From Chthonomonas calidirosea T49 (lineage in GTDB: Bacteria > Armatimonadota > Chthonomonadetes > Chthonomonadales > Chthonomonadaceae), in assembly GCF_000427095.1 (NCBI RefSeq), contig NC_021487.1, positions 3,209,241 to 3,273,240 on the forward strand: a DNA stretch of 64,000 nucleotides. Direction: 5' to 3'. Both the position numbers and the translations under genes were made by a program. Below are positions 1-64,000 of this stretch, piece by piece. The notes beneath the pieces were generated by a model, which was given only the letters and a program-made list of their open reading frames with translations, ran no database searches and was not told where the DNA came from. Numbering within the stretch: the first letter of the stretch is position 1; each line of letters starts with the position of its first letter.

Positions 1-373
1 GGGCACGTTTAACGGTGAGCTTTATCTCGTCAATATCGAAAGGCTTTTGTAGATAGTCGAAGGCCCCGCAGCGTGTGGCTTCCACCGCCGAGCGAATGGT
101 GCCATAGGCGGTGAGAATGATAGCGACACAGTTTGGATGGAGGCGTTTGATCTGTTGTAGCACCTCCACGCCGCTCAGGCCGGGCATGATGAGGTCGCAG
201 ATAAGCACATCAATGGGTTGCGATTTTGCGTACTCTAGAGCGCGCTGTCCGTTTTCAGCAGTAAAGACAGTGTGCCCTTCTGGCATGAAGAGCGCTTGAA
301 GAGCACGTCGAATGTTAGGCTCGTCATCCACAATCAGGATATTTAGACTCTCTAAAGAGGTACGGGTAACCAT
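1..373 (-). CDS. Response regulator, receiver domain (partial, runs off left edge)
   Basis: Reading the minus strand from the ATG at 371-373 gives a CheY-like receiver domain: an acidic pocket in ILIVDDEPNIRRAL, the phospho-acceptor Asp in DVLICDLIMPGLSG, the switch Thr in AIILTAYGTI, and the conserved Lys in GAFDYLQKPFDIDEI. The GAFDYLQKPF signature is typical of NtrC-class regulators. The window ends inside or just after the receiver, so the output domain (a sigma-54 AAA+ domain and HTH would be expected for NtrC) cannot be seen. It lies 178 bp downstream of the sensor kinase on the same strand, so the two probably form one two-component system. Function and signal are unknown. Confidence 0.88.
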   Translation of the reverse strand, partial: MVTRTSLESLNILIVDDEPNIRRALQALFMPEGHTVFTAENGQRALEYAKSQPIDVLICDLIMPGLSGVEVLQQIKRLHPNCVAIILTAYGTIRSAVEATRCGAFDYLQKPFDIDEIKLTVKRA

Positions 374-551
374 AGGAAAAACCTCACCGGCCGTCTATTG
401 ATTATCGGCTTTAAGGGCGTCTGATAGAGATCTTAGGAAACATGCGTCTGCCCAAGTACATAGGTTTGAGAAGAGGATAGGACGCAGAGCGATGGGCTTA
501 TTCGGTTTGTAGGAAACGTCTTCACTCTATTTGATGTCAAAACGGAAGCAT

Positions 552-3269
552 TTAGTTCCCTGCCCATCTTTGCTCGCCTAACCGTAGGGTAGGAAGCGGT
601 AAATCGGTGTCGAACAGAATGGGAGGTGAGGGAGGTAGGAAGATGCGAAAACAGGCGCCTTCTCCGCGTTGGCTCTCCACCTCAATGTGCCCGCCGTGCT
701 GTTCCAGCAGTTTTACCACGATAGGAAGGCCTAAACCCGTTCCTTTCGGGCGAGTGGTTACAAAGGGTTGGAAAATGCGCTCTTTGTCTTCGGGCGCTAT
801 GCCTTCTCCGTTGTCTTTCACCTCGATAACGAATCGAAGATGGGTGGGTTCGTAACGGGCTGCTATCTCTAACTCTCCTTGTTCATTCATCGCCTGCACC
901 GCATTCGACACGAGGTTGCGTAGTATCTGTTGAAGGTGCACGGGGTCGGCTTGCAAAGGGGGCATGGGGGTTTGCAAGTTCCAATGGAGGGTGATGTGCT
1001 GTTCGTCAAGCATTGGCTGCATTGTTTGTAGGGCCGTTTGGAGGAAGCTGGCAAGATCGATGGTCTGTGGGTGGGGGGGTGTGGGGCGAGAGAACTCGAG
1101 AAGCTCTCCGGTTAGGCGGGTTAGGTCATCTACTTCCGCGAGAATGATCTCTGTCCACTCGGAGGCTAGACCATGGCTTTGTAGCTCTCTTTGAAGGATC
1201 TGGGTGCCGGCCCTTATGGGCGAGAGAGCGTTGCGAACTTCATGAGCCATTTTGGCTGCGAGTTGTCCGATGTCGGCGAGTCGCCGCATACGCTCGATCT
1301 CGCGCTCTAACGCGATCTCTTGGGTGATGTCTTCTAAAATCAGCACCACGCCGGAGGGCTCGTTTCCGGGCTCTGGAAGCCCGGAAACATGGAGAGCGAC
1401 CGTCTTAGGCTGTGCGCCGGGGAAATGAAGAGGGAAGCGCTGGCGCAGCATGGCTTCTCCTGAAGAGCGCGCGCGCTCCACAAGCCGTCGGAATATCTCC
1501 TTCTCGCGTTGAGGAATGGAGAGCTTCTCGACAAGTTGATCGAGGGAGCAACCACGACATTTCGAGGCGGATATTCCTAGGATCTTCTCTACAGCAGGGT
1601 TACAACGGGTGATGATGCCGTGACTATCGGCGGAGAGAATGGCGATGTCAATGGAGCGGAGCACGCGCTCTGTGTAGGCTTGTAGTTTGCGCGCCGTCTC
1701 CATACTCGTCCGCATAGCGATATAGAGACGAGCGTTCTCAATGGCTATACCGGCTTGCCCAACAAAAGCGTTGAGCAGGTTCAACTGGGTGGGCAGAATA
1801 GGTTTTTTTCTTGTGCGATTGTCCGCCACGAGAATGGCGAAGCACTCACCATGGGAGTTACGGATAGGGGCGAGCACAAGTAGGTTGGAGCCGAGGGCAC
1901 GTGCAAATCCGCGCAGCAAACGCGCCACTTTATCGGAAAGGTTCTGTGGGTGACGTGGGTCAAACACCAGTGCGCCCTGCGCTTCGGCAATAAACTTTAG
2001 GATGCCCTCATGGACAGGCAGCGGCTGGCGCATGACCTCGTCAGGATAGCCATGCCAACTAATAGGCATAAAAGCGTTCTTCTTATCCGCTTGGAGATAA
2101 AGAGCACACCGTGGAAAGCCCACAACACTGCATATCTCCTCCACAAGCTTTGTCGCAAGAGAGTGGAGATCCGTCGTCGAGATAAGCGCGTTGGTCAGAG
2201 TAGAAAGCTTTCTCATCTCGGCTGCGCGAGCTTTCAGATCGGTATGAAGGCGCATGCTAGAGAGGGCAAGGGCCGTGTGAGCCGCAAAAACGGAAAATAG
2301 TTTCAGATCCTCCGTATTAAAATCTTTAGCAGGGCGTCTGCGACGCACCGAAAGCACACCGAGCACTTGATGGGTTTGATCTTCGAGAGGAAAAAGCATG
2401 GAAGAGCCGATATCTTGGTTTTTCATCCCCCCCGAAGGGCGTGGACTTTGGGCCGAGTCCACGATAAGCATAGGTTGGCCGGAAAGAACGACGCGACCGG
2501 CTAAGCCTTCCTCAAGCCTCTGCTCCTTTTGGATAAGCCCCTCAGGGAGGCCATAGGCTGCCACCAGTCGTAGGCAGGTTTTGTGTTCATCTAGGAGCAT
2601 GAGAGAGCAGGCTTGGGCATCCATCATGCGGGCGGTGCGCTCTACCACGGTTTGCAGCAGTCGAGGAATATCTTGCGGGTCGGTTGCCTGGCCGATTTCG
2701 TAGATGGCAGCCATCTCGTTGAGGCGAACGCGCAAGCTCTCTTCGGCCTCTTCGAGGCGTTGGGTGGTGCGCTCTAAAGCAAAGCGATAGCCGAGGAGGG
2801 CGGAGGCCGCATCGAGCATTTCTGCAAGGGACTGTGCTGTAGATTGCTCTTCCGAGAATATCCAAGAAACAAGCCCTGTGATCTCGGCCGCTTTTCCGAA
2901 GCTACAAACGATAACGTGCTTCCCCATGGCTTCGAGAGTCGGTTTTGGGAGAGCTGCCAATTGGAGATCCCCGTAAGGATAGAAGCGGACCATCGTCTCA
3001 TCGGCTAACTCCACGCAGAGCGCCACGAGTGCAAAAGAGTCGTGCAGCATCTGATACAGCGCCTCTGCTCCTGCCGGGGCAGAAGGGGCTTCCGTCACCG
3101 CTTTGAGAAGCTTTGGAAGATAGTTATAGGTTTCACTCTCTCCGTTGAAATGAGAAGGTGATAGGTTTTGTTCCGACCCCAATGCTGTTCTCCTCCGTAG
3201 CGTTGTTTTGCGCTGACGGTTATAGGCCTGAGGGCCTTTGCACGCCAAAAAGCAAACCACCCTATACAC
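552..3269 (-). CDS. Sensor histidine kinase with two GAF domains and a PAS domain
   Basis: A 905-residue soluble-looking kinase. The order appears to be an N-terminal region without an obvious family (1-185), GAF (about 190-340), GAF (about 355-515), PAS (about 535-650), HisKA (about 660-730, phospho-acceptor His in KMAHEVRNALSPIR) and HATPase_c (about 765-885, with N box LRNLVSNAVQAM, G1 DNGEGIAPED and G2 GTGLGLPIV). No clear transmembrane helices are visible, so it likely senses a cytoplasmic signal or ligand through the GAF/PAS modules. It precedes the NtrC-like response regulator on the same strand. The first 40 residues are basic and atypical, so the true start may lie downstream of the ATG used here. 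Confidence 0.92.
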   Translation of the reverse strand: MYRVVCFLACKGPQAYNRQRKTTLRRRTALGSEQNLSPSHFNGESETYNYLPKLLKAVTEAPSAPAGAEALYQMLHDSFALVALCVELADETMVRFYPYGDLQLAALPKPTLEAMGKHVIVCSFGKAAEITGLVSWIFSEEQSTAQSLAEMLDAASALLGYRFALERTTQRLEEAEESLRVRLNEMAAIYEIGQATDPQDIPRLLQTVVERTARMMDAQACSLMLLDEHKTCLRLVAAYGLPEGLIQKEQRLEEGLAGRVVLSGQPMLIVDSAQSPRPSGGMKNQDIGSSMLFPLEDQTHQVLGVLSVRRRRPAKDFNTEDLKLFSVFAAHTALALSSMRLHTDLKARAAEMRKLSTLTNALISTTDLHSLATKLVEEICSVVGFPRCALYLQADKKNAFMPISWHGYPDEVMRQPLPVHEGILKFIAEAQGALVFDPRHPQNLSDKVARLLRGFARALGSNLLVLAPIRNSHGECFAILVADNRTRKKPILPTQLNLLNAFVGQAGIAIENARLYIAMRTSMETARKLQAYTERVLRSIDIAILSADSHGIITRCNPAVEKILGISASKCRGCSLDQLVEKLSIPQREKEIFRRLVERARSSGEAMLRQRFPLHFPGAQPKTVALHVSGLPEPGNEPSGVVLILEDITQEIALEREIERMRRLADIGQLAAKMAHEVRNALSPIRAGTQILQRELQSHGLASEWTEIILAEVDDLTRLTGELLEFSRPTPPHPQTIDLASFLQTALQTMQPMLDEQHITLHWNLQTPMPPLQADPVHLQQILRNLVSNAVQAMNEQGELEIAARYEPTHLRFVIEVKDNGEGIAPEDKERIFQPFVTTRPKGTGLGLPIVVKLLEQHGGHIEVESQRGEGACFRIFLPPSPPILFDTDLPLPTLRLGEQRWAGN

Positions 3270-3282
3270 TTGATAACGATTC

Positions 3283-3294
3283 TAGTGTACACTA
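3283..3294. promoter_or_regulatory. 12-bp perfect palindrome in the kinase/efp divergent region
   Basis: TAGTGTACACTA is a perfect inverted repeat 14 bp upstream of the sensor kinase start and about 115 bp upstream of the efp promoter. Its position suits an operator for the kinase gene. The protein that would bind it is not known. Confidence 0.3.
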
Positions 3295-3407
3295 TCTTTT
3301 CGAGGAAGCGTCCATAAAAAGGGATAACTTTCTGCGTGTACCTAACCGGTGGCGTTCTAGGCGTCGGTTTGCCGTGGGCTTTCTCAATAGAACCGGCGAT
3401 GATGTGC

Positions 3408-3437
3408 TTGTACCTCGAAAAACCTGTGTGCTATAAT
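3408..3437 (+). promoter_or_regulatory. Sigma-70-type promoter for efp
   Basis: A TTGTAC -35 box (3408-3413), an 18-bp spacer and a consensus TATAAT -10 box (3432-3437) stand about 60 bp before the efp GTG start. Confidence 0.7.
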
Positions 3438-3499
3438 AGCGCTCTGTAAAAGAAGTTCGATGCAGGTACTATCTCTGCTTGTAATAAGGAGTTTTCAGC

Positions 3500-4066
3500 G
3501 TGCCGAAAGTAGATACCGCCGATTTTAAAAATGGGCTATCCATCATTGTAGATGGAGAAATCTACACCATTGTTTGGTTTCAACATCATAAGCCGGGAAA
3601 GGGAGGTGCCGTTATGCGAACGAAACTTCGTAATCTGCGCACCGGGGCTATCATCGATCGCACCTTCAACGCCGGTGAAAAGTTCGAACAGGCAGTGCTT
3701 CAAAGATACCCTATGCAGTATCTTTATCACCAGGATGATGAGTATGTGTTGATGAACCCGCAGACCTATGAGCAGGTCAGCGTCAACAAGGCGACGTTTG
3801 GAGAAGCGATCAAATATCTCAAAGATGGTATGGAAGTGACGGTGATCGAGCACGAAGGTCGAATTCTTGGGGCAGAAGTTCCCTACTTTGTCGAGTTAGA
3901 GGTCGTTGAAACGGACCCTGGCGTTAAGGGCGATACGGTTTCGGGCGGATCAAAGCCCGCTAAACTTGAGACAGGAGCTGTGATTTCCGTGCCCCTTTTC
4001 GTCAACGTTGGCGATAAGGTAAAGGTAGATACACGCACCGATACCTACTTGGAGAGAGTGAAGTAG
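3500..4066 (+). CDS. efp: Elongation factor P
   Basis: A 188-residue protein of the length usual for EF-P, with the KOW-like N-terminal domain and two OB domains. EF-P binds between the P and E sites and relieves ribosome stalling at polyproline stretches. The tip loop reads HHKPGKGGAVMRTKLRN; the lysine in KPGKGG is the residue modified by EpmA in many bacteria, so a lysine-type modification is possible, though no epm gene lies in the window. The C-terminal signature GDKVKVDTRTDTYLERVK is canonical. GTG start at 3500, preceded by AAGGAG at 3486-3491 and by a good promoter. Confidence 0.97.
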   Translation: MPKVDTADFKNGLSIIVDGEIYTIVWFQHHKPGKGGAVMRTKLRNLRTGAIIDRTFNAGEKFEQAVLQRYPMQYLYHQDDEYVLMNPQTYEQVSVNKATFGEAIKYLKDGMEVTVIEHEGRILGAEVPYFVELEVVETDPGVKGDTVSGGSKPAKLETGAVISVPLFVNVGDKVKVDTRTDTYLERVK

Positions 4067-4141
4067 CGTACTGCAAGAAGTCCTCTTACTTATTAGATGC
4101 ATAGAATTTTAGTGATGGACTTCACCAACGCGCCGCCGAAG

Positions 4142-4215
4142 CCGGTGGCTACGTTCCATCAAAATTGCCGAAACCGTCTATTGCTCGGGTTTGTCTATGA
4201 AGACGTAGCCACCGG
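4142..4215. repeat. 13-bp inverted repeat with a 48-nt loop downstream of efp
   Basis: CCGGTGGCTACGT (4142-4154) is exactly repeated in inverse at 4203-4215. No T-run follows, so it is not a standard intrinsic terminator. It sits between efp and the next gene and could form an RNA stem or bound a small inserted element. Confidence 0.5.
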
Positions 4216-4242
4216 TTAGCGTATGTAAGAGAGGAGAGGCGC

Positions 4243-5457
4243 ATGATGGCAAAGAATGGTTCCGAATCGACAAGACCCGTTTGGTTGAGCGATAATGTAG
4301 TCACCTTTCTGCAAAGGGTGTTTCTTACAACAACACTGATTGCGTTACTTCTCATAGGTTATCTGCTCTATGGGCTTCTTTCTGGACGATTGGCCGACGC
4401 TGCCCAAAGTACTCCAGAAGCCAAAGCCCATGCCATGTGGCTTGTACAGAATCTCTCCTTAGGTATAGATATCGTTTTGCCTGTGGCCATTCTCACCGGC
4501 TGTGTGCTGTTTTTGGAGAGTGAAGTTACCCCTATTGTGCTGCTGTTGTTGTCAGGGTTCTTCGCCTACGGTGTCAACTTCCTTATAGACTATCTCAGCG
4601 CCAACAACGCACGCATCAAGTACGGTCCTCTCTCTGCGGCAGCGCTGAGTGAGGTGAGAAATGTGGCCACCATGCTGCTTGTGCCTGGAATTCTGCTCTT
4701 TCTACGAGAGACCTTCCGTAGAATACGCGATGCCCGCTATCGGCAAGACCTGCTTCAGGTGAAGTATGGTGGCGATGTCAAAAAAGAAAATGTGCCTCGA
4801 GCGCTTATTGGGGCGTTAGCAAAATGTTGGCAGCTGCCCTATTGTCGCAGCAGCATTCGCGTGCGCTGCCCGATCTATCTGGCACGCACTCGCTGCTGGC
4901 GCGAGCGAGTAGGTTGTATGTGTGAGGAAAGCATTGTTATCCTCGCAATGGGTAAAAAAGATCGGGACGAAGAGGCACCCCAAGAGACCAAATCGGGATT
5001 TACGCCCATAGGTGACCTCATTACCAAGCATGAGGCGGAAAGCCAAAAGCAGATTCCCACACGTAAGGGGCCGCGTGGAGTGCGCATTCCCGTGAACCCC
5101 TATCTAAGCGCCGCGCAAAAACGCGAGCGCTGCCGCCGGTGTATTATCTACCAAGAGCACGAGAGGCAGAAGTACCAACTGGTCTCTAGCCTTGTCATCG
5201 TTGCCGTGCCCATCGTGGTGGTGCTAAACTTCAATTTGCTGCTAAACTGGATGACCTCTCTGCTGCAAGAGCTAGATGTCCTCATTGGAAAGCTTTCGTT
5301 TATTCCTGGAGGCACTCCGGAACCGCTCGTACATGTAACGAACCAGCTGACCGATTCTACCCTCATGGAGGGTATTCTAGTTATATGTCTCGTTTTGTTA
5401 GCGCTCTCGGCCGTCCTACGCGGCTTAGAGTATCTCTTCTTCAATCTACAAATTTAG
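4243..5457 (+). CDS. Polytopic membrane protein with cysteine-rich cytoplasmic segment (unknown function)
   Basis: I do not recognise the family. The 404-residue protein has four likely transmembrane helices in its first half (about 27-47, 73-90, 96-117, 139-155), then a soluble stretch, then two more helices (about 297-318 and 376-395). The soluble stretch holds six cysteines in 33 residues (195, 201, 209, 218, 225, 227; spacing C-x5-C-x7-C-x8-C-x6-C-x-C) followed later by a CRRC pair near 283, which looks like metal or Fe-S ligation. A charged region rich in Lys, Glu and Asp separates them. ATG start with GAGGAG upstream. It ends 30 bp before the AccB-like gene, so it is probably co-transcribed with the AccB/AccC-like pair. 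Confidence 0.6.
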   Translation: MMAKNGSESTRPVWLSDNVVTFLQRVFLTTTLIALLLIGYLLYGLLSGRLADAAQSTPEAKAHAMWLVQNLSLGIDIVLPVAILTGCVLFLESEVTPIVLLLLSGFFAYGVNFLIDYLSANNARIKYGPLSAAALSEVRNVATMLLVPGILLFLRETFRRIRDARYRQDLLQVKYGGDVKKENVPRALIGALAKCWQLPYCRSSIRVRCPIYLARTRCWRERVGCMCEESIVILAMGKKDRDEEAPQETKSGFTPIGDLITKHEAESQKQIPTRKGPRGVRIPVNPYLSAAQKRERCRRCIIYQEHERQKYQLVSSLVIVAVPIVVVLNFNLLLNWMTSLLQELDVLIGKLSFIPGGTPEPLVHVTNQLTDSTLMEGILVICLVLLALSAVLRGLEYLFFNLQI

Positions 5458-5487
5458 CCATCGGCTGTTCGCTTAGGGAGAAAAGGC

Positions 5488-5928
5488 TTGGACTTTGAAG
5501 AGTTAGAACGCCTTGTTGATCTCATACAGCAGGCCTCCATCTGCGAAATCACGCTTAAACGGGGGGATCAGCGCATCACTATAAGACGCTCTCTCCACCC
5601 TGTCTTTCCACCAAATCAGGAGATGTGTCTCGCTACCTCCGAGGACGAAATGGAGCTGGCCGAAACATCTCTTAGTGAGGAGTCTCTCAGAACAGAGACC
5701 GCTTACGTTAAGGCCCCCCTCGTTGGTATTTTTACCCATGTGCGCCCTCAAGTAAAGGTGGGTACGCCGGTGAATGAAGGCCAAGTGATCGCCCAGATCG
5801 AGGCGATGGGCATTAAAAATGAGGTTGTTGCGCCCATCAAAGGAGTCGTGCAGGAGGTATTTGTGGAGGACATGCAGCCTGTAGAGTACGATCAAGAGCT
5901 TTTTCTGATTACCTCGGAGAGGCCATAA
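5488..5928 (+). CDS. AccB-like biotinyl/lipoyl domain protein lacking the canonical biotinyl lysine
   Basis: A 146-residue protein with the layout of the biotin carboxyl carrier protein of acetyl-CoA carboxylase: a short N-terminal helix, an acidic linker (about 45-72) and a C-terminal biotinyl-type fold (73-146; [20 protein letters not shown], then the hairpin, then [22 protein letters not shown]). In biotinyl proteins the hairpin reads EAMKM or similar and the Lys carries biotin. Here it reads [10 protein letters not shown], so Gly108 is at the biotinyl position and a Lys follows two residues later. I checked the codons (ATG GGC ATT AAA AAT). The lipoyl motif DKA is also absent. TTG start at 5488 after GGGAGAAAAGG. 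Seven bases separate it from the AccC-like gene. It may be a diverged AccB or an unbiotinylated carrier. Confidence 0.8.
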
Positions 5929-5935
5929 CGCCATT

Positions 5936-7294
5936 ATGTTCAAGAAGATACTGATTGCCAATCGGGGCGAGATCGCTGTGCGCATTCTACGCGCTTGTCG
6001 AGAGATGCGCATCAAGACCGTGGCGATCCACTCTACCGCGGATACCGATTCCCTCCATGTCCAACTCGCCGACGAATCGGTGTGCGTGGGGCCGCCGGCT
6101 CCGAAGGATAGCTATCTCAATATACCCAATATCATTAGCGCCGCTCTGATCACCGGCGCCGATGCCATCCATCCTGGGATCGGGTTCCTCTCAGAGCGAG
6201 CGGTTTTTGCCGAGGCTTGCGAGGCACACGGCATCAAGTTTATCGGCCCGTCCGCCAGTGTCATGGAACGTATGGGCGACAAGGCAACGGCTCGCGAAAC
6301 CATGCGGGCCGCGGGAGTGCCTATCGTCCCCGGCTCCAATGGGCCGGTTGCGGACGAACAAGAGGCCTTAAGCTTAGGGCGCAAAATAGGCTTTCCCTTG
6401 CTCATCAAGGCCGCCCACGGAGGTGGGGGGCGTGGCATTCGGCTCGTGCAAAACGAAGAGGAGTTGGCACGTCAAATTGAGCTGGCGCGATCAGAAGCGG
6501 CCGCTGCCTTCGGAAGTTCGGCCGTCTACCTTGAAAAATTTGTTGAGGAGCCGCGCCATATTGAGGTACAGGTTCTTGCCGATGAACACGGCAATGTGCT
6601 GCATCTAGGGGAGCGCGAATGCTCCGTGCAGAACCTGCGGCATCAGAAACTGATTGAGGAGGCACCGGCTGTCTGTTTAAACCCAGAACAACGTCGCCGC
6701 CTTGGCGAGGCCGCCGTTCGTGCTGCGCGCGCTATCGGTTATACCAATGCGGGCACCATCGAGTTTTTGGTAGATCGTCGAGGCGAGTTCTACTTTATGG
6801 AGATGAACAAGCGGCTTCAAGTAGAGCACTGCGTTACCGAGATGGTGACCGGAATAGACATTGTGAAAGAGCAGATTCGCATTGCTGCCGGTGAGAAACT
6901 TTCCTTCAACCAAAAAGAGATTCGGTGGCAAGGACACGCCATCGAGTGCCGTATCAACGCCGAAGACCCCGATAACAACTTTGCTCCCTCCGCCGGTCGC
7001 ATCGAGCAGGTCGTATTGCCAGGAGGCTATGGGGTGCGGGTAGACACACATATTATGTGTGGATATATGGTGCCACCCTATTACGACCCGCTGTTGGCCA
7101 AAGTCATCGTTTGGGATAACGATAGGGCGGGAGCCATTGCGCGGATGCAGCGCTGTCTTCAAGAGATGCGCATCGAGGGCATCAAAACCAACATCGGTTT
7201 TCAATTGCGCATCCTCAACAACGCCTTCTATCGGCGTGGTGAACTCACCACAGATTTTGTACAACGTCGTATTCTTAGTGCGCAGCGGTCTTAA
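5936..7294 (+). CDS. AccC-like ATP-grasp protein (biotin carboxylase family) with altered active-site motifs
   Basis: 452 residues, the usual length of biotin carboxylase, with the N-terminal Rossmann-like fold, ATP-grasp (glycine loop [10 protein letters not shown] near 161-170, Lys158) and C-terminal Biotin_carb_C domain ([13 protein letters not shown], Arg retained). Overall family assignment is secure. Several signature positions differ from E. coli AccC as I know it: PGYGFLSEN is PGIGFLSER (Ile82 for Tyr82); CSxQRRHQK is [10 protein letters not shown], with one extra residue between the Gln and the His; EMNTRxQVEHPVTE is [14 protein letters not shown]. Tyr82, Gln233 and His236 are in or beside the biotin pocket in the E. 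coli enzyme. Together with the Gly-for-Lys change in the neighbouring carrier, this suggests relaxed or changed biotin use. Otherwise it would form malonyl-CoA precursors with a carboxyltransferase, not present here. Confidence 0.88.
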
Positions 7295-7334
7295 GTCTTA
7301 AGAAATCAAAGAAACTCTCGTAAAGGAGCTGAAA

Positions 7335-8645
7335 GTGCGCTTTTTGAGTCATCTCCACAACATGGCCATCGTCGGCCTGCTGTGTGCTTTTCTTCCCGCC
7401 ATCGCTCGGGCGGATAAGCCAACTCCTTTCTATCTGCACAACGGTGATCGCGTGGTGTTCTATGGCGATAGCATCACCGAACAACGCCGCTACACCACCT
7501 ACATCGAGACGTATTGCGTGGCGCATTTCCCCAAAGAGCATTTCACGTTCATCAATTCAGGTTGGGGCGGCGACCGCGTTACCGGAGGGGGCGGAGGCCC
7601 TATTGATTTGCGCCTCAAGCGCGATGTGCTGGCTTATAAACCCACGGTGGTGACGATCTGCCTCGGTATGAACGATGCCGGTTATCGGCCTTTCAGCCCA
7701 CAGCTCTACCAGACCTTTATTCAGGGCTATCGGCATATCATTGAAACGCTGGAAAAAAACCTGCCGGGCGTCCGCATCACGTTGCTCACCGCCCCGGCCT
7801 ACGACGATGTAACCCGTCCCCCCAATTTCCCTGGGGGCTACAACTCCGTGTTAACGGCTTTCAACGAGGGCGTGAAAGAGCTTGCCCGTGAGTACCATCT
7901 GGTGTTGGCCGATACGAACGCGCCGCTAGTAAGCCTGTTGGCGCGCGCCATCGTGGCCGACCCCAAACTTGCTCTCACCATTATCCCCGATAGAGTTCAC
8001 CCCGACTACAGTGGGCATCTGATAATGGCTTCGGCCGTGCTGTTGGCCTGGAACGCTCCTTCCACCGTGGCGGATGTCGAGATTGATGCCAACAGCGGCC
8101 AGCTGACCCATGCTGAAAATACCCACATAACCCACCTTCAGACGACAAACGGCACCGTGTCGTTTGATGAAACCGATAACTCTTTGCCGTGGCCGTTCGA
8201 TCGCGATCCGAATAAGAACCCCGCTACCTTGCTTGCACTCTCCTGCAGCGATGTGGAAAACGAGCTGAACCGTTATCAGTTAAAGGTTACAGGGCTTACT
8301 GCCGCCGCCTATACGCTGAAGGTGGACGGGCAGAACGTGGCGCAGCTGACCCCACAAGAGCTTGCCCAAGGGATAGACCTTGCCGCGCTTCCCATGCTGC
8401 CTACCTGCGCGCAGGCTCAAAAAGTGCTCGATCTTGCCAATCGCCATGTCGCTCTCCATTTCCAGAGGTGGCGTGTGGTTCAAGTGCCGAACGCCAACGG
8501 CTTGGAGGTTCCTCCTGCCATACACCAGCAGATGGACGCGCTGGATTCGCAGGAAGCTGAGGTTGTGGCACAAGAGCGTTTGGCTGCTTTACCCACCACG
8601 CACCATGTTGAATTGGTGCCCTCGACAACCTCCCCTTCACCCTAA
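7335..8645 (+). CDS. Secreted SGNH/GDSL hydrolase
   Basis: 436 residues with a signal peptide (hydrophobic core about 10-24, likely cleavage after ARA at 25-26). All SGNH blocks are visible: block I FYGDSITEQ (Ser46), block II NSGWGGDRV, block III LGMNDAGY and block V DRVHPDYSGH carrying the catalytic Asp and His. The enzyme should be an exported esterase or carbohydrate deacetylase of the rhamnogalacturonan acetylesterase / sialate esterase type. The 150 C-terminal residues extend beyond the hydrolase core and look like an alpha-helical tail of unknown role. GTG start after AAAGGAG. It follows the AccC-like gene by 40 bp but seems functionally unrelated. Confidence 0.87.
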   Translation: MRFLSHLHNMAIVGLLCAFLPAIARADKPTPFYLHNGDRVVFYGDSITEQRRYTTYIETYCVAHFPKEHFTFINSGWGGDRVTGGGGGPIDLRLKRDVLAYKPTVVTICLGMNDAGYRPFSPQLYQTFIQGYRHIIETLEKNLPGVRITLLTAPAYDDVTRPPNFPGGYNSVLTAFNEGVKELAREYHLVLADTNAPLVSLLARAIVADPKLALTIIPDRVHPDYSGHLIMASAVLLAWNAPSTVADVEIDANSGQLTHAENTHITHLQTTNGTVSFDETDNSLPWPFDRDPNKNPATLLALSCSDVENELNRYQLKVTGLTAAAYTLKVDGQNVAQLTPQELAQGIDLAALPMLPTCAQAQKVLDLANRHVALHFQRWRVVQVPNANGLEVPPAIHQQMDALDSQEAEVVAQERLAALPTTHHVELVPSTTSPSP

Positions 8646-8662
8646 CGTTCTAGAAAAACGCG

Positions 8663-9889
8663 ATGGAGACAATCGGTTGCGCTCGGCCAGAGGAGCTAGA
8701 CGCCGTATTGCACGTAATGTGCAAAGCGTTTGGGATGAACTTTGCCGTAGCGCGACCGATCTTTTACGCCGATCCTCACATAGCGCCAGAGAACAAGTTG
8801 GTGGTGCGCAAAGCGGGGCAGGTGGTCAGCTGCCTAAGTCTGTCGGAGCATCTCTGCTGGATAGGGCAGGCGCAGGTGAAGCTTGCCGGTATTGCTGGGG
8901 TGGCCACATTGCCGGAATTTCAACGCCAAGGCTTAGCGACTCGGTTACTGAACTTTGCCTACGATACGCTGAAGGAACGGGGGTTTGCCTTGGCTGCCCT
9001 CCTGCCTCTTAACGCCCTCTACTACCAAAGGCGGGGCTGGGAAACGATCGGTTGCGCCACCTGTTTTCAGATAGACCGACAGGCGTTGCCGCCAGCCCCG
9101 GCAAGCAGGGGACTTCGGAAGGTTGAAGTGAACGATGCGGAGTTGCTGGCAGCGACCTTCCCTTCCGTAGCAGCGGGAAAAACTTTGCGCCTGCAGCGCG
9201 ACGCGTTGCGCTGGCGCCGCCTCATTGAGCGACTTCCCGGTGGGTACCTTTATTTCGACGAGTTGGGGCGACTGAAGGGATGGCTGTTTTATGACTATCG
9301 CTTGGGAAGCGTGGAAATAGGGGCGCAGCGTGCAAGACTACCTACTCTGCAGATCCAAGAGCTTTATGCGCCAACGCCCGAGGCACAAAGCGCCTTCATA
9401 GGATATTTAGCGCGTCAGCGCCGCACGGAGATAGTTGAATACTCCACCACTCACCATGAGCTAGCCGAAAGCGGTTTAGCGCCTTACGTTAAGTCGCAAG
9501 AGCGGGCGCTCAACTGTATGGCGCGCGTTATTCGCTTCGACCAGGTGCTGGAGGCCTTAAAGGCAAATTGGGACGCCGTAAGAAGCGATTTTCCGTTGGC
9601 TCTAAAGCTGTACGACCCCTATCCGCAGCCCTCCATGCAGTATGTGGAGCTACATCTGAATGGCGCTACGAGTGTTGTTAAGAGCATATCGGAAGAGAGG
9701 TACGAGCAACATCGGCAACGTGCAGTGGGCACGGCTCAAAGTTGGGTGCAGGTGCTTGTAGGCACGACGGGTGCTTTGCAGGCCTGCGAGGAGGGGAGAT
9801 TGTCGCCTTCCAACCCAGAGACCCAAGCGCTTTTAGGGCAGATGTTTCCTCCACGCCATCCCTATCTGTCCCCACTGGACAATTTCTAA
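8663..9889 (+). CDS. GNAT N-acetyltransferase, Eis-like
   Basis: 408 residues in three parts as in the Eis family: an N-terminal GNAT domain (acetyl-CoA motif A VATLPEFQRQGLATRLL at about 90-106, then LLPLNALYYQRRGWETIG), a second degenerate GNAT-like half, and a C-terminal SCP2-like segment beginning near the ALNCMARVIRFDQVL stretch. Eis-type enzymes acetylate amines on small molecules or peptides, including aminoglycosides; the substrate here cannot be read from sequence. It starts 17 bp after the SGNH hydrolase stop, so the two may share a transcript. Confidence 0.85.
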   Translation: METIGCARPEELDAVLHVMCKAFGMNFAVARPIFYADPHIAPENKLVVRKAGQVVSCLSLSEHLCWIGQAQVKLAGIAGVATLPEFQRQGLATRLLNFAYDTLKERGFALAALLPLNALYYQRRGWETIGCATCFQIDRQALPPAPASRGLRKVEVNDAELLAATFPSVAAGKTLRLQRDALRWRRLIERLPGGYLYFDELGRLKGWLFYDYRLGSVEIGAQRARLPTLQIQELYAPTPEAQSAFIGYLARQRRTEIVEYSTTHHELAESGLAPYVKSQERALNCMARVIRFDQVLEALKANWDAVRSDFPLALKLYDPYPQPSMQYVELHLNGATSVVKSISEERYEQHRQRAVGTAQSWVQVLVGTTGALQACEEGRLSPSNPETQALLGQMFPPRHPYLSPLDNF

Positions 9890-9919
9890 AGCGGGCTTCC
9901 TTATCTCGATAAGCAAAAG

Positions 9920-9948
9920 GCCCAGGCTCTCAACACGAAAGCCTGGGC
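9920..9948 (-). terminator. Intrinsic terminator downstream of the class II aldolase
   Basis: A 9-bp GC-rich stem (9920-9928 with 9940-9948, 11-nt loop). On the minus strand it is followed by CTTTTGCTT, 31 bp beyond the aldolase stop. It may also help stop the convergent acetyltransferase transcript. Confidence 0.7.
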
Positions 9949-9979
9949 GGGGATGTCTACGGGAAATGGGTCGTTGCTG

Positions 9980-10948
9980 TTAACGCACGACCGCGAGACT
10001 AGAAAGCGCGTGATCCCGTGCAGCCTCAAGCTGTCCGGCTGAACCAAGCAACTGGTTGCGGCTTACAATGAATTTGGCATATTCCGCCATAAAGATTTTG
10101 CCGGGGCCGCGAAGGTCGAACTCGGCGGGATGGTCTCGGAAATACTCGCGGTGCACGCGCGTCCAAACCAAACGCCCATCGGTATCTATGTTGATTTTAC
10201 AGACACCCAGTTTCGCTGCGGGCAGATACTGATTTGGGTCTACCCCTTTGCTCCCTTTAATGCAACCGCCCGCTGCGTTAATACGGTCTACCTCCTCTTG
10301 CGGAACCGAGGAGGAGCCATGCATGACGAGGGGAAAGCCGGGAAGCCGCTTTTGAATTTCCGCAAGTCGGTCGAAACGGATGGTTTGGGAGCCGGAGAAT
10401 TTGTAGGCGCCGTGGCTCGTTCCGATAGCGCAGGCCAAGGAATCGCAGCCGGTGCGCTTTACGAACTCATAGGCTTCATCGGGATCGGTAAGGCAGGCGT
10501 TCTTTTCATCTACTTTCACATCCTCTTCAACCCCGCCCAGCATTCCTAGCTCCGCTTCCACGGAGATACCGCGGCGGTGGGCAGCTTCCACTACCCGTCG
10601 GGTGATCTCCACGTTCTCTTCAAAAGGATGATGGGAAGCATCTATCATCACCGAGGAGTAGAAACCGCTTTCGATGCAGTCGTAAGCCGTCTGTTCGTCG
10701 CCATGATCGAGGTGAACGGCGAAGAGGGCTTCGGGGAATATCTCGTCCGCCGCACGAATAATGGCTTCGAGCATCCGCTTATCGGTATAAGAGCGAGCCC
10801 CTTTGCTGATTTGGATGATGAACGGAGCCTGCGATTCGATGCAGCCGCGGAAAAGCCCCATAGCCTGCTCGAGGTTGTTGATGTTGTAGGCGCCGAGGGC
10901 ATATTTGCCGTAGGCATGCTCAAACAGCACTTTGGTGGGAACGATCAT
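9980..10948 (-). CDS. fba: Class II fructose-bisphosphate aldolase
   Basis: 322 residues of the zinc-dependent class II aldolase family. Visible motifs are AYNINNLEQ, the zinc-binding HLDHGD, the glutamate region EAELGMLGG, GTSHGAYKF, and the phosphate/potassium loop VMHGSSSVP. It cleaves fructose-1,6-bisphosphate to DHAP and glyceraldehyde-3-phosphate in glycolysis and gluconeogenesis. The DHGD and SHGAY motifs fit the fructose-bisphosphate or tagatose-bisphosphate subgroup; glycolysis is the likeliest role. ATG at 10948, with AGGAGG at 10960-10965 and a consensus promoter about 150 bp upstream, giving a long leader. Monocistronic, with its own terminator. Confidence 0.95.
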   Translation of the reverse strand: MIVPTKVLFEHAYGKYALGAYNINNLEQAMGLFRGCIESQAPFIIQISKGARSYTDKRMLEAIIRAADEIFPEALFAVHLDHGDEQTAYDCIESGFYSSVMIDASHHPFEENVEITRRVVEAAHRRGISVEAELGMLGGVEEDVKVDEKNACLTDPDEAYEFVKRTGCDSLACAIGTSHGAYKFSGSQTIRFDRLAEIQKRLPGFPLVMHGSSSVPQEEVDRINAAGGCIKGSKGVDPNQYLPAAKLGVCKINIDTDGRLVWTRVHREYFRDHPAEFDLRGPGKIFMAEYAKFIVSRNQLLGSAGQLEAARDHALSSLAVVR

Positions 10949-11103
10949 GAACTAGGTATCCTCCTATCAAGACATCTCTTGCGGAGCGAGCCGCGTTCTC
11001 TGCTCGCGGGCCTTGCGCCATTGCAAGTGGGCGCGCATCAAAATGAGTCTAGCATGACAAGCTCGTTCCGTTGCTGTCGTAGCAACTTGTGCAAGGGAAT
11101 CTA

Positions 11104-11132
11104 AGTATAGCCTCTACAGTTAAAAATGTCAA
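11104..11132 (-). promoter_or_regulatory. Consensus sigma-70 promoter for fba
   Basis: On the minus strand, TTGACA (11127-11132), a 17-bp spacer and TATACT (11104-11109). The predicted start near 11097 leaves a leader of about 150 nt before the aldolase ATG. Confidence 0.85.
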
Positions 11133-11224
11133 GCCCGTTCAATCGCAAGCGTTTCTAGGGATAGGAGGATACGCTGGGCACTAGGACGCTGTCCCTTTCA
11201 ATGACAGTGAAGGGAGCCCGCCGA

Positions 11225-11245
11225 GGGCAGCCAACATGGCTGCCC
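11225..11245. terminator. Hairpin just beyond hslU
   Basis: GGGCAGCC (11225-11232), a 5-nt loop, and GGCTGCCC (11238-11245), 5 bp past the hslU stop. There is no T-run on the minus strand, so it would be an imperfect terminator or a 3-prime stabilising stem. Confidence 0.45.
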
Positions 11246-11249
11246 TTCT

Positions 11250-12740
11250 TCAAAGAATGTAACGGCTGAGATCTTCGTTTTGCACGATGTCCATAAGGCG
11301 TTCGCGCACATACGCAGCATCAATGGTGATCTGTTTTTCTGGCAGGTCGGGTGCACGGAAGGAGATATCTTCTAGAACGCGCTCCATGATGGTATGAAGG
11401 CGACGCGCCCCAATGTTTTCGCTGCGCCGATTCACTTCGGCGGCCATTTTAGCGATCTCGGCAATGGCGTCGTCGGTGAACTCCACGGTGATGCCTTCGG
11501 TGGCCATAAGGGCCTTGTATTGGCGCACAAGGGCGTTCCGTGGCTCCGTTAGGATGCGCTTATAGTCCTCCTCATTCAGGCTCTCTAGCTCAACACGAAT
11601 GGGCAGACGACCTTGCAGCTCTGGGATGAGATCGGAGGGACGCGCCACATGGAAAGCTCCGGCGGCTATGAAGAGAATGTGGTCGGTACGCACAGGGCCG
11701 TACTTTGTGTTGACTGTAGAGCCTTCTATAATGGGCAGAATATCTCGCTGCACCCCTTCTCGCGAGACATCCGGGCCGCCTTGTGAAGCTCGCCCTGTGG
11801 AGGCGATCTTATCTATCTCATCCACAAAGATGATACCGCTCTGCTCCGTGCGCTCGATGGCTTCGCGCACAACGGCCTCTCGGTCTACTAAGGCCTGCGC
11901 CTCCTCTTGCGCGAAGATCTGTTTCGCCTCGGCAATGGTCACTTGGCGTTGTTTGTGGCGTCGGGGCATGATCTTCCCAAGCGCGCTTTGGAGGTCTATC
12001 TCCTCCATGCCCTGCGGGGAAAATATCTGCATGAAGGGAGGGCCTTGCGATTCCTCAACCTCAATGGTGATCATCTCGTTATCGCGGGCGCCAGAGGCGA
12101 CCTGTTGGCGCAGCACCTCGCGAATGCGCTCGATTCGCTTTAGATCGCGCTCTTCTTCGGAGGAGGTTTCCGACGATGTTTCCGGTGAGGCGGTAGAAGG
12201 GGATGGGGCGGAGCGGGCACCGGTTTGCGCACCGCTGAACCATTCGCTGAACATGCGGCGCACGTCGGCAGCGATATCCTCTGCCTGTTTGGTGGCACGT
12301 CGCTTGGCGCTGGGTAGGGGTTGCAAGATGTCCACAATGCGCTCTACGGCGCGCTCCATGGCCTTCTCCTGCACCTCTGCCATCTTTTCCGCTTCCACCA
12401 TGCGCATCGCAACCTGAACCAGATCACGTATCATCGAGTCGACGTCGCGTCCTACATAGCCCACTTCGGTAAACTTGGTGGCCTCCACTTTAATGAAAGG
12501 TGCGCGCGCTAGGGTGGCGAGCCGGCGGGCGATCTCTGTTTTCCCAACCCCGGTGGGGCCGATCATCAGAATGTTTTTGGGAATGACCTCATCCCGAAGC
12601 TCGGGTGGGAGAAGGCGGCGACGATAGCGGTTACGCAACGCAATCGCCACGGCGCGTTTCGCCTTCTGCTGCCCAACAATGTAGCGGTCAAGCTCCTCAA
12701 CGATCTGTGCCGGGGTTAAATCTTCCACGATATCGGGCAT
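11250..12740 (-). CDS. hslU: HslU, ATPase subunit of the HslUV (ClpYQ) protease
   Basis: 496 residues. HslU is an AAA+ unfoldase that feeds substrates to the HslV peptidase in the cytoplasm. Visible are the family start [20 protein letters not shown], Walker A GPTGVGKT (61-68), the pore motif GYVGRDV, Walker [12 protein letters not shown] near 300, the sensor and arginine-finger region with GRLPIRVEL, and the C-terminal tail ending RYIL that docks into HslV. It is about 40-50 residues longer than typical; the extra length is a Ser/Thr/Pro-rich insert in the I domain (about 165-190). HslV is normally next door, but no hslV is in the flanks seen here. Confidence 0.95.
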
Positions 12741-12975
12741 AATCTCTTTTTTCCTCTATTAGATTTCGGGTAGTTGATGTGTACGCAACAAGGATAGCCC
12801 TGCAACGACGAGTGACCTGTTGCCTAATATTATACGCGAAGCGAAGAGGCGATTTACCCCATCGAGCAGGAAGACGCTGCCGTTCCAGCGAATAGTAAAC
12901 CAAAAATACGCGTCGCTGGAGTTCGCTTTGACACAACGCCTAGAAGCCCAGATATTGCAGGAGGTCGCTCTTCTC

Positions 12976-14526
12976 TTGCGAGAAGAGGACGACGTTGCCG
13001 TGGCACGCCGATCATTAGAGAAAGGAACCCCGATCGTGCATGAGGCGCGGACGTTCCTGTTGCGAGATGACATTCCGGCGGGGCATAAACTTGCTGTGAG
13101 AGACCACCGAGTGGGTGAGCCGTTGCGCAAATATGGGCAGATCATCGGGTTTGCCACCGCAGATATCGCCCAAGGCGATTGGGTGCACACCCACAACCTC
13201 GGCTTTGGGAAAGGGGAAGGAAGCGGCGAAACCGCATTGCAACTGCCTCTCGAATTTTGTACCGAGGTGCCGACGGTTGACTACGTGGGAGAAGCGGAGC
13301 GACGTTCGTTCAGGGGGTATCGCCGTGCCGATGGGCGTGTGGGCACGAGAAACTATGTGGCCATCATCTCCACGGTGAACTGCTCCGCCTCCACCGTGCG
13401 TGCCATTGCCGACCACTTTCGAGGCGAAGCCTTACACGATTTTCCGGAAGTGGATGGGGTCATTCCACTTATCCATAAAAGTGGCTGCGGGCAACATTTG
13501 GGCGGCGAAGACTACAAGCAGCTGCAGCGCACTTTGGCCGGGTTTGCGAACCATCCCAACGTGGGCGGATGCCTTTTGGTGGGGTTGGGATGTGAAGTGA
13601 ATCAGCCGGACGCGTTGGTGCAAAACACAGGGCTTGTGCCCGCTGGCCAGATCGCGATAGGCCATGTAGAGCCACCCCCCATTTTCGTTATTCAAGAGAC
13701 GGGAGGGGTGCGTAAAACCACTCAAGCCGGCGTAGAAGCCACCCTCAAGTTGCTACGTCGCGCCAATCAGGCTCGCCGAACCGACTGCCCAGTTTCCGAG
13801 CTGATCGTTGGAACCAACTGTGGCGGCAGCGACGGCAACTCAGGCATTACCGCAAACCCCGCGTTGGGCTTGGCTGGAGACATGTTCGTGCGTCAAGGGG
13901 CCGGTTGGGTGCTGGCGGAGACCACGGAGACCTACGGGGCGGAGCACCTATTGACGCGACGGGCGGTCACTAGAGAGGTCGCCGAGAAGCTTGTGGCCCT
14001 CATGCGTTGGTGGGAATGGTATACCGGTGTCTGGGGGGCGACCATAGATGCGAACCCCACTCCCGGCAACAAAAAAGGGGGCATTACCACCATCTATGAA
14101 AAATCGCTTGGCGCAGTGGCCAAAGCGGGCTCTACGCCGCTTGTGGAAGTCTATCCCTATGCGGCCCGCATCACCAAAAAGGGGCTTACTTTCATGGATA
14201 CGCCGGGCTACGACCCCGTTTCTGTCACCGGTTTGGTGGCCGGTGGTTGTAACCTCATCGCCTTCACGACTGGGCGAGGTTCATGTCTTGGGTTTAAGCC
14301 GACTCCCGTTCTCAAAATCGCCTCGAATACAGCGCTATATGAACGTATGCAGGAGGATATGGATATCAACGCTGGAGCGATCCTCGATGGCGTTCCCATG
14401 GAGGATGTGGCGCGCGAAATCTTCGAGGCGTTGATCGCTGTAGCTAGCGGTAAGAAGACGAAAAGTGAGCTGCAAGGGCTTGGCGAGGAGGAGTTTGCGC
14501 CCTGGACTTTAGGGCCGGTGATGTAG
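12976..14526 (+). CDS. uxaA: UxaA-family sugar-acid dehydratase (altronate dehydratase type)
   Basis: About 516 residues: an N-terminal SAF domain (DVAVARRSLEKG to GKGEGSGE) and a large galactarate/altronate dehydratase C domain. Motifs: GRVGTRNYVAIISTVNCSA, IPLIHKSGCGQ, the cysteine-bearing VGLGCEVNQ and VGTNCGGSDGNSGITANPA, then TTGRGSCLGFKP. UxaA dehydrates D-altronate to 2-keto-3-deoxygluconate in hexuronate catabolism; related members act on galactarate or other sugar acids. The frame is open from 12820, but the family homology begins near REEDDVAVA, and a TTG at 12976 has AGGAGGT at 12959-12965, so I take that start. It is followed closely by a secreted glycosidase, consistent with plant polysaccharide use. 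Confidence 0.9.
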   Translation: MREEDDVAVARRSLEKGTPIVHEARTFLLRDDIPAGHKLAVRDHRVGEPLRKYGQIIGFATADIAQGDWVHTHNLGFGKGEGSGETALQLPLEFCTEVPTVDYVGEAERRSFRGYRRADGRVGTRNYVAIISTVNCSASTVRAIADHFRGEALHDFPEVDGVIPLIHKSGCGQHLGGEDYKQLQRTLAGFANHPNVGGCLLVGLGCEVNQPDALVQNTGLVPAGQIAIGHVEPPPIFVIQETGGVRKTTQAGVEATLKLLRRANQARRTDCPVSELIVGTNCGGSDGNSGITANPALGLAGDMFVRQGAGWVLAETTETYGAEHLLTRRAVTREVAEKLVALMRWWEWYTGVWGATIDANPTPGNKKGGITTIYEKSLGAVAKAGSTPLVEVYPYAARITKKGLTFMDTPGYDPVSVTGLVAGGCNLIAFTTGRGSCLGFKPTPVLKIASNTALYERMQEDMDINAGAILDGVPMEDVAREIFEALIAVASGKKTKSELQGLGEEEFAPWTLGPVM

Positions 14527-14548
14527 GCTAGCATGGAGAAAGGATGTT

Positions 14549-16849
14549 ATGGGTATGAACCGATCGCAAAAGAATATAGCTTTGCTCATAGGGGCTTTAT
14601 GCCTCTGCTGCTTCCCGCTCACTGCCAAAGCCATTGCGTTGAAGGCAGCGACGCCTAACCGCACCGAGGTGCCTTGTTATGAAAAGTATGAGCTAACACT
14701 CGACCTTCATACCGACGCTAAAAACCCTTTCGACCCCGATGAGATCGATGTAGAGGCCGATTTCACAGGGCCGCAAGGTCTGCATTTCCGTGTGCCCGGT
14801 TTTCTCTACCAGCCCTTTACCACCCGAATGCAGGGGAATGAAGAGCAGATGGTGCCCACCGGCGCTCCTGTGTGGATGGTGCGTTTTGCACCGAACCGTG
14901 TGGGACGGTGGACCTGCCGAATCTCCGCGCACGATGCCTCGGGCACGGTCGTCCTGCCGTTGCTTCACTTTACCTGCGTGCCCTCAAGCTCGCCGGGATT
15001 CATCCGCCGCGATCCGCACAATCCTTTTCTCTTTGCCTACTCCAACGGCAAGCCCTATTTCCCTGTGGGAGAGGACATGTGCTGGGCGGGTTCTGGCGGT
15101 TCCACCGAGTTTAACCGCTGGCTGGCCGATCTTAGCGCCCATGGAGGGAACTGGATTCGGCTTTGGATGTTTCATTGGCATCATACCGACATCGAATGGA
15201 GCGGCCCGCCGCCAGGAGAGGGGGAGGATCGTTTTATAGGAACGCACGGTTTGGGCTACTACGCGCTCGATAACGCCTGGATGGTGGATAGAATTCTCGA
15301 TCTGGCTGCGAAGTACCATGTGAACGTCATGCTCTGCTTGGGCACCTATGGCGAGTTCACAACCGGAGGCTACTTTAATGAAGGCATGTGGGCCCAAAAC
15401 CCCTACAACGCTGCCAACGGCGGCCCCTGTCAAAAACCAGACGACTTTTGGACCAACCCCATAGCACAAAAGTACTATCAGCAGCGCTTGCGCTATCTAG
15501 CGGCACGCTACGGTTGGCGAACGAATCTCTTCGGATGGGAGTTTTGGAACGAGGCCAACCCACCCGCCAGCTGGGTGCAGATGATGGGCGATTATCTCAA
15601 AGGAATGGGACCCGACGCAGGCCACCCCGCCGATCCCTACCGTCATCTCGTTAGCACCACCTACGGAAACCCGGCCATCTGGCAGCTGCCGGAAGTGGAT
15701 TTTACAATGACGCATAACTACGGCACCGGAAATATCCCCGATTGGGCGCCGGTGGTACATACGGACGCCCTTGAAAATCGAAAATACGGCAAACCGCATT
15801 TTATGGCCGAGTTCGGCATAGACTGGCGATCGTCTGATGCAAAATACGACCCAGAAGGCAAAGGAGTAAACCTCCACAACGCGCTATGGTCTTCCATCGT
15901 ATCTGGCGACGCCGCTACCGCCATGATCTGGTGGTGGAACAATTATGTTGCCCCGAAGCACCTCTACTCTCTGTTCGACGCGCCCGCCAAGTTCATCGCT
16001 TCGGTACCGTGGCAAGAGGGCACTTGGCAGCCAGCAAATTGCGATCAACCACAAACATTGGGACAAAAGCCCGTTTTTTACGATGCCGTCTTCACGCCGC
16101 AACTTGGTTGGGAACGTTCAGCGGAGAACTTTACGCTGACATCGGCAGGCACGGTGATAGGGGGCGCCTTGCCAACGTATCTCTTTAGCCCAGGTAAGCC
16201 CGATCTACGAAGCGTTCCCACCTTCCATGTGCATTTCAGCCGGCCGGGGCGATTCGTCCTTCACATCTACCAAGTTTCCAATTTCGCCAATCTACGCGTG
16301 CTCCTCGATGGCAAACCCGTGGCGGAGTTCGATCTACCTGCTGCCCCGCCCAAAAACGGACAAAAGCCAGAGTATAAGGAGACGCAGTTTGAGCCTCAGT
16401 ACAACATCTATTTGGCCACTTACGACAAAGACTACGGTATCGAGGTGCCTGCCGGAGATCATACGATTACTCTGGACGTTGTGGATGGTGACTGGCTAAG
16501 CCTCCACTCCATGATACTGACCAACTACCTCGATGGGCACTATGCCCCGCTAGATTGCTATGCGCTTACCAACGGCAAAATGGCGCTGCTATGGGTTCAG
16601 AACAAGGCCTATAACTGGTTGAACGTCTATGAGAACCACCCCATTCCGCCTGTGGAGGCCACAACCACAGTGCTGCACGGGCTACCGAATGGGCGCTATC
16701 AGGTGCAGTGGTGGGATACCATAACCGGCAAGATAACGGGTACGACCGAAGTTCTTTGCCACGATGGCCGACTTTCTCTCTCGCTCCCGTCCATAGCGAC
16801 CGATCGGGCCGCCAAGATACTGCCCCTCAACACCACGGCTCATCGCTAA
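14549..16849 (+). CDS. Secreted glycoside hydrolase-like protein with N-terminal DUF5060-type domain
   Basis: 766 residues with a signal peptide (hydrophobic core about 9-23, AKA near 28). An immunoglobulin-like DUF5060-type domain (about 33-145; PCYEKYELTLDL, AP-WMVRFAPNRVGRWTCRI) precedes a TIM-barrel of the GH5/apiosidase-like clan (about 150-500) with candidate acid/base Glu335 in WEFWNEANP and nucleophile Glu421 in HFMAEFGID. A C-terminal beta-rich region (about 545-755) resembles a carbohydrate-binding module. It would hydrolyse a plant or microbial polysaccharide outside the cell; the exact linkage is not clear. ATG at 14549 after GAGAAAGGATG, 22 bp past the UxaA-type gene, so probably one transcript. 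Confidence 0.85.
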   Translation: MGMNRSQKNIALLIGALCLCCFPLTAKAIALKAATPNRTEVPCYEKYELTLDLHTDAKNPFDPDEIDVEADFTGPQGLHFRVPGFLYQPFTTRMQGNEEQMVPTGAPVWMVRFAPNRVGRWTCRISAHDASGTVVLPLLHFTCVPSSSPGFIRRDPHNPFLFAYSNGKPYFPVGEDMCWAGSGGSTEFNRWLADLSAHGGNWIRLWMFHWHHTDIEWSGPPPGEGEDRFIGTHGLGYYALDNAWMVDRILDLAAKYHVNVMLCLGTYGEFTTGGYFNEGMWAQNPYNAANGGPCQKPDDFWTNPIAQKYYQQRLRYLAARYGWRTNLFGWEFWNEANPPASWVQMMGDYLKGMGPDAGHPADPYRHLVSTTYGNPAIWQLPEVDFTMTHNYGTGNIPDWAPVVHTDALENRKYGKPHFMAEFGIDWRSSDAKYDPEGKGVNLHNALWSSIVSGDAATAMIWWWNNYVAPKHLYSLFDAPAKFIASVPWQEGTWQPANCDQPQTLGQKPVFYDAVFTPQLGWERSAENFTLTSAGTVIGGALPTYLFSPGKPDLRSVPTFHVHFSRPGRFVLHIYQVSNFANLRVLLDGKPVAEFDLPAAPPKNGQKPEYKETQFEPQYNIYLATYDKDYGIEVPAGDHTITLDVVDGDWLSLHSMILTNYLDGHYAPLDCYALTNGKMALLWVQNKAYNWLNVYENHPIPPVEATTTVLHGLPNGRYQVQWWDTITGKITGTTEVLCHDGRLSLSLPSIATDRAAKILPLNTTAHR

Positions 16850-16877
16850 AAGGTCTACCAGCGTTAGCTGGTAGACC
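16848..16877 (-). terminator. Strong intrinsic terminator after leuD
   Basis: An 11-bp perfect stem (16852-16862 with 16867-16877, loop GTTA). On the minus strand it is followed by TTTT, 35 bp beyond the leuD stop. The convergent glycosidase gene ends in the same place and may use the stem too. Confidence 0.85.
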
Positions 16878-16911
16878 CCAACAAGCCGTTTCTGTTGTCC
16901 TCTGCGTCTCT

Positions 16912-17550
16912 CTAAGAGACGCCGCTCTCTTGCGCTTCTGCTGCCACACCACGAAGCCAAGTAGGGCGGCGCTTCTCGAAGGCCGCGATATCGGCTTCGT
17001 GCTGAAGGGTAAGCCCGATGTCGTCCAGACCATGCAGCAGGCAGTGCCGTCGGAAGGGGTCAATTTCGAAGGTTGCGCTGAACCCCTCCTCGTCGGAAAC
17101 CGTTTGGGCTTCGAGGTCTACGGTTAGCCGATAGCCCGGACGCTCTTCGGCGATACGCAAGAGTTGGGCGACCGTCTCTTCGGGAAGGCGAACGGGCAGA
17201 AGGCCATTCTGAAAGCAGTTGTTGTAGAAAATGTCGGCGAAGGAAGGTGCAATGATGGCCCGGAACCCGTAGTCCATAAGCGCCCACGGGGCGTGTTCAC
17301 GAGAGGAGCCGCATCCAAAGTTCCTTCCGGTTACCAAAATCGTAGCGCCCTGATAAGCTGGGGCATTAAGCACGAAGTTGGGGTCTGGCGTCTTTCCATC
17401 CGGCAGGTAGCGCCAATCGTAAAACAGAAACTGTCCAAAGCCTGTTCGCTCGATGCGCTTGAGGAACTGCTTTGGGATAATCTGGTCGGTATCCACGTTA
17501 ACCCGATTCAGCGGGGCCACAACTCCCGTTACTTTGCGAAAAGGTTGCAT
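16912..17550 (-). CDS. leuD: 3-isopropylmalate dehydratase small subunit
   Basis: 212 residues, typical length. LeuD is the swivel subunit that with LeuC isomerises 2-isopropylmalate to 3-isopropylmalate in leucine biosynthesis. Signature stretches are [16 protein letters not shown], the substrate loop [17 protein letters not shown], and [18 protein letters not shown]. It begins 6 bp after the leuC stop and is the last gene of the operon, followed by a strong terminator. Confidence 0.97.
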
Positions 17551-17556
17551 CGTTTC

Positions 17557-18957
17557 CTACTCCCATTCTCTAACGTCAACGAAATGGCCGGCAATGGCAG
17601 CAGCGGCGGCCATGGCCGGGCTCACCAGATGTGTGCGACCACCCTTACCCTGTCGGCCTTCGAAGTTGCGGTTGGAGGTTGATGCGCAACGCTCACCGGG
17701 TTGGAGGATGTCTGGATTCATTCCCAAACACATGGAGCACCCGGCCTCACGCCACTCGAAGCCGGCCTCTTTGAAGATTCGGTCTAGTCCTTCTGCCTCA
17801 GCCTGCAGTTTCACTCCGGTCGAGCCGGGAACGACCATCGCGCGCACGCGCGGGTGGACTCGTTTGCCGCGCACAATTTCGGCGGCAGCGCGTAGGTCGG
17901 CAAGCCGTCCATTGGTGCAAGAGCCAATGAACACGCGGTCTATCGGAATCTCTTGAATGGGGGTGCCGGGTTGGAGGCCCATATACTCTAAGGCGCGCAC
18001 CGCTGCCCGGCGCTTTCCTTCGTCGGCAAACTGATCGGGGTCGGGAACGCAGCCCGACACGGGCACCACCATCTCTGGACTGGTGCCCCAGCTTACGTAG
18101 GGTTCAATCTGTTCGCCCTGAAGGCAGACGGTGGCATCGAATACGGCATCGGGATCGGTGGGCAGGCTTTGCCACCACGCCAGCGCCCGTTCCCATTCGG
18201 CTCCTTTTGGGGCGAAGGGGCGCCCTTCAAGCCACGCGAACGTTTTGTGGTCGGGGGCGATCATGCCGGCGCGCGCTCCGGCCTCGATGGACATGTTGCA
18301 GATGGTCATACGCCCTTCCATCGAGAGCGACTGGATGACATCCCCGCGGTATTCCACGGCATAGCCGGTTGCCCCATCGGTGCCAATTTTGCCGATGATG
18401 GCCAGAATCACGTCTTTGGCGGTGACGCCGCGGCCGAGAGTGCCGTCTACGCGAATCTCCATGGTTTTAGGGCGTTTCTGCGGCAGGCACTGTGTGGCCA
18501 GCACGTGTTCCACCTCGCTGGTGCCAATGCCGAAGGCAAGGGCGCCAAACGCGCCGTGCGTACTGGTGTGGCTGTCGCCGCACACAATCGTCATGCCGGG
18601 TTGCGTAAGACCTAGCTCCGGCCCGATCACGTGAACGATGCCTTGACGACGGCTGTGAATGCCGTAGAGGGTAATGCCAAACTCCTTACAGTTCCGCTCC
18701 AAAGTCTCCATCTGGGCGCGAGAGATGGGGTCGGCCACGGGCAGGTTGCGATCGGTGGTTGGCACATTATGATCCATCGTCGCCACGGTGAGATCGGGAC
18801 GACGCACTTTTCGTCCGGCCAATCGCAGACCTTCAAAAGCCTGCGGAGAGGTCACTTCATGGACGAGATGTAGGTCAATATAGAGCAGCGTCGGCTCTCC
18901 CTCGGCCTCTCGCACCACATGTGCTTCCCAAATTTTTTCGAACATCGTTTTTGGCAA
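17557..18957 (-). CDS. leuC: 3-isopropylmalate dehydratase large subunit
   Basis: Aconitase-family catalytic subunit. With the TTG start at 18957 it is 467 residues, matching the usual size of about 466. The start begins [15 protein letters not shown], like the family N-terminus, and follows GAGGTGAT. The open frame extends to 19113, but that part overlaps the methyltransferase gene and has no family homology. Motifs: [39 protein letters not shown], and the [4Fe-4S] cysteines in GSCTNGR and CSMCLGMN. Here the operon partner order is regulator, unknown protein, methyltransferase, leuC, leuD; other leu genes (leuA, leuB) are not in the window. Confidence 0.96.
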
Positions 18958-18976
18958 GGCGATCACCTCACTTTCT

Positions 18977-19798
18977 TTAGGATGTAGAGATAGATGCTTC
19001 ATTGTGCCTGTAGGCACGGAGAAGAACACGCGGCCAGGCAAAGGCGATATCTCCATCTGGCGTTGCAGCAATGGAAAAACACTGTTTGGCCTCATCGGGC
19101 AGATGGGTTTCAAACAGAGACCTCAGTTGCGCTATCTGCTCCTCCGTGCAGCCGGCCTTGTGTACCCATTCCGAAAAGCGCAGCGGAATGGCCTCTGTTT
19201 TCACCTCGCAGACATCGGTTTGAAAGCCTGCGCGATAGAGCATCTGCCGCCACTCCAACTCCGTGTAGTTACGAACGTGGGAGGGGTCACGAAGCGTCTC
19301 CACTTGTTGCATCCACTCTGCCGCCGCTAAGTTTGCTGGGGCCGTCGTGTCCGCGATCAGCAAGTAGCCTTGGGGCTTTAACACTCTGTGCGCTTCCCGC
19401 AGAAAGGCCGGCACCGAGGTAAAGTGGTGCGCCGCCAAGCGGCAGGTAACCCGGTGAAAGGAGTCGTTGGGTAGGGGAAGTTGTTCGACGGAGGCCAGGT
19501 GGAACTCTATGTTAGTTAGCCCTCTCTCACGGGCCTGATGTGCCGCCTGTACGAGCATCGCTTCCGAAACGTCAACGCCAACGATGTGCTGTACATAGGG
19601 CGCAATGGCAAGGGCAGTGAAGCCGGTGCCTGTGGCCGCATCGAGAACCACGTGGTGCGGTTGCGGCTCGGCGAGGCGAACGAGGGTGGCTAGCGTCTCC
19701 GCACTCCAGCTGTTCCAGCGGGCATCGTAATGGGCCGCTTGTCGGTTAAACTGCTCTTTCGCCGAACGGGCCGGGCGCCACGGGTTTTTGTGAGGCAT
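18977..19798 (-). CDS. SAM-dependent methyltransferase (UbiE/Methyltransf_11 type)
   Basis: 273 residues from the ATG at 19798. Class I methyltransferase fold: SAM motif [18 protein letters not shown], the acidic ribose-binding residue in [12 protein letters not shown], then [18 protein letters not shown] and the post-motif [20 protein letters not shown]. The pattern is that of small-molecule methylases such as UbiE/MenG, but the substrate is not evident. A demethylmenaquinone methyltransferase role is possible because menaquinone genes occur nearby, but nothing here proves it. It starts 8 bp after the unknown 177-residue gene and ends 19 bp before leuC. The open frame reaches to 20011, but that extension overlaps the upstream gene. 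Confidence 0.88.
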
Positions 19799-19806
19799 GG
19801 AGCTGT

Positions 19807-20340
19807 CTATTCCTTCGTTAAAATTCGCGCCAAAGAGAAAATGGTGCCCAGGCACCATCGAACGCCATCTATAGCGCGCTCTCGACGGTAAGGCTCTTTG
19901 CTGAGAAAATCTCCGTAGACACGGTACTGATCCACGTGTTTGCCGAGGTCGGCCAACACGTCGAACGCGGGTGGAAGCGGGATGCCGAGCGCAGTAAGGG
20001 TGCGGGCGCACCAGTCTAAGAAGTTCGCGATGACCTGCTCGTTGTCTTCATCATGATAGGCTAGCAAATGCAGGGTGCGCGCAGCATCTATGAGATAGAC
20101 GTTTTCCAAGGAGAGCGGGCGGCGAAACTGCACCGGTATGTCGGCCAACGCAAAGGCCTGTGGGGCCAACTCGATGTGAGTGAAAAGTATCACCTGATCT
20201 TCCAGAAGCAGAGGCTGCAACTCCTGGTCCTGTTCCAGCAGGAAGGTGTAGAAGTTGGGCACTTCGCTGCGCCCATCGGTGCGTAGCCCTACGAGGTAGA
20301 TGTCGGTTATCTGCGACGGCATGCTACTCGCCTCGGTCAC
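19807..20340 (-). CDS. Conserved-looking protein of unknown function
   Basis: 177 residues, soluble, acidic, no signal peptide or transmembrane helix; I recognise no family. The start is a GTG at 20340, whose bases overlap the TGA of the GntR gene (GTGA overlap), so the two are translationally coupled. A second start at MPSQITDIYLVG, seven codons in, is possible. The sequence has a beta-rich first half (ITDIYLVGLRTDGRSEVPNF, DQVILFTHIEL) and a helical second half (EQVIANFLDWCARTL, RWCLGTIFSLARILTK). Its place between a regulator and a methyltransferase suggests an accessory role there, but that is only inference. Confidence 0.72.
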   Translation of the reverse strand: MTEASSMPSQITDIYLVGLRTDGRSEVPNFYTFLLEQDQELQPLLLEDQVILFTHIELAPQAFALADIPVQFRRPLSLENVYLIDAARTLHLLAYHDEDNEQVIANFLDWCARTLTALGIPLPPAFDVLADLGKHVDQYRVYGDFLSKEPYRRERAIDGVRWCLGTIFSLARILTKE

Positions 20341-20960
20341 AAGGATACCTCCTGGTAGAGGGGCGCCTGCTGTTGATGCACCTGAAGAATCGAATCGAGC
20401 AGTTTCGCTGAAAGCCTATAGGCGGCTTTTTCGTCCTGCAGGGCGATGGCTTTGGCAAGCTGTTCATGCAGACGCGCCTGCTGTTCTGTGGTGCCGGAGA
20501 GGGCGATAACGTCGCACAGCGCTTCGCGATGGACGCTTAGAAAGGAGCGGACGAGGTCCACAAAAACCCCATTTCCGGCAGCTTCTGCAATGGTAATATG
20601 AAATGCGATGTCGGCTTCGAGCAGGCCTTGAGCGTCGTTGCGGAGGCGGCAGCGCTCCCGCTCCGCAAGAAGGTCGGTGAGACGCTGGAGTTGGGCTTCA
20701 TTACGGCGAATAGCGGCCAGGCGGGCGCTTTCCGGCTCAAGCGCTCGCCGTACCTCATAGACCTCCACGATATGGGCGCGCCGAAGGCGCTCGGTAAGGG
20801 TCTCCTGTTCCTGAGGGAGGGCACAGACAAAAGTGCCCTGGCCTTGCTTTACCTGCAGTAGGCCGGAGTGGGCGAGGGCGCGAATCGCCTCTCGCACGGT
20901 CGAGCGCCCCACTTGCAAGGCGTTCATCAGCTCCGGTTCCGCGGGCAGACGGCTTCCCAC
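20337..20960 (-). CDS. GntR/FadR-family transcriptional regulator (N-terminus extends beyond any usual start)
   Basis: At least 207 residues: a winged HTH (LPAEPELMNALQVGRSTVREAIRALAHSGLLQVKQGQGTFV) and a FadR-type FCD ligand-binding domain (about 60-200, EVYEVRRALEPESARLAA, and the metal-binding His in ADIAFHITIAEAAGN). The coordinates here use a GTG at 20960. Upstream in the same frame, however, the translation continues IEPIQRRQLVEQVIQRLREG, the normal first helix of GntR proteins, back to about 21041, with no ATG, GTG or TTG. An ATC at 21039-21041 preceded by TTGGAG is the best candidate start. It is first in the operon leading to leuCD, so it may regulate that operon. Confidence 0.85.
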   Translation of the reverse strand: MGSRLPAEPELMNALQVGRSTVREAIRALAHSGLLQVKQGQGTFVCALPQEQETLTERLRRAHIVEVYEVRRALEPESARLAAIRRNEAQLQRLTDLLAERERCRLRNDAQGLLEADIAFHITIAEAAGNGVFVDLVRSFLSVHREALCDVIALSGTTEQQARLHEQLAKAIALQDEKAAYRLSAKLLDSILQVHQQQAPLYQEVSL

Positions 20961-21079
20961 AGGGTACTCGCCGTTGGCGATGCCTTCCCGAAGACGCTGA
21001 ATGACCTGTTCAACCAGTTGTCGGCGTTGGATGGGTTCGATGTTAGAACTCCAATCATCAGATCGTCAGATGTTTAGGC

Positions 21080-21109
21080 ATTATACATGCTGTGCTATCG
21101 GCGTGTCAA
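21080..21109 (-). promoter_or_regulatory. Consensus sigma-70 promoter for the GntR-leuCD operon
   Basis: Minus strand TTGACA (21104-21109), an 18-bp spacer and TATAAT (21080-21085). The predicted transcript start near 21073 leaves about 30 nt before the ATC that begins the conserved GntR frame. Confidence 0.85.
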
Positions 21110-21165
21110 GCCCTCTAGGAGACTGTCGCTTCTACAGGCGAGATGGGAGCTCTCAATTACACGCT

Positions 21166-21684
21166 CTAGTCGAGCATGGGGCCGAACGGGGTACGAAAGC
21201 GTATGCGGCAGGAAACAGCGTAACGCGAGTCCTCAACGATGATATGGAAAGGCGCTTTCTGATAGGGCAGAACGGGGTCGAGCACAATGGGGGCCGTTTC
21301 GACGTCGAGTGGCAGACCTTTCGAATCCAGCAGCTCCACAACGGCCTGCACATGGTGCAGGGGGTAGGGAGTTAGGTTTTGAAAGCTCCCCGTCACCGAT
21401 ACGAATCCCTCTTGACGTTTGGCCTCGGCAGTGCAGAGACGAACGGAAGCATTTGGGGTTGTGGAAGGAGCCGAGAGAGGCAGGAGAGAGGCATGGAGCT
21501 GAAAGACCTTTTGGTCGAGTACAACGCCGGCTTCTAGGGCCACGAGCACGGTAAAGCTGAACACAAGGAGGCGAAGAGGGCGATGAGGTTTTGGCTGCCG
21601 TGGGGCAGGAGGTTTCGGCTGCGGTTGAGGCTGAGTGGGGCTTTTCTCTGCCCAAATCGGTGATGCGAACGCCGGTAAGTTCAT
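21166..21684 (-). CDS. FxLYD-type single-pass membrane protein
   Basis: 172 residues: a Pro/Gln-rich, low-complexity cytoplasmic start (about 15-37), one transmembrane segment (about 40-58, LRLLVFSFTVLVALEAGVV) and a C-terminal beta-sandwich domain of the FxLYD kind (about 82-170, GSFQNLTPYPLHHVQAVVEL to RIRFRTPFGPMLD). Such domains stand outside the membrane and have no known enzymatic role. The ATG at 21684 has only a distant GGAG; an upstream ATG at 21699 in another frame lies closer to AAGGAG, so the start or a frameshift is uncertain. A consensus promoter is about 50 bp upstream. Confidence 0.7.
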   Translation of the reverse strand: MNLPAFASPIWAEKSPTQPQPQPKPPAPRQPKPHRPLRLLVFSFTVLVALEAGVVLDQKVFQLHASLLPLSAPSTTPNASVRLCTAEAKRQEGFVSVTGSFQNLTPYPLHHVQAVVELLDSKGLPLDVETAPIVLDPVLPYQKAPFHIIVEDSRYAVSCRIRFRTPFGPMLD

Positions 21685-21735
21685 AAGAAACCATGTCTCC
21701 TTCCATCGTGGGGCGGAGCGCCCTAGGATGCAACA

Positions 21736-21765
21736 AGTATACTATTGTAGGTAGATACTTGTCAA
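21736..21765 (-). promoter_or_regulatory. Consensus sigma-70 promoter for the FxLYD gene
   Basis: Minus strand TTGACA (21760-21765), an 18-bp spacer and TATACT (21736-21741), about 50 bp before the gene. Confidence 0.8.
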
Positions 21766-21934
21766 CTACTTTATTGTGATTTTTCGTTCTAAAATCGGCG
21801 TTATTATAAGTTGCCCTGTGTTGTTGTGTTGTGCCTTGGGCTTCGTAGCGCCAAGTCCCTATCTAAATACGTTTGAAGGGTTCGTGCGGTCTTCATTGAA
21901 GTTGGGAAGGAAATAGCCTATTAAGCCACAACCC

Positions 21935-21964
21935 TTGACATTTTCAGGAACTACTCAGTATACT
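21935..21964 (+). promoter_or_regulatory. Consensus sigma-70 promoter for tRNA-Arg
   Basis: TTGACA (21935-21940), an 18-bp spacer and TATACT (21959-21964), 23 bp upstream of the mature tRNA 5-prime end. Confidence 0.85.
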
Positions 21965-21987
21965 AGCGGTGCCTCTCGCCAATTTGT

Positions 21988-22060
21988 GCGCCCGTAGCTC
22001 AGCGGATAGAGCGACAGGTTGCGGACCTGTAGGTCGGGAGTTCGAGTCTCTCCGGGCGCG
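21988..22060 (+). tRNA. tRNA-Arg, anticodon GCG
   Basis: A 73-nt cloverleaf: acceptor GCGCCCG/CGGGCGC with discriminator G, D stem GCTC/GAGC, anticodon stem ACAGG/CCTGT with loop TTGCGGA (anticodon GCG, reading CGC), 5-nt variable region, T arm with TTCGAGT loop. No CCA is encoded. The GCG anticodon is uncommon; most bacteria use ACG (modified to ICG) for CGU/CGC. Confidence 0.93.
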
Positions 22061-22212
22061 CTTTCCGCAAGGTTACCGTGTTTTGGCTTCTCCTCCTAAA
22101 GTCTTTCTCCTTGCCTGCCAAAAATAACCTCATTGACCCGATGCCGCGCCGCATCGTTGTTTGGTGGCCTTGCTGCCCTGCAACCAACTTTTGCTGATGG
22201 AGATGTACAGAG

Positions 22213-23895
22213 ATGGCAGCATCGGTTTCCCTTCCTTGGAACGAAGAGGCTCGACTGTGTGCGTTGTATCACTATGCGTTGCTCGACACATTGCCCGAAC
22301 GCGAGTTTGACGACCTTGTGCTACTTGCCGCTCAGATTTGCAAAGTACCCATTAGTCTCATTAGCCTTATTGATCGCGATCGGCAGTGGTTTAAAGCGCG
22401 CTTAGGCGTGGAGGTGCAGGAGACACCGCGCGAGCTGGCCTTCTGCAACTACACCATTCTCTCTCACCGTCTGCTCGTTGTGCCCGATGCGCGTAAAGAC
22501 CCTCGCTTTCAGCAACACCCCTTCGTAATCGGCCCGCCCTACATTCGTTTTTATGCCGGTGCTCCGCTTATCACCTCCGATGGCTATGCGTTAGGAACGC
22601 TGTGCGTTCTAGACACCGTGCCACGAAGGTTACGCAAAGCCCAACAGGAGGCCCTCCTGGCGCTAGCCCGACAGATTATGAGTCAGATAGAGCTGCGCTT
22701 TCAAAGAAGGATGCTTGAAAAACAGGCCGCCACCGACTTCCTTACAGGGGTGGGTAATGTGCGGTACTTGAGGGAGCAGCTGGATGAACTCTTTTGGCAG
22801 GCCCGTAGAGGTCGGCAACCGCTCTCACTGGTGATGGTGGATGTAGATCATTTCAAGGCCTATAACGACACCTTTGGTCACCTGCAAGGCGATCTTGTGC
22901 TCCAAAAGCTAGCCTCCATTTTACAGGCCCAGCTCCGGGCCGGGGATGTGCTAGGACGCTATGGGGGAGAAGAGTTCATGGTAATACTGCCCCAAACCGA
23001 CAAAGACACAGCCACATCCCTTGCAGAGCGTCTGCGATGTGCCGTGGAGCGATACCCATGGCTTTTACGCCCCATAACGGCAAGCTGCGGGGTCGCTACC
23101 CTATGCGATGAGGTGAAGGATGTGAACGAGCTTGTTGAAGAGGCCGACCAGGCGCTCTACATTTCGAAACATCTGGGCCGCAACCGGGTAACCCATTACG
23201 AGGCAATGGCGTTGGAGGAGGAGCTTGCTGAGCTGCTTTCGGCGGCGGAGATGCCGGCTTGTTTCCCTTCAGAGCGGTTGAGGCAACGGCTCTATCGGCA
23301 TCTCGAACGAGTCTACAGTGCGACTATCGAGGGATGGTCGCGCATTCTCGATCTGCGCGATAAGGAGACGGAAGGGCATAGCCAACGCGTGACGGAGCTC
23401 TCGCTGCGTTTGGCCGAACAGATGGGCTTTTCCGACCGTCAGCTTCTTTATGTGCGATGGGGGGCTTTACTGCACGATATTGGAAAGATAGGCATTCCGG
23501 ATAGCATTCTCCATAAAGCCGGCCCACTAACGGAAGAGGAGTGGGCGATCATGCGGCGTCATCCGGAGTATGCCTACGAGATGCTCTCCTCCATTCCCTT
23601 CTTACGCCCGGCTTTAGATATTCCCTACTGCCATCATGAACGTTGGGACGGCAGTGGCTACCCGCGCGGGCTTCGCGGGGAGGAGATACCGTTGGCCGCT
23701 CGCATCTTTGCGGTAGTGGACGTATGGGATGCTCTTCGTTCCGATAGACCATACCGCAAAGGGTGGCCGGAAGAGAAGGTATTGGAGTATCTGCGCGATC
23801 AGTCTGGGCATCACTTTGATCCGGCGGTCGTTACCAAATTCTTCGAGCTGATCGGCAAGCAGGCCTATCCTCAGGAGCAACGGAAGGCGGCCTAA
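22213..23895 (+). CDS. GAF-GGDEF-HD-GYP protein (cyclic-di-GMP synthesis and breakdown)
   Basis: 560 residues without membrane segments. Order: GAF domain (about 20-165, the form often found at the N-terminus of GGDEF proteins), GGDEF (about 175-335) with an intact GGEEF active site near 250 preceded by RAGD five residues upstream (the product-inhibition I-site), then HD-GYP (about 385-550) with LLHDIGKIGIPD and the HHERWDGSGYP motif. Both the diguanylate cyclase and the phosphodiesterase motifs look complete, so the protein could make and destroy c-di-GMP according to its GAF signal. It is followed by convergent genes. Confidence 0.94.
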   Translation: MAASVSLPWNEEARLCALYHYALLDTLPEREFDDLVLLAAQICKVPISLISLIDRDRQWFKARLGVEVQETPRELAFCNYTILSHRLLVVPDARKDPRFQQHPFVIGPPYIRFYAGAPLITSDGYALGTLCVLDTVPRRLRKAQQEALLALARQIMSQIELRFQRRMLEKQAATDFLTGVGNVRYLREQLDELFWQARRGRQPLSLVMVDVDHFKAYNDTFGHLQGDLVLQKLASILQAQLRAGDVLGRYGGEEFMVILPQTDKDTATSLAERLRCAVERYPWLLRPITASCGVATLCDEVKDVNELVEEADQALYISKHLGRNRVTHYEAMALEEELAELLSAAEMPACFPSERLRQRLYRHLERVYSATIEGWSRILDLRDKETEGHSQRVTELSLRLAEQMGFSDRQLLYVRWGALLHDIGKIGIPDSILHKAGPLTEEEWAIMRRHPEYAYEMLSSIPFLRPALDIPYCHHERWDGSGYPRGLRGEEIPLAARIFAVVDVWDALRSDRPYRKGWPEEKVLEYLRDQSGHHFDPAVVTKFFELIGKQAYPQEQRKAA

Positions 23896-23967
23896 GAGAG
23901 GTTTGGAGAGATGTGGGCGTGTGGACACCCCTTCGGTGCGCGAGGGCTGTTGAGCAAAACAAGCCCA

Positions 23968-24741
23968 TCAAAGCGTATGACCTGCCCTTTCAAGGTCAGC
24001 GGGGGTAAGCTCTTCGGCGAGGCACAATCGCAGCAGGTTTGGCTGCTCGGTATCTCTTCTGCCAGCACCATAGCCTACGTTCAGCAGGCGCAGCGGAGGA
24101 AAGCCAAGGACATGGCCTTGGGCGTCCCTCTCCACAAACTCCGCCAAAATGGCGGCACCCGTGGGGGTAATAAGCTCCTCGTTGCGGGGATCGAAACGAA
24201 GCGTAAAACCGCTTAACAGCTCCAGAGTAGCCGGTGCCGGCACGGGCATCTGGCCGTGTGCGCACTCCACCCAGCCGCTGTTGTAGGGCAGGGGAGAGCA
24301 GTAGACCTTTTCCACACCCAACATCTCCAGCCCAATGCAAGCGCCCACAATATCCACAATGGCATCCACCGCACCCACCTCATGGAAATGGATGGCCTCG
24401 GGGGTAGTGGCGTGGATTTTGGCCTCCGCGTTGGCCAAACGGGTAAAAACCGCAAGAGCCCGATGGCGAACCTTCTCCGGCAACTGGCTTCGCTCCAGTA
24501 TTTCGGCGATGTCGGAAAGGTGGCGCCCATGACCGGTATCAGCCTCATGGAGTTTTACCTCCACCGACACCGCCGAGATGCCCTGCTTTTTTACCGTGGA
24601 GATGGCGATGTCGTAACCAGGCACCTGCAGCTGATCTAAGGCGGCACGCCAAGCTTGCGGGTCTACACCCGCATGAAGCAGGGCGCCCAATATCATATCT
24701 CCACTGATGCCACTAAAGCAATCAAAACAGGCGATTCGCAC
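23968..24741 (-). CDS. larC: LarC-like protein, N-terminal half only (nickel-pincer cofactor, DUF111)
   Basis: 257 residues beginning RIACFDCFSGISGDMILGAL, then a His-rich stretch (HGRHLSDI), HFHEVGAVDAIVDIVGA, and EELITPTGAAILAEF, all typical of LarC. LarC inserts nickel into the pincer cofactor used by lactate racemase and related enzymes. Typical LarC is about 400 residues; this one stops after the first domain. Only about 70 bp remain before the convergent GGDEF gene, so no second half is encoded there. In Lactiplantibacillus plantarum larC is known to be expressed as two halves joined by frameshifting. GTG start, 9 bp from the MqnD stop. Confidence 0.85.
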   Translation of the reverse strand: MRIACFDCFSGISGDMILGALLHAGVDPQAWRAALDQLQVPGYDIAISTVKKQGISAVSVEVKLHEADTGHGRHLSDIAEILERSQLPEKVRHRALAVFTRLANAEAKIHATTPEAIHFHEVGAVDAIVDIVGACIGLEMLGVEKVYCSPLPYNSGWVECAHGQMPVPAPATLELLSGFTLRFDPRNEELITPTGAAILAEFVERDAQGHVLGFPPLRLLNVGYGAGRRDTEQPNLLRLCLAEELTPADLERAGHTL

Positions 24742-24750
24742 GGTGTTTCT

Positions 24751-25572
24751 CTATCCTTTCACTTCAGGTTTTTCGCTAGGCGCTATTGGCGGGGACGGCG
24801 CTTTTTGGTAGCGCACCAGGTAGTCAATGGCTTTCATGCCTTCCTCGCCAAGGTCGTCGGAGTAGTCGTTCACATAGAGCTGGATATGCGAGGCGATAAC
24901 CTCGTCCTCAAGGTCTTGAGCATGCTGTTTACAAAGATCGAATATCTCCTCGTAGTGGGCATAGGCGTAGCGCAGGCTTGCTCGAATAAGGTCGGTAAAG
25001 GTCGAAGCAAGGTTTAGGCTCCGCCGTGCCAAAATCGTTCCCAGGGGGATCGGATAGCCCGTGTGTTGCTCCCAGTAAGCTCCCAGATCCTGAATAAGAT
25101 GCAGGCCATCGCGGGCGTAGGTGAAACGCTTTTCGTGGATCACCACGCCTTGAGTGGCCTCTCCACGGCACAAGGCGTTGTAGAGCCTGTCGAAAGGTAG
25201 GTAGATTTTCGGCAAAGGCCGCTTCGCGTAGAAGTCGAGCAACAGATTCGCCGTGGTATGCTCTCCTGGCACCAAGGTGACGCGTTCTGGTTGCCACTGG
25301 CCGTCCGTCGAAAGCAGCAGCGGCCCTACACCGCGCCCCAGCGCCCCACCAGCGGGCAAGATGGTGTACTGTTCTTGACAGAAGGGGTAGGCAGCGCAGC
25401 TTATCTTCACGACATCGAAGACCGCTTGCTGCGCAGCCTGATTGAGCGTTTCCACGTCCTGCAGATCGAATCGGAACTGCAGTCCTTCGCATCCCACCTT
25501 GCCCAGCATCAGCGCGCCAAAGATGAAAACATCGTTCGGGCAGGGGGAGATACCTATTTGAACGACTTGCAT
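24751..25572 (-). CDS. mqnD: 1,4-dihydroxy-6-naphthoate synthase
   Basis: 273 residues of the periplasmic-binding-like MqnA/MqnD fold. The start GISPCPNDVFIFGAL is the MqnD signature (SPCPNDxF), and the distal VVIHEKRFTY (His region) and IPLGTILARR also match the family. MqnD cleaves cyclic dehypoxanthinyl futalosine to form 1,4-dihydroxy-6-naphthoate in the futalosine route to menaquinone, so the organism likely makes menaquinone this way. Other mqn genes are not in the window. It shares an operon with the LarC-like gene, an unusual pairing. Confidence 0.92.
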   Translation of the reverse strand: MQVVQIGISPCPNDVFIFGALMLGKVGCEGLQFRFDLQDVETLNQAAQQAVFDVVKISCAAYPFCQEQYTILPAGGALGRGVGPLLLSTDGQWQPERVTLVPGEHTTANLLLDFYAKRPLPKIYLPFDRLYNALCRGEATQGVVIHEKRFTYARDGLHLIQDLGAYWEQHTGYPIPLGTILARRSLNLASTFTDLIRASLRYAYAHYEEIFDLCKQHAQDLEDEVIASHIQLYVNDYSDDLGEEGMKAIDYLVRYQKAPSPPIAPSEKPEVKG

Positions 25573-25593
25573 AGGATACTGTAAAACAGGAGC

Positions 25594-25812
25594 TTACTCT
25601 TCTTTCGGGCGCACTTTATGACAGAAGCCCGTATCGTCGTGGCTGCCGTCGCAAAAGGGTTTGTCGTTAGAGTGGCCGCATCGGCAGAGATAGAGGGTCT
25701 CCTCTTCGTCGTAAGTGGCGATCACTTTGCCGAATTCATTGTACACGGTGACAGGCCCCTGGATTTCAATGGGCCCGTCGTCAAAAACGGTCACTTTCAC
25801 CGGCTCAGGCAT
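25594..25812 (-). CDS. CDGSH-type iron-sulfur protein
   Basis: 72 residues. The CRCGHSNDKPFCDGSH stretch (43-58) gives the 3Cys-1His ligand set (Cys43, Cys45, Cys54, His58) of the CDGSH [2Fe-2S] cluster, the mitoNEET-like fold. These small cytoplasmic proteins are thought to handle clusters or electrons; the exact role is unknown. It lies 22 bp upstream of mqnD on the same strand, so it may be part of that operon. Confidence 0.92.
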   Translation of the reverse strand: MPEPVKVTVFDDGPIEIQGPVTVYNEFGKVIATYDEEETLYLCRCGHSNDKPFCDGSHDDTGFCHKVRPKEE

Positions 25813-25899
25813 TCTCAGCTCATACCTCCCTAAAGATCTCCCCTCTATTTTACCGCCATTCCCGCCAAAGCAAGCGATCTGCCTTACTGTCTTACGAAT

Positions 25900-27084
25900 T
25901 TACTGAAGGCGGTGGGATTGGATGGCCATGTCGTAGACTTGAAGTATGCGCGGAAGCACAACCGACCAGTCGTAGTGCTGCTGCACGTACGCTTGGCACT
26001 CGGCAGGACTCGGAAAGGCGATATCCCCCGACAGAATGCGTTGCAGCCTCTCGGTTAAGGCCTCCTCCGTTGCCGCTTCGGTAACCCATTCGGGGCGAAA
26101 CGGACGCACGACTTCCGGCAGGCCTCCCACGGGGGTAACGAGCACGGGGGTGCCTGCCGCCAACGATTCGATGGTGATGAGGCCAAAACCTTCAAGCGAA
26201 AGGGTAGGCACCACGGTGAAATCCGCGGCTCGGTAGGCTATTGGAAGCTGTTCATCGGGTAAAAAACCCAGCAGGCGCGCATGCGCTTCTATCTGGAGCT
26301 GATGGATCAGGGCCTCGAGCTCTTGGCGCAAAGGCCCTTTGCCCGCAACCAGCACAAGGAGGTTGGGGTAACGCGATTTTAAGTGGGCGATAGCCTGCAG
26401 CAGCAGCTCAATCCCCATCCGCCTCTGCAGGCGGCGCACCACGAGAATAATATTTCTGTCCTGAGGCCAATTCAGCTGCTTACGCGCCTCCTGTTTCGTT
26501 AGATTTGGGGAGGCATACTGTTTTAGATCAATGCCACCGGGGATAATGTGGATGCGCTCTTTTGCGATCTCGTACTGGTCTGCAAGTATCTCTTGAAAGG
26601 CTTTTGAGAGCACAATGAAGTGCTGCGCCTTTTTATAGACCGCGCGTTCAAGGCTTTTTTTGAGGCGTATCGTGAGGCCGTGCTCTTTTTCCGCGCCGCC
26701 TTCCAGCGCCCAAGGGCCGTGAAAATGGAACACGAAAGGCTTTCCCTGAAGCACATCAAGGGCCGGAAACGTGTAGAGAGCAAAATGGGATACAACGACA
26801 TCCGGCTGAAACGTTTGAACGGCTTCCCGAATGGCTCGACGGGCTGCCAAAAGGCGCTTCAGCACGGAGCACTGTGCGTCTGCATAGGCAATGGCCTGTT
26901 GTTTGGTCTGCTGCGCCACATTGTCCGTCCCGACCACAAGCCCTCTAAGAGTAAGTTCTGTTGGGTAGTGGCTCTGTAGGCGGTTAAACAGCTCATAGTA
27001 GACGCGGTTTAGCCCACCAGGTTGCTCAGGAAACCATCCCATCCCTATTAGAAGGATGCGACGTTTAGAAGTAGGGTCGGCCAT
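25900..27084 (-). CDS. Glycosyltransferase family 4 (GT-B)
   Basis: 394 residues with the GT-B layout: an N-terminal acceptor domain containing a helix pair and HFHGPWALEGG, and a C-terminal nucleotide-sugar domain with NIILVVRRLQRRMGIELL, LVAGKGPLRQEL and the EGFGLITIESLAAGTPVLVTPVGGLPEVV motif whose Glu residues bind the donor phosphate. It likely transfers a sugar in the assembly of a surface polysaccharide; donor and acceptor are unknown. Last gene of the minus-strand polysaccharide locus. Confidence 0.92.
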   Translation of the reverse strand: MADPTSKRRILLIGMGWFPEQPGGLNRVYYELFNRLQSHYPTELTLRGLVVGTDNVAQQTKQQAIAYADAQCSVLKRLLAARRAIREAVQTFQPDVVVSHFALYTFPALDVLQGKPFVFHFHGPWALEGGAEKEHGLTIRLKKSLERAVYKKAQHFIVLSKAFQEILADQYEIAKERIHIIPGGIDLKQYASPNLTKQEARKQLNWPQDRNIILVVRRLQRRMGIELLLQAIAHLKSRYPNLLVLVAGKGPLRQELEALIHQLQIEAHARLLGFLPDEQLPIAYRAADFTVVPTLSLEGFGLITIESLAAGTPVLVTPVGGLPEVVRPFRPEWVTEAATEEALTERLQRILSGDIAFPSPAECQAYVQQHYDWSVVLPRILQVYDMAIQSHRLQ

Positions 27085-27131
27085 CTATCGCCTTTCGGAA
27101 AAGTAGAGTAGGGTTTATACAGCTATCTCTT

Positions 27132-28148
27132 TTATCTTTGGTCCCAATCGTCGAGCAGCTCTTCAGGTGAAACGGTGGCAACACCCACCTTCCGAACCGC
27201 ACAGGCCCCTGCATGGTTGGCGATACAGGCGGCTTCCAACGGAGTGGCGCCGCAGAGGAGGGCAAGAGTGAACGCGCTGATAGTGGTGTCGCCCGCGCCT
27301 GCCACATCGTACACCTCAATGGCATGGGCGGGAACGTGGCAATGCTCACCGCTTTTGCACCAGTAAGCCAAACCGCGAGGCCCGAGAGTGGTGACGAGGA
27401 TATCAACCTGAAGTTGTGCGCGCAGCTGGGCGCCATAGGTGGCTAACTCGTGATCTTGGAGGGGTATCGGGCCGGCCAGCTCTTCGGTTTCCGCTTGGTT
27501 GAGGGAAAGAACGGTCGCACCGGAGAACCAGTGTGCGGAAGCCGGCTTTGGGTTAGCGATTACCGGAAGCGAAAAACGTTTTGCCGAGGCCATGATGGTG
27601 GATATGGTATGGGGTGACAGGGCCCCTTTGCGATAGTCGGAGAGGACGACCGCGTCCACCTGATGCAAGCTTTCGCCTACCTGAAGGGCGAGTTGCTCCT
27701 GCAGAGGGAGGGGCGCCTCATGGGTTCGTTCCCTGTCAACCCGCAGCACCTGCTGATGCTGAGCGATGATGCGCGTTTTGCGCGTGGTTGGCCGAGAGGG
27801 ATCAACGAGAACCGCATTGATATAGATGCCCGCCTCTTGGATAGTGTCCACAAGGTTTTTGCCTATTTCATCCTCTCCAATGAAGCCGGCAAGGTAGACT
27901 TTTGCTCCCAAAGCATGTAAATTGTTGGCGACGTTCGCGGCACCACCGGGTTTGATCTCCTCCTTTTGCACCTCCACGATCATCACCGGGCTTTCGGGCG
28001 AGATCCGACGAACTTGGCCGCGCAGATACTCATCGGCCATGATGTCCCCAACCACGAGTACCCTGCAAGCAGCGAATTGATGAACGAGGCGCTCGTAGCG
28101 CTCTTTAGAAAGCAGATGATTACCGATCACGGATATAAAATACCTCAA
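27132..28148 (-). CDS. RfaE1/HldE-like carbohydrate kinase (PfkB family)
   Basis: 338 residues of the ribokinase/PfkB fold, closest to D-glycero-D-manno-heptose-7-phosphate kinase: VLVVGDIMADEYLRGQVRRISPESPVMIVEV, the glycine-rich KPGGAANVANNLHALG, and the catalytic loop DVAGAGDTTISAF. It would make heptose-1,7-bisphosphate for ADP- or GDP-heptose used in lipopolysaccharide or surface-glycan synthesis. Only the kinase half is present (no adenylyltransferase domain). One family position reads VIANPKP where I expect VxDPK. TTG at 28148 is used; a GTG soon after is an alternative start. Its position among glycosyltransferases supports a surface-sugar role. Confidence 0.86.
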   Translation of the reverse strand: MRYFISVIGNHLLSKERYERLVHQFAACRVLVVGDIMADEYLRGQVRRISPESPVMIVEVQKEEIKPGGAANVANNLHALGAKVYLAGFIGEDEIGKNLVDTIQEAGIYINAVLVDPSRPTTRKTRIIAQHQQVLRVDRERTHEAPLPLQEQLALQVGESLHQVDAVVLSDYRKGALSPHTISTIMASAKRFSLPVIANPKPASAHWFSGATVLSLNQAETEELAGPIPLQDHELATYGAQLRAQLQVDILVTTLGPRGLAYWCKSGEHCHVPAHAIEVYDVAGAGDTTISAFTLALLCGATPLEAACIANHAGACAVRKVGVATVSPEELLDDWDQR

Positions 28149-28211
28149 GAGAGAGGGAGGAGAGGCTTACCGCTATGGAAGGGTTACAAAGAGAGTGCAA
28201 GCCACAAAACG

Positions 28212-29297
28212 TTAAGCCAGCAGCTCCTCCACGAACCGGCGAAATCGCGCATTGGCGGTTTGGTAGTCGAAGCGCAAAGCGATGGGGCGCGCGTGCGCGG
28301 CGCGCTCCTGCACCTCCTCCCATGAAAGTGCGTCAAGCCATTGTGCACAGGCACGATGAAATGCCGGATCGGTCGGATGGTAGGGGGGAAGCGGCCAACC
28401 GGCGGGTTCCACATAGTCGTAGTAGCCAGGGATGGGGCTCATGGCCACAGCCACCCCCGAGGCCAGATACTCCGGTAACTTCGTGGTGAGCCGGAAGCTG
28501 CCCAGCTTGTCCAACGTTTGGGTAATGAACCCGATGTCCATGGCGTGAAGCGCACAAGGCACCTGGTCTGGCTGTAGGCGGCCCGTAAACCGGGCGCGTT
28601 CCTGCAGGGAAGCGGGCACGGCCGCTTGCAGTCGCTCTAGCCCACTTCCATCTCCCACGATCAGCATGGTAACGTCTGCCCGTTTCAGCAGTTTAAGGGT
28701 CTCTATGAGCTCAAGCCCATAGCAGTAGCGCTGACGCTCCGTCCAGTTGAGGCTACCGACGACGCCGCACACCAGATGGTGCGGGGGGATGGCCAGAGCG
28801 CGTTTCGCCTCCTGACGTTGGGACGCGGAGGGCACGGTGAAACGACAGAGGTCTACCGCTCCCTCAATGGTGATGCCTCTTGGCGCTCCGAGGTGCAGGG
28901 CGACACCGGTAAGGTAAGGGGTCCAGCCGATAAAACCCACGCAGTGCCGGTAGAGAAGTTTTTCATAGACTCCGAAAACCCAGCCGTGAAGGCGACCTTG
29001 GGTCACCAGAAAAAAGCCGCCCACAGGGTCGCCTGAGGAGACGATATAGCGCAGTCTTCTGGTGCGAGCCTCCCAAATGAGGGGCAAGCCTCCGGCAATG
29101 CCCGTTCCTTCTAGATAGACCAGATCCCACGGCTTGGAGCGCAGCAGCTGGCGTACCTGGCGCAGGGCCGCTTTGCGGGATAGCTTGCGGTCTACATCGT
29201 AATAGGTGCACTCTGCGGCGATGCCTTCGGTGAGGCGTCGGATACGGATGGCGTCCTGCCCTCCTCCTGCCGTAGCGATGCAGAGCAGGCGTTTCAT
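28212..29297 (-). CDS. Glycosyltransferase (GT-B, family 4-like)
   Basis: 361 residues from the ATG at 29295-29297, which overlaps the stop of the preceding glycosyltransferase (ATGA overlap). N-terminal Rossmann half (CIATAGGGQDAIRIRRL) and a C-terminal half with HLVCGVVGSLNWTERQRY, MLIVGDGSGLERLQAAV and LPEYLASGVAVAMSPIPGYYDYVE. The classical E-x7-E motif is less clear, so it is a divergent member. Part of the surface-polysaccharide operon. Confidence 0.82.
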   Translation of the reverse strand: MKRLLCIATAGGGQDAIRIRRLTEGIAAECTYYDVDRKLSRKAALRQVRQLLRSKPWDLVYLEGTGIAGGLPLIWEARTRRLRYIVSSGDPVGGFFLVTQGRLHGWVFGVYEKLLYRHCVGFIGWTPYLTGVALHLGAPRGITIEGAVDLCRFTVPSASQRQEAKRALAIPPHHLVCGVVGSLNWTERQRYCYGLELIETLKLLKRADVTMLIVGDGSGLERLQAAVPASLQERARFTGRLQPDQVPCALHAMDIGFITQTLDKLGSFRLTTKLPEYLASGVAVAMSPIPGYYDYVEPAGWPLPPYHPTDPAFHRACAQWLDALSWEEVQERAAHARPIALRFDYQTANARFRRFVEELLA

Positions 29298-30424
29298 TGC
29301 GCACAAAGCTCCTCAAAGAGAGCCACATACCGATCGGCCATAAGCTCCCACGTATGCTGTTCCGCGATGGCACGAGCGGCGCGGCCCATGGCCCGCAGGC
29401 GTTCGCGATCGACAAGCAGGTTACAAAGCGTTTGTGCCAACGCTTGGACATCGTTGGGGTCGGGCAAAACCATCCCGCTTTCAGGAGTCATCAGCTCGCA
29501 GCCTCCGGCCGTCTGGGCGGTAACGATGGGCAGTCCCGAGGCCATCGCCTCCAACAGAACCAGGGAACAGGCCTCGTAGCGTGAGGGAAAAACAAACAGG
29601 TCGCAGGCTCGCATCAGCTGGGGAATATCGCGTCTAAAACCGAGAAAGTGGACCCTGTCGGCGACTCCCAGCTGCTGTGCGAGGGCGGGAAAGGGGCTTC
29701 CTTTCGTATCGCCGGCCACCGCAAGATGGAGCTCTGGCACCAGCGCCAACGCTTTCAGCACCGTATCGAGGTTTTTTCCGTAGGTGCGTATATCTCCCAC
29801 AAAGAGGCCGAGCACCTCGTTTTCGGGCAAGCCCAAAGCCGTTCTCGCTTGGTGGCCTGGGCAAAACTCGAGAGTATCCACACCGTTGACAATGGTTCGC
29901 ACCTTTTCTGGCGGAAGCTTTAGATGTGTCAGAAGCTCCTCCTTCACCTTTTCGGATACCGCTACAAGCACCTTCGCCTGTTGAAACGCTCGGCGTTCGA
30001 GGGCTGCGCTGCTTTTCATGTAGAGCTTGCGATAGAGCGACTTGAAAAGGGGCTGGGGCACGTTTGGCATTGCACCAAGAGAGCGCGAGGCGGTTTCGTG
30101 CACCATGTGCACGGCGTTGACATCGGCAGGGTAGAAGCTTGTGAAGCCGTTCAGCTTAACGACATCAATATGAGATCGCTGTTTTTTAAGAACGGAGGTG
30201 CTTTTCACCGCAAACCACACGTTGCCAATGAGGGTGGTGTAGCGCTTAGACCAGGTCAGCCGCACCCAAGAGATGTTGGGATGTTCCAGAAGCTCCGGAG
30301 CGACCTCTGCAGCCAACACAGTAACCTTATGGCCATGACGCAGAGCGCCGCGGATGACCTCGTAGTTCACTCGGCCATGACCATCGTTTTTGCGAATGCG
30401 ATGAAGGGCTAGGGCAATATGCAT
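29294..30424 (-). CDS. Glycosyltransferase family 4
   Basis: 376 residues from the ATG at 30424, preceded by GAGAGGG. The open frame extends upstream to 30520, but that part overlaps the acetyltransferase remnant. Motifs: RKNDGHGRVNYEVIRGALRHGH at the N-terminus, then NIVNGVDTLEF-type spacer (TIVNGVDTLEFCPGH), GLFVGDIRTYGKNLD, and EACSLVLLEAMASGLPIVTA with the donor-binding Glu residues. Assigned as a surface-polysaccharide glycosyltransferase by context; sugar specificity unknown. Confidence 0.92.
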   Translation of the reverse strand: MHIALALHRIRKNDGHGRVNYEVIRGALRHGHKVTVLAAEVAPELLEHPNISWVRLTWSKRYTTLIGNVWFAVKSTSVLKKQRSHIDVVKLNGFTSFYPADVNAVHMVHETASRSLGAMPNVPQPLFKSLYRKLYMKSSAALERRAFQQAKVLVAVSEKVKEELLTHLKLPPEKVRTIVNGVDTLEFCPGHQARTALGLPENEVLGLFVGDIRTYGKNLDTVLKALALVPELHLAVAGDTKGSPFPALAQQLGVADRVHFLGFRRDIPQLMRACDLFVFPSRYEACSLVLLEAMASGLPIVTAQTAGGCELMTPESGMVLPDPNDVQALAQTLCNLLVDRERLRAMGRAARAIAEQHTWELMADRYVALFEELCAQ

Positions 30425-30437
30425 GATCGAACCCTCT

Positions 30438-30899
30438 CTAAGATGTCGGCTCGTTGTGGGCGGATTTCGTTTTAAGGGGTCGGGCCGGAACGCCCACCAC
30501 CGTCTCGTCATCCGCCACATCTCGCGTCACCACGGCGTTGGCTCCAATCTGGGCGCCGTTGCCGATGCGCAGACCTCGATCCGGCTTTGCGATGATCTTG
30601 GCACCTGCCCCGATCATCACATCGTCGCCGATCTCAATGTAATAGGGCGACCCGATCCAGGTGCTCGTTGCAAAGTGACCTCATGAAAGATTTTGACTCG
30701 ACGGCCGATCTTCACGTTCGGATGAATGACCACCCCCGATCCCATAGTGACACAGCTCAATGTCGGGGGAGATCTCGGCCTCGTAAGGCAGCACCGCCTT
30801 ATACAGAAGAAAGTTGAGCGCTTTCAGCAGACGCGCCAACAACTTCCACCGCCTTTTATAGGCTCTACAGCTCCACCACCCGATCTTTTCAGGACGCAT
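30438..30899 (-). pseudogene. Serine acetyltransferase-like hexapeptide acyltransferase, frameshifted
   Basis: Two minus-strand frames make one left-handed beta-helix acetyltransferase of about 154 residues. The first (from 30899) gives YKAVLPYEAEISPDIELCHYGIG, then goes out of frame at a run of five G (30733-30737). Removing one G restores [23 protein letters not shown] second shift near 30669-30675 is needed to reach [21 protein letters not shown], which continues to the end ([19 protein letters not shown]). A TGA interrupts the shifted segment. It likely once O-acetylated a polysaccharide sugar. Either real decay, phase variation or sequencing error at a homopolymer. Confidence 0.75.
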
Positions 30900-30901
30900 C
30901 G

Positions 30902-32443
30902 TTAAGTGCTTGAACTCGTAGACACACTTGCTATAGATGCGGTTTTCGGCGATGAGGTCTTTTGCGCCTGTAGAAGCATATACTCCCTTTCCAGCGCGCC
31001 GATACTGAACCAGATGAGCATACAGGTGCTGTAGTTATCTCCGTTAAGCCAGGTATTAAGCGATGTAACCAGAACGCCAAGAATGGCCAATGTGGTCAAC
31101 GCTCGCGTGCGATGCCAGACCTTAAAGGCACACCAGAGCGTGGCCCCAATGAAAAGGAGATAGACGATTCCGCCTACCGGCCCCAACGCCAAAAACATGT
31201 TAGACCAGTCTACCTCCATGTTGGTGGCGACTACGGGGCCTGCCGAGCTGCTATGTAGCTGGTATCCGGAAAGGGTAATGGCGCCCAGCCCAATACCTAT
31301 GGGGTGTTGCAGGCTCGAGGTGATGCCGTAAAGGGCGGAGGCCGCATGAATGCCGGCTGTGGAGCTATTGGGGTCGGTAGGGTTAGAGAGACCCTCAACT
31401 TGATGATTCAGCAGAGCTTGCTGGCTGGAGTTCATCGCGAGATTTTGCGCATGCTTTATGCCGTAAACAAGTCCGGTGATGCCGAGCACCGCCGCTAACG
31501 CAAGCCGTGGAATCCAGCTGGTGATGGAGCGACCCCGCACGCCCCACAGCACCACCAGCCCCATCAGCGAGAGGACGATAGGTGCTCGAACCCCGCTATA
31601 GAGAATCCCCGCCAAGAGCAGGGGAGGGAAGGCCAAAGTCCAAAAACGCCCGGAGAGGATAAAGGCGCAAGCGATAACAAAGCAGATAGCTAAGAAAAGA
31701 GGGTACTCCCCAGTAGAGGTAAAAAAGGACATGGGGCGTTTGGCGTCGGCGTCATTGATGGAATTGTAGCTGGGGTCGCGACTTATCCAGATCTGTTCAC
31801 CTTTTGTGAAGCCGTAGAGCGTTTGATAGATGCCATAGAAGGCGCCAAACAGCGCCACAATGAGAGCAACCGCATAAAGCAGCTGAACCGTGCGGCGGTT
31901 TCCCAGATCACGACCCACAAACGACCAGAGGATAGGGATCACCATAAACATCGCCCCGCCTAAGGCCACTATCACACTGCCTTGCATAGGGTTGAGCAAC
32001 CCAACCGTCAACATGAGCCCCAACAGCAAGGCGCGTGTTTTGGCGATGGGGTTATCCAGCGGAATTTGGCGTGCCAGGAGCTTACCAAAGCCAATGAGGC
32101 CTATAACGACAGGGATGACGGTGAGCAGCGGATCTACATGAAACTCTCCCATCAGGGGGATGAGGTTGCGGCGCACGCCGCCCAGAACAGCGAGGTAGAT
32201 AAGAGCAAAAATGGGTAGAGCGGCGGAACGGCGAAGCGTAAAGAAAAGAATAAAAAGCGCGCCCGCCATAAGGCATCGAACGCCCAACATGGAGCTGATT
32301 GCAAAGGGAATGGCCCCAAGCAGCACGATGGAGGGGATAATGATTTCCCAGACCGATATCTTTTGAGACGAACCGCCCGTGCTCGGAAGGCGCAGAATGT
32401 AAGACCCCGAAATGAGATCGGTGCGGGTTGTTTCTGTTGTCAT
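30902..32443 (-). CDS. O-antigen ligase/polymerase-like membrane protein (Wzy/WaaL type)
   Basis: 513 residues with 11-13 predicted transmembrane helices, a long loop in the latter half (about 325-390) carrying short conserved-looking residues (ALYGITSSLQHPIGIGLGAITL), which resembles the periplasmic loop of O-antigen ligases/polymerases; the motif PIGIGLG is typical. It would link or polymerise repeat units of the surface glycan. Strongly supported by the glycosyltransferases around it. ATG at 32443. Confidence 0.82.
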   Translation of the reverse strand: MTTETTRTDLISGSYILRLPSTGGSSQKISVWEIIIPSIVLLGAIPFAISSMLGVRCLMAGALFILFFTLRRSAALPIFALIYLAVLGGVRRNLIPLMGEFHVDPLLTVIPVVIGLIGFGKLLARQIPLDNPIAKTRALLLGLMLTVGLLNPMQGSVIVALGGAMFMVIPILWSFVGRDLGNRRTVQLLYAVALIVALFGAFYGIYQTLYGFTKGEQIWISRDPSYNSINDADAKRPMSFFTSTGEYPLFLAICFVIACAFILSGRFWTLAFPPLLLAGILYSGVRAPIVLSLMGLVVLWGVRGRSITSWIPRLALAAVLGITGLVYGIKHAQNLAMNSSQQALLNHQVEGLSNPTDPNSSTAGIHAASALYGITSSLQHPIGIGLGAITLSGYQLHSSSAGPVVATNMEVDWSNMFLALGPVGGIVYLLFIGATLWCAFKVWHRTRALTTLAILGVLVTSLNTWLNGDNYSTCMLIWFSIGALEREYMLLQAQKTSSPKTASIASVSTSSST

Positions 32444-32480
32444 GTCGTTCGCTCCTTTGTGTTGTCCTGCTCTCTCGTCA

Positions 32481-33596
32481 TTAGCGTTCGGCCAACAGCG
32501 CCTCTACGGCCTCTACAAACCGTTGGGCAAATCGTTGCGTTGAGAACTCCTGAGCGCGTTTAAAGGCTGCCTGACCAACCTGTCGTGCAAACTCTGGATT
32601 GTTGAGATAACGGAGAATGGCTTCAGCCAGCTTATCGGGTTGATTATAGGGCGCCAAAAGACCATCTACTCCCTCGGTAATGATCTCCCGTGGCCCTCCC
32701 TCGGAGCCCGCCACCACCGGTTTTCCTAACGCCATCGCCTCGATAACCACAATTCCGAACGGCTCGTTGTCGGAGGCGTGAACGAAAACATCACACGCCT
32801 GCATCCATTGTTCCACATTTTTCTGAAAACCCGCAAGAATCACGTGGTTTTGCAGCCCCAAAGCCTCGATGCGTTGGCGCAGATAGGCCAGATAGTCCGG
32901 CTCCAAAGCGTGCTCTCCGCCGACAATGAGGGCGTGCGCCTCGGGATGCGCCTTTAGAATGGCGGGCATGGCCTCGATAAGCGTATGCATGCCCTTCCAA
33001 CGTTGAAGACGGCCAACTATCTCAATAAGCGGCCCCTCTTGTGGAAGGCCGAGCTGCGACCTTACTTCCGAGGGACTAGGCAGTTGCGTTGGGTCGAATT
33101 GGCATAGGTCGGTGCTGGGAGGCACTACCTGAATGGGGCGCTTGGGAGGGAGGCAGCTTTGGGCGGCGGCAGCCTTTTGGGAAACGGCGATGATGCCTTT
33201 GGCAGGAATACGGGTAATGTTTCTATCCCAGAAGTTCGCTTTCGATGGCACCCCAAGTTGGTACCAGATGGCGGGTGTGCGTGTGAGGAGTGCGGCAGGG
33301 CCGCTGTAGATATGCGCCTTTCCCATCCAGCCTATTACACAGTCGTAATGCGCACGGCGCAAATGGGCTGCTAGCCGCATCACTGTGAGGAAGTAGCGCG
33401 ATAACTGTCGTAATCGCCCAGCGGGAAGCACCCAAACCTTGGTTCCAAGCCCCGCGGCGTCGGACACCATGTGACCATCCTCTAAGAAACAGACCTCCCA
33501 CTCCACCCCATTGGGTGCCTCTTGCAAGAGGTGCAGCAGCATGCGTTCTGCTCCTCCTCGAAGGGTGGCAATGGGCATGATAATGAGACATTTCAT
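32481..33596 (-). CDS. Glycosyltransferase family 4
   Basis: 371 residues starting MKCLIIMPIATLRGGAERMLL, the glycine-rich loop of GT4 enzymes. The donor half has PLIEIVGRLQRWKGMHTLIEAM, ALIVGGEHALEPDYLAYL and the clear EPFGIVVIEAMALGKPVVAGSEGGPREII motif. Likely adds a hexose to a surface-polysaccharide repeat unit. Separated from the ligase-like gene by 37 bp. Confidence 0.93.
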   Translation of the reverse strand: MKCLIIMPIATLRGGAERMLLHLLQEAPNGVEWEVCFLEDGHMVSDAAGLGTKVWVLPAGRLRQLSRYFLTVMRLAAHLRRAHYDCVIGWMGKAHIYSGPAALLTRTPAIWYQLGVPSKANFWDRNITRIPAKGIIAVSQKAAAAQSCLPPKRPIQVVPPSTDLCQFDPTQLPSPSEVRSQLGLPQEGPLIEIVGRLQRWKGMHTLIEAMPAILKAHPEAHALIVGGEHALEPDYLAYLRQRIEALGLQNHVILAGFQKNVEQWMQACDVFVHASDNEPFGIVVIEAMALGKPVVAGSEGGPREIITEGVDGLLAPYNQPDKLAEAILRYLNNPEFARQVGQAAFKRAQEFSTQRFAQRFVEAVEALLAER

Positions 33597-33610
33597 TTCG
33601 TATTGTCCTC

Positions 33611-34813
33611 CTACGAGATCTCTTTGACCGGTGGCAGCGGTTCCATCGGCACATGGTGAATGGTTTGGACGATCTGTTGGCGTCTCTTGCTAATGAAGGG
33701 ACGCTCGAACACAAGATAAAACGCCCAGGCAAACCCAACAGCGCTGACGACGGTGAGGAAAAAGAGTAGATAGGGGTATCCTGCGGAAGAGAGGTGAAGC
33801 TTTGTCATCAGCTGGTGCATGGTACCGACGATGAGAATATGCGTAATGTAGAGACTATAAGAGAAAGCGCCCACGGCAAAGAGGGGGCGTAACAGAGCGC
33901 TCTTCACAAGGCGCTTGTCATGACGGTGAAGCCAAATAAGTAGCACTGCGAAAATCCAACAGATAGCAAACGATGGAAAAATATAAAGTCTGTGACCGCC
34001 TATCACCTCATAGGGTTTAAGGCTGCTGAGCGCGAGAATGGCGAACCCTGAAAGGAGGAGCATAAGGCGGGCACGTCCACGATGAGGAAACTTGATGGCA
34101 TCGTACACGACGATGCCTAAACCAAATTGTGGCCATAGATCGAAGGGGAAAGGTGGAGGGGTAGGCAAGAGCAACAGAGCGAGCAGACATAAGAGAGCGA
34201 GACCGTGCAGCGCCAACAGAAGGGTTTCCTCATCTTGACGGCGGCTGATGACACCCCACAGAGCCAACCCCACGATGACATAGAAGGCGACCTCGTAGCA
34301 CAGAGTCCACGCTGGGCCGATGAGATCAATTTGGTGAAAGGAAGGAGTTGTTAGGGTGACGTTGCTCAGCCAAAAGAGAGGGGCTTGGTGGCTGTTTGGA
34401 AGACGTTCGGCTAGATGGCTTTGTGAGAGGTATCCGTGATGTGCCAAGAAGGCAATGGCCAATGCAAGCAAAAGGGTAAGTATCAGCGACGCCCAGTAGG
34501 TGGGGTATATTCTACGGATCCGCGCTTTGAGATAGCCGATGGGGTTTTTATCGCGGTTTAGGTTGGCCACTGCTGCGCTGAGAATGCAGAAGCCGCTGAT
34601 CACGAAAAAAAGCTGCACGCCCCGGCCTCCGAAAGACATGAGGGTGTAGAGCACATTCAAGGGTACAACAGCATGTTCTGGATGAAACTGACTGGCAGCA
34701 TGGAAGCCCAGAACCCATAAGCTGGCAACGCCTCTCCAGGCATCGAGGGAGAAGTAAGGGCCTGATGTTCGCGGTGTATCGGCTAAGTTTTGCGATTTTA
34801 TGGTGGGGGTCAT
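33611..34813 (-). CDS. Acyltransferase family 3 membrane protein
   Basis: 400 residues, about ten transmembrane helices. The N-terminus reads FSLDAWRGVASLWVLGFHAASQF, the R-x10-H signature of acyltransferase-3 enzymes (OafA/NodX type), and GVQLFFVISGFCILSAA follows. Such enzymes transfer acetyl or other acyl groups to surface polysaccharides across the membrane. Its start overlaps the stop of the downstream-positioned glycosyltransferase gene (ATGA), so the two are translationally coupled. Confidence 0.92.
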   Translation of the reverse strand: MTPTIKSQNLADTPRTSGPYFSLDAWRGVASLWVLGFHAASQFHPEHAVVPLNVLYTLMSFGGRGVQLFFVISGFCILSAAVANLNRDKNPIGYLKARIRRIYPTYWASLILTLLLALAIAFLAHHGYLSQSHLAERLPNSHQAPLFWLSNVTLTTPSFHQIDLIGPAWTLCYEVAFYVIVGLALWGVISRRQDEETLLLALHGLALLCLLALLLLPTPPPFPFDLWPQFGLGIVVYDAIKFPHRGRARLMLLLSGFAILALSSLKPYEVIGGHRLYIFPSFAICWIFAVLLIWLHRHDKRLVKSALLRPLFAVGAFSYSLYITHILIVGTMHQLMTKLHLSSAGYPYLLFFLTVVSAVGFAWAFYLVFERPFISKRRQQIVQTIHHVPMEPLPPVKEIS

Positions 34814-35940
34814 CGGCTAACTCCTGAGGTGAGATGGTAAATCAGTTCGCCTCCGATCCGCTCCCAAGTGAAGTTGGATTCGTAGAAAGCACGTGCTTCC
34901 CTCCCCATCGCCATGCGGCGATCGGGGTTGAGCGCAAGCAGAGCAACCGCATCTAGGAAGGCCTTTTGATCTTCCGCAGGCGTCAGCAGATACGCCGTGC
35001 CGTTGGTCGACATCCAGAGCGAGTCGGTATGTTCGCCGAGGGTTCCCACGGAAGGCAGCCGGTGCGCTAATGCGGTGATGTAGCTGCTGCGTCGCGTGGA
35101 GACCCCATCTACGAACGGAGCCAGATAGATGTCCACAGCGGAAAGGCGCAGGGAGGCCTCTGCAGGAGGACAGAGTCCGTCGGCTCTGATCGGTAGGTTC
35201 TCAAACAGAGCGCACATCTCCTTTTGATTGGGGCCAATGTACAGAAATAGGATGGGGAGCGAACGGCTTTGAAGCTGTTGGAGCGCTTGGCGAAACCAGG
35301 ATAGTCGCAGGGCCCCATGAACCGTGCCGAAGTAGCCCAACACCAGCGTCTCCGGCGCGATAGCCAGCCTGGAGCGCGCCTCATCGGGCGGGATGCCCAA
35401 ATAGGGGATATTGGAACCAACCGGCAGATGGATGGGGCGCGGACCTCCGCTCCAAGGCGCAAGCTGCTGGTGCCACCAAGCCTCGGTCGAGATAAAGCAG
35501 CGCTCGGAGGCACGCCAAAGCTCTCTTGCCTGAAACCGTTGCCACGTGGTCATGACGGCGAACTTCCAGTTCAGCACCGGCACAAAGGTCTCGTGGAACA
35601 TGACGGCGAAGTGAACGCCCCGCCGCTTTACCGCCCGCATAGCAAAGGGCAGCCAGGGGTTAAAGCCCCAACGGCCGTAGCTGAAGGGGTTGTACTGAAG
35701 CAGCAGCCAATCGAGCTTATAGTCGGCAACGATCTTTGGAAGGTTCGACACGCTTTTGGGCTGGGAATAGGAGAAGGGCTTGGCGACCTCAACCTGAGGA
35801 ATGGGGTGGTGGGCATACTCTTGAGGAATGAAGACCACAACCTGGTGCTGCTTTGCAAGCTCCTGCACCAAATTGGCCGTATAGTCGCCAATGCCGTCGC
35901 GCTGCGGAGGCAGAGCCGGGGCGATGATGCCTAGGCGCAT
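34810..35940 (-). CDS. Glycosyltransferase (GT4-like)
   Basis: 376 residues. GT-B type: N-terminal LGIIAPALPPQRDGIGDYTANLVQEL, mid-region HEVMFH-type HFAVMFHETFVPVL and RSRLAIAPETLVLGYFGTVHGALRL. The C-terminal donor motif is weaker (FVDGVSTRRSSYITALAHRLPSVGTLG), characteristic of a divergent subgroup. The gene ends overlapping the acyltransferase start by ATGA. Polysaccharide role inferred from context. Confidence 0.85.
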   Translation of the reverse strand: MRLGIIAPALPPQRDGIGDYTANLVQELAKQHQVVVFIPQEYAHHPIPQVEVAKPFSYSQPKSVSNLPKIVADYKLDWLLLQYNPFSYGRWGFNPWLPFAMRAVKRRGVHFAVMFHETFVPVLNWKFAVMTTWQRFQARELWRASERCFISTEAWWHQQLAPWSGGPRPIHLPVGSNIPYLGIPPDEARSRLAIAPETLVLGYFGTVHGALRLSWFRQALQQLQSRSLPILFLYIGPNQKEMCALFENLPIRADGLCPPAEASLRLSAVDIYLAPFVDGVSTRRSSYITALAHRLPSVGTLGEHTDSLWMSTNGTAYLLTPAEDQKAFLDAVALLALNPDRRMAMGREARAFYESNFTWERIGGELIYHLTSGVSR

Positions 35941-35941
35941 T

Positions 35942-37099
35942 TCACGAGGATCTCCCTATTAGGTTCGGTGAACTGCTTTGGTACCAGGCCTCCAGCTTTT
36001 GAGAGAGATAGAGCGAAAGCGGGGGTAAAAAGACAATAGAGAGCAGATAGCTCGCCGTGGCCACTGAGCTGGTTATCGAGAGGGTGAGCGCGTCCATGAG
36101 AAAGCCTATCCACAAGTACTGCCACACGATGATCCAGAAGGAGTGCCGTCCCACGAAGTTAAGGAACCTCCCAAGCACGGATGCATTTAGCGAGGGCAGC
36201 AGCATCCGCAGAAAGCTCACCCCGCAGAAGACAGCGGTGCCCACCGCTGAGGCGCTAAGGAGGTAGAGAAGTCCGGGAACTGGGGTAAGGGCGGCGAGGC
36301 GATGCCATGGCTCCTGTGAGGCAGTCGCGCATAAGAGGTTGCCTCCGATGGCCACCAGAAGAGCGGCGAGCAAGGCAATACCCACCCAGCGGCGCCGGTT
36401 TTTCGAATTCACGTAGCTCCAGCCTAGCCAGATGCTAAATACGAGGAGGGGAGCATACCCGAATATAGGAAAGGTGCGGGCACTGGGCTGTGCCCCGAAA
36501 ACCATCTTCCACCAGCCTGAAAAGGCGGTCGGCGCGTGCCTTGCCAGAAGGTTGCCGAGGATATTTAAGCCCATTGCGCCCAAAAGCGCTCTGCCGGGAC
36601 GGGTGGCGATGAAGGAGACCACGTTGGGAAAAGCCAGAATCAACAGTAGATAGAGTAGAAACGAGAGAAAAAAATCGCCCGCCTTCGGCACGTTAAGCAG
36701 CAGAAGCATGTGAAGAATGGTAGGGGCGAGTTGTGATCGAGGCAACCCGGCGAGCATCGCGTAGTTGCCTCCAAAGGCGATAAGATAGTAGCCCAGCAAG
36801 ATCATGCCGGCTTGTCGCAAAAAGCGTGCCTTGCCTTCGGGACGAAGCAGCAGCCCTCGATAGCGGATGATCGCTTGCGCCATTCCAAAGCTCATCAGAA
36901 AGCCCACATAGCAGAAGTAGATGCCGCCCATTGCCAACCGAGCCGCCCACGAGGGAGGGTTGTCCATATGGAATTCGGCATGCGTAAGTCCCATATAGCA
37001 GATGGCGAGCGCCCGAAACCAATCGATCTCTGGCAGGCGCTTGGACGCTGTAGGGCGATCGGTTTTCGATTCCTGCAGTGGTGGTGAGGCAACCTGCAA
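35942..37099 (-). CDS. Membrane acyltransferase-like protein
   Basis: 385 residues with about ten transmembrane helices. The N-terminal EIDWFRALAICYMGLTHAEFH carries an R-x8-H pattern as in acyltransferase-3 and heparan-alpha-glucosaminide acetyltransferase-like proteins, followed by GGIYFCYVGFLMSFGMAQA. It likely acylates the surface glycan, but the family match is looser than for the gene at 33611. First gene of the minus-strand polysaccharide operon; one base separates it from the next gene. Confidence 0.75.
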   Translation of the reverse strand: MQVASPPLQESKTDRPTASKRLPEIDWFRALAICYMGLTHAEFHMDNPPSWAARLAMGGIYFCYVGFLMSFGMAQAIIRYRGLLLRPEGKARFLRQAGMILLGYYLIAFGGNYAMLAGLPRSQLAPTILHMLLLLNVPKAGDFFLSFLLYLLLILAFPNVVSFIATRPGRALLGAMGLNILGNLLARHAPTAFSGWWKMVFGAQPSARTFPIFGYAPLLVFSIWLGWSYVNSKNRRRWVGIALLAALLVAIGGNLLCATASQEPWHRLAALTPVPGLLYLLSASAVGTAVFCGVSFLRMLLPSLNASVLGRFLNFVGRHSFWIIVWQYLWIGFLMDALTLSITSSVATASYLLSIVFLPPLSLYLSQKLEAWYQSSSPNLIGRSS

Positions 37100-37204
37100 T
37101 GTGGAGCTCCTTATGATGTATCCTCTTCTTAAGTATAGACGGTTTTAAAGCAGATCTTTATCTTCGGCCGTTCCCAAGCCACTATCGTAGGAGGATAGAC
37201 ATTG

Positions 37205-37218
37205 GCCGCCTAGGCGGC
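37205..37218. promoter_or_regulatory. 14-bp perfect GC palindrome in the divergent polysaccharide promoter region
   Basis: GCCGCCTAGGCGGC is a perfect inverted repeat 18 bp before the -35 box of the plus-strand glycosyltransferase promoter and 106 bp upstream of the minus-strand acyltransferase start. It would suit an operator controlling both arms of the locus. Confidence 0.35.
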
Positions 37219-37235
37219 ACCGCGATAAGGGAGCT

Positions 37236-37263
37236 TTGTGGAAAAACGATTTTGGCCTATAAT
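37236..37263 (+). promoter_or_regulatory. Sigma-70-type promoter for the plus-strand glycosyltransferase
   Basis: TTGTGG (37236-37241), a 16-bp spacer and TATAAT (37258-37263), about 70 bp upstream of the ATG at 37334. Confidence 0.6.
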
Positions 37264-37333
37264 ATAGAAGTTTGGCGTCTGCGGTCTATCCAAATAGGCT
37301 ACTTACTTTCTCCGGGGAGCCCACAATATAATT

Positions 37334-38464
37334 ATGGTGTTAGTCTGCACACAGTCTTTTGGGATCAACGCGTTTGGTGGAGGCCCGCGTATTTTGAGGG
37401 CGCTTCTTACGCAACCGCCCGAACCGGTTCTCTCCGTCTGTATGGGGGAAAAGCCACCCCCGCCCACCACCCTTGTGAAAGAGCTTCACATCCCTCATCG
37501 CCCCTCTTTCGGCCGTTTGGAGGCCACGCGCTTTCGACTCTATTTGGATCGGTGGTTCACTAATTTCAAGCGCCAACAAAGCCTGCTCGAACAGGTTTGT
37601 AGGGATTATAAAGCCAATGCCCTGCACGCTATCGCCCACGGCGCCGATTTTTGGGTGAGCTATCAGGTGGCGAAAGCATTGAAACTGCCCTTTTACATTA
37701 CCGTGCACGATCGGCTCGAGTACACACATGCAAGTAGCCCTGCACTTGCTCTGATGGTAGAGCGTTTAGGAGAGGTGTGGCGTAATGCCGAGGCGCGGAT
37801 GGTGATCTCCGAGGAGATGGGTGAAGGGCTGGAGGCGCTCTATGGGAAACGCCCGTGGACGGTCGTGACGGATGGCCTAGAGGGGATATCTCCTCTCCGT
37901 GAGCGACCCAAAAACAGCTTTCGCATCTACTTCGCTGGCGCCATTCATCTTAGCTACGCGGCCACCTTCACTGCACTTGCCGAGGCGTTGGTCATTGTTC
38001 GGCAGCAGCAGCCGGAGATACCTGTTTCGTTGACCATAAGAGGGAGCGCTGTACCCGACTCCTTTCAACACCTGCCCGTGCGCGCTTTGCCGTGGGCGCC
38101 CGAGCAAGAGATCGAGCGGGATATGGAACAGGCCGATCTGCTCTACTTGCCTCTGCCCTTTGAGCCGAAGTACGAGATGTTTTGGCGTTACAGCCTCTCC
38201 ACAAAGCTGGTAACCTATTTGGGCAGTGGGTTGCCTATTCTTTATCACGGACCTGCAGAGGCCGCCGCAGGCCGGCTGTTGGCGCGGCATCAGGCGGCGG
38301 TGCTCGCGACAAGCCTAGACCCGAAAGAGGTGGCACGCTGCCTGCTCGCCGCTGGCGAGTGTGCGCCCCAGGTGGTGGAAAACGCACAGCAGTTGGCGCG
38401 CTCGCGGTTTCTGTTGGCGGAGCAAAGAAAACGATTCTGGGCGACGGTTGCCACAGGAAGATGA
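37334..38464 (+). CDS. Glycosyltransferase-like protein (GT-B)
   Basis: 376 residues. The N-terminal half has a glycine-rich INAFGGGPRILRALL and HAIAHGADFWVSYQVAKALKLPFYITVHD; the C-terminal half has FRIYFAGAIHLSYAATFTALAEAL and a donor-site-like SLSTKLVTYLGSGLPILYHGP. The canonical E-x7-E motif is degenerate. ATG at 37334 with GGGGAG at 37315-37320 rather far upstream. It diverges from the minus-strand polysaccharide operon and starts 4 bp before the acetyltransferase remnant ends the pair. Role in the same glycan is inferred. Confidence 0.8.
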   Translation: MVLVCTQSFGINAFGGGPRILRALLTQPPEPVLSVCMGEKPPPPTTLVKELHIPHRPSFGRLEATRFRLYLDRWFTNFKRQQSLLEQVCRDYKANALHAIAHGADFWVSYQVAKALKLPFYITVHDRLEYTHASSPALALMVERLGEVWRNAEARMVISEEMGEGLEALYGKRPWTVVTDGLEGISPLRERPKNSFRIYFAGAIHLSYAATFTALAEALVIVRQQQPEIPVSLTIRGSAVPDSFQHLPVRALPWAPEQEIERDMEQADLLYLPLPFEPKYEMFWRYSLSTKLVTYLGSGLPILYHGPAEAAAGRLLARHQAAVLATSLDPKEVARCLLAAGECAPQVVENAQQLARSRFLLAEQRKRFWATVATGR

Positions 38465-38468
38465 TTCG

Positions 38469-39016
38469 ATGAGGAGACCCTCACTGCGGTATGTCGCTTC
38501 CCAAACCGCCCTCTACATAACCAATCATATTGTCAGTTGTATCCCCGTGCATTGGGTTCGGCTTCTCTTCTATCGCCGTATCATGCGGTTTCAGATCGGG
38601 AAAGATAGTTTTATCTTCATGGGCGCTTGGTTCGATACCCGCGGTAACTTTGTGCTGGGAGATCACAGCGTCATCAATCAGCGGTGCCGACTCGACAATC
38701 GAGGAGGAATCTCTATAGGCAACAACGTCTCTATCTCAGCAGAGGTCTGCATTCTGACCGCTGATCACGATCCTCAAAGTCCCACTTTTGCTGGTCGAGT
38801 ACGGGGGTATCCATTCAGGACTATGCGTTCATCGGCACGCGTGCGATGATTTTGCCGGGCGTCACCGTTGGAGAGGGGGCGGTGGTGGCTGCCGGTGCGG
38901 TGGTCACAAGGGATGTGGCGCCCTATACCATCGTTGCCGGCGTGCCCGCACGTAAAATTGGAGATCGCTGCAGATCCCTTAACTATACTATCTCTTACGG
39001 ACGTCTCTTCTTCTAA
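38469..39016 (+). pseudogene. Hexapeptide O-acetyltransferase, frameshifted (maltose/galactoside type)
   Basis: From the ATG at 38469 the frame encodes RYVASQTALYITNHIVSCIP, then the beta-helix stretch NFVLGDHSVINQRCRLDNRG and [19 protein letters not shown]. At the run of five G (38803-38807) the frame changes: after AGRVR the homology continues in the next frame as [21 protein letters not shown], then [21 protein letters not shown], to TAA at 39014-39016. One extra G would restore about 183 residues. The acceptor would be a sugar of the surface polysaccharide. Real decay, a switching tract or a sequencing error are the options. Confidence 0.78.
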
Positions 39017-39045
39017 GACTCGGTCAGGACGTTATCCTCGCGGAT

Positions 39046-40347
39046 TCATTGCGAGGCGGTTTGCACAGGTATCTGTGGAACCTGCTTGCGATCGGGGCCA
39101 AGCTTCTCCGGTTGCAACGCTACGATAGCCCAATTCACCCGTGGCCACATTGTCTGCAGCCATTTCACCACGCGTATGAGCGTCTGGTCGCTGACACCGG
39201 CCTGCTTTGCCATCGAAAGCCATGTATAGACTTGGCTTTCGAAGTTGGTAGCATAGAAAGTGGGCAGTGCGTTGGGGTTCATAGAAGGATCCCACTGCTG
39301 TGCCTGAGGGCTCTGCCACGGCGTAAACCACTGGCTCACCGTGTACTCCTCGTTCTTTGCCAACCAGCTCTGGATCATCGCGTCTATCACCTGTGCCTTG
39401 ACCTGTGAATTGACCTCATCCTGACCCACATTCAGCCAATAAAACAGCGTGAACAGATAGTCCACTCGATAAGGGTTCCAACCCGGATCCGCCCCATCCC
39501 AGGGCGTGCTCATCACATAGCCGATGCCGTTGTCCCGCTCTTGGCTGCCCTTTATGATCAACGCCACAAGCCGTAACCACTGGCTCTCCCCCGTTACCTG
39601 CCCCGTGCGGGCGACTACGTCCGGAATGTAGCCCCAGTCCACCGGCACATTGCCGCTCCCTTTCCCATTGCCTGGGTTCAAAATGAGCTGCATCCAGTAC
39701 CACTCATCGTCCAGATACTGGTTCCCTGCCCAGCTGTTTCCTAACGGCACCCCCTGGCTGAGGATCTTGTTGCCATTGGCATCTTTTGCTGTTCCATCTT
39801 CGGTGTGAAGGGCTTTGGGAGCCAAGTCGAAGGCAAAGGCGTTCGACCAGGTCAAGGGCTCGATGCGGTTGTTGGTGGAGCTGCCCATGTTGGTAAAGAT
39901 GGTTTGCCCCATGGTGTCCAGACCGAAGCGCTGCTGCAGCTCCCAAACTCGCACCATACGCCACTGCGCTAGGGAGTAGATCAGCTCAGCCTTTTGTTGG
40001 TCAGTGGTGACGTTGGCTGCAAACTGGGGCAGCGGGGTCAGCGCTCCCGTCGCCCAAGCGTCCTGTTCGGTTTTAAAGTCGGAGGAGGTGAGGGGTTGTC
40101 CGTCGGGTCGGGTTCCTATGGGCTTATTGAGGTAGCGACTGAAGTTATTTTGCAGGTGGGTCAAGATATCCTGGTAGCGTTGCGACCAGCTCATGACGAA
40201 GGGGGAGTTAGATTGCGCCGGTGCAAAGAAGTTGAGGGTGTAGTCTACGGGCGAGAGGGTAGGGAGCCAGTGGTTCCAGTCGAGGAGGGGCATATCAATG
40301 GGCAGCTCTCGCATGTTGAGGTAGCCATGGACGGAGGTGGCTTGCGG
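39046..40347 (-). CDS. Secreted cytochrome-c-type protein, 3-prime half after a frameshift
   Basis: About 433 residues from the frameshift point. This frame follows on from the gene starting at 41344: the sequence PNGIKP at the end of the first frame continues here as QATSVHGYLNMRELPIDMPL when one C of the CCC at 40346-40348 (minus) is removed. The open frame extends to 40707, but the first 120 codons there are only a low-complexity shadow of the other frame. The part is rich in Trp, Asn and Gln and reads as an extracellular domain (WSQRYQDILTHLQNNFSRYL); I do not recognise it. An internal ATG at 40314 could serve if it is expressed alone. Confidence 0.72.
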   Translation of the reverse strand, partial: PQATSVHGYLNMRELPIDMPLLDWNHWLPTLSPVDYTLNFFAPAQSNSPFVMSWSQRYQDILTHLQNNFSRYLNKPIGTRPDGQPLTSSDFKTEQDAWATGALTPLPQFAANVTTDQQKAELIYSLAQWRMVRVWELQQRFGLDTMGQTIFTNMGSSTNNRIEPLTWSNAFAFDLAPKALHTEDGTAKDANGNKILSQGVPLGNSWAGNQYLDDEWYWMQLILNPGNGKGSGNVPVDWGYIPDVVARTGQVTGESQWLRLVALIIKGSQERDNGIGYVMSTPWDGADPGWNPYRVDYLFTLFYWLNVGQDEVNSQVKAQVIDAMIQSWLAKNEEYTVSQWFTPWQSPQAQQWDPSMNPNALPTFYATNFESQVYTWLSMAKQAGVSDQTLIRVVKWLQTMWPRVNWAIVALQPEKLGPDRKQVPQIPVQTASQ

Positions 40348-41344
40348 GTTTGATGCCGTTAGGGAAGAGGTAGGGGAGCATGGCGGCATCGTTAGGGAGG
40401 ACGGCGTCAATGCCGGCTCCTGCGGCCCACTCGTTAGGTCCATGGCTATCGAGGCCTGGTCCGGGTTGATAGGGTGGGTTCCAGGGTCGAGCGTACTTGC
40501 TGGCGTAGGAGGCGGGGAGGGAGCGGATGTAGCTAGCGACCTGTTGTCCTTGTTGGTAGGAGAGGCCATGGAACATGCAGCGGACGATGATGGAGTAATT
40601 GGAGTAGTTGAAGTATTTGAGGTCTCGTCCGTCGGTGGCATGGCAATCGCCGCAGTGAGCTTTGATGGTGGGGGCGTTTGGGAGGCTGTTGAGTTTAAGG
40701 GTCGCACTCTGCCATAACGCTTGGCCCGCAGCGATATCGGCAGGATCGTTTAAAGGAGGCTGCCAGGTAGAGGGGTCATCTTGGGTGAACATAGAGGCTG
40801 GCAGCACGTTGGTGCCGTCGGCGCGTCGAAAATTGAAGCTCAAAACCCGCCACCCGCTGTTGATGCCGTTTGTCATGTTGAAACGGAAGCTGATGAGGTT
40901 TGCGGCGCCTACCTTAGGCACGTCGTCGGCTGGTAGTGGAATGGAGAGATCAAAGGTGGAGATAGGGCTTCCCCCAATCCCTCCAAAATCGCCGGCGATC
41001 CCAGGGCCGAGGATGGTGACATGTTGGTTATCGAGCGGGATCCAGGTCCCTGAGTTGACGCGCACACTGGCTTGCCCGGGATACTCCAAGCCATGAACCC
41101 GCATCACCAGGGTGGTGATGGGGCTGTTATCCGAGGAGACGGGAGGGACAAAGCGCACGCTCGCGCCCCCCGAAACCGCTCCAAAGACCTCTATGGGTAG
41201 AGTTATCGCTCTACTGTGTTGGGCCGCCACTCCCAACCCGACCATGGCGGCGCAGAGGGCGAGGCCGTTTTGCCATGCGCGCCGGATAGGGTGAAGATGG
41301 TGACGGCGGTGCCATTTGGTTTGCGTGAGATATGTCAAAAGCAT
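40295..41344 (-). CDS. Secreted cytochrome-c-type protein, 5-prime half before a frameshift
   Basis: About 349 residues from the ATG at 41344 with a signal-peptide-like start (LLTYLTQTKWHRRHHLHP, then LALCAAMVGLGVAAQHSRA). A beta-rich region (about 35-200, EVFGAVSGGASVRFVPP to NFRRADGTNVLP) is followed by a single haem motif CGDCH (about 245-249) in KAHCGDCHATDGRDLKYFN and a following RCMFHGLS that could hold the Met ligand. It would be an exported electron carrier or a haem domain of a larger enzyme. It is read out of frame after PNGIKP; the rest of the protein is in the adjoining entry. A structured leader RNA precedes the start. Confidence 0.78.
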   Translation of the reverse strand: MLLTYLTQTKWHRRHHLHPIRRAWQNGLALCAAMVGLGVAAQHSRAITLPIEVFGAVSGGASVRFVPPVSSDNSPITTLVMRVHGLEYPGQASVRVNSGTWIPLDNQHVTILGPGIAGDFGGIGGSPISTFDLSIPLPADDVPKVGAANLISFRFNMTNGINSGWRVLSFNFRRADGTNVLPASMFTQDDPSTWQPPLNDPADIAAGQALWQSATLKLNSLPNAPTIKAHCGDCHATDGRDLKYFNYSNYSIIVRCMFHGLSYQQGQQVASYIRSLPASYASKYARPWNPPYQPGPGLDSHGPNEWAAGAGIDAVLPNDAAMLPYLFPNGIKPASHLRPWLPQHARAAH

Positions 41345-41508
41345 CGTTTGCTTCCCCAATTCAAAGTTGTGGTTTTGTGTAGGCAGAAAGAGGGAAGCGG
41401 TTGTTACTGCAAGGTCCTGCACCTTTTAACCAGCGGTTTTGCCTCTTTCTGCACAAAGGTTCTGCCATAGGAGAAGGAAGGGTCTTCCAAGTAGGTCTGC
41501 GAGAATTT
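41217..41508 (-). repeat. Duplicated leader/signal-peptide region, copy 1
   Basis: About 290 bp covering the leader and first codons of the cytochrome-type gene, recognisably repeated at 55152-55440 in the same orientation. Identical blocks include 26 nt across the start codon (41333-41358) and 30 nt in the RNA element (41398-41427). Confidence 0.85.
41383..41452 (-). ncRNA. Candidate structured leader RNA (cis element), copy 1
   Basis: On the minus strand, about 39 nt upstream of the cytochrome-type start, an 11-bp outer stem (GCAGAAAGAGG at 41442-41452 with CCTCTTTCTGC at 41383-41393) encloses an inner hairpin AAGGT-loop-ACCTT and a highly conserved loop segment. The same element recurs at 55316-55384. 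I do not match it to any known riboswitch consensus (c-di-GMP, ydaO, cobalamin, TPP and others were considered). Confidence 0.55.
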
Positions 41509-41565
41509 GGGAAGCGAGGAGGTTGGGGGTTAGCTGTAGGGTGGGTTTGAGAGGAGAGAGCCACT

Positions 41566-41610
41566 AAAAACGAGGCGCGCTTCCTTGGACGGTTTAGGAA
41601 GCACGCCTCG
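41566..41610 (-). terminator. Intrinsic terminator of the Gfo/Idh/MocA gene
   Basis: A 15-bp stem with one mismatch (41571-41585 with 41596-41610, 10-nt loop), followed on the minus strand by TTTTT, 54 bp past the gene stop. Confidence 0.88.
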
Positions 41611-41664
41611 CTGTGTAGGAGGAAGGCGACGTGAGATTAAGCGAGGGCTGTTATGGGTTAGAGG

Positions 41665-42654
41665 TTAGAGATGCTTTACCTCGACGGGCCGGCCTTCTCG
41701 GGCCGATTTCCAGGCGGCCTCGGTGAGCTCCATAACGCGCAGCCCCCAAATGGCGGGAGAGCCCACCGGTTCTTTGCCCAAGATGGCGTTAATGAAGTTG
41801 GTGTCTGGATCGCTGCCCTTGGGCATCTCCTCTTGGGTTGGGGTAAAGCGTTTGCCGTCGGGCCCACAAACCTCTAGTTTACCATTGCGCAGAAAGAACA
41901 CCCCTTGATCGCAGCAGATGGTGAGGTCTTCGTGCCATGTGGGGGCGTTACCTACCACCGAAATGTTGGCCAAGGCGCCCCCTTGAAACCGGAGGGAGAG
42001 GGCCGAGTTGATATCTACCGGTGAATCGAAGTTTTCGATGTAGCCAAACACGCTTTCGGCGGGCAAGTTGGTCATGAAGAGGATGACGGCCACCAGGTGC
42101 GAGCCGGAATCGTTGAGCTGGCCTCCACCGCTCAGGGCCGGATCTTGCCGCCATTTCCCCTTTGTGCCCCGATACCAGTTTTGGCTTTGAAAGGCCTGAA
42201 CAAACTGCACGGGCCCGTACCGACCTGAAGCGATCTGGTCGCGGATGTAGAGAAACTCGGACATATAGTGGCGTTGATAGCTGACGACCAACACCTTGCC
42301 GCTCTTTTCGACCTGTTGTAACACACGGTGAGCATGTTCCACCGAGCAGACCATGGGCTTTTCGGTAAGCACATGCAGCCCGGCCTCCAAGGCCGCCATA
42401 ATCTGTTCGAAGTGAGCGGTATGCGGGGTGTTGATGTTCACGGCATCCACGAGGCCGGAGCGGATAAGCTCGCGATAGTCTTGGAACTGCTGCACCCCTT
42501 TGAGCTGCGGGTGTCGTTCCAGGGTATGGGCGAGGGATTGCGGGGATGTGTCGCAGATAGCGGTGATCTCTACGGCAGGGTGCGCGAGGAGGCGCTGGAT
42601 GTGGCCTTGGGCGATGCCACCGGTGCCGATGATGCCGACGCGGACTTTCTCCAT
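41665..42654 (-). CDS. Gfo/Idh/MocA-family oxidoreductase
   Basis: 329 residues. The N-terminal Rossmann NAD(P)-binding domain starts RVGIIGTGGIAQGHIQRL; HVLTEKPMVCSVEHA is the EKP motif with the catalytic Lys, and GGGQLNDSGSHLVAVILFM holds the substrate-side His. The C-terminal alpha/beta domain follows (SALSLRFQGGALANISVVGN). These enzymes oxidise or reduce sugars and inositols; the substrate is unknown. AGGAGG stands before the ATG. It has a strong terminator and stands apart from the polysaccharide operon. Confidence 0.93.
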   Translation of the reverse strand: MEKVRVGIIGTGGIAQGHIQRLLAHPAVEITAICDTSPQSLAHTLERHPQLKGVQQFQDYRELIRSGLVDAVNINTPHTAHFEQIMAALEAGLHVLTEKPMVCSVEHAHRVLQQVEKSGKVLVVSYQRHYMSEFLYIRDQIASGRYGPVQFVQAFQSQNWYRGTKGKWRQDPALSGGGQLNDSGSHLVAVILFMTNLPAESVFGYIENFDSPVDINSALSLRFQGGALANISVVGNAPTWHEDLTICCDQGVFFLRNGKLEVCGPDGKRFTPTQEEMPKGSDPDTNFINAILGKEPVGSPAIWGLRVMELTEAAWKSAREGRPVEVKHL

Positions 42655-42987
42655 GCTATTGCTACAAACCTCCTTTGGAAAAGTTGGGTTTAGAGAGCAC
42701 GCATATCGTGTCTCTTACGACAGTTTTCCCTATTAAATTGCCTTTCTCGGCTCCCATTTCCTGCACACCCTCTCCTCACAGCTTTTTTCTGCCTTACCCC
42801 GATAGCGAGCGGCGTGCCAATAATGGACGCACGCATCGCAGGAAACCATCATCGTTAGCGCAGTCCCTACGAAATCGGGATGAAAGAAGGAAAAGGTGCG
42901 TTAGAGAAAGAATAGAATTTAATACATACAAGTTGTGTGCTCATAGCCCCGTGAATGTTGTGCTCGGCGAAAGTGAGGGAGAGAGCG
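42655..42987. other. Intergenic region with no recognised gene
   Basis: 333 bp between the divergent oxidoreductase and HEAT-repeat genes. It holds the oxidoreductase ribosome-binding site and presumably both promoters. I see no clear -35/-10 pair or repeat. GC content falls towards the HEAT-repeat gene. Confidence 0.6.
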
Positions 42988-45417
42988 ATGCTGGATGACA
43001 CCGAAATACCGATCCTGTTGACTCGCTTGCAGGATAAGAGCCCGCAGGTTCGTGCGAAGGCTTGTAAGGCGTTAGGCAAGCTAGGCCCTAAGGTTTTAGA
43101 GTTTAAAGGGATAGTGCCTAGCTTACTGAGGTGTTTGGAGGCTGAGGATTGGAAACTTCGGGCGGCAGCGTGTCGGGCGTTAGGAGATTTGAGCGATGGC
43201 GTTTTGAGATATAAGGGCGTGGTGCCCGCTTTGCTGAGTTGTCTTGAGGATAAACACTGGAAGGTTCGTCGTGCCGCCTGTCTGGGTTTGGCCTGTATAG
43301 GCCATGAAGTGTTGAAGTGGACGGATTTAGGCTCTAGTGTTAGGCCTTATGCAGAGGTGGTGCAGGGCTTTTTGCGCTGCTTGCAGGATGCGGATAGACG
43401 TGTTCAGGCTGCAGCTTGTGAAACATTGAGTGGTTTTGGTTCTATTATTTTGGAGTATAAAGAGGTTCGCGAGTGCCTGCTAAGCTGTTTGCAGGATGAA
43501 GATAGCGATATTCGCCGTGCGGCTTGTAAAGCATTAGGCAAGCTAGGACCTAGTGTTTTGCAGTATGAAGGGTTGGTGCCAAGTCTATTGAGGTGTTTGG
43601 AAGATAAGTGTAGGTCGGTGCGTCGTGCTGCCTGTGAGGCATTGGGTGAGTTAGGTCCCAGAGTTTTGGAGTATGGAGAAGTAGTTCCGGGTCTATTAAG
43701 GTGCTTGGAAGATGAGGATAGATCTGTTTATCACGCGGCCTGTACAGCATTAGGCCAGCTGGGGCCCAAGGTTTTGGAAAATAGGGAGGTTGTGGCGGGC
43801 CTGGTGAAGTGTTTGACGGAATGTTCGAAAGATGGGGAATGGTATGCTAGCTATGTCATCTGTGAAGTGCTAGGCAAAATAGATTCTGAAGTTTTGCAGA
43901 GTGCGGACGTAGTTCCAAACTTATTGAGATATGCGAAGGATAAGGATTGGCATGTTCGTGATGCAGTCTGTTGGGCATTAGGTCAGATAGGTTCTGGTGT
44001 TATGCCTTACGTGGACGTAGTTGCAAGTCTGTTAGGATGTTTGGAGGATAACGACAAGCGTGTTCGTCGTATAGCCTGTGACGCGTTAAGCAAGCTGGGA
44101 CCTAAGATTTCTAAAAATGGGTTTTTGAAAGATAGCGAAGTGGTGCCGAGCTTGTTGAGGCGCTTGAAGGATGAATATTGGTGTGTTCGCAGTATCGCCT
44201 GTGAAGCGTTGGGCAATCTAGGTTCTGAAGTTTTAAGGTATCCGGAAGTCGTTCCCGCTTTATTAGTTGGTTCGAAAGATAAGAAGAGGGAGGTTCGCCG
44301 TAGAGCCTGTTTGGCATTATGTCAGTTAGGTTCCGGCGTGTTGCAGTACGAGAATGTGCTACCGAGCCTATTGCGATGTCTGGAGGACAAGGTTATTCGC
44401 AGTCACGTTTGTGGGGCATTAGGACTTCTGGGGCTTGAAGTTTTGCAGGATGAGGATGTGCTATCGAGCCTGTTGCGATGTTTTAAGGATGAGGATGCGA
44501 ATGTTCGTGACGATGCCTGTGGAGCGTTAGCAGAGTTCGGCCCAGAGGTCTTGCAATATGGCGAATTGGTGTCAAGCTTAATACAATGTATATGGGACGA
44601 TGATGGTGATGTCCGTGATACGGTTGAAGACGTGTTAGACCGGTTCGGTGTGGCACTTGTGCCAGGCTTGTTAGGATGCTTGAAATCTGAGGATTGGGGG
44701 CTAATAGCCCCAGCCTGTTGGGCATTAGGTCGGCTAGGCCCACGGGCTCTACGGTATGAGGCGGTGGTGCCCAGCTTGATACGATGTTTGGAGGACGACA
44801 AGGACAGGTTGGTTCGTGATGATGTCTGTGACGCGTTGGGCAAGCTAGGCCCTGAAGTTTTGAAGGATGCGGACGTGCTGCCAAACTTAGTGCAATGTTT
44901 GAAGGATGAATATAAGTATACTCGTCGTGCCGCCTGTGAAGCGTTGGGGAGGTTGGGGCCTGAGGTTTTGAAAAACAGGGAAGTCGTGCCGGGTTTGTTG
45001 AGGTGTTTGAAGGAGGAGGAGTGGGTGCGCACACGCCAAGCGGCGTGTGAAGCGCTCGGCCAGTTAGGTCTTGGGGTTTTGGCGTATGAGGAGGTAGTTC
45101 CGAGCTTGGTTGCATGCTTAGCGGATAAGGATTGGGGGTTACGTCGTAGGGCATGCGAAACGTTGGGGAAGCTGGGGCCTGCGGTTTTGAAAGATGCGGG
45201 GGTAGTTCCGGGCTTGGTGAGCTGTTTGGGGGGTGGAAGTTGGGACGTTCGTCTTGAGGCCTGTTGGGCTTTGGGGGAGCTAGGGGAAGGGGTATGGAGC
45301 TATCCTGCTGCGGTGGCGGGGTTGCAGCGTTGTTTGGAGGATGAGAATTTGTGGGTGCGGGAAGCAGCCCGTAAGACGATAGAGAAGTTGGGGGGTAAAG
45401 CCTCTTTCGGTGGATAG
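42988..45417 (+). CDS. Large HEAT-like repeat protein (about 22 repeats)
   Basis: 809 residues from the ATG at 42988 (preceded by GAGGGAGAGAG; the frame is open from 42955). Almost the whole protein is a run of about 22 near-identical units of about 36 residues, each like VVPSLLRCLEDEDxxVRRAAC followed by EALGKLGPEVLxYxE. That is the two-helix HEAT/Arm-type solenoid pattern. A Cys recurs in nearly every unit at RxAC and often at LRCL, giving dozens of cysteines without a signal peptide. No enzymatic domain is visible, so it is probably a binding scaffold. The gene is AT-richer than its neighbours (about 42% GC in one sampled line) and stands alone, suggesting acquisition or repeat expansion. 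Confidence 0.9.
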   Translation: MLDDTEIPILLTRLQDKSPQVRAKACKALGKLGPKVLEFKGIVPSLLRCLEAEDWKLRAAACRALGDLSDGVLRYKGVVPALLSCLEDKHWKVRRAACLGLACIGHEVLKWTDLGSSVRPYAEVVQGFLRCLQDADRRVQAAACETLSGFGSIILEYKEVRECLLSCLQDEDSDIRRAACKALGKLGPSVLQYEGLVPSLLRCLEDKCRSVRRAACEALGELGPRVLEYGEVVPGLLRCLEDEDRSVYHAACTALGQLGPKVLENREVVAGLVKCLTECSKDGEWYASYVICEVLGKIDSEVLQSADVVPNLLRYAKDKDWHVRDAVCWALGQIGSGVMPYVDVVASLLGCLEDNDKRVRRIACDALSKLGPKISKNGFLKDSEVVPSLLRRLKDEYWCVRSIACEALGNLGSEVLRYPEVVPALLVGSKDKKREVRRRACLALCQLGSGVLQYENVLPSLLRCLEDKVIRSHVCGALGLLGLEVLQDEDVLSSLLRCFKDEDANVRDDACGALAEFGPEVLQYGELVSSLIQCIWDDDGDVRDTVEDVLDRFGVALVPGLLGCLKSEDWGLIAPACWALGRLGPRALRYEAVVPSLIRCLEDDKDRLVRDDVCDALGKLGPEVLKDADVLPNLVQCLKDEYKYTRRAACEALGRLGPEVLKNREVVPGLLRCLKEEEWVRTRQAACEALGQLGLGVLAYEEVVPSLVACLADKDWGLRRRACETLGKLGPAVLKDAGVVPGLVSCLGGGSWDVRLEACWALGELGEGVWSYPAAVAGLQRCLEDENLWVREAARKTIEKLGGKASFGG

Positions 45418-45600
45418 GGAGGAGCCTGTGAGGTTTGCCTTCATGCGGTCTGCTTCATTTGGGTTGCGGCGGTGCATCAGGGTGGCCTGACGGGGCGTTG
45501 GAGGGGATTTCTGAAATTGGTGTTTCTGCGAGTAATGGGCGGGAGAGGACTCTGTTGACGATGCCCTCCCCTGACCGAGGCCGGTGTCGTTCCTAAGAGG

Positions 45601-46605
<1,005 letters not shown>

Positions 46606-46651
46606 TTATCCGGTGATCCAGGTTGGGGATCTGTTGCCTCCAAAGAAAGCG

Positions 46652-47686
46652 TTAGGGCACCAACATCACCTTAAGGGCTTGGCGCTCGTCCATGGCGCGA
46701 TAGCCCTCGGCAACCTGCTCTAGCGGCAAGGTGCGGTCGAACACGCGTCCCGGCAGAATCCGTCCCTCCAGCACGTCGGGGAGCAGCTCGTCCATATAGG
46801 CTCGCGTTGGGGCAGGGCCACCACTGATGGTGATGTTGTTGTAGAAGGTAGGGCCGGCAGGGATACCCTCATGATGCGGTACCCCTACTCGCCCAATGGC
46901 GCCTCCAGGACGAACGATGCCGACGGCCGTTCGCATGGCCTCTTCCGTGCCCACACACTCCAACACGGAATGGGCGCCTAACCCGCCCGTTCGCTCGCGT
47001 ACGGCCTCTATCGCCGCGTCTCCACGCTCGGTTACAATATCGGTGGCGCCGAACTCGCGGGCTAACGCGATCCGATCCGGATGGCGCCCCAAGAGGATAA
47101 TCCTTTCCGCCCCGAGCCGCTTGGCGGCGATAACCCCGCAAAGGCCTACCGCCCCATCCCCGATGATCGCGGCGGTGGTGCCCTGCCGAACCCGTGCGGT
47201 TACCGCCGCGTGGTGGCCGGTGCCCATTACATCGGTTAATGTGAGGAGGTGAGGAAGGAGGGCCTTGTCGTCTTCACGCGCTGTCACTTTATAGAGAGTG
47301 CCGTCTGCAAAGGGGATGCGCACGGCTTCGGCCTGCGCTCCTTCGGTATGGTAGGAGAAAAATCCGCCGTGGGTGCAGGCGGTGTGCAGACCCTCGCTGC
47401 AGAATACGCAGGTGCCGTCGGAAAACGCGAAGGGCATCAGCACCAGATCGCCTTTGCGCACCGTTCGCACCTCCGAACCTACCTCTTCCACAACGCCTAT
47501 GGCTTCATGCCCCATGCGCCGACCCGTTTCAGGAAGAGGGTCAAAACCCCGATAGGGCCAAAGGTCGCTGCCACAAATGCAGGCGACGACCACCCGAATA
47601 ACCGCATCCGTCGGCTCGATGATCCGCGCGTCGGGTACTTGATCTATGTGAACCTCTCTCGGTGCACTTAAAACGGTTGCACGCAT
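46652..47686 (-). CDS. Zinc-dependent alcohol dehydrogenase (MDR family)
   Basis: 344 residues. N-terminal GroES-like domain with the catalytic zinc site (ACICGSDLWPYRG, MGHEAIGVVEEVG) and a Cys-bearing loop (CVFCSEGLHTAC) for the structural zinc, then the Rossmann NAD(P) domain (AAIIGDGAVGLCGVIAAKRLGAERI). It oxidises alcohols or reduces aldehydes; the substrate is unknown. It lies just downstream of the cupin gene (3 bp gap) in the same direction, and both probably answer to the divergent AraC regulator. Confidence 0.93.
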   Translation of the reverse strand: MRATVLSAPREVHIDQVPDARIIEPTDAVIRVVVACICGSDLWPYRGFDPLPETGRRMGHEAIGVVEEVGSEVRTVRKGDLVLMPFAFSDGTCVFCSEGLHTACTHGGFFSYHTEGAQAEAVRIPFADGTLYKVTAREDDKALLPHLLTLTDVMGTGHHAAVTARVRQGTTAAIIGDGAVGLCGVIAAKRLGAERIILLGRHPDRIALAREFGATDIVTERGDAAIEAVRERTGGLGAHSVLECVGTEEAMRTAVGIVRPGGAIGRVGVPHHEGIPAGPTFYNNITISGGPAPTRAYMDELLPDVLEGRILPGRVFDRTLPLEQVAEGYRAMDERQALKVMLVP

Positions 47687-47689
47687 CGC

Positions 47690-48097
47690 TTACTCCTCCG
47701 TCTTTTGATGATAGTCTTCGTCAGAAACCTTTTCCATCCACTCCACGACCTTGCCCGCCAGCGCCTCTTGGATAGCGATGTGGGTTAAGGCCGTGCTGAC
47801 TGTGGCACCGTGCCAATGTTTTTCGCCAGGGGGAAACCACACCACGTCGCCTGGCCTTATTTCGCGCTTAGGCCCTCCCTCACTTTGCACCCATCCACAG
47901 CCGGAAGTAACGATGAGGGTCTGGCCTAAAGGATGGGTATGCCACGCGGTTCGAGCGCCAGGCTCGAAGGTAACACTCGCTACCCGCACGCGGGCGGGAT
48001 CGGGCGCCTCAAGCAGAGGATCCACCCGCACAGCGCCGGTGAAGTAGGCCTCGGGCCCTTTGCTCGATGGTTGCGATCCAACTCTTTTGATCTCCAT
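47690..48097 (-). CDS. Small cupin-domain protein
   Basis: 135 residues. Cupin motif 1 ([20 protein letters not shown]) and motif 2 ([19 protein letters not shown]) are both present, with the metal-binding His-x-His, and the Glu replaced by Gln in motif 1. Homologues are often near aldo-keto reductases and AraC regulators and are of unsettled role. GAGGAGGT precedes its ATG. It is the first gene of the minus-strand redox module. Confidence 0.92.
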
Positions 48098-48235
48098 AGG
48101 GGACCTCCTCTTGGGATTTCAGTTCACGAAGTGCGTTTTGGAGTTTTTCCACTGGAATCTACTCAGGGAACAGAACGATGTGATAGAATGATTTTCCAAA
48201 GATATTGCACTTTTCTACAAAGGGTGGAACCCCCT

Positions 48236-49168
48236 ATGGATACGCAGGTACGACGACCGTCAGCTCATGAGGGGTTGCGGATGGAGGCCGATCGAGCGGA
48301 GTTGCTGGAGCGGATCGCCCGCGCGGTTCCACACGACGGCAGCGCTGAGCCGTTGCCGGGGCTCCTGCTTCACCGTGCCTCGGCCCCTACCTCCGCTCTG
48401 CCAGGGGTTTATGAGCCCGCATTTTGCGTGATCGCCCAAGGAAGTAAGGAGGTGTACCTGGGCAGGGAGTGTTATCGTTACGACCCCTATCACTACTGCT
48501 TAAGCACGGTGGAACTGCCGGTGATTACCCGCGTCGTCGAAGCCTCCAGACCCCGCCCCTATCTAAGCCTTCGCTTGGCCTTAGACCCCGCTCTGGTCGG
48601 CTCTGTAATGCTCGAATTGGGCTACTTGGGAGCCCGTTCCCATGCCGATGCAAAGGCGTTTGATGTCAGTTCGCTGGATGCAGACCTCTTAAACGCGGTG
48701 GTGCGGCTGCTGAGGTTGATAGACCACCCTAACGACGCCGCTTTTATGGCCTCTTTGGTAAAAAGGGAGATTATCTATCGCCTATTGATGGGCCAACAAG
48801 GGGAGCGACTTTGGCATATCGTGCGCTTCAACGGGGATATTTCCCCTATTTCTAAGGCGATCGAGCTTTTGCGGAAGAACTTTCATCGTCCATTGGCTGT
48901 TCACACCCTAGCGCGCGAGGTGGGGATGAGCGTGTCGGGTTTTTATCAGCATTTCAAGGCTGTTACCTCCATGAGCCCCTTGCAGTTTCAAAAACAGCTC
49001 CGCCTTCAGGAGGCTCGTCGCCTTATGCTCTACGAAGGATTGGATGCGGCGAGCGCTGGCTACCGGGTTGGCTACAATAGCCCCTCGCACTTCAATCGAG
49101 ATTACAAGAGGCTGTTCGGTTTCCCGCCGCATCAGCATAGGGAGCGCCTGCAGGGCACCGAGCCGTAG
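48236..49168 (+). CDS. AraC-family transcriptional regulator (AraC_N type)
   Basis: 310 residues from the ATG at 48236; the open frame reaches 47933 but that part overlaps the cupin gene. The N-terminal cupin-like AraC_N domain (about 35-190, YEPAFCVIAQGSKEVYLG) is of the YqhC group. The C-terminal HTH_18 has FHRPLAVHTLAREVGMSVSG, LQFQKQLRLQEARRLML and GYRVGYNSPSHFNRDYKRLF. In E. coli YqhC controls the yqhD alcohol dehydrogenase and dkgA aldo-keto reductase; here the neighbours are exactly such enzymes in divergent orientation. It is inferred to activate them in answer to reactive aldehydes. Confidence 0.92.
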   Translation: MDTQVRRPSAHEGLRMEADRAELLERIARAVPHDGSAEPLPGLLLHRASAPTSALPGVYEPAFCVIAQGSKEVYLGRECYRYDPYHYCLSTVELPVITRVVEASRPRPYLSLRLALDPALVGSVMLELGYLGARSHADAKAFDVSSLDADLLNAVVRLLRLIDHPNDAAFMASLVKREIIYRLLMGQQGERLWHIVRFNGDISPISKAIELLRKNFHRPLAVHTLAREVGMSVSGFYQHFKAVTSMSPLQFQKQLRLQEARRLMLYEGLDAASAGYRVGYNSPSHFNRDYKRLFGFPPHQHRERLQGTEP

Positions 49169-49344
49169 ATAGGGAAACAGCACCCTTCAGCGTTCGGTTG
49201 AAATGTCGGTGCCTAGCCAGAAGGAGGCCTTTTAAGACGCTAAGGTATACTAGCCTTGAGACCTTGCAACAAATAGTCCGCTACGGTTGGGTTTCGAAAG
49301 GGTAGCACACATCAGGAGGGGGCGTTCGTCCGGGGAGGCGGCCG

Positions 49345-50619
49345 ATGATAGAGAGTTTGCGGATTCGTCATTTCAAGGCTTTTGAGGAGTTCTCCGTTGA
49401 GAACCTTGGAGCTATCAACCTGATAACGGGAAGAAATAATGTCGGTAAGACCAGCCTCTTAGAGGCGATCTGGGCGTTTATTGATAGAGCTTACCTTTCT
49501 ACTCTCAGCCAGATATCTGTTTCTCGTGGTATGCAATCGAGTTGGTCGCAATTTGTTCCCACGCAACCCATTATCGTTGAAGTTCACTGGGCGCCGCACT
49601 TCGCTAATTTCGATCTCTCCCGCCCAATAGAGATATCGGTGCAACGTAATTGGGAAAATGTTCCGTTAACCAGATGGCAAAGAACCGTCAGGTCGTTGCG
49701 CGCCTCAGGAGGCCAGGTGGGGACAGAAGGGACTGCCGGTGAAAATGCGACACGTAGGTTTTGGGAAACCCTCAAAATTAGCTTTTCACCAACGGCCCAG
49801 TCTCAGGGAATCCCTCTAACGGCCCAGTCTCAGGAAATCCCTCTGCAAGACCCTCACATATCCGAGATGCCTAGCCAGTTGAACATACCAACACATCAAT
49901 CCCTTATTGCTCAGTCACCGGCCATTGGATCTCTTGTGTTGACCTATCGTTCGGAGGGAGTGAAACTTGGACAAGACTATCTAAAGGAGCGGATGAAAGT
50001 TGTGCTGTTAGGCAATACCGTTCAGCTAGAAGGAAACCTCTCAACAGATACTTGGAGCGTAGCCCCCGTGCCCAGCAGGGGATATGAGGATCTCGTTAGG
50101 CAAGCCCAGCGCTTTGGTGCGATAGATATAGAAAATGGGGTGGAACGCTTGGTGGAATACCTGCGTGTGATGGAACCACGCCTAAAACGGCTTATGCTGA
50201 TTCCCGTGAGAGGCATTTCCCAGATTCATGGCGAGATAGAGGGCCCTGGTGCCTTGCCGATCCGTTGTATGGGCGATGGAGTGGATCGCCTTATATCCAT
50301 TTTGCTCTGCCTAATGACGCCTCCCACGGTCGTTCTGGTTGATGAGATTGGGAGCGGCATTCATCACTCCGCCCTTCCTAGAATGTGGAAACTCCTTGCA
50401 GAGGTGGTGCGAGAGACCGGCTGTCAGCTCTTTGGCACAACACACAGCTACGAGTGCATTCAAGCGGCGATACAAGGACTAGAAGGCAACAAAAAGGATC
50501 AGGAGCTGTTTCGCTACATCCGTTTAGAACGCCCCAAGGAGGGAAGTGAGATAAAACCGGTTGTCTTGAACTATAACGATGCTGCATCTGCAGTCGAGAG
50601 TAACTTAGAGATTCGTTAG
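49345..50619 (+). CDS. OLD/RecF-like AAA ATPase (AAA_15/AAA_21 type)
   Basis: 424 residues. N-terminus FKAFEEFSVENLGAINLITG, the Walker A GRNNVGKTS (29-36, Lys35), Walker B VVLVDEIGSGIHHSALPRMW (Asp333, Glu334) and the switch His in GTTHSYECI near 365. The fold is the ABC-type ATPase of OLD nucleases and of PARIS AriA. No fused TOPRIM domain is present; the next gene supplies one. A 27-bp tandem duplication adds a repeated segment (TAQSQGIP/TAQSQEIP) in the middle. ATG at 49345, AGGAGG-rich upstream. AT-richer than the rest of the window, as expected of acquired defence DNA. Confidence 0.85.
   Translation: MIESLRIRHFKAFEEFSVENLGAINLITGRNNVGKTSLLEAIWAFIDRAYLSTLSQISVSRGMQSSWSQFVPTQPIIVEVHWAPHFANFDLSRPIEISVQRNWENVPLTRWQRTVRSLRASGGQVGTEGTAGENATRRFWETLKISFSPTAQSQGIPLTAQSQEIPLQDPHISEMPSQLNIPTHQSLIAQSPAIGSLVLTYRSEGVKLGQDYLKERMKVVLLGNTVQLEGNLSTDTWSVAPVPSRGYEDLVRQAQRFGAIDIENGVERLVEYLRVMEPRLKRLMLIPVRGISQIHGEIEGPGALPIRCMGDGVDRLISILLCLMTPPTVVLVDEIGSGIHHSALPRMWKLLAEVVRETGCQLFGTTHSYECIQAAIQGLEGNKKDQELFRYIRLERPKEGSEIKPVVLNYNDAASAVESNLEIR
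49791..49844 (+). repeat. 27-bp tandem direct repeat within the ATPase gene
   Basis: Two adjacent 27-bp units (49791-49817 and 49818-49844) identical at 26 of 27 positions; in frame, so the protein carries nine repeated residues. Confidence 0.92.
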
Positions 50620-50657
50620 AGATCCGGGGAAGGGCGTCGGCATTGGAGGGGGAAGGT

Positions 50658-51305
50658 TTGCAGCGTTCGATGAGCAAAACAGAAGATCGTAAGCCTCAGG
50701 AGATCACGAAGCGCTTTGCGATCCTCGTTGAGGGGCCGGATGATCGTTGTTTTTTCCAAGCGGCTTGTGAGCATTTGAAACTGAAAGAAGTTGATATAGT
50801 GCCCGTTGGCGGAAAAGATGGATTCGCAGCATCGTTAAAGAGCATCTCAAACATAGGCAATTGTGAGAAAATTCTCCTCGTTCGCGACGCAGATAACAAT
50901 GCGAACGGGGCCTTGCAAAGCCTTCAAGACGCTTTGAGACAAAAGAAGTTCCCATTTCCCAGCAAAGCATTTGAGTGGAAGACAGATGCAGGACTCCCTC
51001 ACGTCGCGATCGCGATAATGCCGGGACCCAATGAAGATGGCTCGCTGCAAAAAGGGGCGCTGGAAGACCTCTATATTACAGTGAGGATGGAGAAGGATAA
51101 AATCTGTAAGTGTGTCGACGATTTTTTGAAATGCTGCAGAGGTAAGAACCCATCTCTAAAGATAACTTCAAAAAGTAAGGTCAGCGCCTTTCTTGCGGCT
51201 CAATATGCAGATTTGAGATTAGGTGAAGCCATCGCTAAAGATTTTGACTGGAGTCATGAGGCACTTAAGCCGATCATGCAGCTCTTAGAAGCCTTCTCAA
51301 AGTAA
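50658..51305 (+). CDS. TOPRIM-like protein (DUF3226-type) paired with the ATPase
   Basis: 215 residues from the TTG at 50658, which has GGAGG at 50645-50649; an ATG at 50670 is an alternative, and the frame opens at 50643. Features of a TOPRIM fold: the catalytic Glu in FAILVEGPDDRCFF, then ILLVRDADNNANG with the D-x-D pair. DUF3226-like proteins of this shape commonly follow AAA ATPases. It would be the effector nuclease or nucleotide-acting half of a two-gene defence system. Starts 39 bp after the ATPase stop, same operon. I cannot assign it to AriB (DUF4435) without a profile search. Confidence 0.78.
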   Translation: MQRSMSKTEDRKPQEITKRFAILVEGPDDRCFFQAACEHLKLKEVDIVPVGGKDGFAASLKSISNIGNCEKILLVRDADNNANGALQSLQDALRQKKFPFPSKAFEWKTDAGLPHVAIAIMPGPNEDGSLQKGALEDLYITVRMEKDKICKCVDDFLKCCRGKNPSLKITSKSKVSAFLAAQYADLRLGEAIAKDFDWSHEALKPIMQLLEAFSK

Positions 51306-51357
51306 CTCTGGCTAGCACGCTTCCCTGCTATGGACACGCGGCGAAGGGGCGATCGCT

Positions 51358-54300
51358 TCAAGGTTTTGAGGGTGCGGCCACAAGTAGGTACGCCACCGCG
51401 TTGGGCACCGTGTTCACCCGAAACGTGGCCTGAAGGGCGCCGTTGTGCACGCGAAGCTGAACCGGAATGCGGCCTATGGGCGCGCCAGCCGTGTTGAGCG
51501 CAGTGATGCGCACCCCCTGACGCCATAGGGGATCGATATCCGAGAGAACGAGAGTCACATCGAAGGCCTCGTCACGGGGGAAGGGGATAAGCACCCATTG
51601 GCCAGCTTTTTGGCGTTTGAGCCGCAGGCTGCCGTTGGTGCGAACAGGCCCGAAGGAGATAGCTACCGCCTTCACGTTTTGATGCGCTTCCAGCAGGGCT
51701 TGCGGTACGGCGGAGGTTTTGGTGTCTTTGGTAAGCGTGATGACCCTGCCATCATCAGCCACATGCAGGGTACCTACGATGATCCTGGAGGAGCCGTCAT
51801 CATCACCTCGCAGATGGAGGCGCTCGCCGGTTTGAGGCGAGAAGATGCCGAGCTTGATCTGGTAGTCTCCATCCTTTAGGTCGGCAGGCAGGGTGATGGC
51901 GACGGGGCTGCCCTCCACCGTACCGAGCGGCCATCGGTCGGGCGGGGTCGCGATGCCGGAGTCGGGTTGAAGCACGATGCCTTCGTGCTCTTCGAGGCCA
52001 GGCTGAGTGATGTGCACGAACACGAGATCGCCTTGGGGTATGGGGGCACCCACCTGCCAAGCGAAGGCGATGCGGAACGCGCGAGGGCCGGTTTGTTGGA
52101 AGGAGAGGACGGAGGGCTGTACGGCTAGAGGGGGAATGGGTCCAGCCACATCGGTTCGCGCGTTCACATAGATGCGATTCGGTGTGCGCAGATAGTCCGC
52201 CACAACGCCCTGGCGGCGTGCGGTCCAAGCGATGATATCTTTGCCTAAGACCAACCACCCGTACTGGGGCAGCACGATGCGTTGGCGGCCGACGGCAAGC
52301 GGCCAATCGGAGTCGCGCGCGTTGGCGTAGATGCGAAGCCCGTTATTATAGGCCACAAAGACCCTATCGAAGCGGCTATGGGCGGCGATGGCCTGCTCGG
52401 TGGCAACCAGCTTGCCGTCTACCTCGTAGCGAATCTGTTGCGGAAGAGCGGTGGAGTAGCGCGACGTGATAGGCCATAAGAGGTTCTCCTCCTGCCAAAT
52501 GTAGGCGAGGTTGCGCACGAGCTGGGAGGGGATAAAACCGTCGTGGCCGTAGGCGATCTCTTCCATACGGTACTGATCGAGCGTTTTAGTGGGTGGCACC
52601 CGTTGCCACCAGAAACCCTCATACCCTTGAGGAAGCCATCGTTCAAGATAGCCCATACCGTGGTTGCACTGCAGGGGGTGGATTTTAAGGAGGTCAAAAT
52701 CCACAAAGAGCGGAGCCTCCTCGCCGCCATTAATGGGCACACCCTGTCCAAACTGGGCTTCCACCCCATCGAGTAGGCCGCTCCAGCGCCAATGTTGATT
52801 CCCTTCTCCTAGCACAGGGCCGTGGTGCACCTGCCGAAATAGCTGCCACAAGGCCTTGTAGGCTTCCCATACGGTGTGGAACTCACCGGCGCCCGGCCGG
52901 CCGGCTTGGAAGTCCACGTGCCACCAAGGAGGGACAGAGGAGTGCACGTCCAGATAGCTGGCGTTGGGAGCGTAGTGCTGCTGGACAAGGGTGGTGATGC
53001 GTTTGGCATATTTCAAAATGGCGGTAGGAGCCAGAGCATACGACTGAATGATGTTTTTCCATGCAGGTTGCGGGTTGCCTTGTGAATCTCTGGCGACATC
53101 GTTCCAGGTAAAAGAGGGGGCGTTCGGATAGAAATCCACATAGTTCTCGTGCAGCGCGATGCGCTCGCCTAGGCTTTCGGCGGTATGAGTCCACACCTTC
53201 ATGCCCTCATCCCCACCGAGATCGGCATTGGCTGGCACGGTATCGGGCAGCTGATTGTCGTAGCCGCCGTGTTGCCACACATGAACGATGGTCAACAGAT
53301 GCGTGAGGTCGTAGGTGGCTAGCTCGCGCAGCCAGGCGGCGTTGTCGGTAAAGCGTCCACCCCAAACATCGAGAACAACAAACTGCCCCATGAGTTTTAA
53401 GTAGGGCGAGGGTGGGTTCGGAGGGGTAGGCAGCACATCGCGCAGGTTGTTGGAGAGCGCGTAGTATACCGTTTCCTGAAGGGCGTTCCGCTGGCCGTTG
53501 GTCAGCGGGCCGTAGATGGCGGTGGTGCCATCGAATGAGCTAGCATGGGAAAGCACGAAGTCACCAATGGTGTTGGCATAGAGGCCAAGCTGGGGAAAGT
53601 AGTCTACGGTGCCCAGGTAGGGAACCACAATACGGCGGACAAAGGCGACCGGCCCAAGCCGGCCAAAATCCACTGCGGCGATGTAGGGATCGGGCGAGCG
53701 AAGGTCGAGCCGGACCGCATGGCCGGAGGGAGCCGAGAGGACTGCTTGGAGGCGAACCTTGCGATCGCCAACCGCATAGATCGCATTTCGCACAACCGAA
53801 TGCGTGGCGGGATCGGTGTGTTGGGTTAAGGAAAGAAGACGCACCTGTGGGGAGTCGGAGCGTACCAACTGGCCGTCCGTTGTAACAAAGGTGATGGTGG
53901 CTCCAAATCCCACGAAGATGGGAGGCATGAGGCGTGCATGGGAGTCTGCACGTGGAGAGAGGACCAGCGACCAGCCATCAAAGAGCGTTTTAGGATGGGA
54001 GGTTACCTCGGCCTGAAGCCTGTAGCGGCTTTGTGGGGTGTAGGTGGGAGAGCAGCTGCCAAAGGTGGTGCGTCGGAGGAGCAGAGAGGCTGGATCGGGA
54101 TGGAAAGTCGGAGGGCTTGGTGCGGGGCCGCCGGTAACGAGGATCTCTCGATCGCCCCAGAGAGCGTAGTCGAAGGAGGGATCACGTTTGGGGCCGGGGT
54201 CGGTTTCGAACCGTAGGGTCACTATTTGGCCTGCATAGGGAGTGAGGTCAAACTGATAGGAGGTCCAGGTGGAGTCGGTTTTGTTTTCATCCAGCTTTTT

Positions 54301-54741
54301 TTGGCCGTTGATGAAGAGGCGAAACGTGGCGCCATCGGAGAGATGAGGGCCGGTAAAGCCCTGCCGCATGGCAATCGAGAAGCGCAGGAGGATCCGCTTG
54401 GCCCGAGGCAGGCGAAGCCAGAAGGTTTGGTCGGTATCTCCTGTTCCACCGCGCCAAATGGGATGTAAGAGGAAGGCCTTTTTGCCGTTTTGATCGCCGA
54501 AGGGCTCGCATGCGATGCCCGTGTCCTCGGTGAAAAACCCGCTCCATCCGATAGGCATCGTGCCGCTGCGCCCGTCATCGTAGCGATAGGAGACCTGATA
54601 GAGCCCGATCTCGTCGAGGGAGGTCGTGCCTGTCGGTAGGCTGACCACCAGATCGGCGGGGACGGATGGGGGCTGGGCGGAAAGCAGACACGGACATAGT
54701 AGGAGAAAACAGAACGCGATCGCACGGCCTAGATGCCACAT
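51358..54741 (-). CDS. Large secreted protein, glycoside hydrolase-like (GH101/DUF5696 resemblance)
   Basis: 1127 residues. Signal peptide (AIAFCFLLLCPCLLSAQ, about 7-22). A beta-sandwich N-terminal region (about 30-210) with GGTGDTDQTFWLRLPRAK suggests a carbohydrate-binding module. A barrel-like central part (about 440-800) has HENYVDFYPNAPSFTWNDV, YLDVHSSVPPWWHVDFQ and LLDGVEAQFGQGVPINGG, which recall the GH101/DUF5696 class of endo-glycosidases. Further beta domains follow. I cannot name the catalytic residues with confidence. Likely an exported enzyme acting on glycans or glycoproteins. ATG at 54741; monocistronic. Confidence 0.7.
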   Translation of the reverse strand: MWHLGRAIAFCFLLLCPCLLSAQPPSVPADLVVSLPTGTTSLDEIGLYQVSYRYDDGRSGTMPIGWSGFFTEDTGIACEPFGDQNGKKAFLLHPIWRGGTGDTDQTFWLRLPRAKRILLRFSIAMRQGFTGPHLSDGATFRLFINGQKKLDENKTDSTWTSYQFDLTPYAGQIVTLRFETDPGPKRDPSFDYALWGDREILVTGGPAPSPPTFHPDPASLLLRRTTFGSCSPTYTPQSRYRLQAEVTSHPKTLFDGWSLVLSPRADSHARLMPPIFVGFGATITFVTTDGQLVRSDSPQVRLLSLTQHTDPATHSVVRNAIYAVGDRKVRLQAVLSAPSGHAVRLDLRSPDPYIAAVDFGRLGPVAFVRRIVVPYLGTVDYFPQLGLYANTIGDFVLSHASSFDGTTAIYGPLTNGQRNALQETVYYALSNNLRDVLPTPPNPPSPYLKLMGQFVVLDVWGGRFTDNAAWLRELATYDLTHLLTIVHVWQHGGYDNQLPDTVPANADLGGDEGMKVWTHTAESLGERIALHENYVDFYPNAPSFTWNDVARDSQGNPQPAWKNIIQSYALAPTAILKYAKRITTLVQQHYAPNASYLDVHSSVPPWWHVDFQAGRPGAGEFHTVWEAYKALWQLFRQVHHGPVLGEGNQHWRWSGLLDGVEAQFGQGVPINGGEEAPLFVDFDLLKIHPLQCNHGMGYLERWLPQGYEGFWWQRVPPTKTLDQYRMEEIAYGHDGFIPSQLVRNLAYIWQEENLLWPITSRYSTALPQQIRYEVDGKLVATEQAIAAHSRFDRVFVAYNNGLRIYANARDSDWPLAVGRQRIVLPQYGWLVLGKDIIAWTARRQGVVADYLRTPNRIYVNARTDVAGPIPPLAVQPSVLSFQQTGPRAFRIAFAWQVGAPIPQGDLVFVHITQPGLEEHEGIVLQPDSGIATPPDRWPLGTVEGSPVAITLPADLKDGDYQIKLGIFSPQTGERLHLRGDDDGSSRIIVGTLHVADDGRVITLTKDTKTSAVPQALLEAHQNVKAVAISFGPVRTNGSLRLKRQKAGQWVLIPFPRDEAFDVTLVLSDIDPLWRQGVRITALNTAGAPIGRIPVQLRVHNGALQATFRVNTVPNAVAYLLVAAPSKP

Positions 54742-55102
54742 GATAGACTCCTCCGTCGCTGATCATCACCAATAACGACGCATGCCAGAGCGGTTTTGAG
54801 AGTTCAGAATCGAGATGCGGCTTCTGGGGTGCGCTCTGGGCGTCGGTCAGGACGATTTTCGTCTATAAGTACGCCAAGCGTTGACAGAAGTCCTGCTGCA
54901 GTGGAACAGCTTAGAAGGCGTTGCGATGTCCCGGGGGTTTTACGGCTTGGCGGGGGGCGAGGCCTGAAGCAAAGCGGCGAAAGACGGCAGGAGGGAGCGG
55001 GAGGGTTTGTGCGACGAGGGTGCCCATTTGGAGGAAAGACATAGGGGCAAACGGCGTGGGGCGATTCTTCCAGAGCCGGCTTTCGCGGGGTGCTTTCCGT
55101 AG
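54742..55102. other. Intergenic region with no recognised gene
   Basis: About 360 bp upstream of the 1127-residue protein. It probably includes that gene's promoter, but I see no clear boxes. Minus-strand open frames here (for example 54940-55152) have no family signal and look like decay products of the neighbouring remnant. Confidence 0.5.
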
Positions 55103-55273
55103 CTATCTATCTGCACACGGGGGAGGCCTGCTATGGGAAACGAATGGGCCATGTTGGGCCGCCGCTGCCAACCTGTACACTGCAGCGCAGAGGGCGAGGC
55201 ACCATGCGCGTTGGATAGGGTGAGGGTGGTGGTGGCGAGTCCGTTTTGTGTTGGCCAGGTGTGTCAAAAGCAT
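55103..55273 (-). pseudogene. Remnant: second copy of the cytochrome-type gene's 5-prime end
   Basis: From the ATG at 55271-55273 the frame reads LLTHLANTKRTRHHHPHPIQ then RAWCLALCAAVYRLAAAAQHG, closely matching the signal peptide of the gene at 41344, but it stops after 57 residues with no mature domain. It is therefore a fragment of a duplication, unless it encodes a small exported peptide. Confidence 0.6.
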
Positions 55274-55440
55274 CGTTTGCTTCCCCATTTCTAGGCTAAG
55301 TAATGGTTTTTGTCGGCAGAAAGAGGAGAGCGGTTGTTACTGCAAGGTCCTGCACCTTTTCACCGGCGGTTCTCCTCTTTCTGCATAGAGGTTCTGCCAC
55401 TGTAGAGGGCAGAGGCCACCTGAGAGGTCTGCGAGAATTT
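55152..55440 (-). repeat. Duplicated leader/signal-peptide region, copy 2
   Basis: Second copy of the 290-bp region at 41217-41508, same strand. Shared exact blocks include 55262-55287 (26 nt across the ATG) and 55331-55360 (30 nt); the flanks differ. Confidence 0.85.
55316..55384 (-). ncRNA. Candidate structured leader RNA (cis element), copy 2
   Basis: The outer stem is 14 bp here (55316-55329 with 55371-55384), three base pairs longer than in copy 1, and encloses the same 30-nt core. The stem is kept although arm bases next to the core differ between the copies, which supports a selected RNA structure. Confidence 0.55.
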
Positions 55441-55600
55441 TGCAGGAAGGCGGCCGTATCTTTGTCAAAGAGGGCGTTTTAGGAAGCTGCAGAGTGTCCG
55501 CTTTGGCTGAGCAGAGAGAACAGGATGGTAAAATGGTTTAAACTGCGGTAGCATATAAGGCGCGCCAACCAGCAGAAGCTTTTAGTCAGAAGGAGAGGTT

Positions 55601-57010
55601 ATGGCTGCAGTAGATCCGAGAGTGTTTCGGAATTACGATATACGGGCGCTTGTGCCTGAACTGGTAGATGAACATAGCGAGTTCTACGCGATGCTGGGCG
55701 ACCCGAAAGCGTTTCTGGCTCCGTTGGATACGGAGGGGGTCACCCAAATAGGTCGCGGTCTGGCCGGTCTGTTCGGCGCCCCCAAAGTCTATATTGGCTA
55801 CGATGCCCGTCTTTCGGGGCCGGCTTGGGCGCGGGCTTTGGCCGAAGGGTTAACCCAGCAAGGGGTAGATGTGGTGTTGCTGGGGCGGTGTACCACCGAC
55901 ACCATCTACTATGTGTCGGGCAAGTACAACCTGCCTGGCGTAGAGATAACGGCCTCGCACAGCCCCAAGGAGCTCAATGGCATGAAGATGGTGCGCGGCG
56001 GCGCCCAGGTGATCGGCATGGGGTCGGGCATGGAGGAGCTGCGCGATAGCGTGCTGGCAGGGCGGTTTCCGGAAGCCGAGCGTGAGGGGCATGTAGAAGA
56101 GCAAGATATTCTGCCGGAGTATGTCGATCACCTGATGCAGTTTATTGACCCGGAGAAGGTGCGCCCCCTACGTCTTGTAGCCGATGCTGGCAACGGCGTG
56201 GGCGGGCTGCCGGCCCATGAGATTTTTCGACGGATTCCTCAGCTTAAGGTGACGGAGCTGTTTTTCGAACCAGATGGCCACTTTCCAAATCACGGCCCCA
56301 ACCCCTTCGAGCCGGAGAACATTGTGACCCTAACGGAGGCGGTAAAACGCGAGGGGGCCGACTTGGGAGTCGCATGGGACGGCGACGCCGATAGGGTGTT
56401 CTTTGTGGATGAGACAGGCAAACCGATACCGGGCGACTTTATTACGGCGCTGGTGGCCCGTCACTTCCTTCAACGTTTTCCTGGTGCCACCATCGTCTAC
56501 GATATTCGCGCCTCGTGGGTGGTGCCGGACTGGGTAAAAAAGATGGGCGGTGTGCCCGTCTCCGAGCGCGTGGGGCATTCGTTCATTAAGCGCACCATGC
56601 GCGCCCACAACGCTGTGTTCGGAGGAGAGGTCTCTGGCCACTACTACTTCCGCGATCACTTCTATGCTGACAACGGTTTCATCCCCATGCTCGCGGTGCT
56701 GCAGATGCTCAGCGAAAGTGGAACTAGCATGAGCCAGCTGATCGCTAGCCTGGGCGAGTACTATATCTCCGGCGAGATCAACTCCACGGTGCCCGATGTA
56801 CAGGCCGTGCTCGATCGCATTAAGGAGCGCTACGCGGATGCCAAGCTCGATTTTCGCGATGGCGTTACCGTGGAGTATCCCGATTGGCACTTTAACGTGC
56901 GACCTTCGGCCAACGACCCCGTGATCCGTCTTAACCTCGAGGCGAAGAGTCAGCAGGAGATGGAGCGACGACGGGATGAAGTTTTGGCCATCATTCGTGG
57001 GCAGGCCTAA
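55601..57010 (+). CDS. Phosphomannomutase/phosphoglucomutase-family protein
   Basis: 469 residues of the alpha-D-phosphohexomutase family, four domains. The phosphoserine loop is ITASHSPKELNGMKM (Ser119), where most members have TASHNP; the metal loop is AWDGDADRVFFVDE (Asp260, 262, 264); the sugar-binding loop is GEVSGHYYFRDHFYADNG; the phosphate-binding end is VRPSANDPVIRLNLEAK. The enzyme would interconvert hexose 6- and 1-phosphates for nucleotide sugars, feeding the polysaccharide locus at 26-39 kb, though that link is inference. ATG at 55601 after GGAGAGG. Confidence 0.93.
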   Translation: MAAVDPRVFRNYDIRALVPELVDEHSEFYAMLGDPKAFLAPLDTEGVTQIGRGLAGLFGAPKVYIGYDARLSGPAWARALAEGLTQQGVDVVLLGRCTTDTIYYVSGKYNLPGVEITASHSPKELNGMKMVRGGAQVIGMGSGMEELRDSVLAGRFPEAEREGHVEEQDILPEYVDHLMQFIDPEKVRPLRLVADAGNGVGGLPAHEIFRRIPQLKVTELFFEPDGHFPNHGPNPFEPENIVTLTEAVKREGADLGVAWDGDADRVFFVDETGKPIPGDFITALVARHFLQRFPGATIVYDIRASWVVPDWVKKMGGVPVSERVGHSFIKRTMRAHNAVFGGEVSGHYYFRDHFYADNGFIPMLAVLQMLSESGTSMSQLIASLGEYYISGEINSTVPDVQAVLDRIKERYADAKLDFRDGVTVEYPDWHFNVRPSANDPVIRLNLEAKSQQEMERRRDEVLAIIRGQA

Positions 57011-57027
57011 GTGAAGGAGCGGAAACG

Positions 57028-57906
57028 ATGGACGATCTGCGTCACCAACATCTGGTAGAGACGGAATGGCTGGCCGAGCGCATTGCGGAGGGAGATAACA
57101 CCCTGCGTATTGTGGATATGCGGGGGAGGGTGGAGCTGGAGACCCAGCCGGATGGCACGCAGATCTCTCGTTACCTGGGGGCACCTGACGCGTATGAGCG
57201 CGGCCATATCCCCGGTGCCATCTACCTGGACTGGACGAAGGACATCGTTGCCGAAGACGACCCGGTGCCTGTGCAGGTGGCCTCTTTCGAGAAGCTGGCA
57301 AAAGTTTTCGGCGAGGCCGGCATCGGCAACGAGCACTTGGTGATCGCTTACGACGACCATCCGGCCTCTCAATTTGCCACGCGATTGTGGTGGGTAATGC
57401 GCTATTGCGGGCATGAGAAGGTGCGCGTGCTGAACGGCGGGTGGAACAAATGGGTAAGGGAGGGACGGGCTATCTCCACAGAAAAACCCAACTACCCAAC
57501 AGCGCATTTCGTTCCGAACCCACAGCCTCAGTGGCGCATAACGGCCGAGGAGTTAAAGGCGTGCCTGGGCACCGACGTGCAGATTATAGATGCGCGCGAT
57601 GAGGGACAGTACACGGGCAAAATACGTCGCGGTCCACGGGCCGGACGCATTCCGGGCGCCCTCTCTTTGCCAAGAGAGCGTTTGGTAGGACCGGATGGCT
57701 GTTACCGCCCCACCGAGGAGCTGCGCAAGCTGATTGAGGAGCTGCGCCTTCAACCCGATCGCCCGGTGGTGGCCTACTGCAACGGCGGTGTGGCAGCGAC
57801 GACCGTGCTGTTCACTCTCTCCATGTTGGGCCATAACCACTTGAAGAACTACGATGGCTCTTGGAACGAGTGGGGGACACGTCCCGATCTGCCGGTGGAG
57901 GTTTGA
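57028..57906 (+). CDS. Sulfurtransferase with two rhodanese domains
   Basis: 292 residues with two tandem rhodanese domains (about 1-135 and 160-290), the thiosulfate / 3-mercaptopyruvate sulfurtransferase form. The first domain is inactive-type; the second has the active-site loop VVAYCNGGVAATTVLF, where Cys253 would carry the persulfide. The loop CNGGVAA differs from the usual CRKGVTA of rhodanese and CGSGVTA of mercaptopyruvate enzymes, so the sulfur donor is uncertain. The RIPGALSLPRERLV end of the linker is canonical. It starts 17 bp after the hexomutase. Confidence 0.93.
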   Translation: MDDLRHQHLVETEWLAERIAEGDNTLRIVDMRGRVELETQPDGTQISRYLGAPDAYERGHIPGAIYLDWTKDIVAEDDPVPVQVASFEKLAKVFGEAGIGNEHLVIAYDDHPASQFATRLWWVMRYCGHEKVRVLNGGWNKWVREGRAISTEKPNYPTAHFVPNPQPQWRITAEELKACLGTDVQIIDARDEGQYTGKIRRGPRAGRIPGALSLPRERLVGPDGCYRPTEELRKLIEELRLQPDRPVVAYCNGGVAATTVLFTLSMLGHNHLKNYDGSWNEWGTRPDLPVEV

Positions 57907-57953
57907 AGCAACCGCAGCCCCCCAAGCGTATCTTCTTGATGGAGACTCCTCCG

Positions 57954-57973
57954 CGGCTCCATAGCGGGAGCCG
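57954..57973 (+). terminator. Weak intrinsic hairpin between rhodanese and aldolase genes
   Basis: A 7-bp stem CGGCTCC/GGAGCCG with a 6-nt loop (57954-57973), followed by a pyrimidine-rich stretch with few contiguous T; may partly end the upstream transcript. Confidence 0.35.
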
Positions 57974-58062
57974 TTGCTCTTCCTCTTCTCCGCTATGCCG
58001 CGTTCTCGCGGCTAACGATCGAAAGCGACGTAAAAAACCTTCCATAGGAGTAGATAACGTTT

Positions 58063-58962
58063 ATGCCTCACCCACAAGCCGGGAAACTGCGCGGAATCCT
58101 CACCGCCATTAATACGCCTTTTCACCCAGATGGGCGCTTGGCGCTGGAACATATGCCGGCCCTGCTCGACTTTCAGAGGGCAGCAGGGATTGATGGGGTG
58201 ATCGTGGCGGGAACCAACGGCGAGGGGACCTCGCTTTCGGTTGCCGAACGTAAGCAGCTGCTTGAAACCGTGATGGCGCACCGCGGCGATCTGCTAGTGG
58301 TAGCTGGAACCGGAGCCGCTGCAGTGACCGACGCGCTCGATCTCACGCTTCATGCCGCCGAAGTAGGGGCGGATGCGGTTTTGGTGCTGCCCCCCTTCTT
58401 CTTCAAAAATCCGACCGATGAGGGGGTCGCCGCTTACTTTCGACCGCTGCTCGAGCATGTGGATATCCCTCTGCTGCTCTACAACATTCCCCAATATTCG
58501 GCGGTTCGCATTACCGATGGGCTGATGGCGCTTCTCTCGGACTGCCCGAATCTTTCGGGGGTAAAAGACAGCACGGGGGATTGGGAAAGCTCTCGCAATT
58601 TTATCGAGCGCTATCCGCATCTGCGCATCTTCACGGGCAGCGATAGGCTGCTGGCGCGTTCCCTGCGCCATAAGTCGGCGGGCGGCATTTCGGGGGCAGC
58701 GAACTGTTTCCCCGAAGTCATCGTTGCCGCGAGAACGGCTTGGGAACTGGGCGATGAGGCGGGGCTGGATAGGGCTCAGAAACGCATTGACGCGCTGCTC
58801 GATATACTGCATCGCTATCCACCTATGGCAACTAGCAAAAGCGTTTTGGCTCATCGTGGGTTGCCGCGACTCAGCGTGCGCCCGCCTTTGGTGGACCTAA
58901 CGCCGTCGCAGGAGCAGGCGTTGCTGGGAGAGTTGCGCGAGGCCGGCTTTCTGCCGGCATAA
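58063..58962 (+). CDS. Dihydrodipicolinate synthase-family aldolase (DapA superfamily)
   Basis: 299 residues, class I (Schiff-base) TIM-barrel aldolase. Seen: GTNGEGTSLSVAERKQLLE (the family GxxGE motif, Asn where DapA has Thr), LLLYNIPQYSAVRI with the catalytic Tyr, and GVKDSTGDWES with the Schiff-base Lys. The sequence does not distinguish DapA from the relatives acting on 2-keto-3-deoxy sugar acids or N-acetylneuraminate; no lysine genes are nearby, so a keto-sugar-acid aldolase is at least as likely, and would link to the UxaA-type dehydratase. ATG after GGAG. Confidence 0.92.
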   Translation: MPHPQAGKLRGILTAINTPFHPDGRLALEHMPALLDFQRAAGIDGVIVAGTNGEGTSLSVAERKQLLETVMAHRGDLLVVAGTGAAAVTDALDLTLHAAEVGADAVLVLPPFFFKNPTDEGVAAYFRPLLEHVDIPLLLYNIPQYSAVRITDGLMALLSDCPNLSGVKDSTGDWESSRNFIERYPHLRIFTGSDRLLARSLRHKSAGGISGAANCFPEVIVAARTAWELGDEAGLDRAQKRIDALLDILHRYPPMATSKSVLAHRGLPRLSVRPPLVDLTPSQEQALLGELREAGFLPA

Positions 58963-58987
58963 ACCCATCTCAAAGGAGGTGTAGGAC

Positions 58988-59929
58988 ATGAAAGCGATTG
59001 TGGTTCCAACCTTCACGAATCCGCCCACACTGCGTTACGAAGACGTGCCACAGCCGCAAATAGCGGAGGACGAGGTGTTGGTGCGGGTTCGGGCAACGAG
59101 CGTGAACCCCGTGGATACCTACATCTGCACGGGCGCAGCCCAGAGCTGGCTAAACCTGAAACTGCCTTTGATACCCGGTGCCGACTTTGCCGGTGTAGTG
59201 GAGGCGGTTGGCAGCAAGGTGAAGGACGTGAAGCCCGGCGATGAGGTCTACAGCTACTCGCCGCTGCAACGACTTGGCGCTTTTGCGGAGTATTTGGCGG
59301 TTCCCGCCGCTATTGTGGCTCCAAAGCCACCAACCCTCACGTTTGAAGAGGCGGCTTCCCTGCCCATTGTCGCGCTAACGGCTTGGCAGTCGCTGTTCGA
59401 GGCCGCGCAGCTGAAAGCGGGTCAGAAGGTGCTGATTCACTCGGCGGCCGGTGGGGTAGGCACGATGGCCGTGCAGCTGGCCAAGGCGCACGGTGCCTAT
59501 GTCTACGGAACGGCCTCTTCCGGCAATATCTCCTTTTTGAAAGAGCTTGGGGTGGACACCCCTATTGACTACACCAGCACCCCCTTCGAACAGGTTGCCA
59601 AAGAGGTAGATGTAGTGTTCGATATGGTGGGCGGAGAGACGTTGATGCGCTCTTTGCAGACGCTGAAGCCCGGTGGCTGCCTGGTCTCCATCGTGGGAGG
59701 TAGTGCGAACCCGGAAGCGGCTAAAGAGGCCGAGAAGCGGGGCGTGCGCTATGTGTACGTGCTGGTACGGCCGGATAGAGCGCAGCTTCAGCACCTCAAT
59801 GAGCTGATCGCGGCAGGTAAGCTGCGTCCCTATATTGCCAAAAGCTACGCCCTCGAGCAGGCCGGCGAGGCGTTAGCGCAGGTGGCTACGCGCCACACGC
59901 GCGGTAAGGTCGTGATGCATGTGCCCTAG
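58988..59929 (+). CDS. Quinone oxidoreductase-like MDR protein (zinc-free)
   Basis: 313 residues of the quinone oxidoreductase branch of the medium-chain dehydrogenases: VRATSVNPVDTYICTGAAQS at the N-terminus, and the NADPH loop HSAAGGVGTMAVQLAKAHGA. No zinc ligands, so a Qor-like NADPH-dependent quinone or enone reductase. AGGAGGTG before the ATG at 58988. It follows the aldolase by 25 bp and ends 6 bp before the convergent thiolase stop. Confidence 0.93.
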   Translation: MKAIVVPTFTNPPTLRYEDVPQPQIAEDEVLVRVRATSVNPVDTYICTGAAQSWLNLKLPLIPGADFAGVVEAVGSKVKDVKPGDEVYSYSPLQRLGAFAEYLAVPAAIVAPKPPTLTFEEAASLPIVALTAWQSLFEAAQLKAGQKVLIHSAAGGVGTMAVQLAKAHGAYVYGTASSGNISFLKELGVDTPIDYTSTPFEQVAKEVDVVFDMVGGETLMRSLQTLKPGGCLVSIVGGSANPEAAKEAEKRGVRYVYVLVRPDRAQLQHLNELIAAGKLRPYIAKSYALEQAGEALAQVATRHTRGKVVMHVP

Positions 59930-59935
59930 GGGCGT

Positions 59936-61090
59936 TTACGCATAGATCTCGAAAAGCCCGGCAGCGCCCATACCGAGCGCGGCGCACATGGTCACCAAAC
60001 CGTAGCGCGCCTTTCGCCGGGCGCCCTCGTAGAGCAGAGTCACCGTCTGACGTGCCCCGGTCGCGCCTAGCGGATGCCCTAAGGCGATCGCGCCGCCGTT
60101 CACGTTAACGCGCTCCATAGGGAGCGGATAGAGCTTGTTGGCCGCCAACACCTGGGCCGCGAACGCCTCGTTGAACTCGATGAGATCGATCTGTTCGAGG
60201 GCAATGCCCAGCCGTTGCAGCAGTTTCGGGATGGCGTAGGCGGGGGCGATGCCGAATTGAAGGGGGCTTACCGCTACCGTTGTGTACCCAACAAAGCGGG
60301 CAAGGGGCTTTAGATTCAGCTTGTTAGCATGGGATTCGCTGGTGAGCACCAACGCTGCGGCGCCATCGCTGCGTTGTGAGCTATTGCCTGCGGTGAGGAT
60401 GCCGTTGGGTATGAAGGCTGGCTTAAGCGCCGCCAGGGCTTCGAGCGAGGTATCGCGCCGAGGCCCCTCATCTTGCGCAAAAAGGAGGGTCTCACCCGCC
60501 TCGTTGGTGATGGGAACCGGCTCGAGCTCGGCCGCAAAAAGTCCCTTGTCCTGAGCTGCTATGGCCTTTTGATGGCTCATGAACGCGTACCGATCGGCCT
60601 CTTCGCGGGTGATGGCAAAATCTTTGACCAGCTGTTCCACCGAGGGCCCCATGCCAAGGTAGGTATCGGGTCGTTTTTGGGCGAGCACGGGGTTAGGACG
60701 TAAAGAGGGGCCCATGAACGGGACGAGGCTCATCGACTCGGTGCCACCGGCTATCACGGTTTCGGCTTGGCCTGTGGCGATTTTGGCGGCTGCCAAGGCG
60801 ATGGCCTCTAGCCCTGAGGCGCAGAAGCGGTTAATGGTTAACCCCGGTATCTCCTCCGGCAGACCGGCGCGGAGCGCCGCGATACGGGCGACGTTCAGGC
60901 CCTGCTCGGCCTCTGGGGAAGCACAACCTAAAATAACGTCCTCCACCGTATGGGGATCGATTCCTGCCCGACGAACGGCTGCTTCCACCACGAGGGCGGC
61001 TAGATCATCGGGGCGCGTCTCTCGGAGGGCACCTTTGCCCGCTTTCCCGATGGGGGTTCTTACCGCGCTTACAATGACAACGGATTCCAT
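59936..61090 (-). CDS. Thiolase (acetyl-CoA acetyltransferase type)
   Basis: 384 residues from the ATG at 61090, preceded by AAGGAG; the frame is open to 61348 but lacks homology there. Family motifs: VSAVRTPIGKAGKG, the acyl-accepting Cys in TINRFCASGLEA, NEAFAAQVLA, GHPLGATGARQ and the C-terminal catalytic Cys in MCAALGMGAAG. It either condenses two acetyl-CoA to acetoacetyl-CoA or cleaves 3-ketoacyl-CoA in fatty-acid breakdown; it stands alone, so the direction is not settled by context. Confidence 0.95.
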   Translation of the reverse strand: MESVVIVSAVRTPIGKAGKGALRETRPDDLAALVVEAAVRRAGIDPHTVEDVILGCASPEAEQGLNVARIAALRAGLPEEIPGLTINRFCASGLEAIALAAAKIATGQAETVIAGGTESMSLVPFMGPSLRPNPVLAQKRPDTYLGMGPSVEQLVKDFAITREEADRYAFMSHQKAIAAQDKGLFAAELEPVPITNEAGETLLFAQDEGPRRDTSLEALAALKPAFIPNGILTAGNSSQRSDGAAALVLTSESHANKLNLKPLARFVGYTTVAVSPLQFGIAPAYAIPKLLQRLGIALEQIDLIEFNEAFAAQVLAANKLYPLPMERVNVNGGAIALGHPLGATGARQTVTLLYEGARRKARYGLVTMCAALGMGAAGLFEIYA

Positions 61091-61187
61091 CGTATTCTCC
61101 TTCTGTTTAGTATACGTCGAAAGCGGCCTCGGGTGGATGGTCTCAGCGCGGTCTAGGTCACCTGCCGTTTCCAGTGGGGGCAATAAT

Positions 61188-61961
61188 CTAGGGGGGTAGG
61201 GCGAGCTTGGGAAAGAGACGATAGGCGTTTTGGGTGGTGATGGAGGCAACTTGATCGAGATCGAGGCAGCGTAAGCCGGCAAGCTTTTCAGCCACAATGC
61301 GCGTGAAGGCCGGCTCGTTGCGCCTTCCCCGATAGGGTGCTGGCGCAAGGTAAGGGGCGTCGGTTTCTAAGAGAAGGTGCTCTGGAGCGATGCACATGGC
61401 CGAATCGCGCACGTTTTGCGCCGATGGGAAGGTGAGCGTGCCACCAAAACCGAGCGCAAGCCCTAAACTGGCAGCCCGCTGTGCCTGTTCTGGGGTACCG
61501 CCCCAACAGTGCATAACACCAGGCAGGGGATGCGCGGCGAGAACGGATAAGGTCTCCTCATAGGCCTCTCGGCAGTGGATGATAACGGGCAGGTCGAGCT
61601 CCTTGGCCAGCCGAAGCTGTTCTTCAAAGGCGCGATACTGCTGTTCGCGTGGAGAGAGATCGCGGTAGAAATCGAGGCCTATCTCTCCAATAGCGACGAC
61701 CGCATCCATGCGGGCCAACTCGCGGAAGCGGGCGGCAATGGCGTCATTCCAGGTGGTAGCATCGTGAGGATGGATGCCGATGGCGGCGTAGAGGATGCCG
61801 GGATGGGCAAGGCTAAGCCGAAGCGCCTCCTCGCTGCTAGGCCCGTCGTAGCCCACCACGATCATCTTGCGAACATCGGCGGCGAGCGCTCTTTCCAGAC
61901 ACCCTTGGAGATCGTCTCGAAGGCGCTCATGGTTGAGATGGCAGTGCGTGTCAATGAACAT
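61188..61961 (-). CDS. tatD: TatD-family metal-dependent hydrolase (DNase)
   Basis: 257 residues. All TatD metal-site motifs are present: FIDTHCHLNH, the Glu in VVAIGEIGLDFYRD, VIIHCREAYEE, VMHCWGGTPE and LLETDAPYLAP. Members are cytosolic 3-prime to 5-prime exonucleases involved in DNA repair or turnover. The ATG at 61961 begins MFIDTHCHL, the typical start; an in-frame GTG two codons earlier is possible. Minus strand, single gene. Confidence 0.95.
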   Translation of the reverse strand: MFIDTHCHLNHERLRDDLQGCLERALAADVRKMIVVGYDGPSSEEALRLSLAHPGILYAAIGIHPHDATTWNDAIAARFRELARMDAVVAIGEIGLDFYRDLSPREQQYRAFEEQLRLAKELDLPVIIHCREAYEETLSVLAAHPLPGVMHCWGGTPEQAQRAASLGLALGFGGTLTFPSAQNVRDSAMCIAPEHLLLETDAPYLAPAPYRGRRNEPAFTRIVAEKLAGLRCLDLDQVASITTQNAYRLFPKLALPP

Positions 61962-62063
61962 GGTCACTATTCTACACCGTTTCTCTCCCGTTTTGCCATT
62001 GGAACCTCAGTAAGCGCGTTGGGCGTAAGGGAAATGAACGGCAATAATAACGAGGGAGAAGAG

Positions 62064-62576
62064 ATGCGAAAACGTTTCGGAACGATCTTCGCGTTGGCTT
62101 TCGGCATGGCACTGCATGCGAACGCTCAGTTGGCACAGCCCCATTTTGTGAAGGTATCGGTGCAAAACCCAAAAACCGCGGCCGTCCATAAGGTCTTTCA
62201 GGTGAAAGTGCAGGTCATTATCGCTCCACCCTATCATATTCAGGCCCACTCGCCGGCACCCAATTTCATTCCCACCGTTCTCACGGTGAAAACGCCACCG
62301 TACCTGCATGTGGAGAAGATCCTCTATCCGCCAGCAAAGTCCATCCGGTTTGCCGGTCAGCAGATACCGGTCTACGAAGGCACGATCACGGTGGAGGCTC
62401 TGCTAAAGGCCGATCGCCCCGGCACATTTCTTCTCCCAATCGTTTTGCGGTATCAGGGCTGCAACGAAAGCACCTGCTATCCGCCCACGGAGCTGCAAAC
62501 CAAGACCAAGATCGTGGTGGGGGCGACAAAAGTCTCCCTAAAGGCGTCTAGCGGCCTGGAAAGGGGACTAAAATGA
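62064..62576 (+). CDS. Exported protein with DsbD N-terminal-like domain
   Basis: 170 residues from the ATG at 62064 (GAGGGAGAAGAG upstream). Signal peptide (FGTIFALAFGMALHANA, about 5-22), then a beta-sandwich resembling the N-terminal domain of DsbD (KVQVIIAPPYHIQAHSPAPN) with a Cys pair in YQGCNESTCYPPTELQT. In DsbD the alpha domain passes electrons from the membrane domain to periplasmic oxidoreductases. Here it is a stand-alone copy whose TGA overlaps the ATG of the next gene (ATGA), so the two are coupled. Confidence 0.88.
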   Translation: MRKRFGTIFALAFGMALHANAQLAQPHFVKVSVQNPKTAAVHKVFQVKVQVIIAPPYHIQAHSPAPNFIPTVLTVKTPPYLHVEKILYPPAKSIRFAGQQIPVYEGTITVEALLKADRPGTFLLPIVLRYQGCNESTCYPPTELQTKTKIVVGATKVSLKASSGLERGLK

Positions 62577-64000
62577 GGCGCGTTTTTGGAGAGCTAATCG
62601 TTATTGGGCTCCTTATAGGCGCTTTTCTACCGGCCTTCGGGCAGCTGGGAGGGGCGACGCATATCGCGTTCCAAGCGACCCTTGTTCCGCCGGATGCCAG
62701 GGCGGGTGAGGGCGCCCAGATTGTGCTGACCGCCAAAATAGATCCCGGCTATCATCTGTACTCGCTGACGCAGCCGGAGGGGGGGCCGGTACGCACGACG
62801 ATCACGGTGCCTGCTGGTGGCCCGTTTGCGTTTGTGGGAAAGGCGGTTCAGCCTCCCTTCCGGTCGGTTTTCGACCCAGGGTTTCAAATAACCGATCAGG
62901 AGTACGAGGGGGCGGTTGCCTTTGGCATCCCCGTGAAGCTGCGTTCAGGGATAGCGGGGGCGCAAAAGGCTCTTATCGAGGTGCACTATCAGCTTTGCAC
63001 CGATAGGAACTGTCTCATCCCTACAACGGTATCGGTGCCGTTGAGCTTTCGCGTGGCGCCAGGCCCACCACGTCCCGACCATCTGCAGCCGATCACCTCG
63101 GTGCCGCCGCAGCCTGCGGGCGCTGCAACGGGTAGCCCTCCTTCAACCACGATGGAGCAAACGGCCGCCTCACCGCCGATCAGCGATTCCACCCGTCGCT
63201 CCATTGCTTTAGCAGAACATCGAGGTCTGTTGAGCTTCTTGCTTCTCTCGATGGGGGCTGGGTTCTTAGCGTTGCTTACCCCTTGCGTCTTCCCGATGGT
63301 GCCCATCACCGTGAGCTTCTTTTCCAAGCGGCGTCAGCAGAAGACGTGGGAAGGTATTCGTGATGCCTTAGCCTACTGTTTTGGTATTATAGCGACGTTC
63401 ACGTTTTTGGGGGTTGCAGCGGCGGTGCTCTTTAAGGCCACGGGCATTCGCGCCATCGCCAACAATCCTTTTGTGAACCTTGCTTTGGCCGTTCTGTTCA
63501 TTGCGCTGGGCATCAATCTCATGGGTGGATTTGAGATCGCGTTGCCAGCAGGTTTGGCCAACCGCTTTGCTGCGGGCGCGCAGAAAGCGGGGGTTTTGGG
63601 GCCGTTTTTCATGGGGCTTACCTTTACGCTCACCACATTCACCTGCACCGTGGCCTTTGTAGGCACGTTGTTGGCTGCCGCAGCGGAGGGCGATCTTTTC
63701 TATCCCATTGTGGGCATGTTGGGGTTTAGTGTGGCCTTCGCCCTGCCTTTCTTCCTGCTGGCCCTTTTTCCACAGTATGTTGCCCGACTGCCGCATTCAG
63801 GCTCGTGGCTTACCACCGTCAAGGCCTATCTAGGCTTTGTGGAGTTGGCTGCTGCCGTGAAGTTTCTTTCCAATGCCGACCTCGTATGGAGTTTAGGTTG
63901 GCTTACCCGCCCCGTTTTCTTGGCGATCTGGGCGGCTATCGCGCTGATCGCGGGCTGCTATCTGATGGGCTGGTTGCTTCTGCCTCACGATACCACGGCA
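62573..64000 (+). CDS. dsbD: DsbD-like thiol:disulfide interchange protein (partial, runs off right edge)
   Basis: At least 475 residues. Signal peptide (LIVIGLLIGAFLPAFG), its own N-terminal alpha-type domain (QATLVPPDARAGEGAQIVL, with Cys pair in YQLCTDRNCLIPTT), a Pro-rich linker, then the membrane domain with the paired redox Cys in LALLTPCVFPMVPITVSFF and TTFTCTVAFVG. It carries electrons from thioredoxin in the cytoplasm to the periplasm; the C-terminal thioredoxin-like domain would lie beyond the window. Expressed from an ATG at 62573 that overlaps the preceding stop. Confidence 0.94.
   Translation, partial: MRRVFGELIVIGLLIGAFLPAFGQLGGATHIAFQATLVPPDARAGEGAQIVLTAKIDPGYHLYSLTQPEGGPVRTTITVPAGGPFAFVGKAVQPPFRSVFDPGFQITDQEYEGAVAFGIPVKLRSGIAGAQKALIEVHYQLCTDRNCLIPTTVSVPLSFRVAPGPPRPDHLQPITSVPPQPAGAATGSPPSTTMEQTAASPPISDSTRRSIALAEHRGLLSFLLLSMGAGFLALLTPCVFPMVPITVSFFSKRRQQKTWEGIRDALAYCFGIIATFTFLGVAAAVLFKATGIRAIANNPFVNLALAVLFIALGINLMGGFEIALPAGLANRFAAGAQKAGVLGPFFMGLTFTLTTFTCTVAFVGTLLAAAAEGDLFYPIVGMLGFSVAFALPFFLLALFPQYVARLPHSGSWLTTVKAYLGFVELAAAVKFLSNADLVWSLGWLTRPVFLAIWAAIALIAGCYLMGWLLLPHDTTA

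Follow-up and report, generated by a model that had tools for sequence, protein, structure and literature searches.

The closest described systems are the plant BADC proteins, which lack the AMKL motif and are presented in the relevant passages of PMC11926652 as the 'glue' of the BC–BCCP subcomplex in plastid acetyl-CoA carboxylase; in passages of PMC7712654 they are alternatively competitors of BCCP for BC, and between these two accounts the choice of glue or inhibitor is disputed. A hairpin without the biotinyl lysine, CYIEQLGGQFPIESDV, is printed as a biotinyl domain in a section of PMC9578262, with Gly at the lysine place; it would be the hairpin of a BADC, and its presence there suggests that plant surveys may count BADC among their 'BCCP' genes. 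The evolution of BCCP was left unanalysed in the corresponding part of PMC3199775 because the domain is short. Among the matches listed from open-licence PubMed Central, no paper dealt with a lysine-less bacterial AccB or with acetyl-CoA carboxylase subunits of Armatimonadota.

The window, a 64,000-nucleotide stretch of the Chthonomonas calidirosea T49 genome, contains a forward-strand gene, accB2 (5488–5928), recognized from its open reading frame and the PF00364 and TIGR00531 profiles, which starts with TTG, encodes a 146-residue AccB/BCCP-like protein and is separated by 7 bp from accC (5936–7294) on the same strand. As in bacterial AccB proteins of the TIGR00531 family, an N-terminal AccB domain (residues 1–35, 5488–5592, aligned to the E. 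coli AccB N-terminus), which we take to be the AccC-binding and oligomerizing part, is joined by a linker to a biotinyl-type β-barrel (residues 70–142, 5695–5913). Unlike them, AccB2 has neither biotinyl lysine nor thumb, and its TIGR00531 score of 76.7 bits lies below the equivalog cut-off of 115.2 (PF00364, 52 bits). Its EAMGIKNEV segment lies opposite EAMKMMNQI of E. coli AccB (4hr7), so that AMG at residues 106–108 takes the place of the (A/S)MK hairpin. The codons and this alignment bear out the reading of the initial annotation, AMGI with Gly108 (ggc, 5809–5811) for the biotinyl lysine. The thumb segment is shorter than in E. coli AccB and five alignment columns shorter than in all 46 copies of the canonical paralogue AccB1 compared; the insertion with conserved Tyr and Pro is absent, no Tyr follows the VG.F motif, and a passage of PMC11926652 reports both thumb residues as necessary in E. 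coli. The alignments support the view that the normal attachment site in AccB2 of C. calidirosea is unable to accept biotin.

The fold of AccB2 is predicted to be retained. In an AlphaFold2 model built from a 28-row alignment, residues 71–140 of the barrel have a pLDDT of 95–98 and the N-terminal region forms a helix and two strands with a pLDDT of about 73–80; the pTM of 0.52 is due to the linker. The top three Foldseek matches of the model were the E. coli biotinyl domain (1bdo, the best), the P. horikoshi BCCP and Arabidopsis BCCP1.

Elsewhere in the genome (3,437,861 bases), a search for the biotinyl/lipoyl family gave eight places above the cut-off, three of which are biotin-carrier-like by motif: AccB2 of the window (AMGI), AccB1 (L003) and L005. 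AccB1, 169 residues long from its first Met and encoded at 1041413–1041919 (approximately 1.04 Mb), has an EAMKV hairpin and the thumb, and is thus the second accB with an EAMK motif that the initial annotation had advised looking for. It lies (L186, G000:C1:1036400-1047000) between genes that by eye resemble pheT and homoserine dehydrogenase, and a hom-like gene, again judged by eye, adjoins AccB1 in 15 of 17 stretches outside the class as well as in the genome of the window. L005, a 197-residue EAMKV protein, adjoins another biotin carboxylase, L010, which shares 50% identity with AccC of the window. L001, L002 and L006 look lipoyl-type by motif; L004 and L008 are the remaining two places. 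Carboxyltransferase-family genes occur as a neighbouring pair encoding 308 and 345 residues at 2.20 Mb, which from size and order are probably accD and accA, and as a 555-residue protein at 2594875 (2.59 Mb), with which L010 and L005 may form a propionyl/methylcrotonyl-type enzyme. One ligase of the BirA/LplA/LipB family scores above the cut-off.

A second accC, which the initial annotation had also suggested seeking, did not emerge as an ACC-type copy in the genome search, whose other biotin carboxylase matches were L010 and L011 (25% identity over 241 residues). A second ACC-type AccC that might serve AccB1 was considered and not found, L010 sitting beside its own EAMK carrier, L005; a scan of genome contigs with a single protein as the query gave no match. 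No ACC-type biotin carboxylase other than AccC of the window was found, and in AccB1 the cell has an orthodox carrier for it. AccB2 is thus BCCP-like, lacks the biotinylation lysine and coexists with an AccB1 carrying EAMKV.

Relatives show the same arrangement of an AccB paralogue, mostly beside accC, that keeps its N-terminal domain and barrel and in many lineages is missing the lysine and usually the thumb too. AccB2 was read in 28 of the 31 genomes of the class (none from G001, G016 and G026, which are 64–78% complete): 14 copies have the lysine; of the 14 that do not, five have Asp, five Asn, two Arg and one Ser, and the window copy has Gly. The loss is shared by close relatives, since a supported group of six genomes on the AccC tree, including that of the window, is Lys-less throughout, its five other members reading QSMDI. 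With matches restricted to E-values within 1e-60, a single biotin carboxylase, of ACC type, is found in 17 of the 31 class genomes, so in them AccC must charge AccB1; in ten of these AccB2 is Lys-less, and AccC there cannot have given up biotin. From these relatives we infer that AccC of the window charges AccB1 as well, in a genome that also has a second carboxylase with its carrier.

At the level of the phylum, 201 Armatimonadota genomes were searched with a profile, and 196 gave a carrier-like match, with at least two places in 180, one in 16 and none in 5. The 101 AccB2 copies fetched from outside the class (60, then 40, plus L179, caught while fetching AccB1) were the best-scoring rows and not a random draw, so low-scoring families are under-represented among them. 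Three (G055, G079 and G103), without accC, efp and gene X, were left out, and the remaining 98 comprise 39 with Lys, 27 with Arg, 23 with Gly, four with Thr, two with Ser, two with His and one with Asn. The AccB2 counted, from 126 Armatimonadota genomes, divide into 53 with Lys, which may act as carriers, and 73 without, in which the residue is Arg (29), Gly (24, as in the hairpin printed in part of PMC9578262 and taken as BADC), Asn (6), Asp (5), Thr (4), Ser (3) or His (2). One named locus from outside Armatimonadota (L167, Micavibrio) reads EAMK.

AccB1 keeps its lysine in 79 of 79 copies read: 46 (29 from the class and 17 others) and a further 33 chosen because AccB2 of their genomes lacks it, a row labelled B1_G048 having turned out to be AccB2 and been dropped from the AccB1 set. 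These cover 48 of the 73 genomes with a Lys-less AccB2; two further AccB1 genomes (G079 and G103) belong to rows excluded from the AccB2 count. At least two carrier-like places, the second not thereby proven to be AccB1, occur in 69 of the 73. The exceptions are G030, G058, G151 and G175 (64, 80, 98 and 86% complete, respectively), G151 being nearly complete. The gene accC lies beside accB2 in 23 of the 28 class loci and on 93 of the 101 fetched stretches outside the class, which vary in length; it is absent from the accB2 stretch in G013–G015 (Lys-bearing) and in G029 and G030 (Lys-less), and where found is on another contig. 'accB' genes adjacent to accC in Armatimonadota are often not the biotin carrier.

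In a quick AccB tree (134 rows and 145 columns, the hairpin excluded, with a program warning of few columns), AccB1 and AccB2 are parted by one branch with an SH-aLRT support of 95, which suits a single early duplication. By parsimony the lysine state changes at least 12 times on the best AccC tree (79 genomes) and 15 times on the AccB tree; such counts give no direction and do not tell loss from gain, and the variety of replacements, seven in all, speaks for repeated loss. The AccC tree is also a quick one, with 34 of its 76 inner branches well supported and many weak forks, and nine independent Lys/non-Lys pairs fall on supported branches.

On balance, these sequence patterns make it slightly more likely than not that AccB2 belongs to acetyl-CoA carboxylase as a structural or regulatory subunit without biotin, working in the manner of plant BADC. 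Its N-terminal domain and barrel would bind AccC, AccB1 or both, and AccB2 would fill a share of the carrier places of the AccB–AccC subcomplex, thereby assembling or tuning the enzyme as glue or brake in the particle, while AccC would charge biotin on AccB1 only. With a structural role of this kind, the lysine would be free to become Arg, Gly, Asp, Asn, Ser, Thr or His. Like BADC, AccB2 is BCCP-like and Lys-less and coexists with a BCCP that carries the biotinylation motif; unlike BADC, it is bacterial, its gene lies mostly beside accC, and the lysine is absent patchily within one paralogue group, with 53 of 126 members retaining it. The likeness is one of description, so that AccB2 may be said to work like BADC and not to be BADC, and its origin, we would guess, was independent. 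The epsilon subunits of actinobacterial acyl-CoA carboxylases are helper subunits of a biotin-dependent carboxylase and in this resemble the role proposed for AccB2; they differ in fold, which is not known to be that of BCCP.

A broader proposition, to which we give even weight for and against, is that all Armatimonadota run acetyl-CoA carboxylase with a carrier, AccB1, and with an AccB2 mostly encoded beside accC, AccB2 having arisen in one early duplication and lost its lysine about a dozen times with the fold kept. Bacteria would then have arrived at the BADC principle independently, with Lys-bearing and Lys-less states standing side by side. If so, the enzyme of the committed step of fatty-acid synthesis can recruit a non-catalytic copy of its carrier outside plants, and the occurrence of AccB2 with and without the lysine in related genera, alongside one accC and one canonical accB, makes the dummy-carrier role testable by simple reconstitution.

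The same sequence evidence would also fit an inhibitor, with AccB2 competing with biotinylated AccB1 for AccC and lowering acetyl-CoA carboxylase flux under some condition, as in the competition model for BADC stated in a passage of PMC7712654. Glue and inhibitor are not separable from sequence. In most genomes read accB2 is a neighbour of accC, an arrangement that fits a stoichiometric subunit no less well, and we consider the inhibitor rather unlikely.

Constraint on AccB2 is concentrated in its two domains. Among the 73 Lys-less copies, V79 and G80 are kept in 100%, F82 in 90%, G92 in 97%, G119 in 99%, V132 in 97% and Y134 in 84%, whereas drift is seen at E105, M107, K108 and F110, positions that do not vary among 46 AccB1. 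A signature around PVEYGQ is present in AccB2 and absent from AccB1. A full-length thumb occurs in 46 of 46 AccB1; among AccB2 it is present in 10 of the 53 copies with the lysine, in 25 of the 73 without it and in none of the 28 of the class; the thumb is therefore often missing even where the lysine is retained. The linker has a high dN, whereas the N-terminal domain and barrel have a low one: in three close relatives of genus g7 (QSMDI) dN is 0–0.024 in the N-terminal domain and 0.02–0.08 in the barrel, with dS high or saturated. In the AMG family, omega is 0.06–0.31 for AccB2, looser than for AccC of the same genomes (0.01–0.04), and because dS is saturated in many pairs these values are only a rough sign of constraint.

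A dispensable relic, drifting since the duplication, would account for the repeated loss of an active-site residue and for the fast divergence of the linker; it is nevertheless improbable, because the N-terminal domain and barrel have low dN, fold-critical columns are kept at 97–100% in Lys-less copies and a carrier-like match is present in 196 of 201 genomes, with at least two in 180. The stops counted within the AccB2 rows of G029, G046 and G165 simply mark where intact frames end. That the window copy is a pseudogene or reflects a sequencing error was rejected, given the Lys-less relatives and the low dN among close ones. The initial annotation had judged a chance error unlikely, and the absence of the lysine from the five grouping genomes and from 73 of 126 in the phylum upholds that judgement.

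AccB2 might instead be an autoregulator of the accBC operon in which the N-terminal domain does the work and the barrel persists as a mere remnant. The gene precedes accC on the same strand, and the N-terminus of E. coli AccB reportedly takes part in autoregulation. Yet in the AMG family constraint on the barrel is roughly equal to that on the N-terminal domain, and in g7 the barrel is strongly constrained; a pure N-domain regulator would need neither this constraint nor the PVEYGQ signature, so that autoregulation as the sole role seems quite improbable.

AccC of the window looks intact. Like bacterial AccC of the TIGR00514 family, the 452-residue protein is full-length, scores 700 bits against a cut-off of 626.5 and keeps the conserved ATP-grasp and biotin-site residues. 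K116, K158, K238, E276, E289, N291, R293, E297 and R339, whose catalytic roles we take as given, are kept in 37 of 37 aligned AccC, a selection from 82 extracted. It differs from E. coli AccC in two lineage traits that the initial annotation had read correctly: Ile82 for Tyr82 (atc, 6179–6181), in the segment opposite HPGYGFLSE, and the QNLRHQK loop (6629–6649), one residue longer than QRRHQK. The Lys and Cys in the active-site motif segment (6800–6841), also as annotated, are family traits, and the active-site E, N, R, Q and E are kept there. In one relative (L092, AccC of G010) this motif reads EANTRLQVEH for EMNTRLQVEH, and the same genome has an ESMRI AccB2.

The initial annotation had further taken the substitutions on both partners as coordinated, an idea not borne out when independence was tested on the AccC tree. 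Across 79 genomes, AccB2 has lost the lysine in 8 of the 16 in which AccC has Ile82 and in 26 of the other 63; where the loop insertion is present the figure is 27 of 60, and where it is absent 7 of 19. In the nine independent pairs, Ile82 differs in one, in the direction opposite to Lys loss, and the insertion in one to three, mostly but not always in the same direction; the differing pairs are too few for significance to be within reach either way. Both are lineage traits, and the counts reveal no clear link between them and Lys loss. Of the proposal that the pair had lost or changed its use of biotin, the part concerning AccB2 stands, the normal site being absent and the loss shared by relatives, and the part concerning AccC falls. 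Lys110 (aaa, 5815–5817) had been offered as a substitute biotin site and was discarded as not conserved, since the 13 further class AccB2 that lack the biotinyl lysine carry L, H, A, P, M or Q there. That both partners gave up biotin and use ATP to carboxylate another carrier or Lys110 is barely credible: the named substitutions are truly present, but the AccC traits are unlinked to Lys loss, the catalytic residues are invariant, no other ACC-type biotin carboxylase was found, and the genome has both a canonical AccB1 and a BirA/LplA-family ligase.

Upstream of accB2, in the same direction, lie efp (3500–4066) and gene X (4243–5457), whose product by eye resembles a conserved membrane protein, giving the order efp–X–accB2–accC. 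Gene X adjoins accB2 in 28 of 28 class loci and in 45 of the 101 loci outside the class, where efp is present on 43 of the 101 stretches. It has no Pfam or NCBIfam match at 1e-3 and is 42–46% identical to its counterparts in L161–L166; that it might tether the carboxylase to the membrane is no more than a suggestion. In several AccB2 loci (L032, L101, L105, L166 and others) approximately 380–490 bases and a small gene separate accB2 from accC. In L032 and L039 the translation of this gene, of which the window has no equivalent, resembles by eye a short pseudopilin. Gene X has Cys-rich stretches (RCPIYLARTRCWRERVGCMCEE and KRERCRRC).
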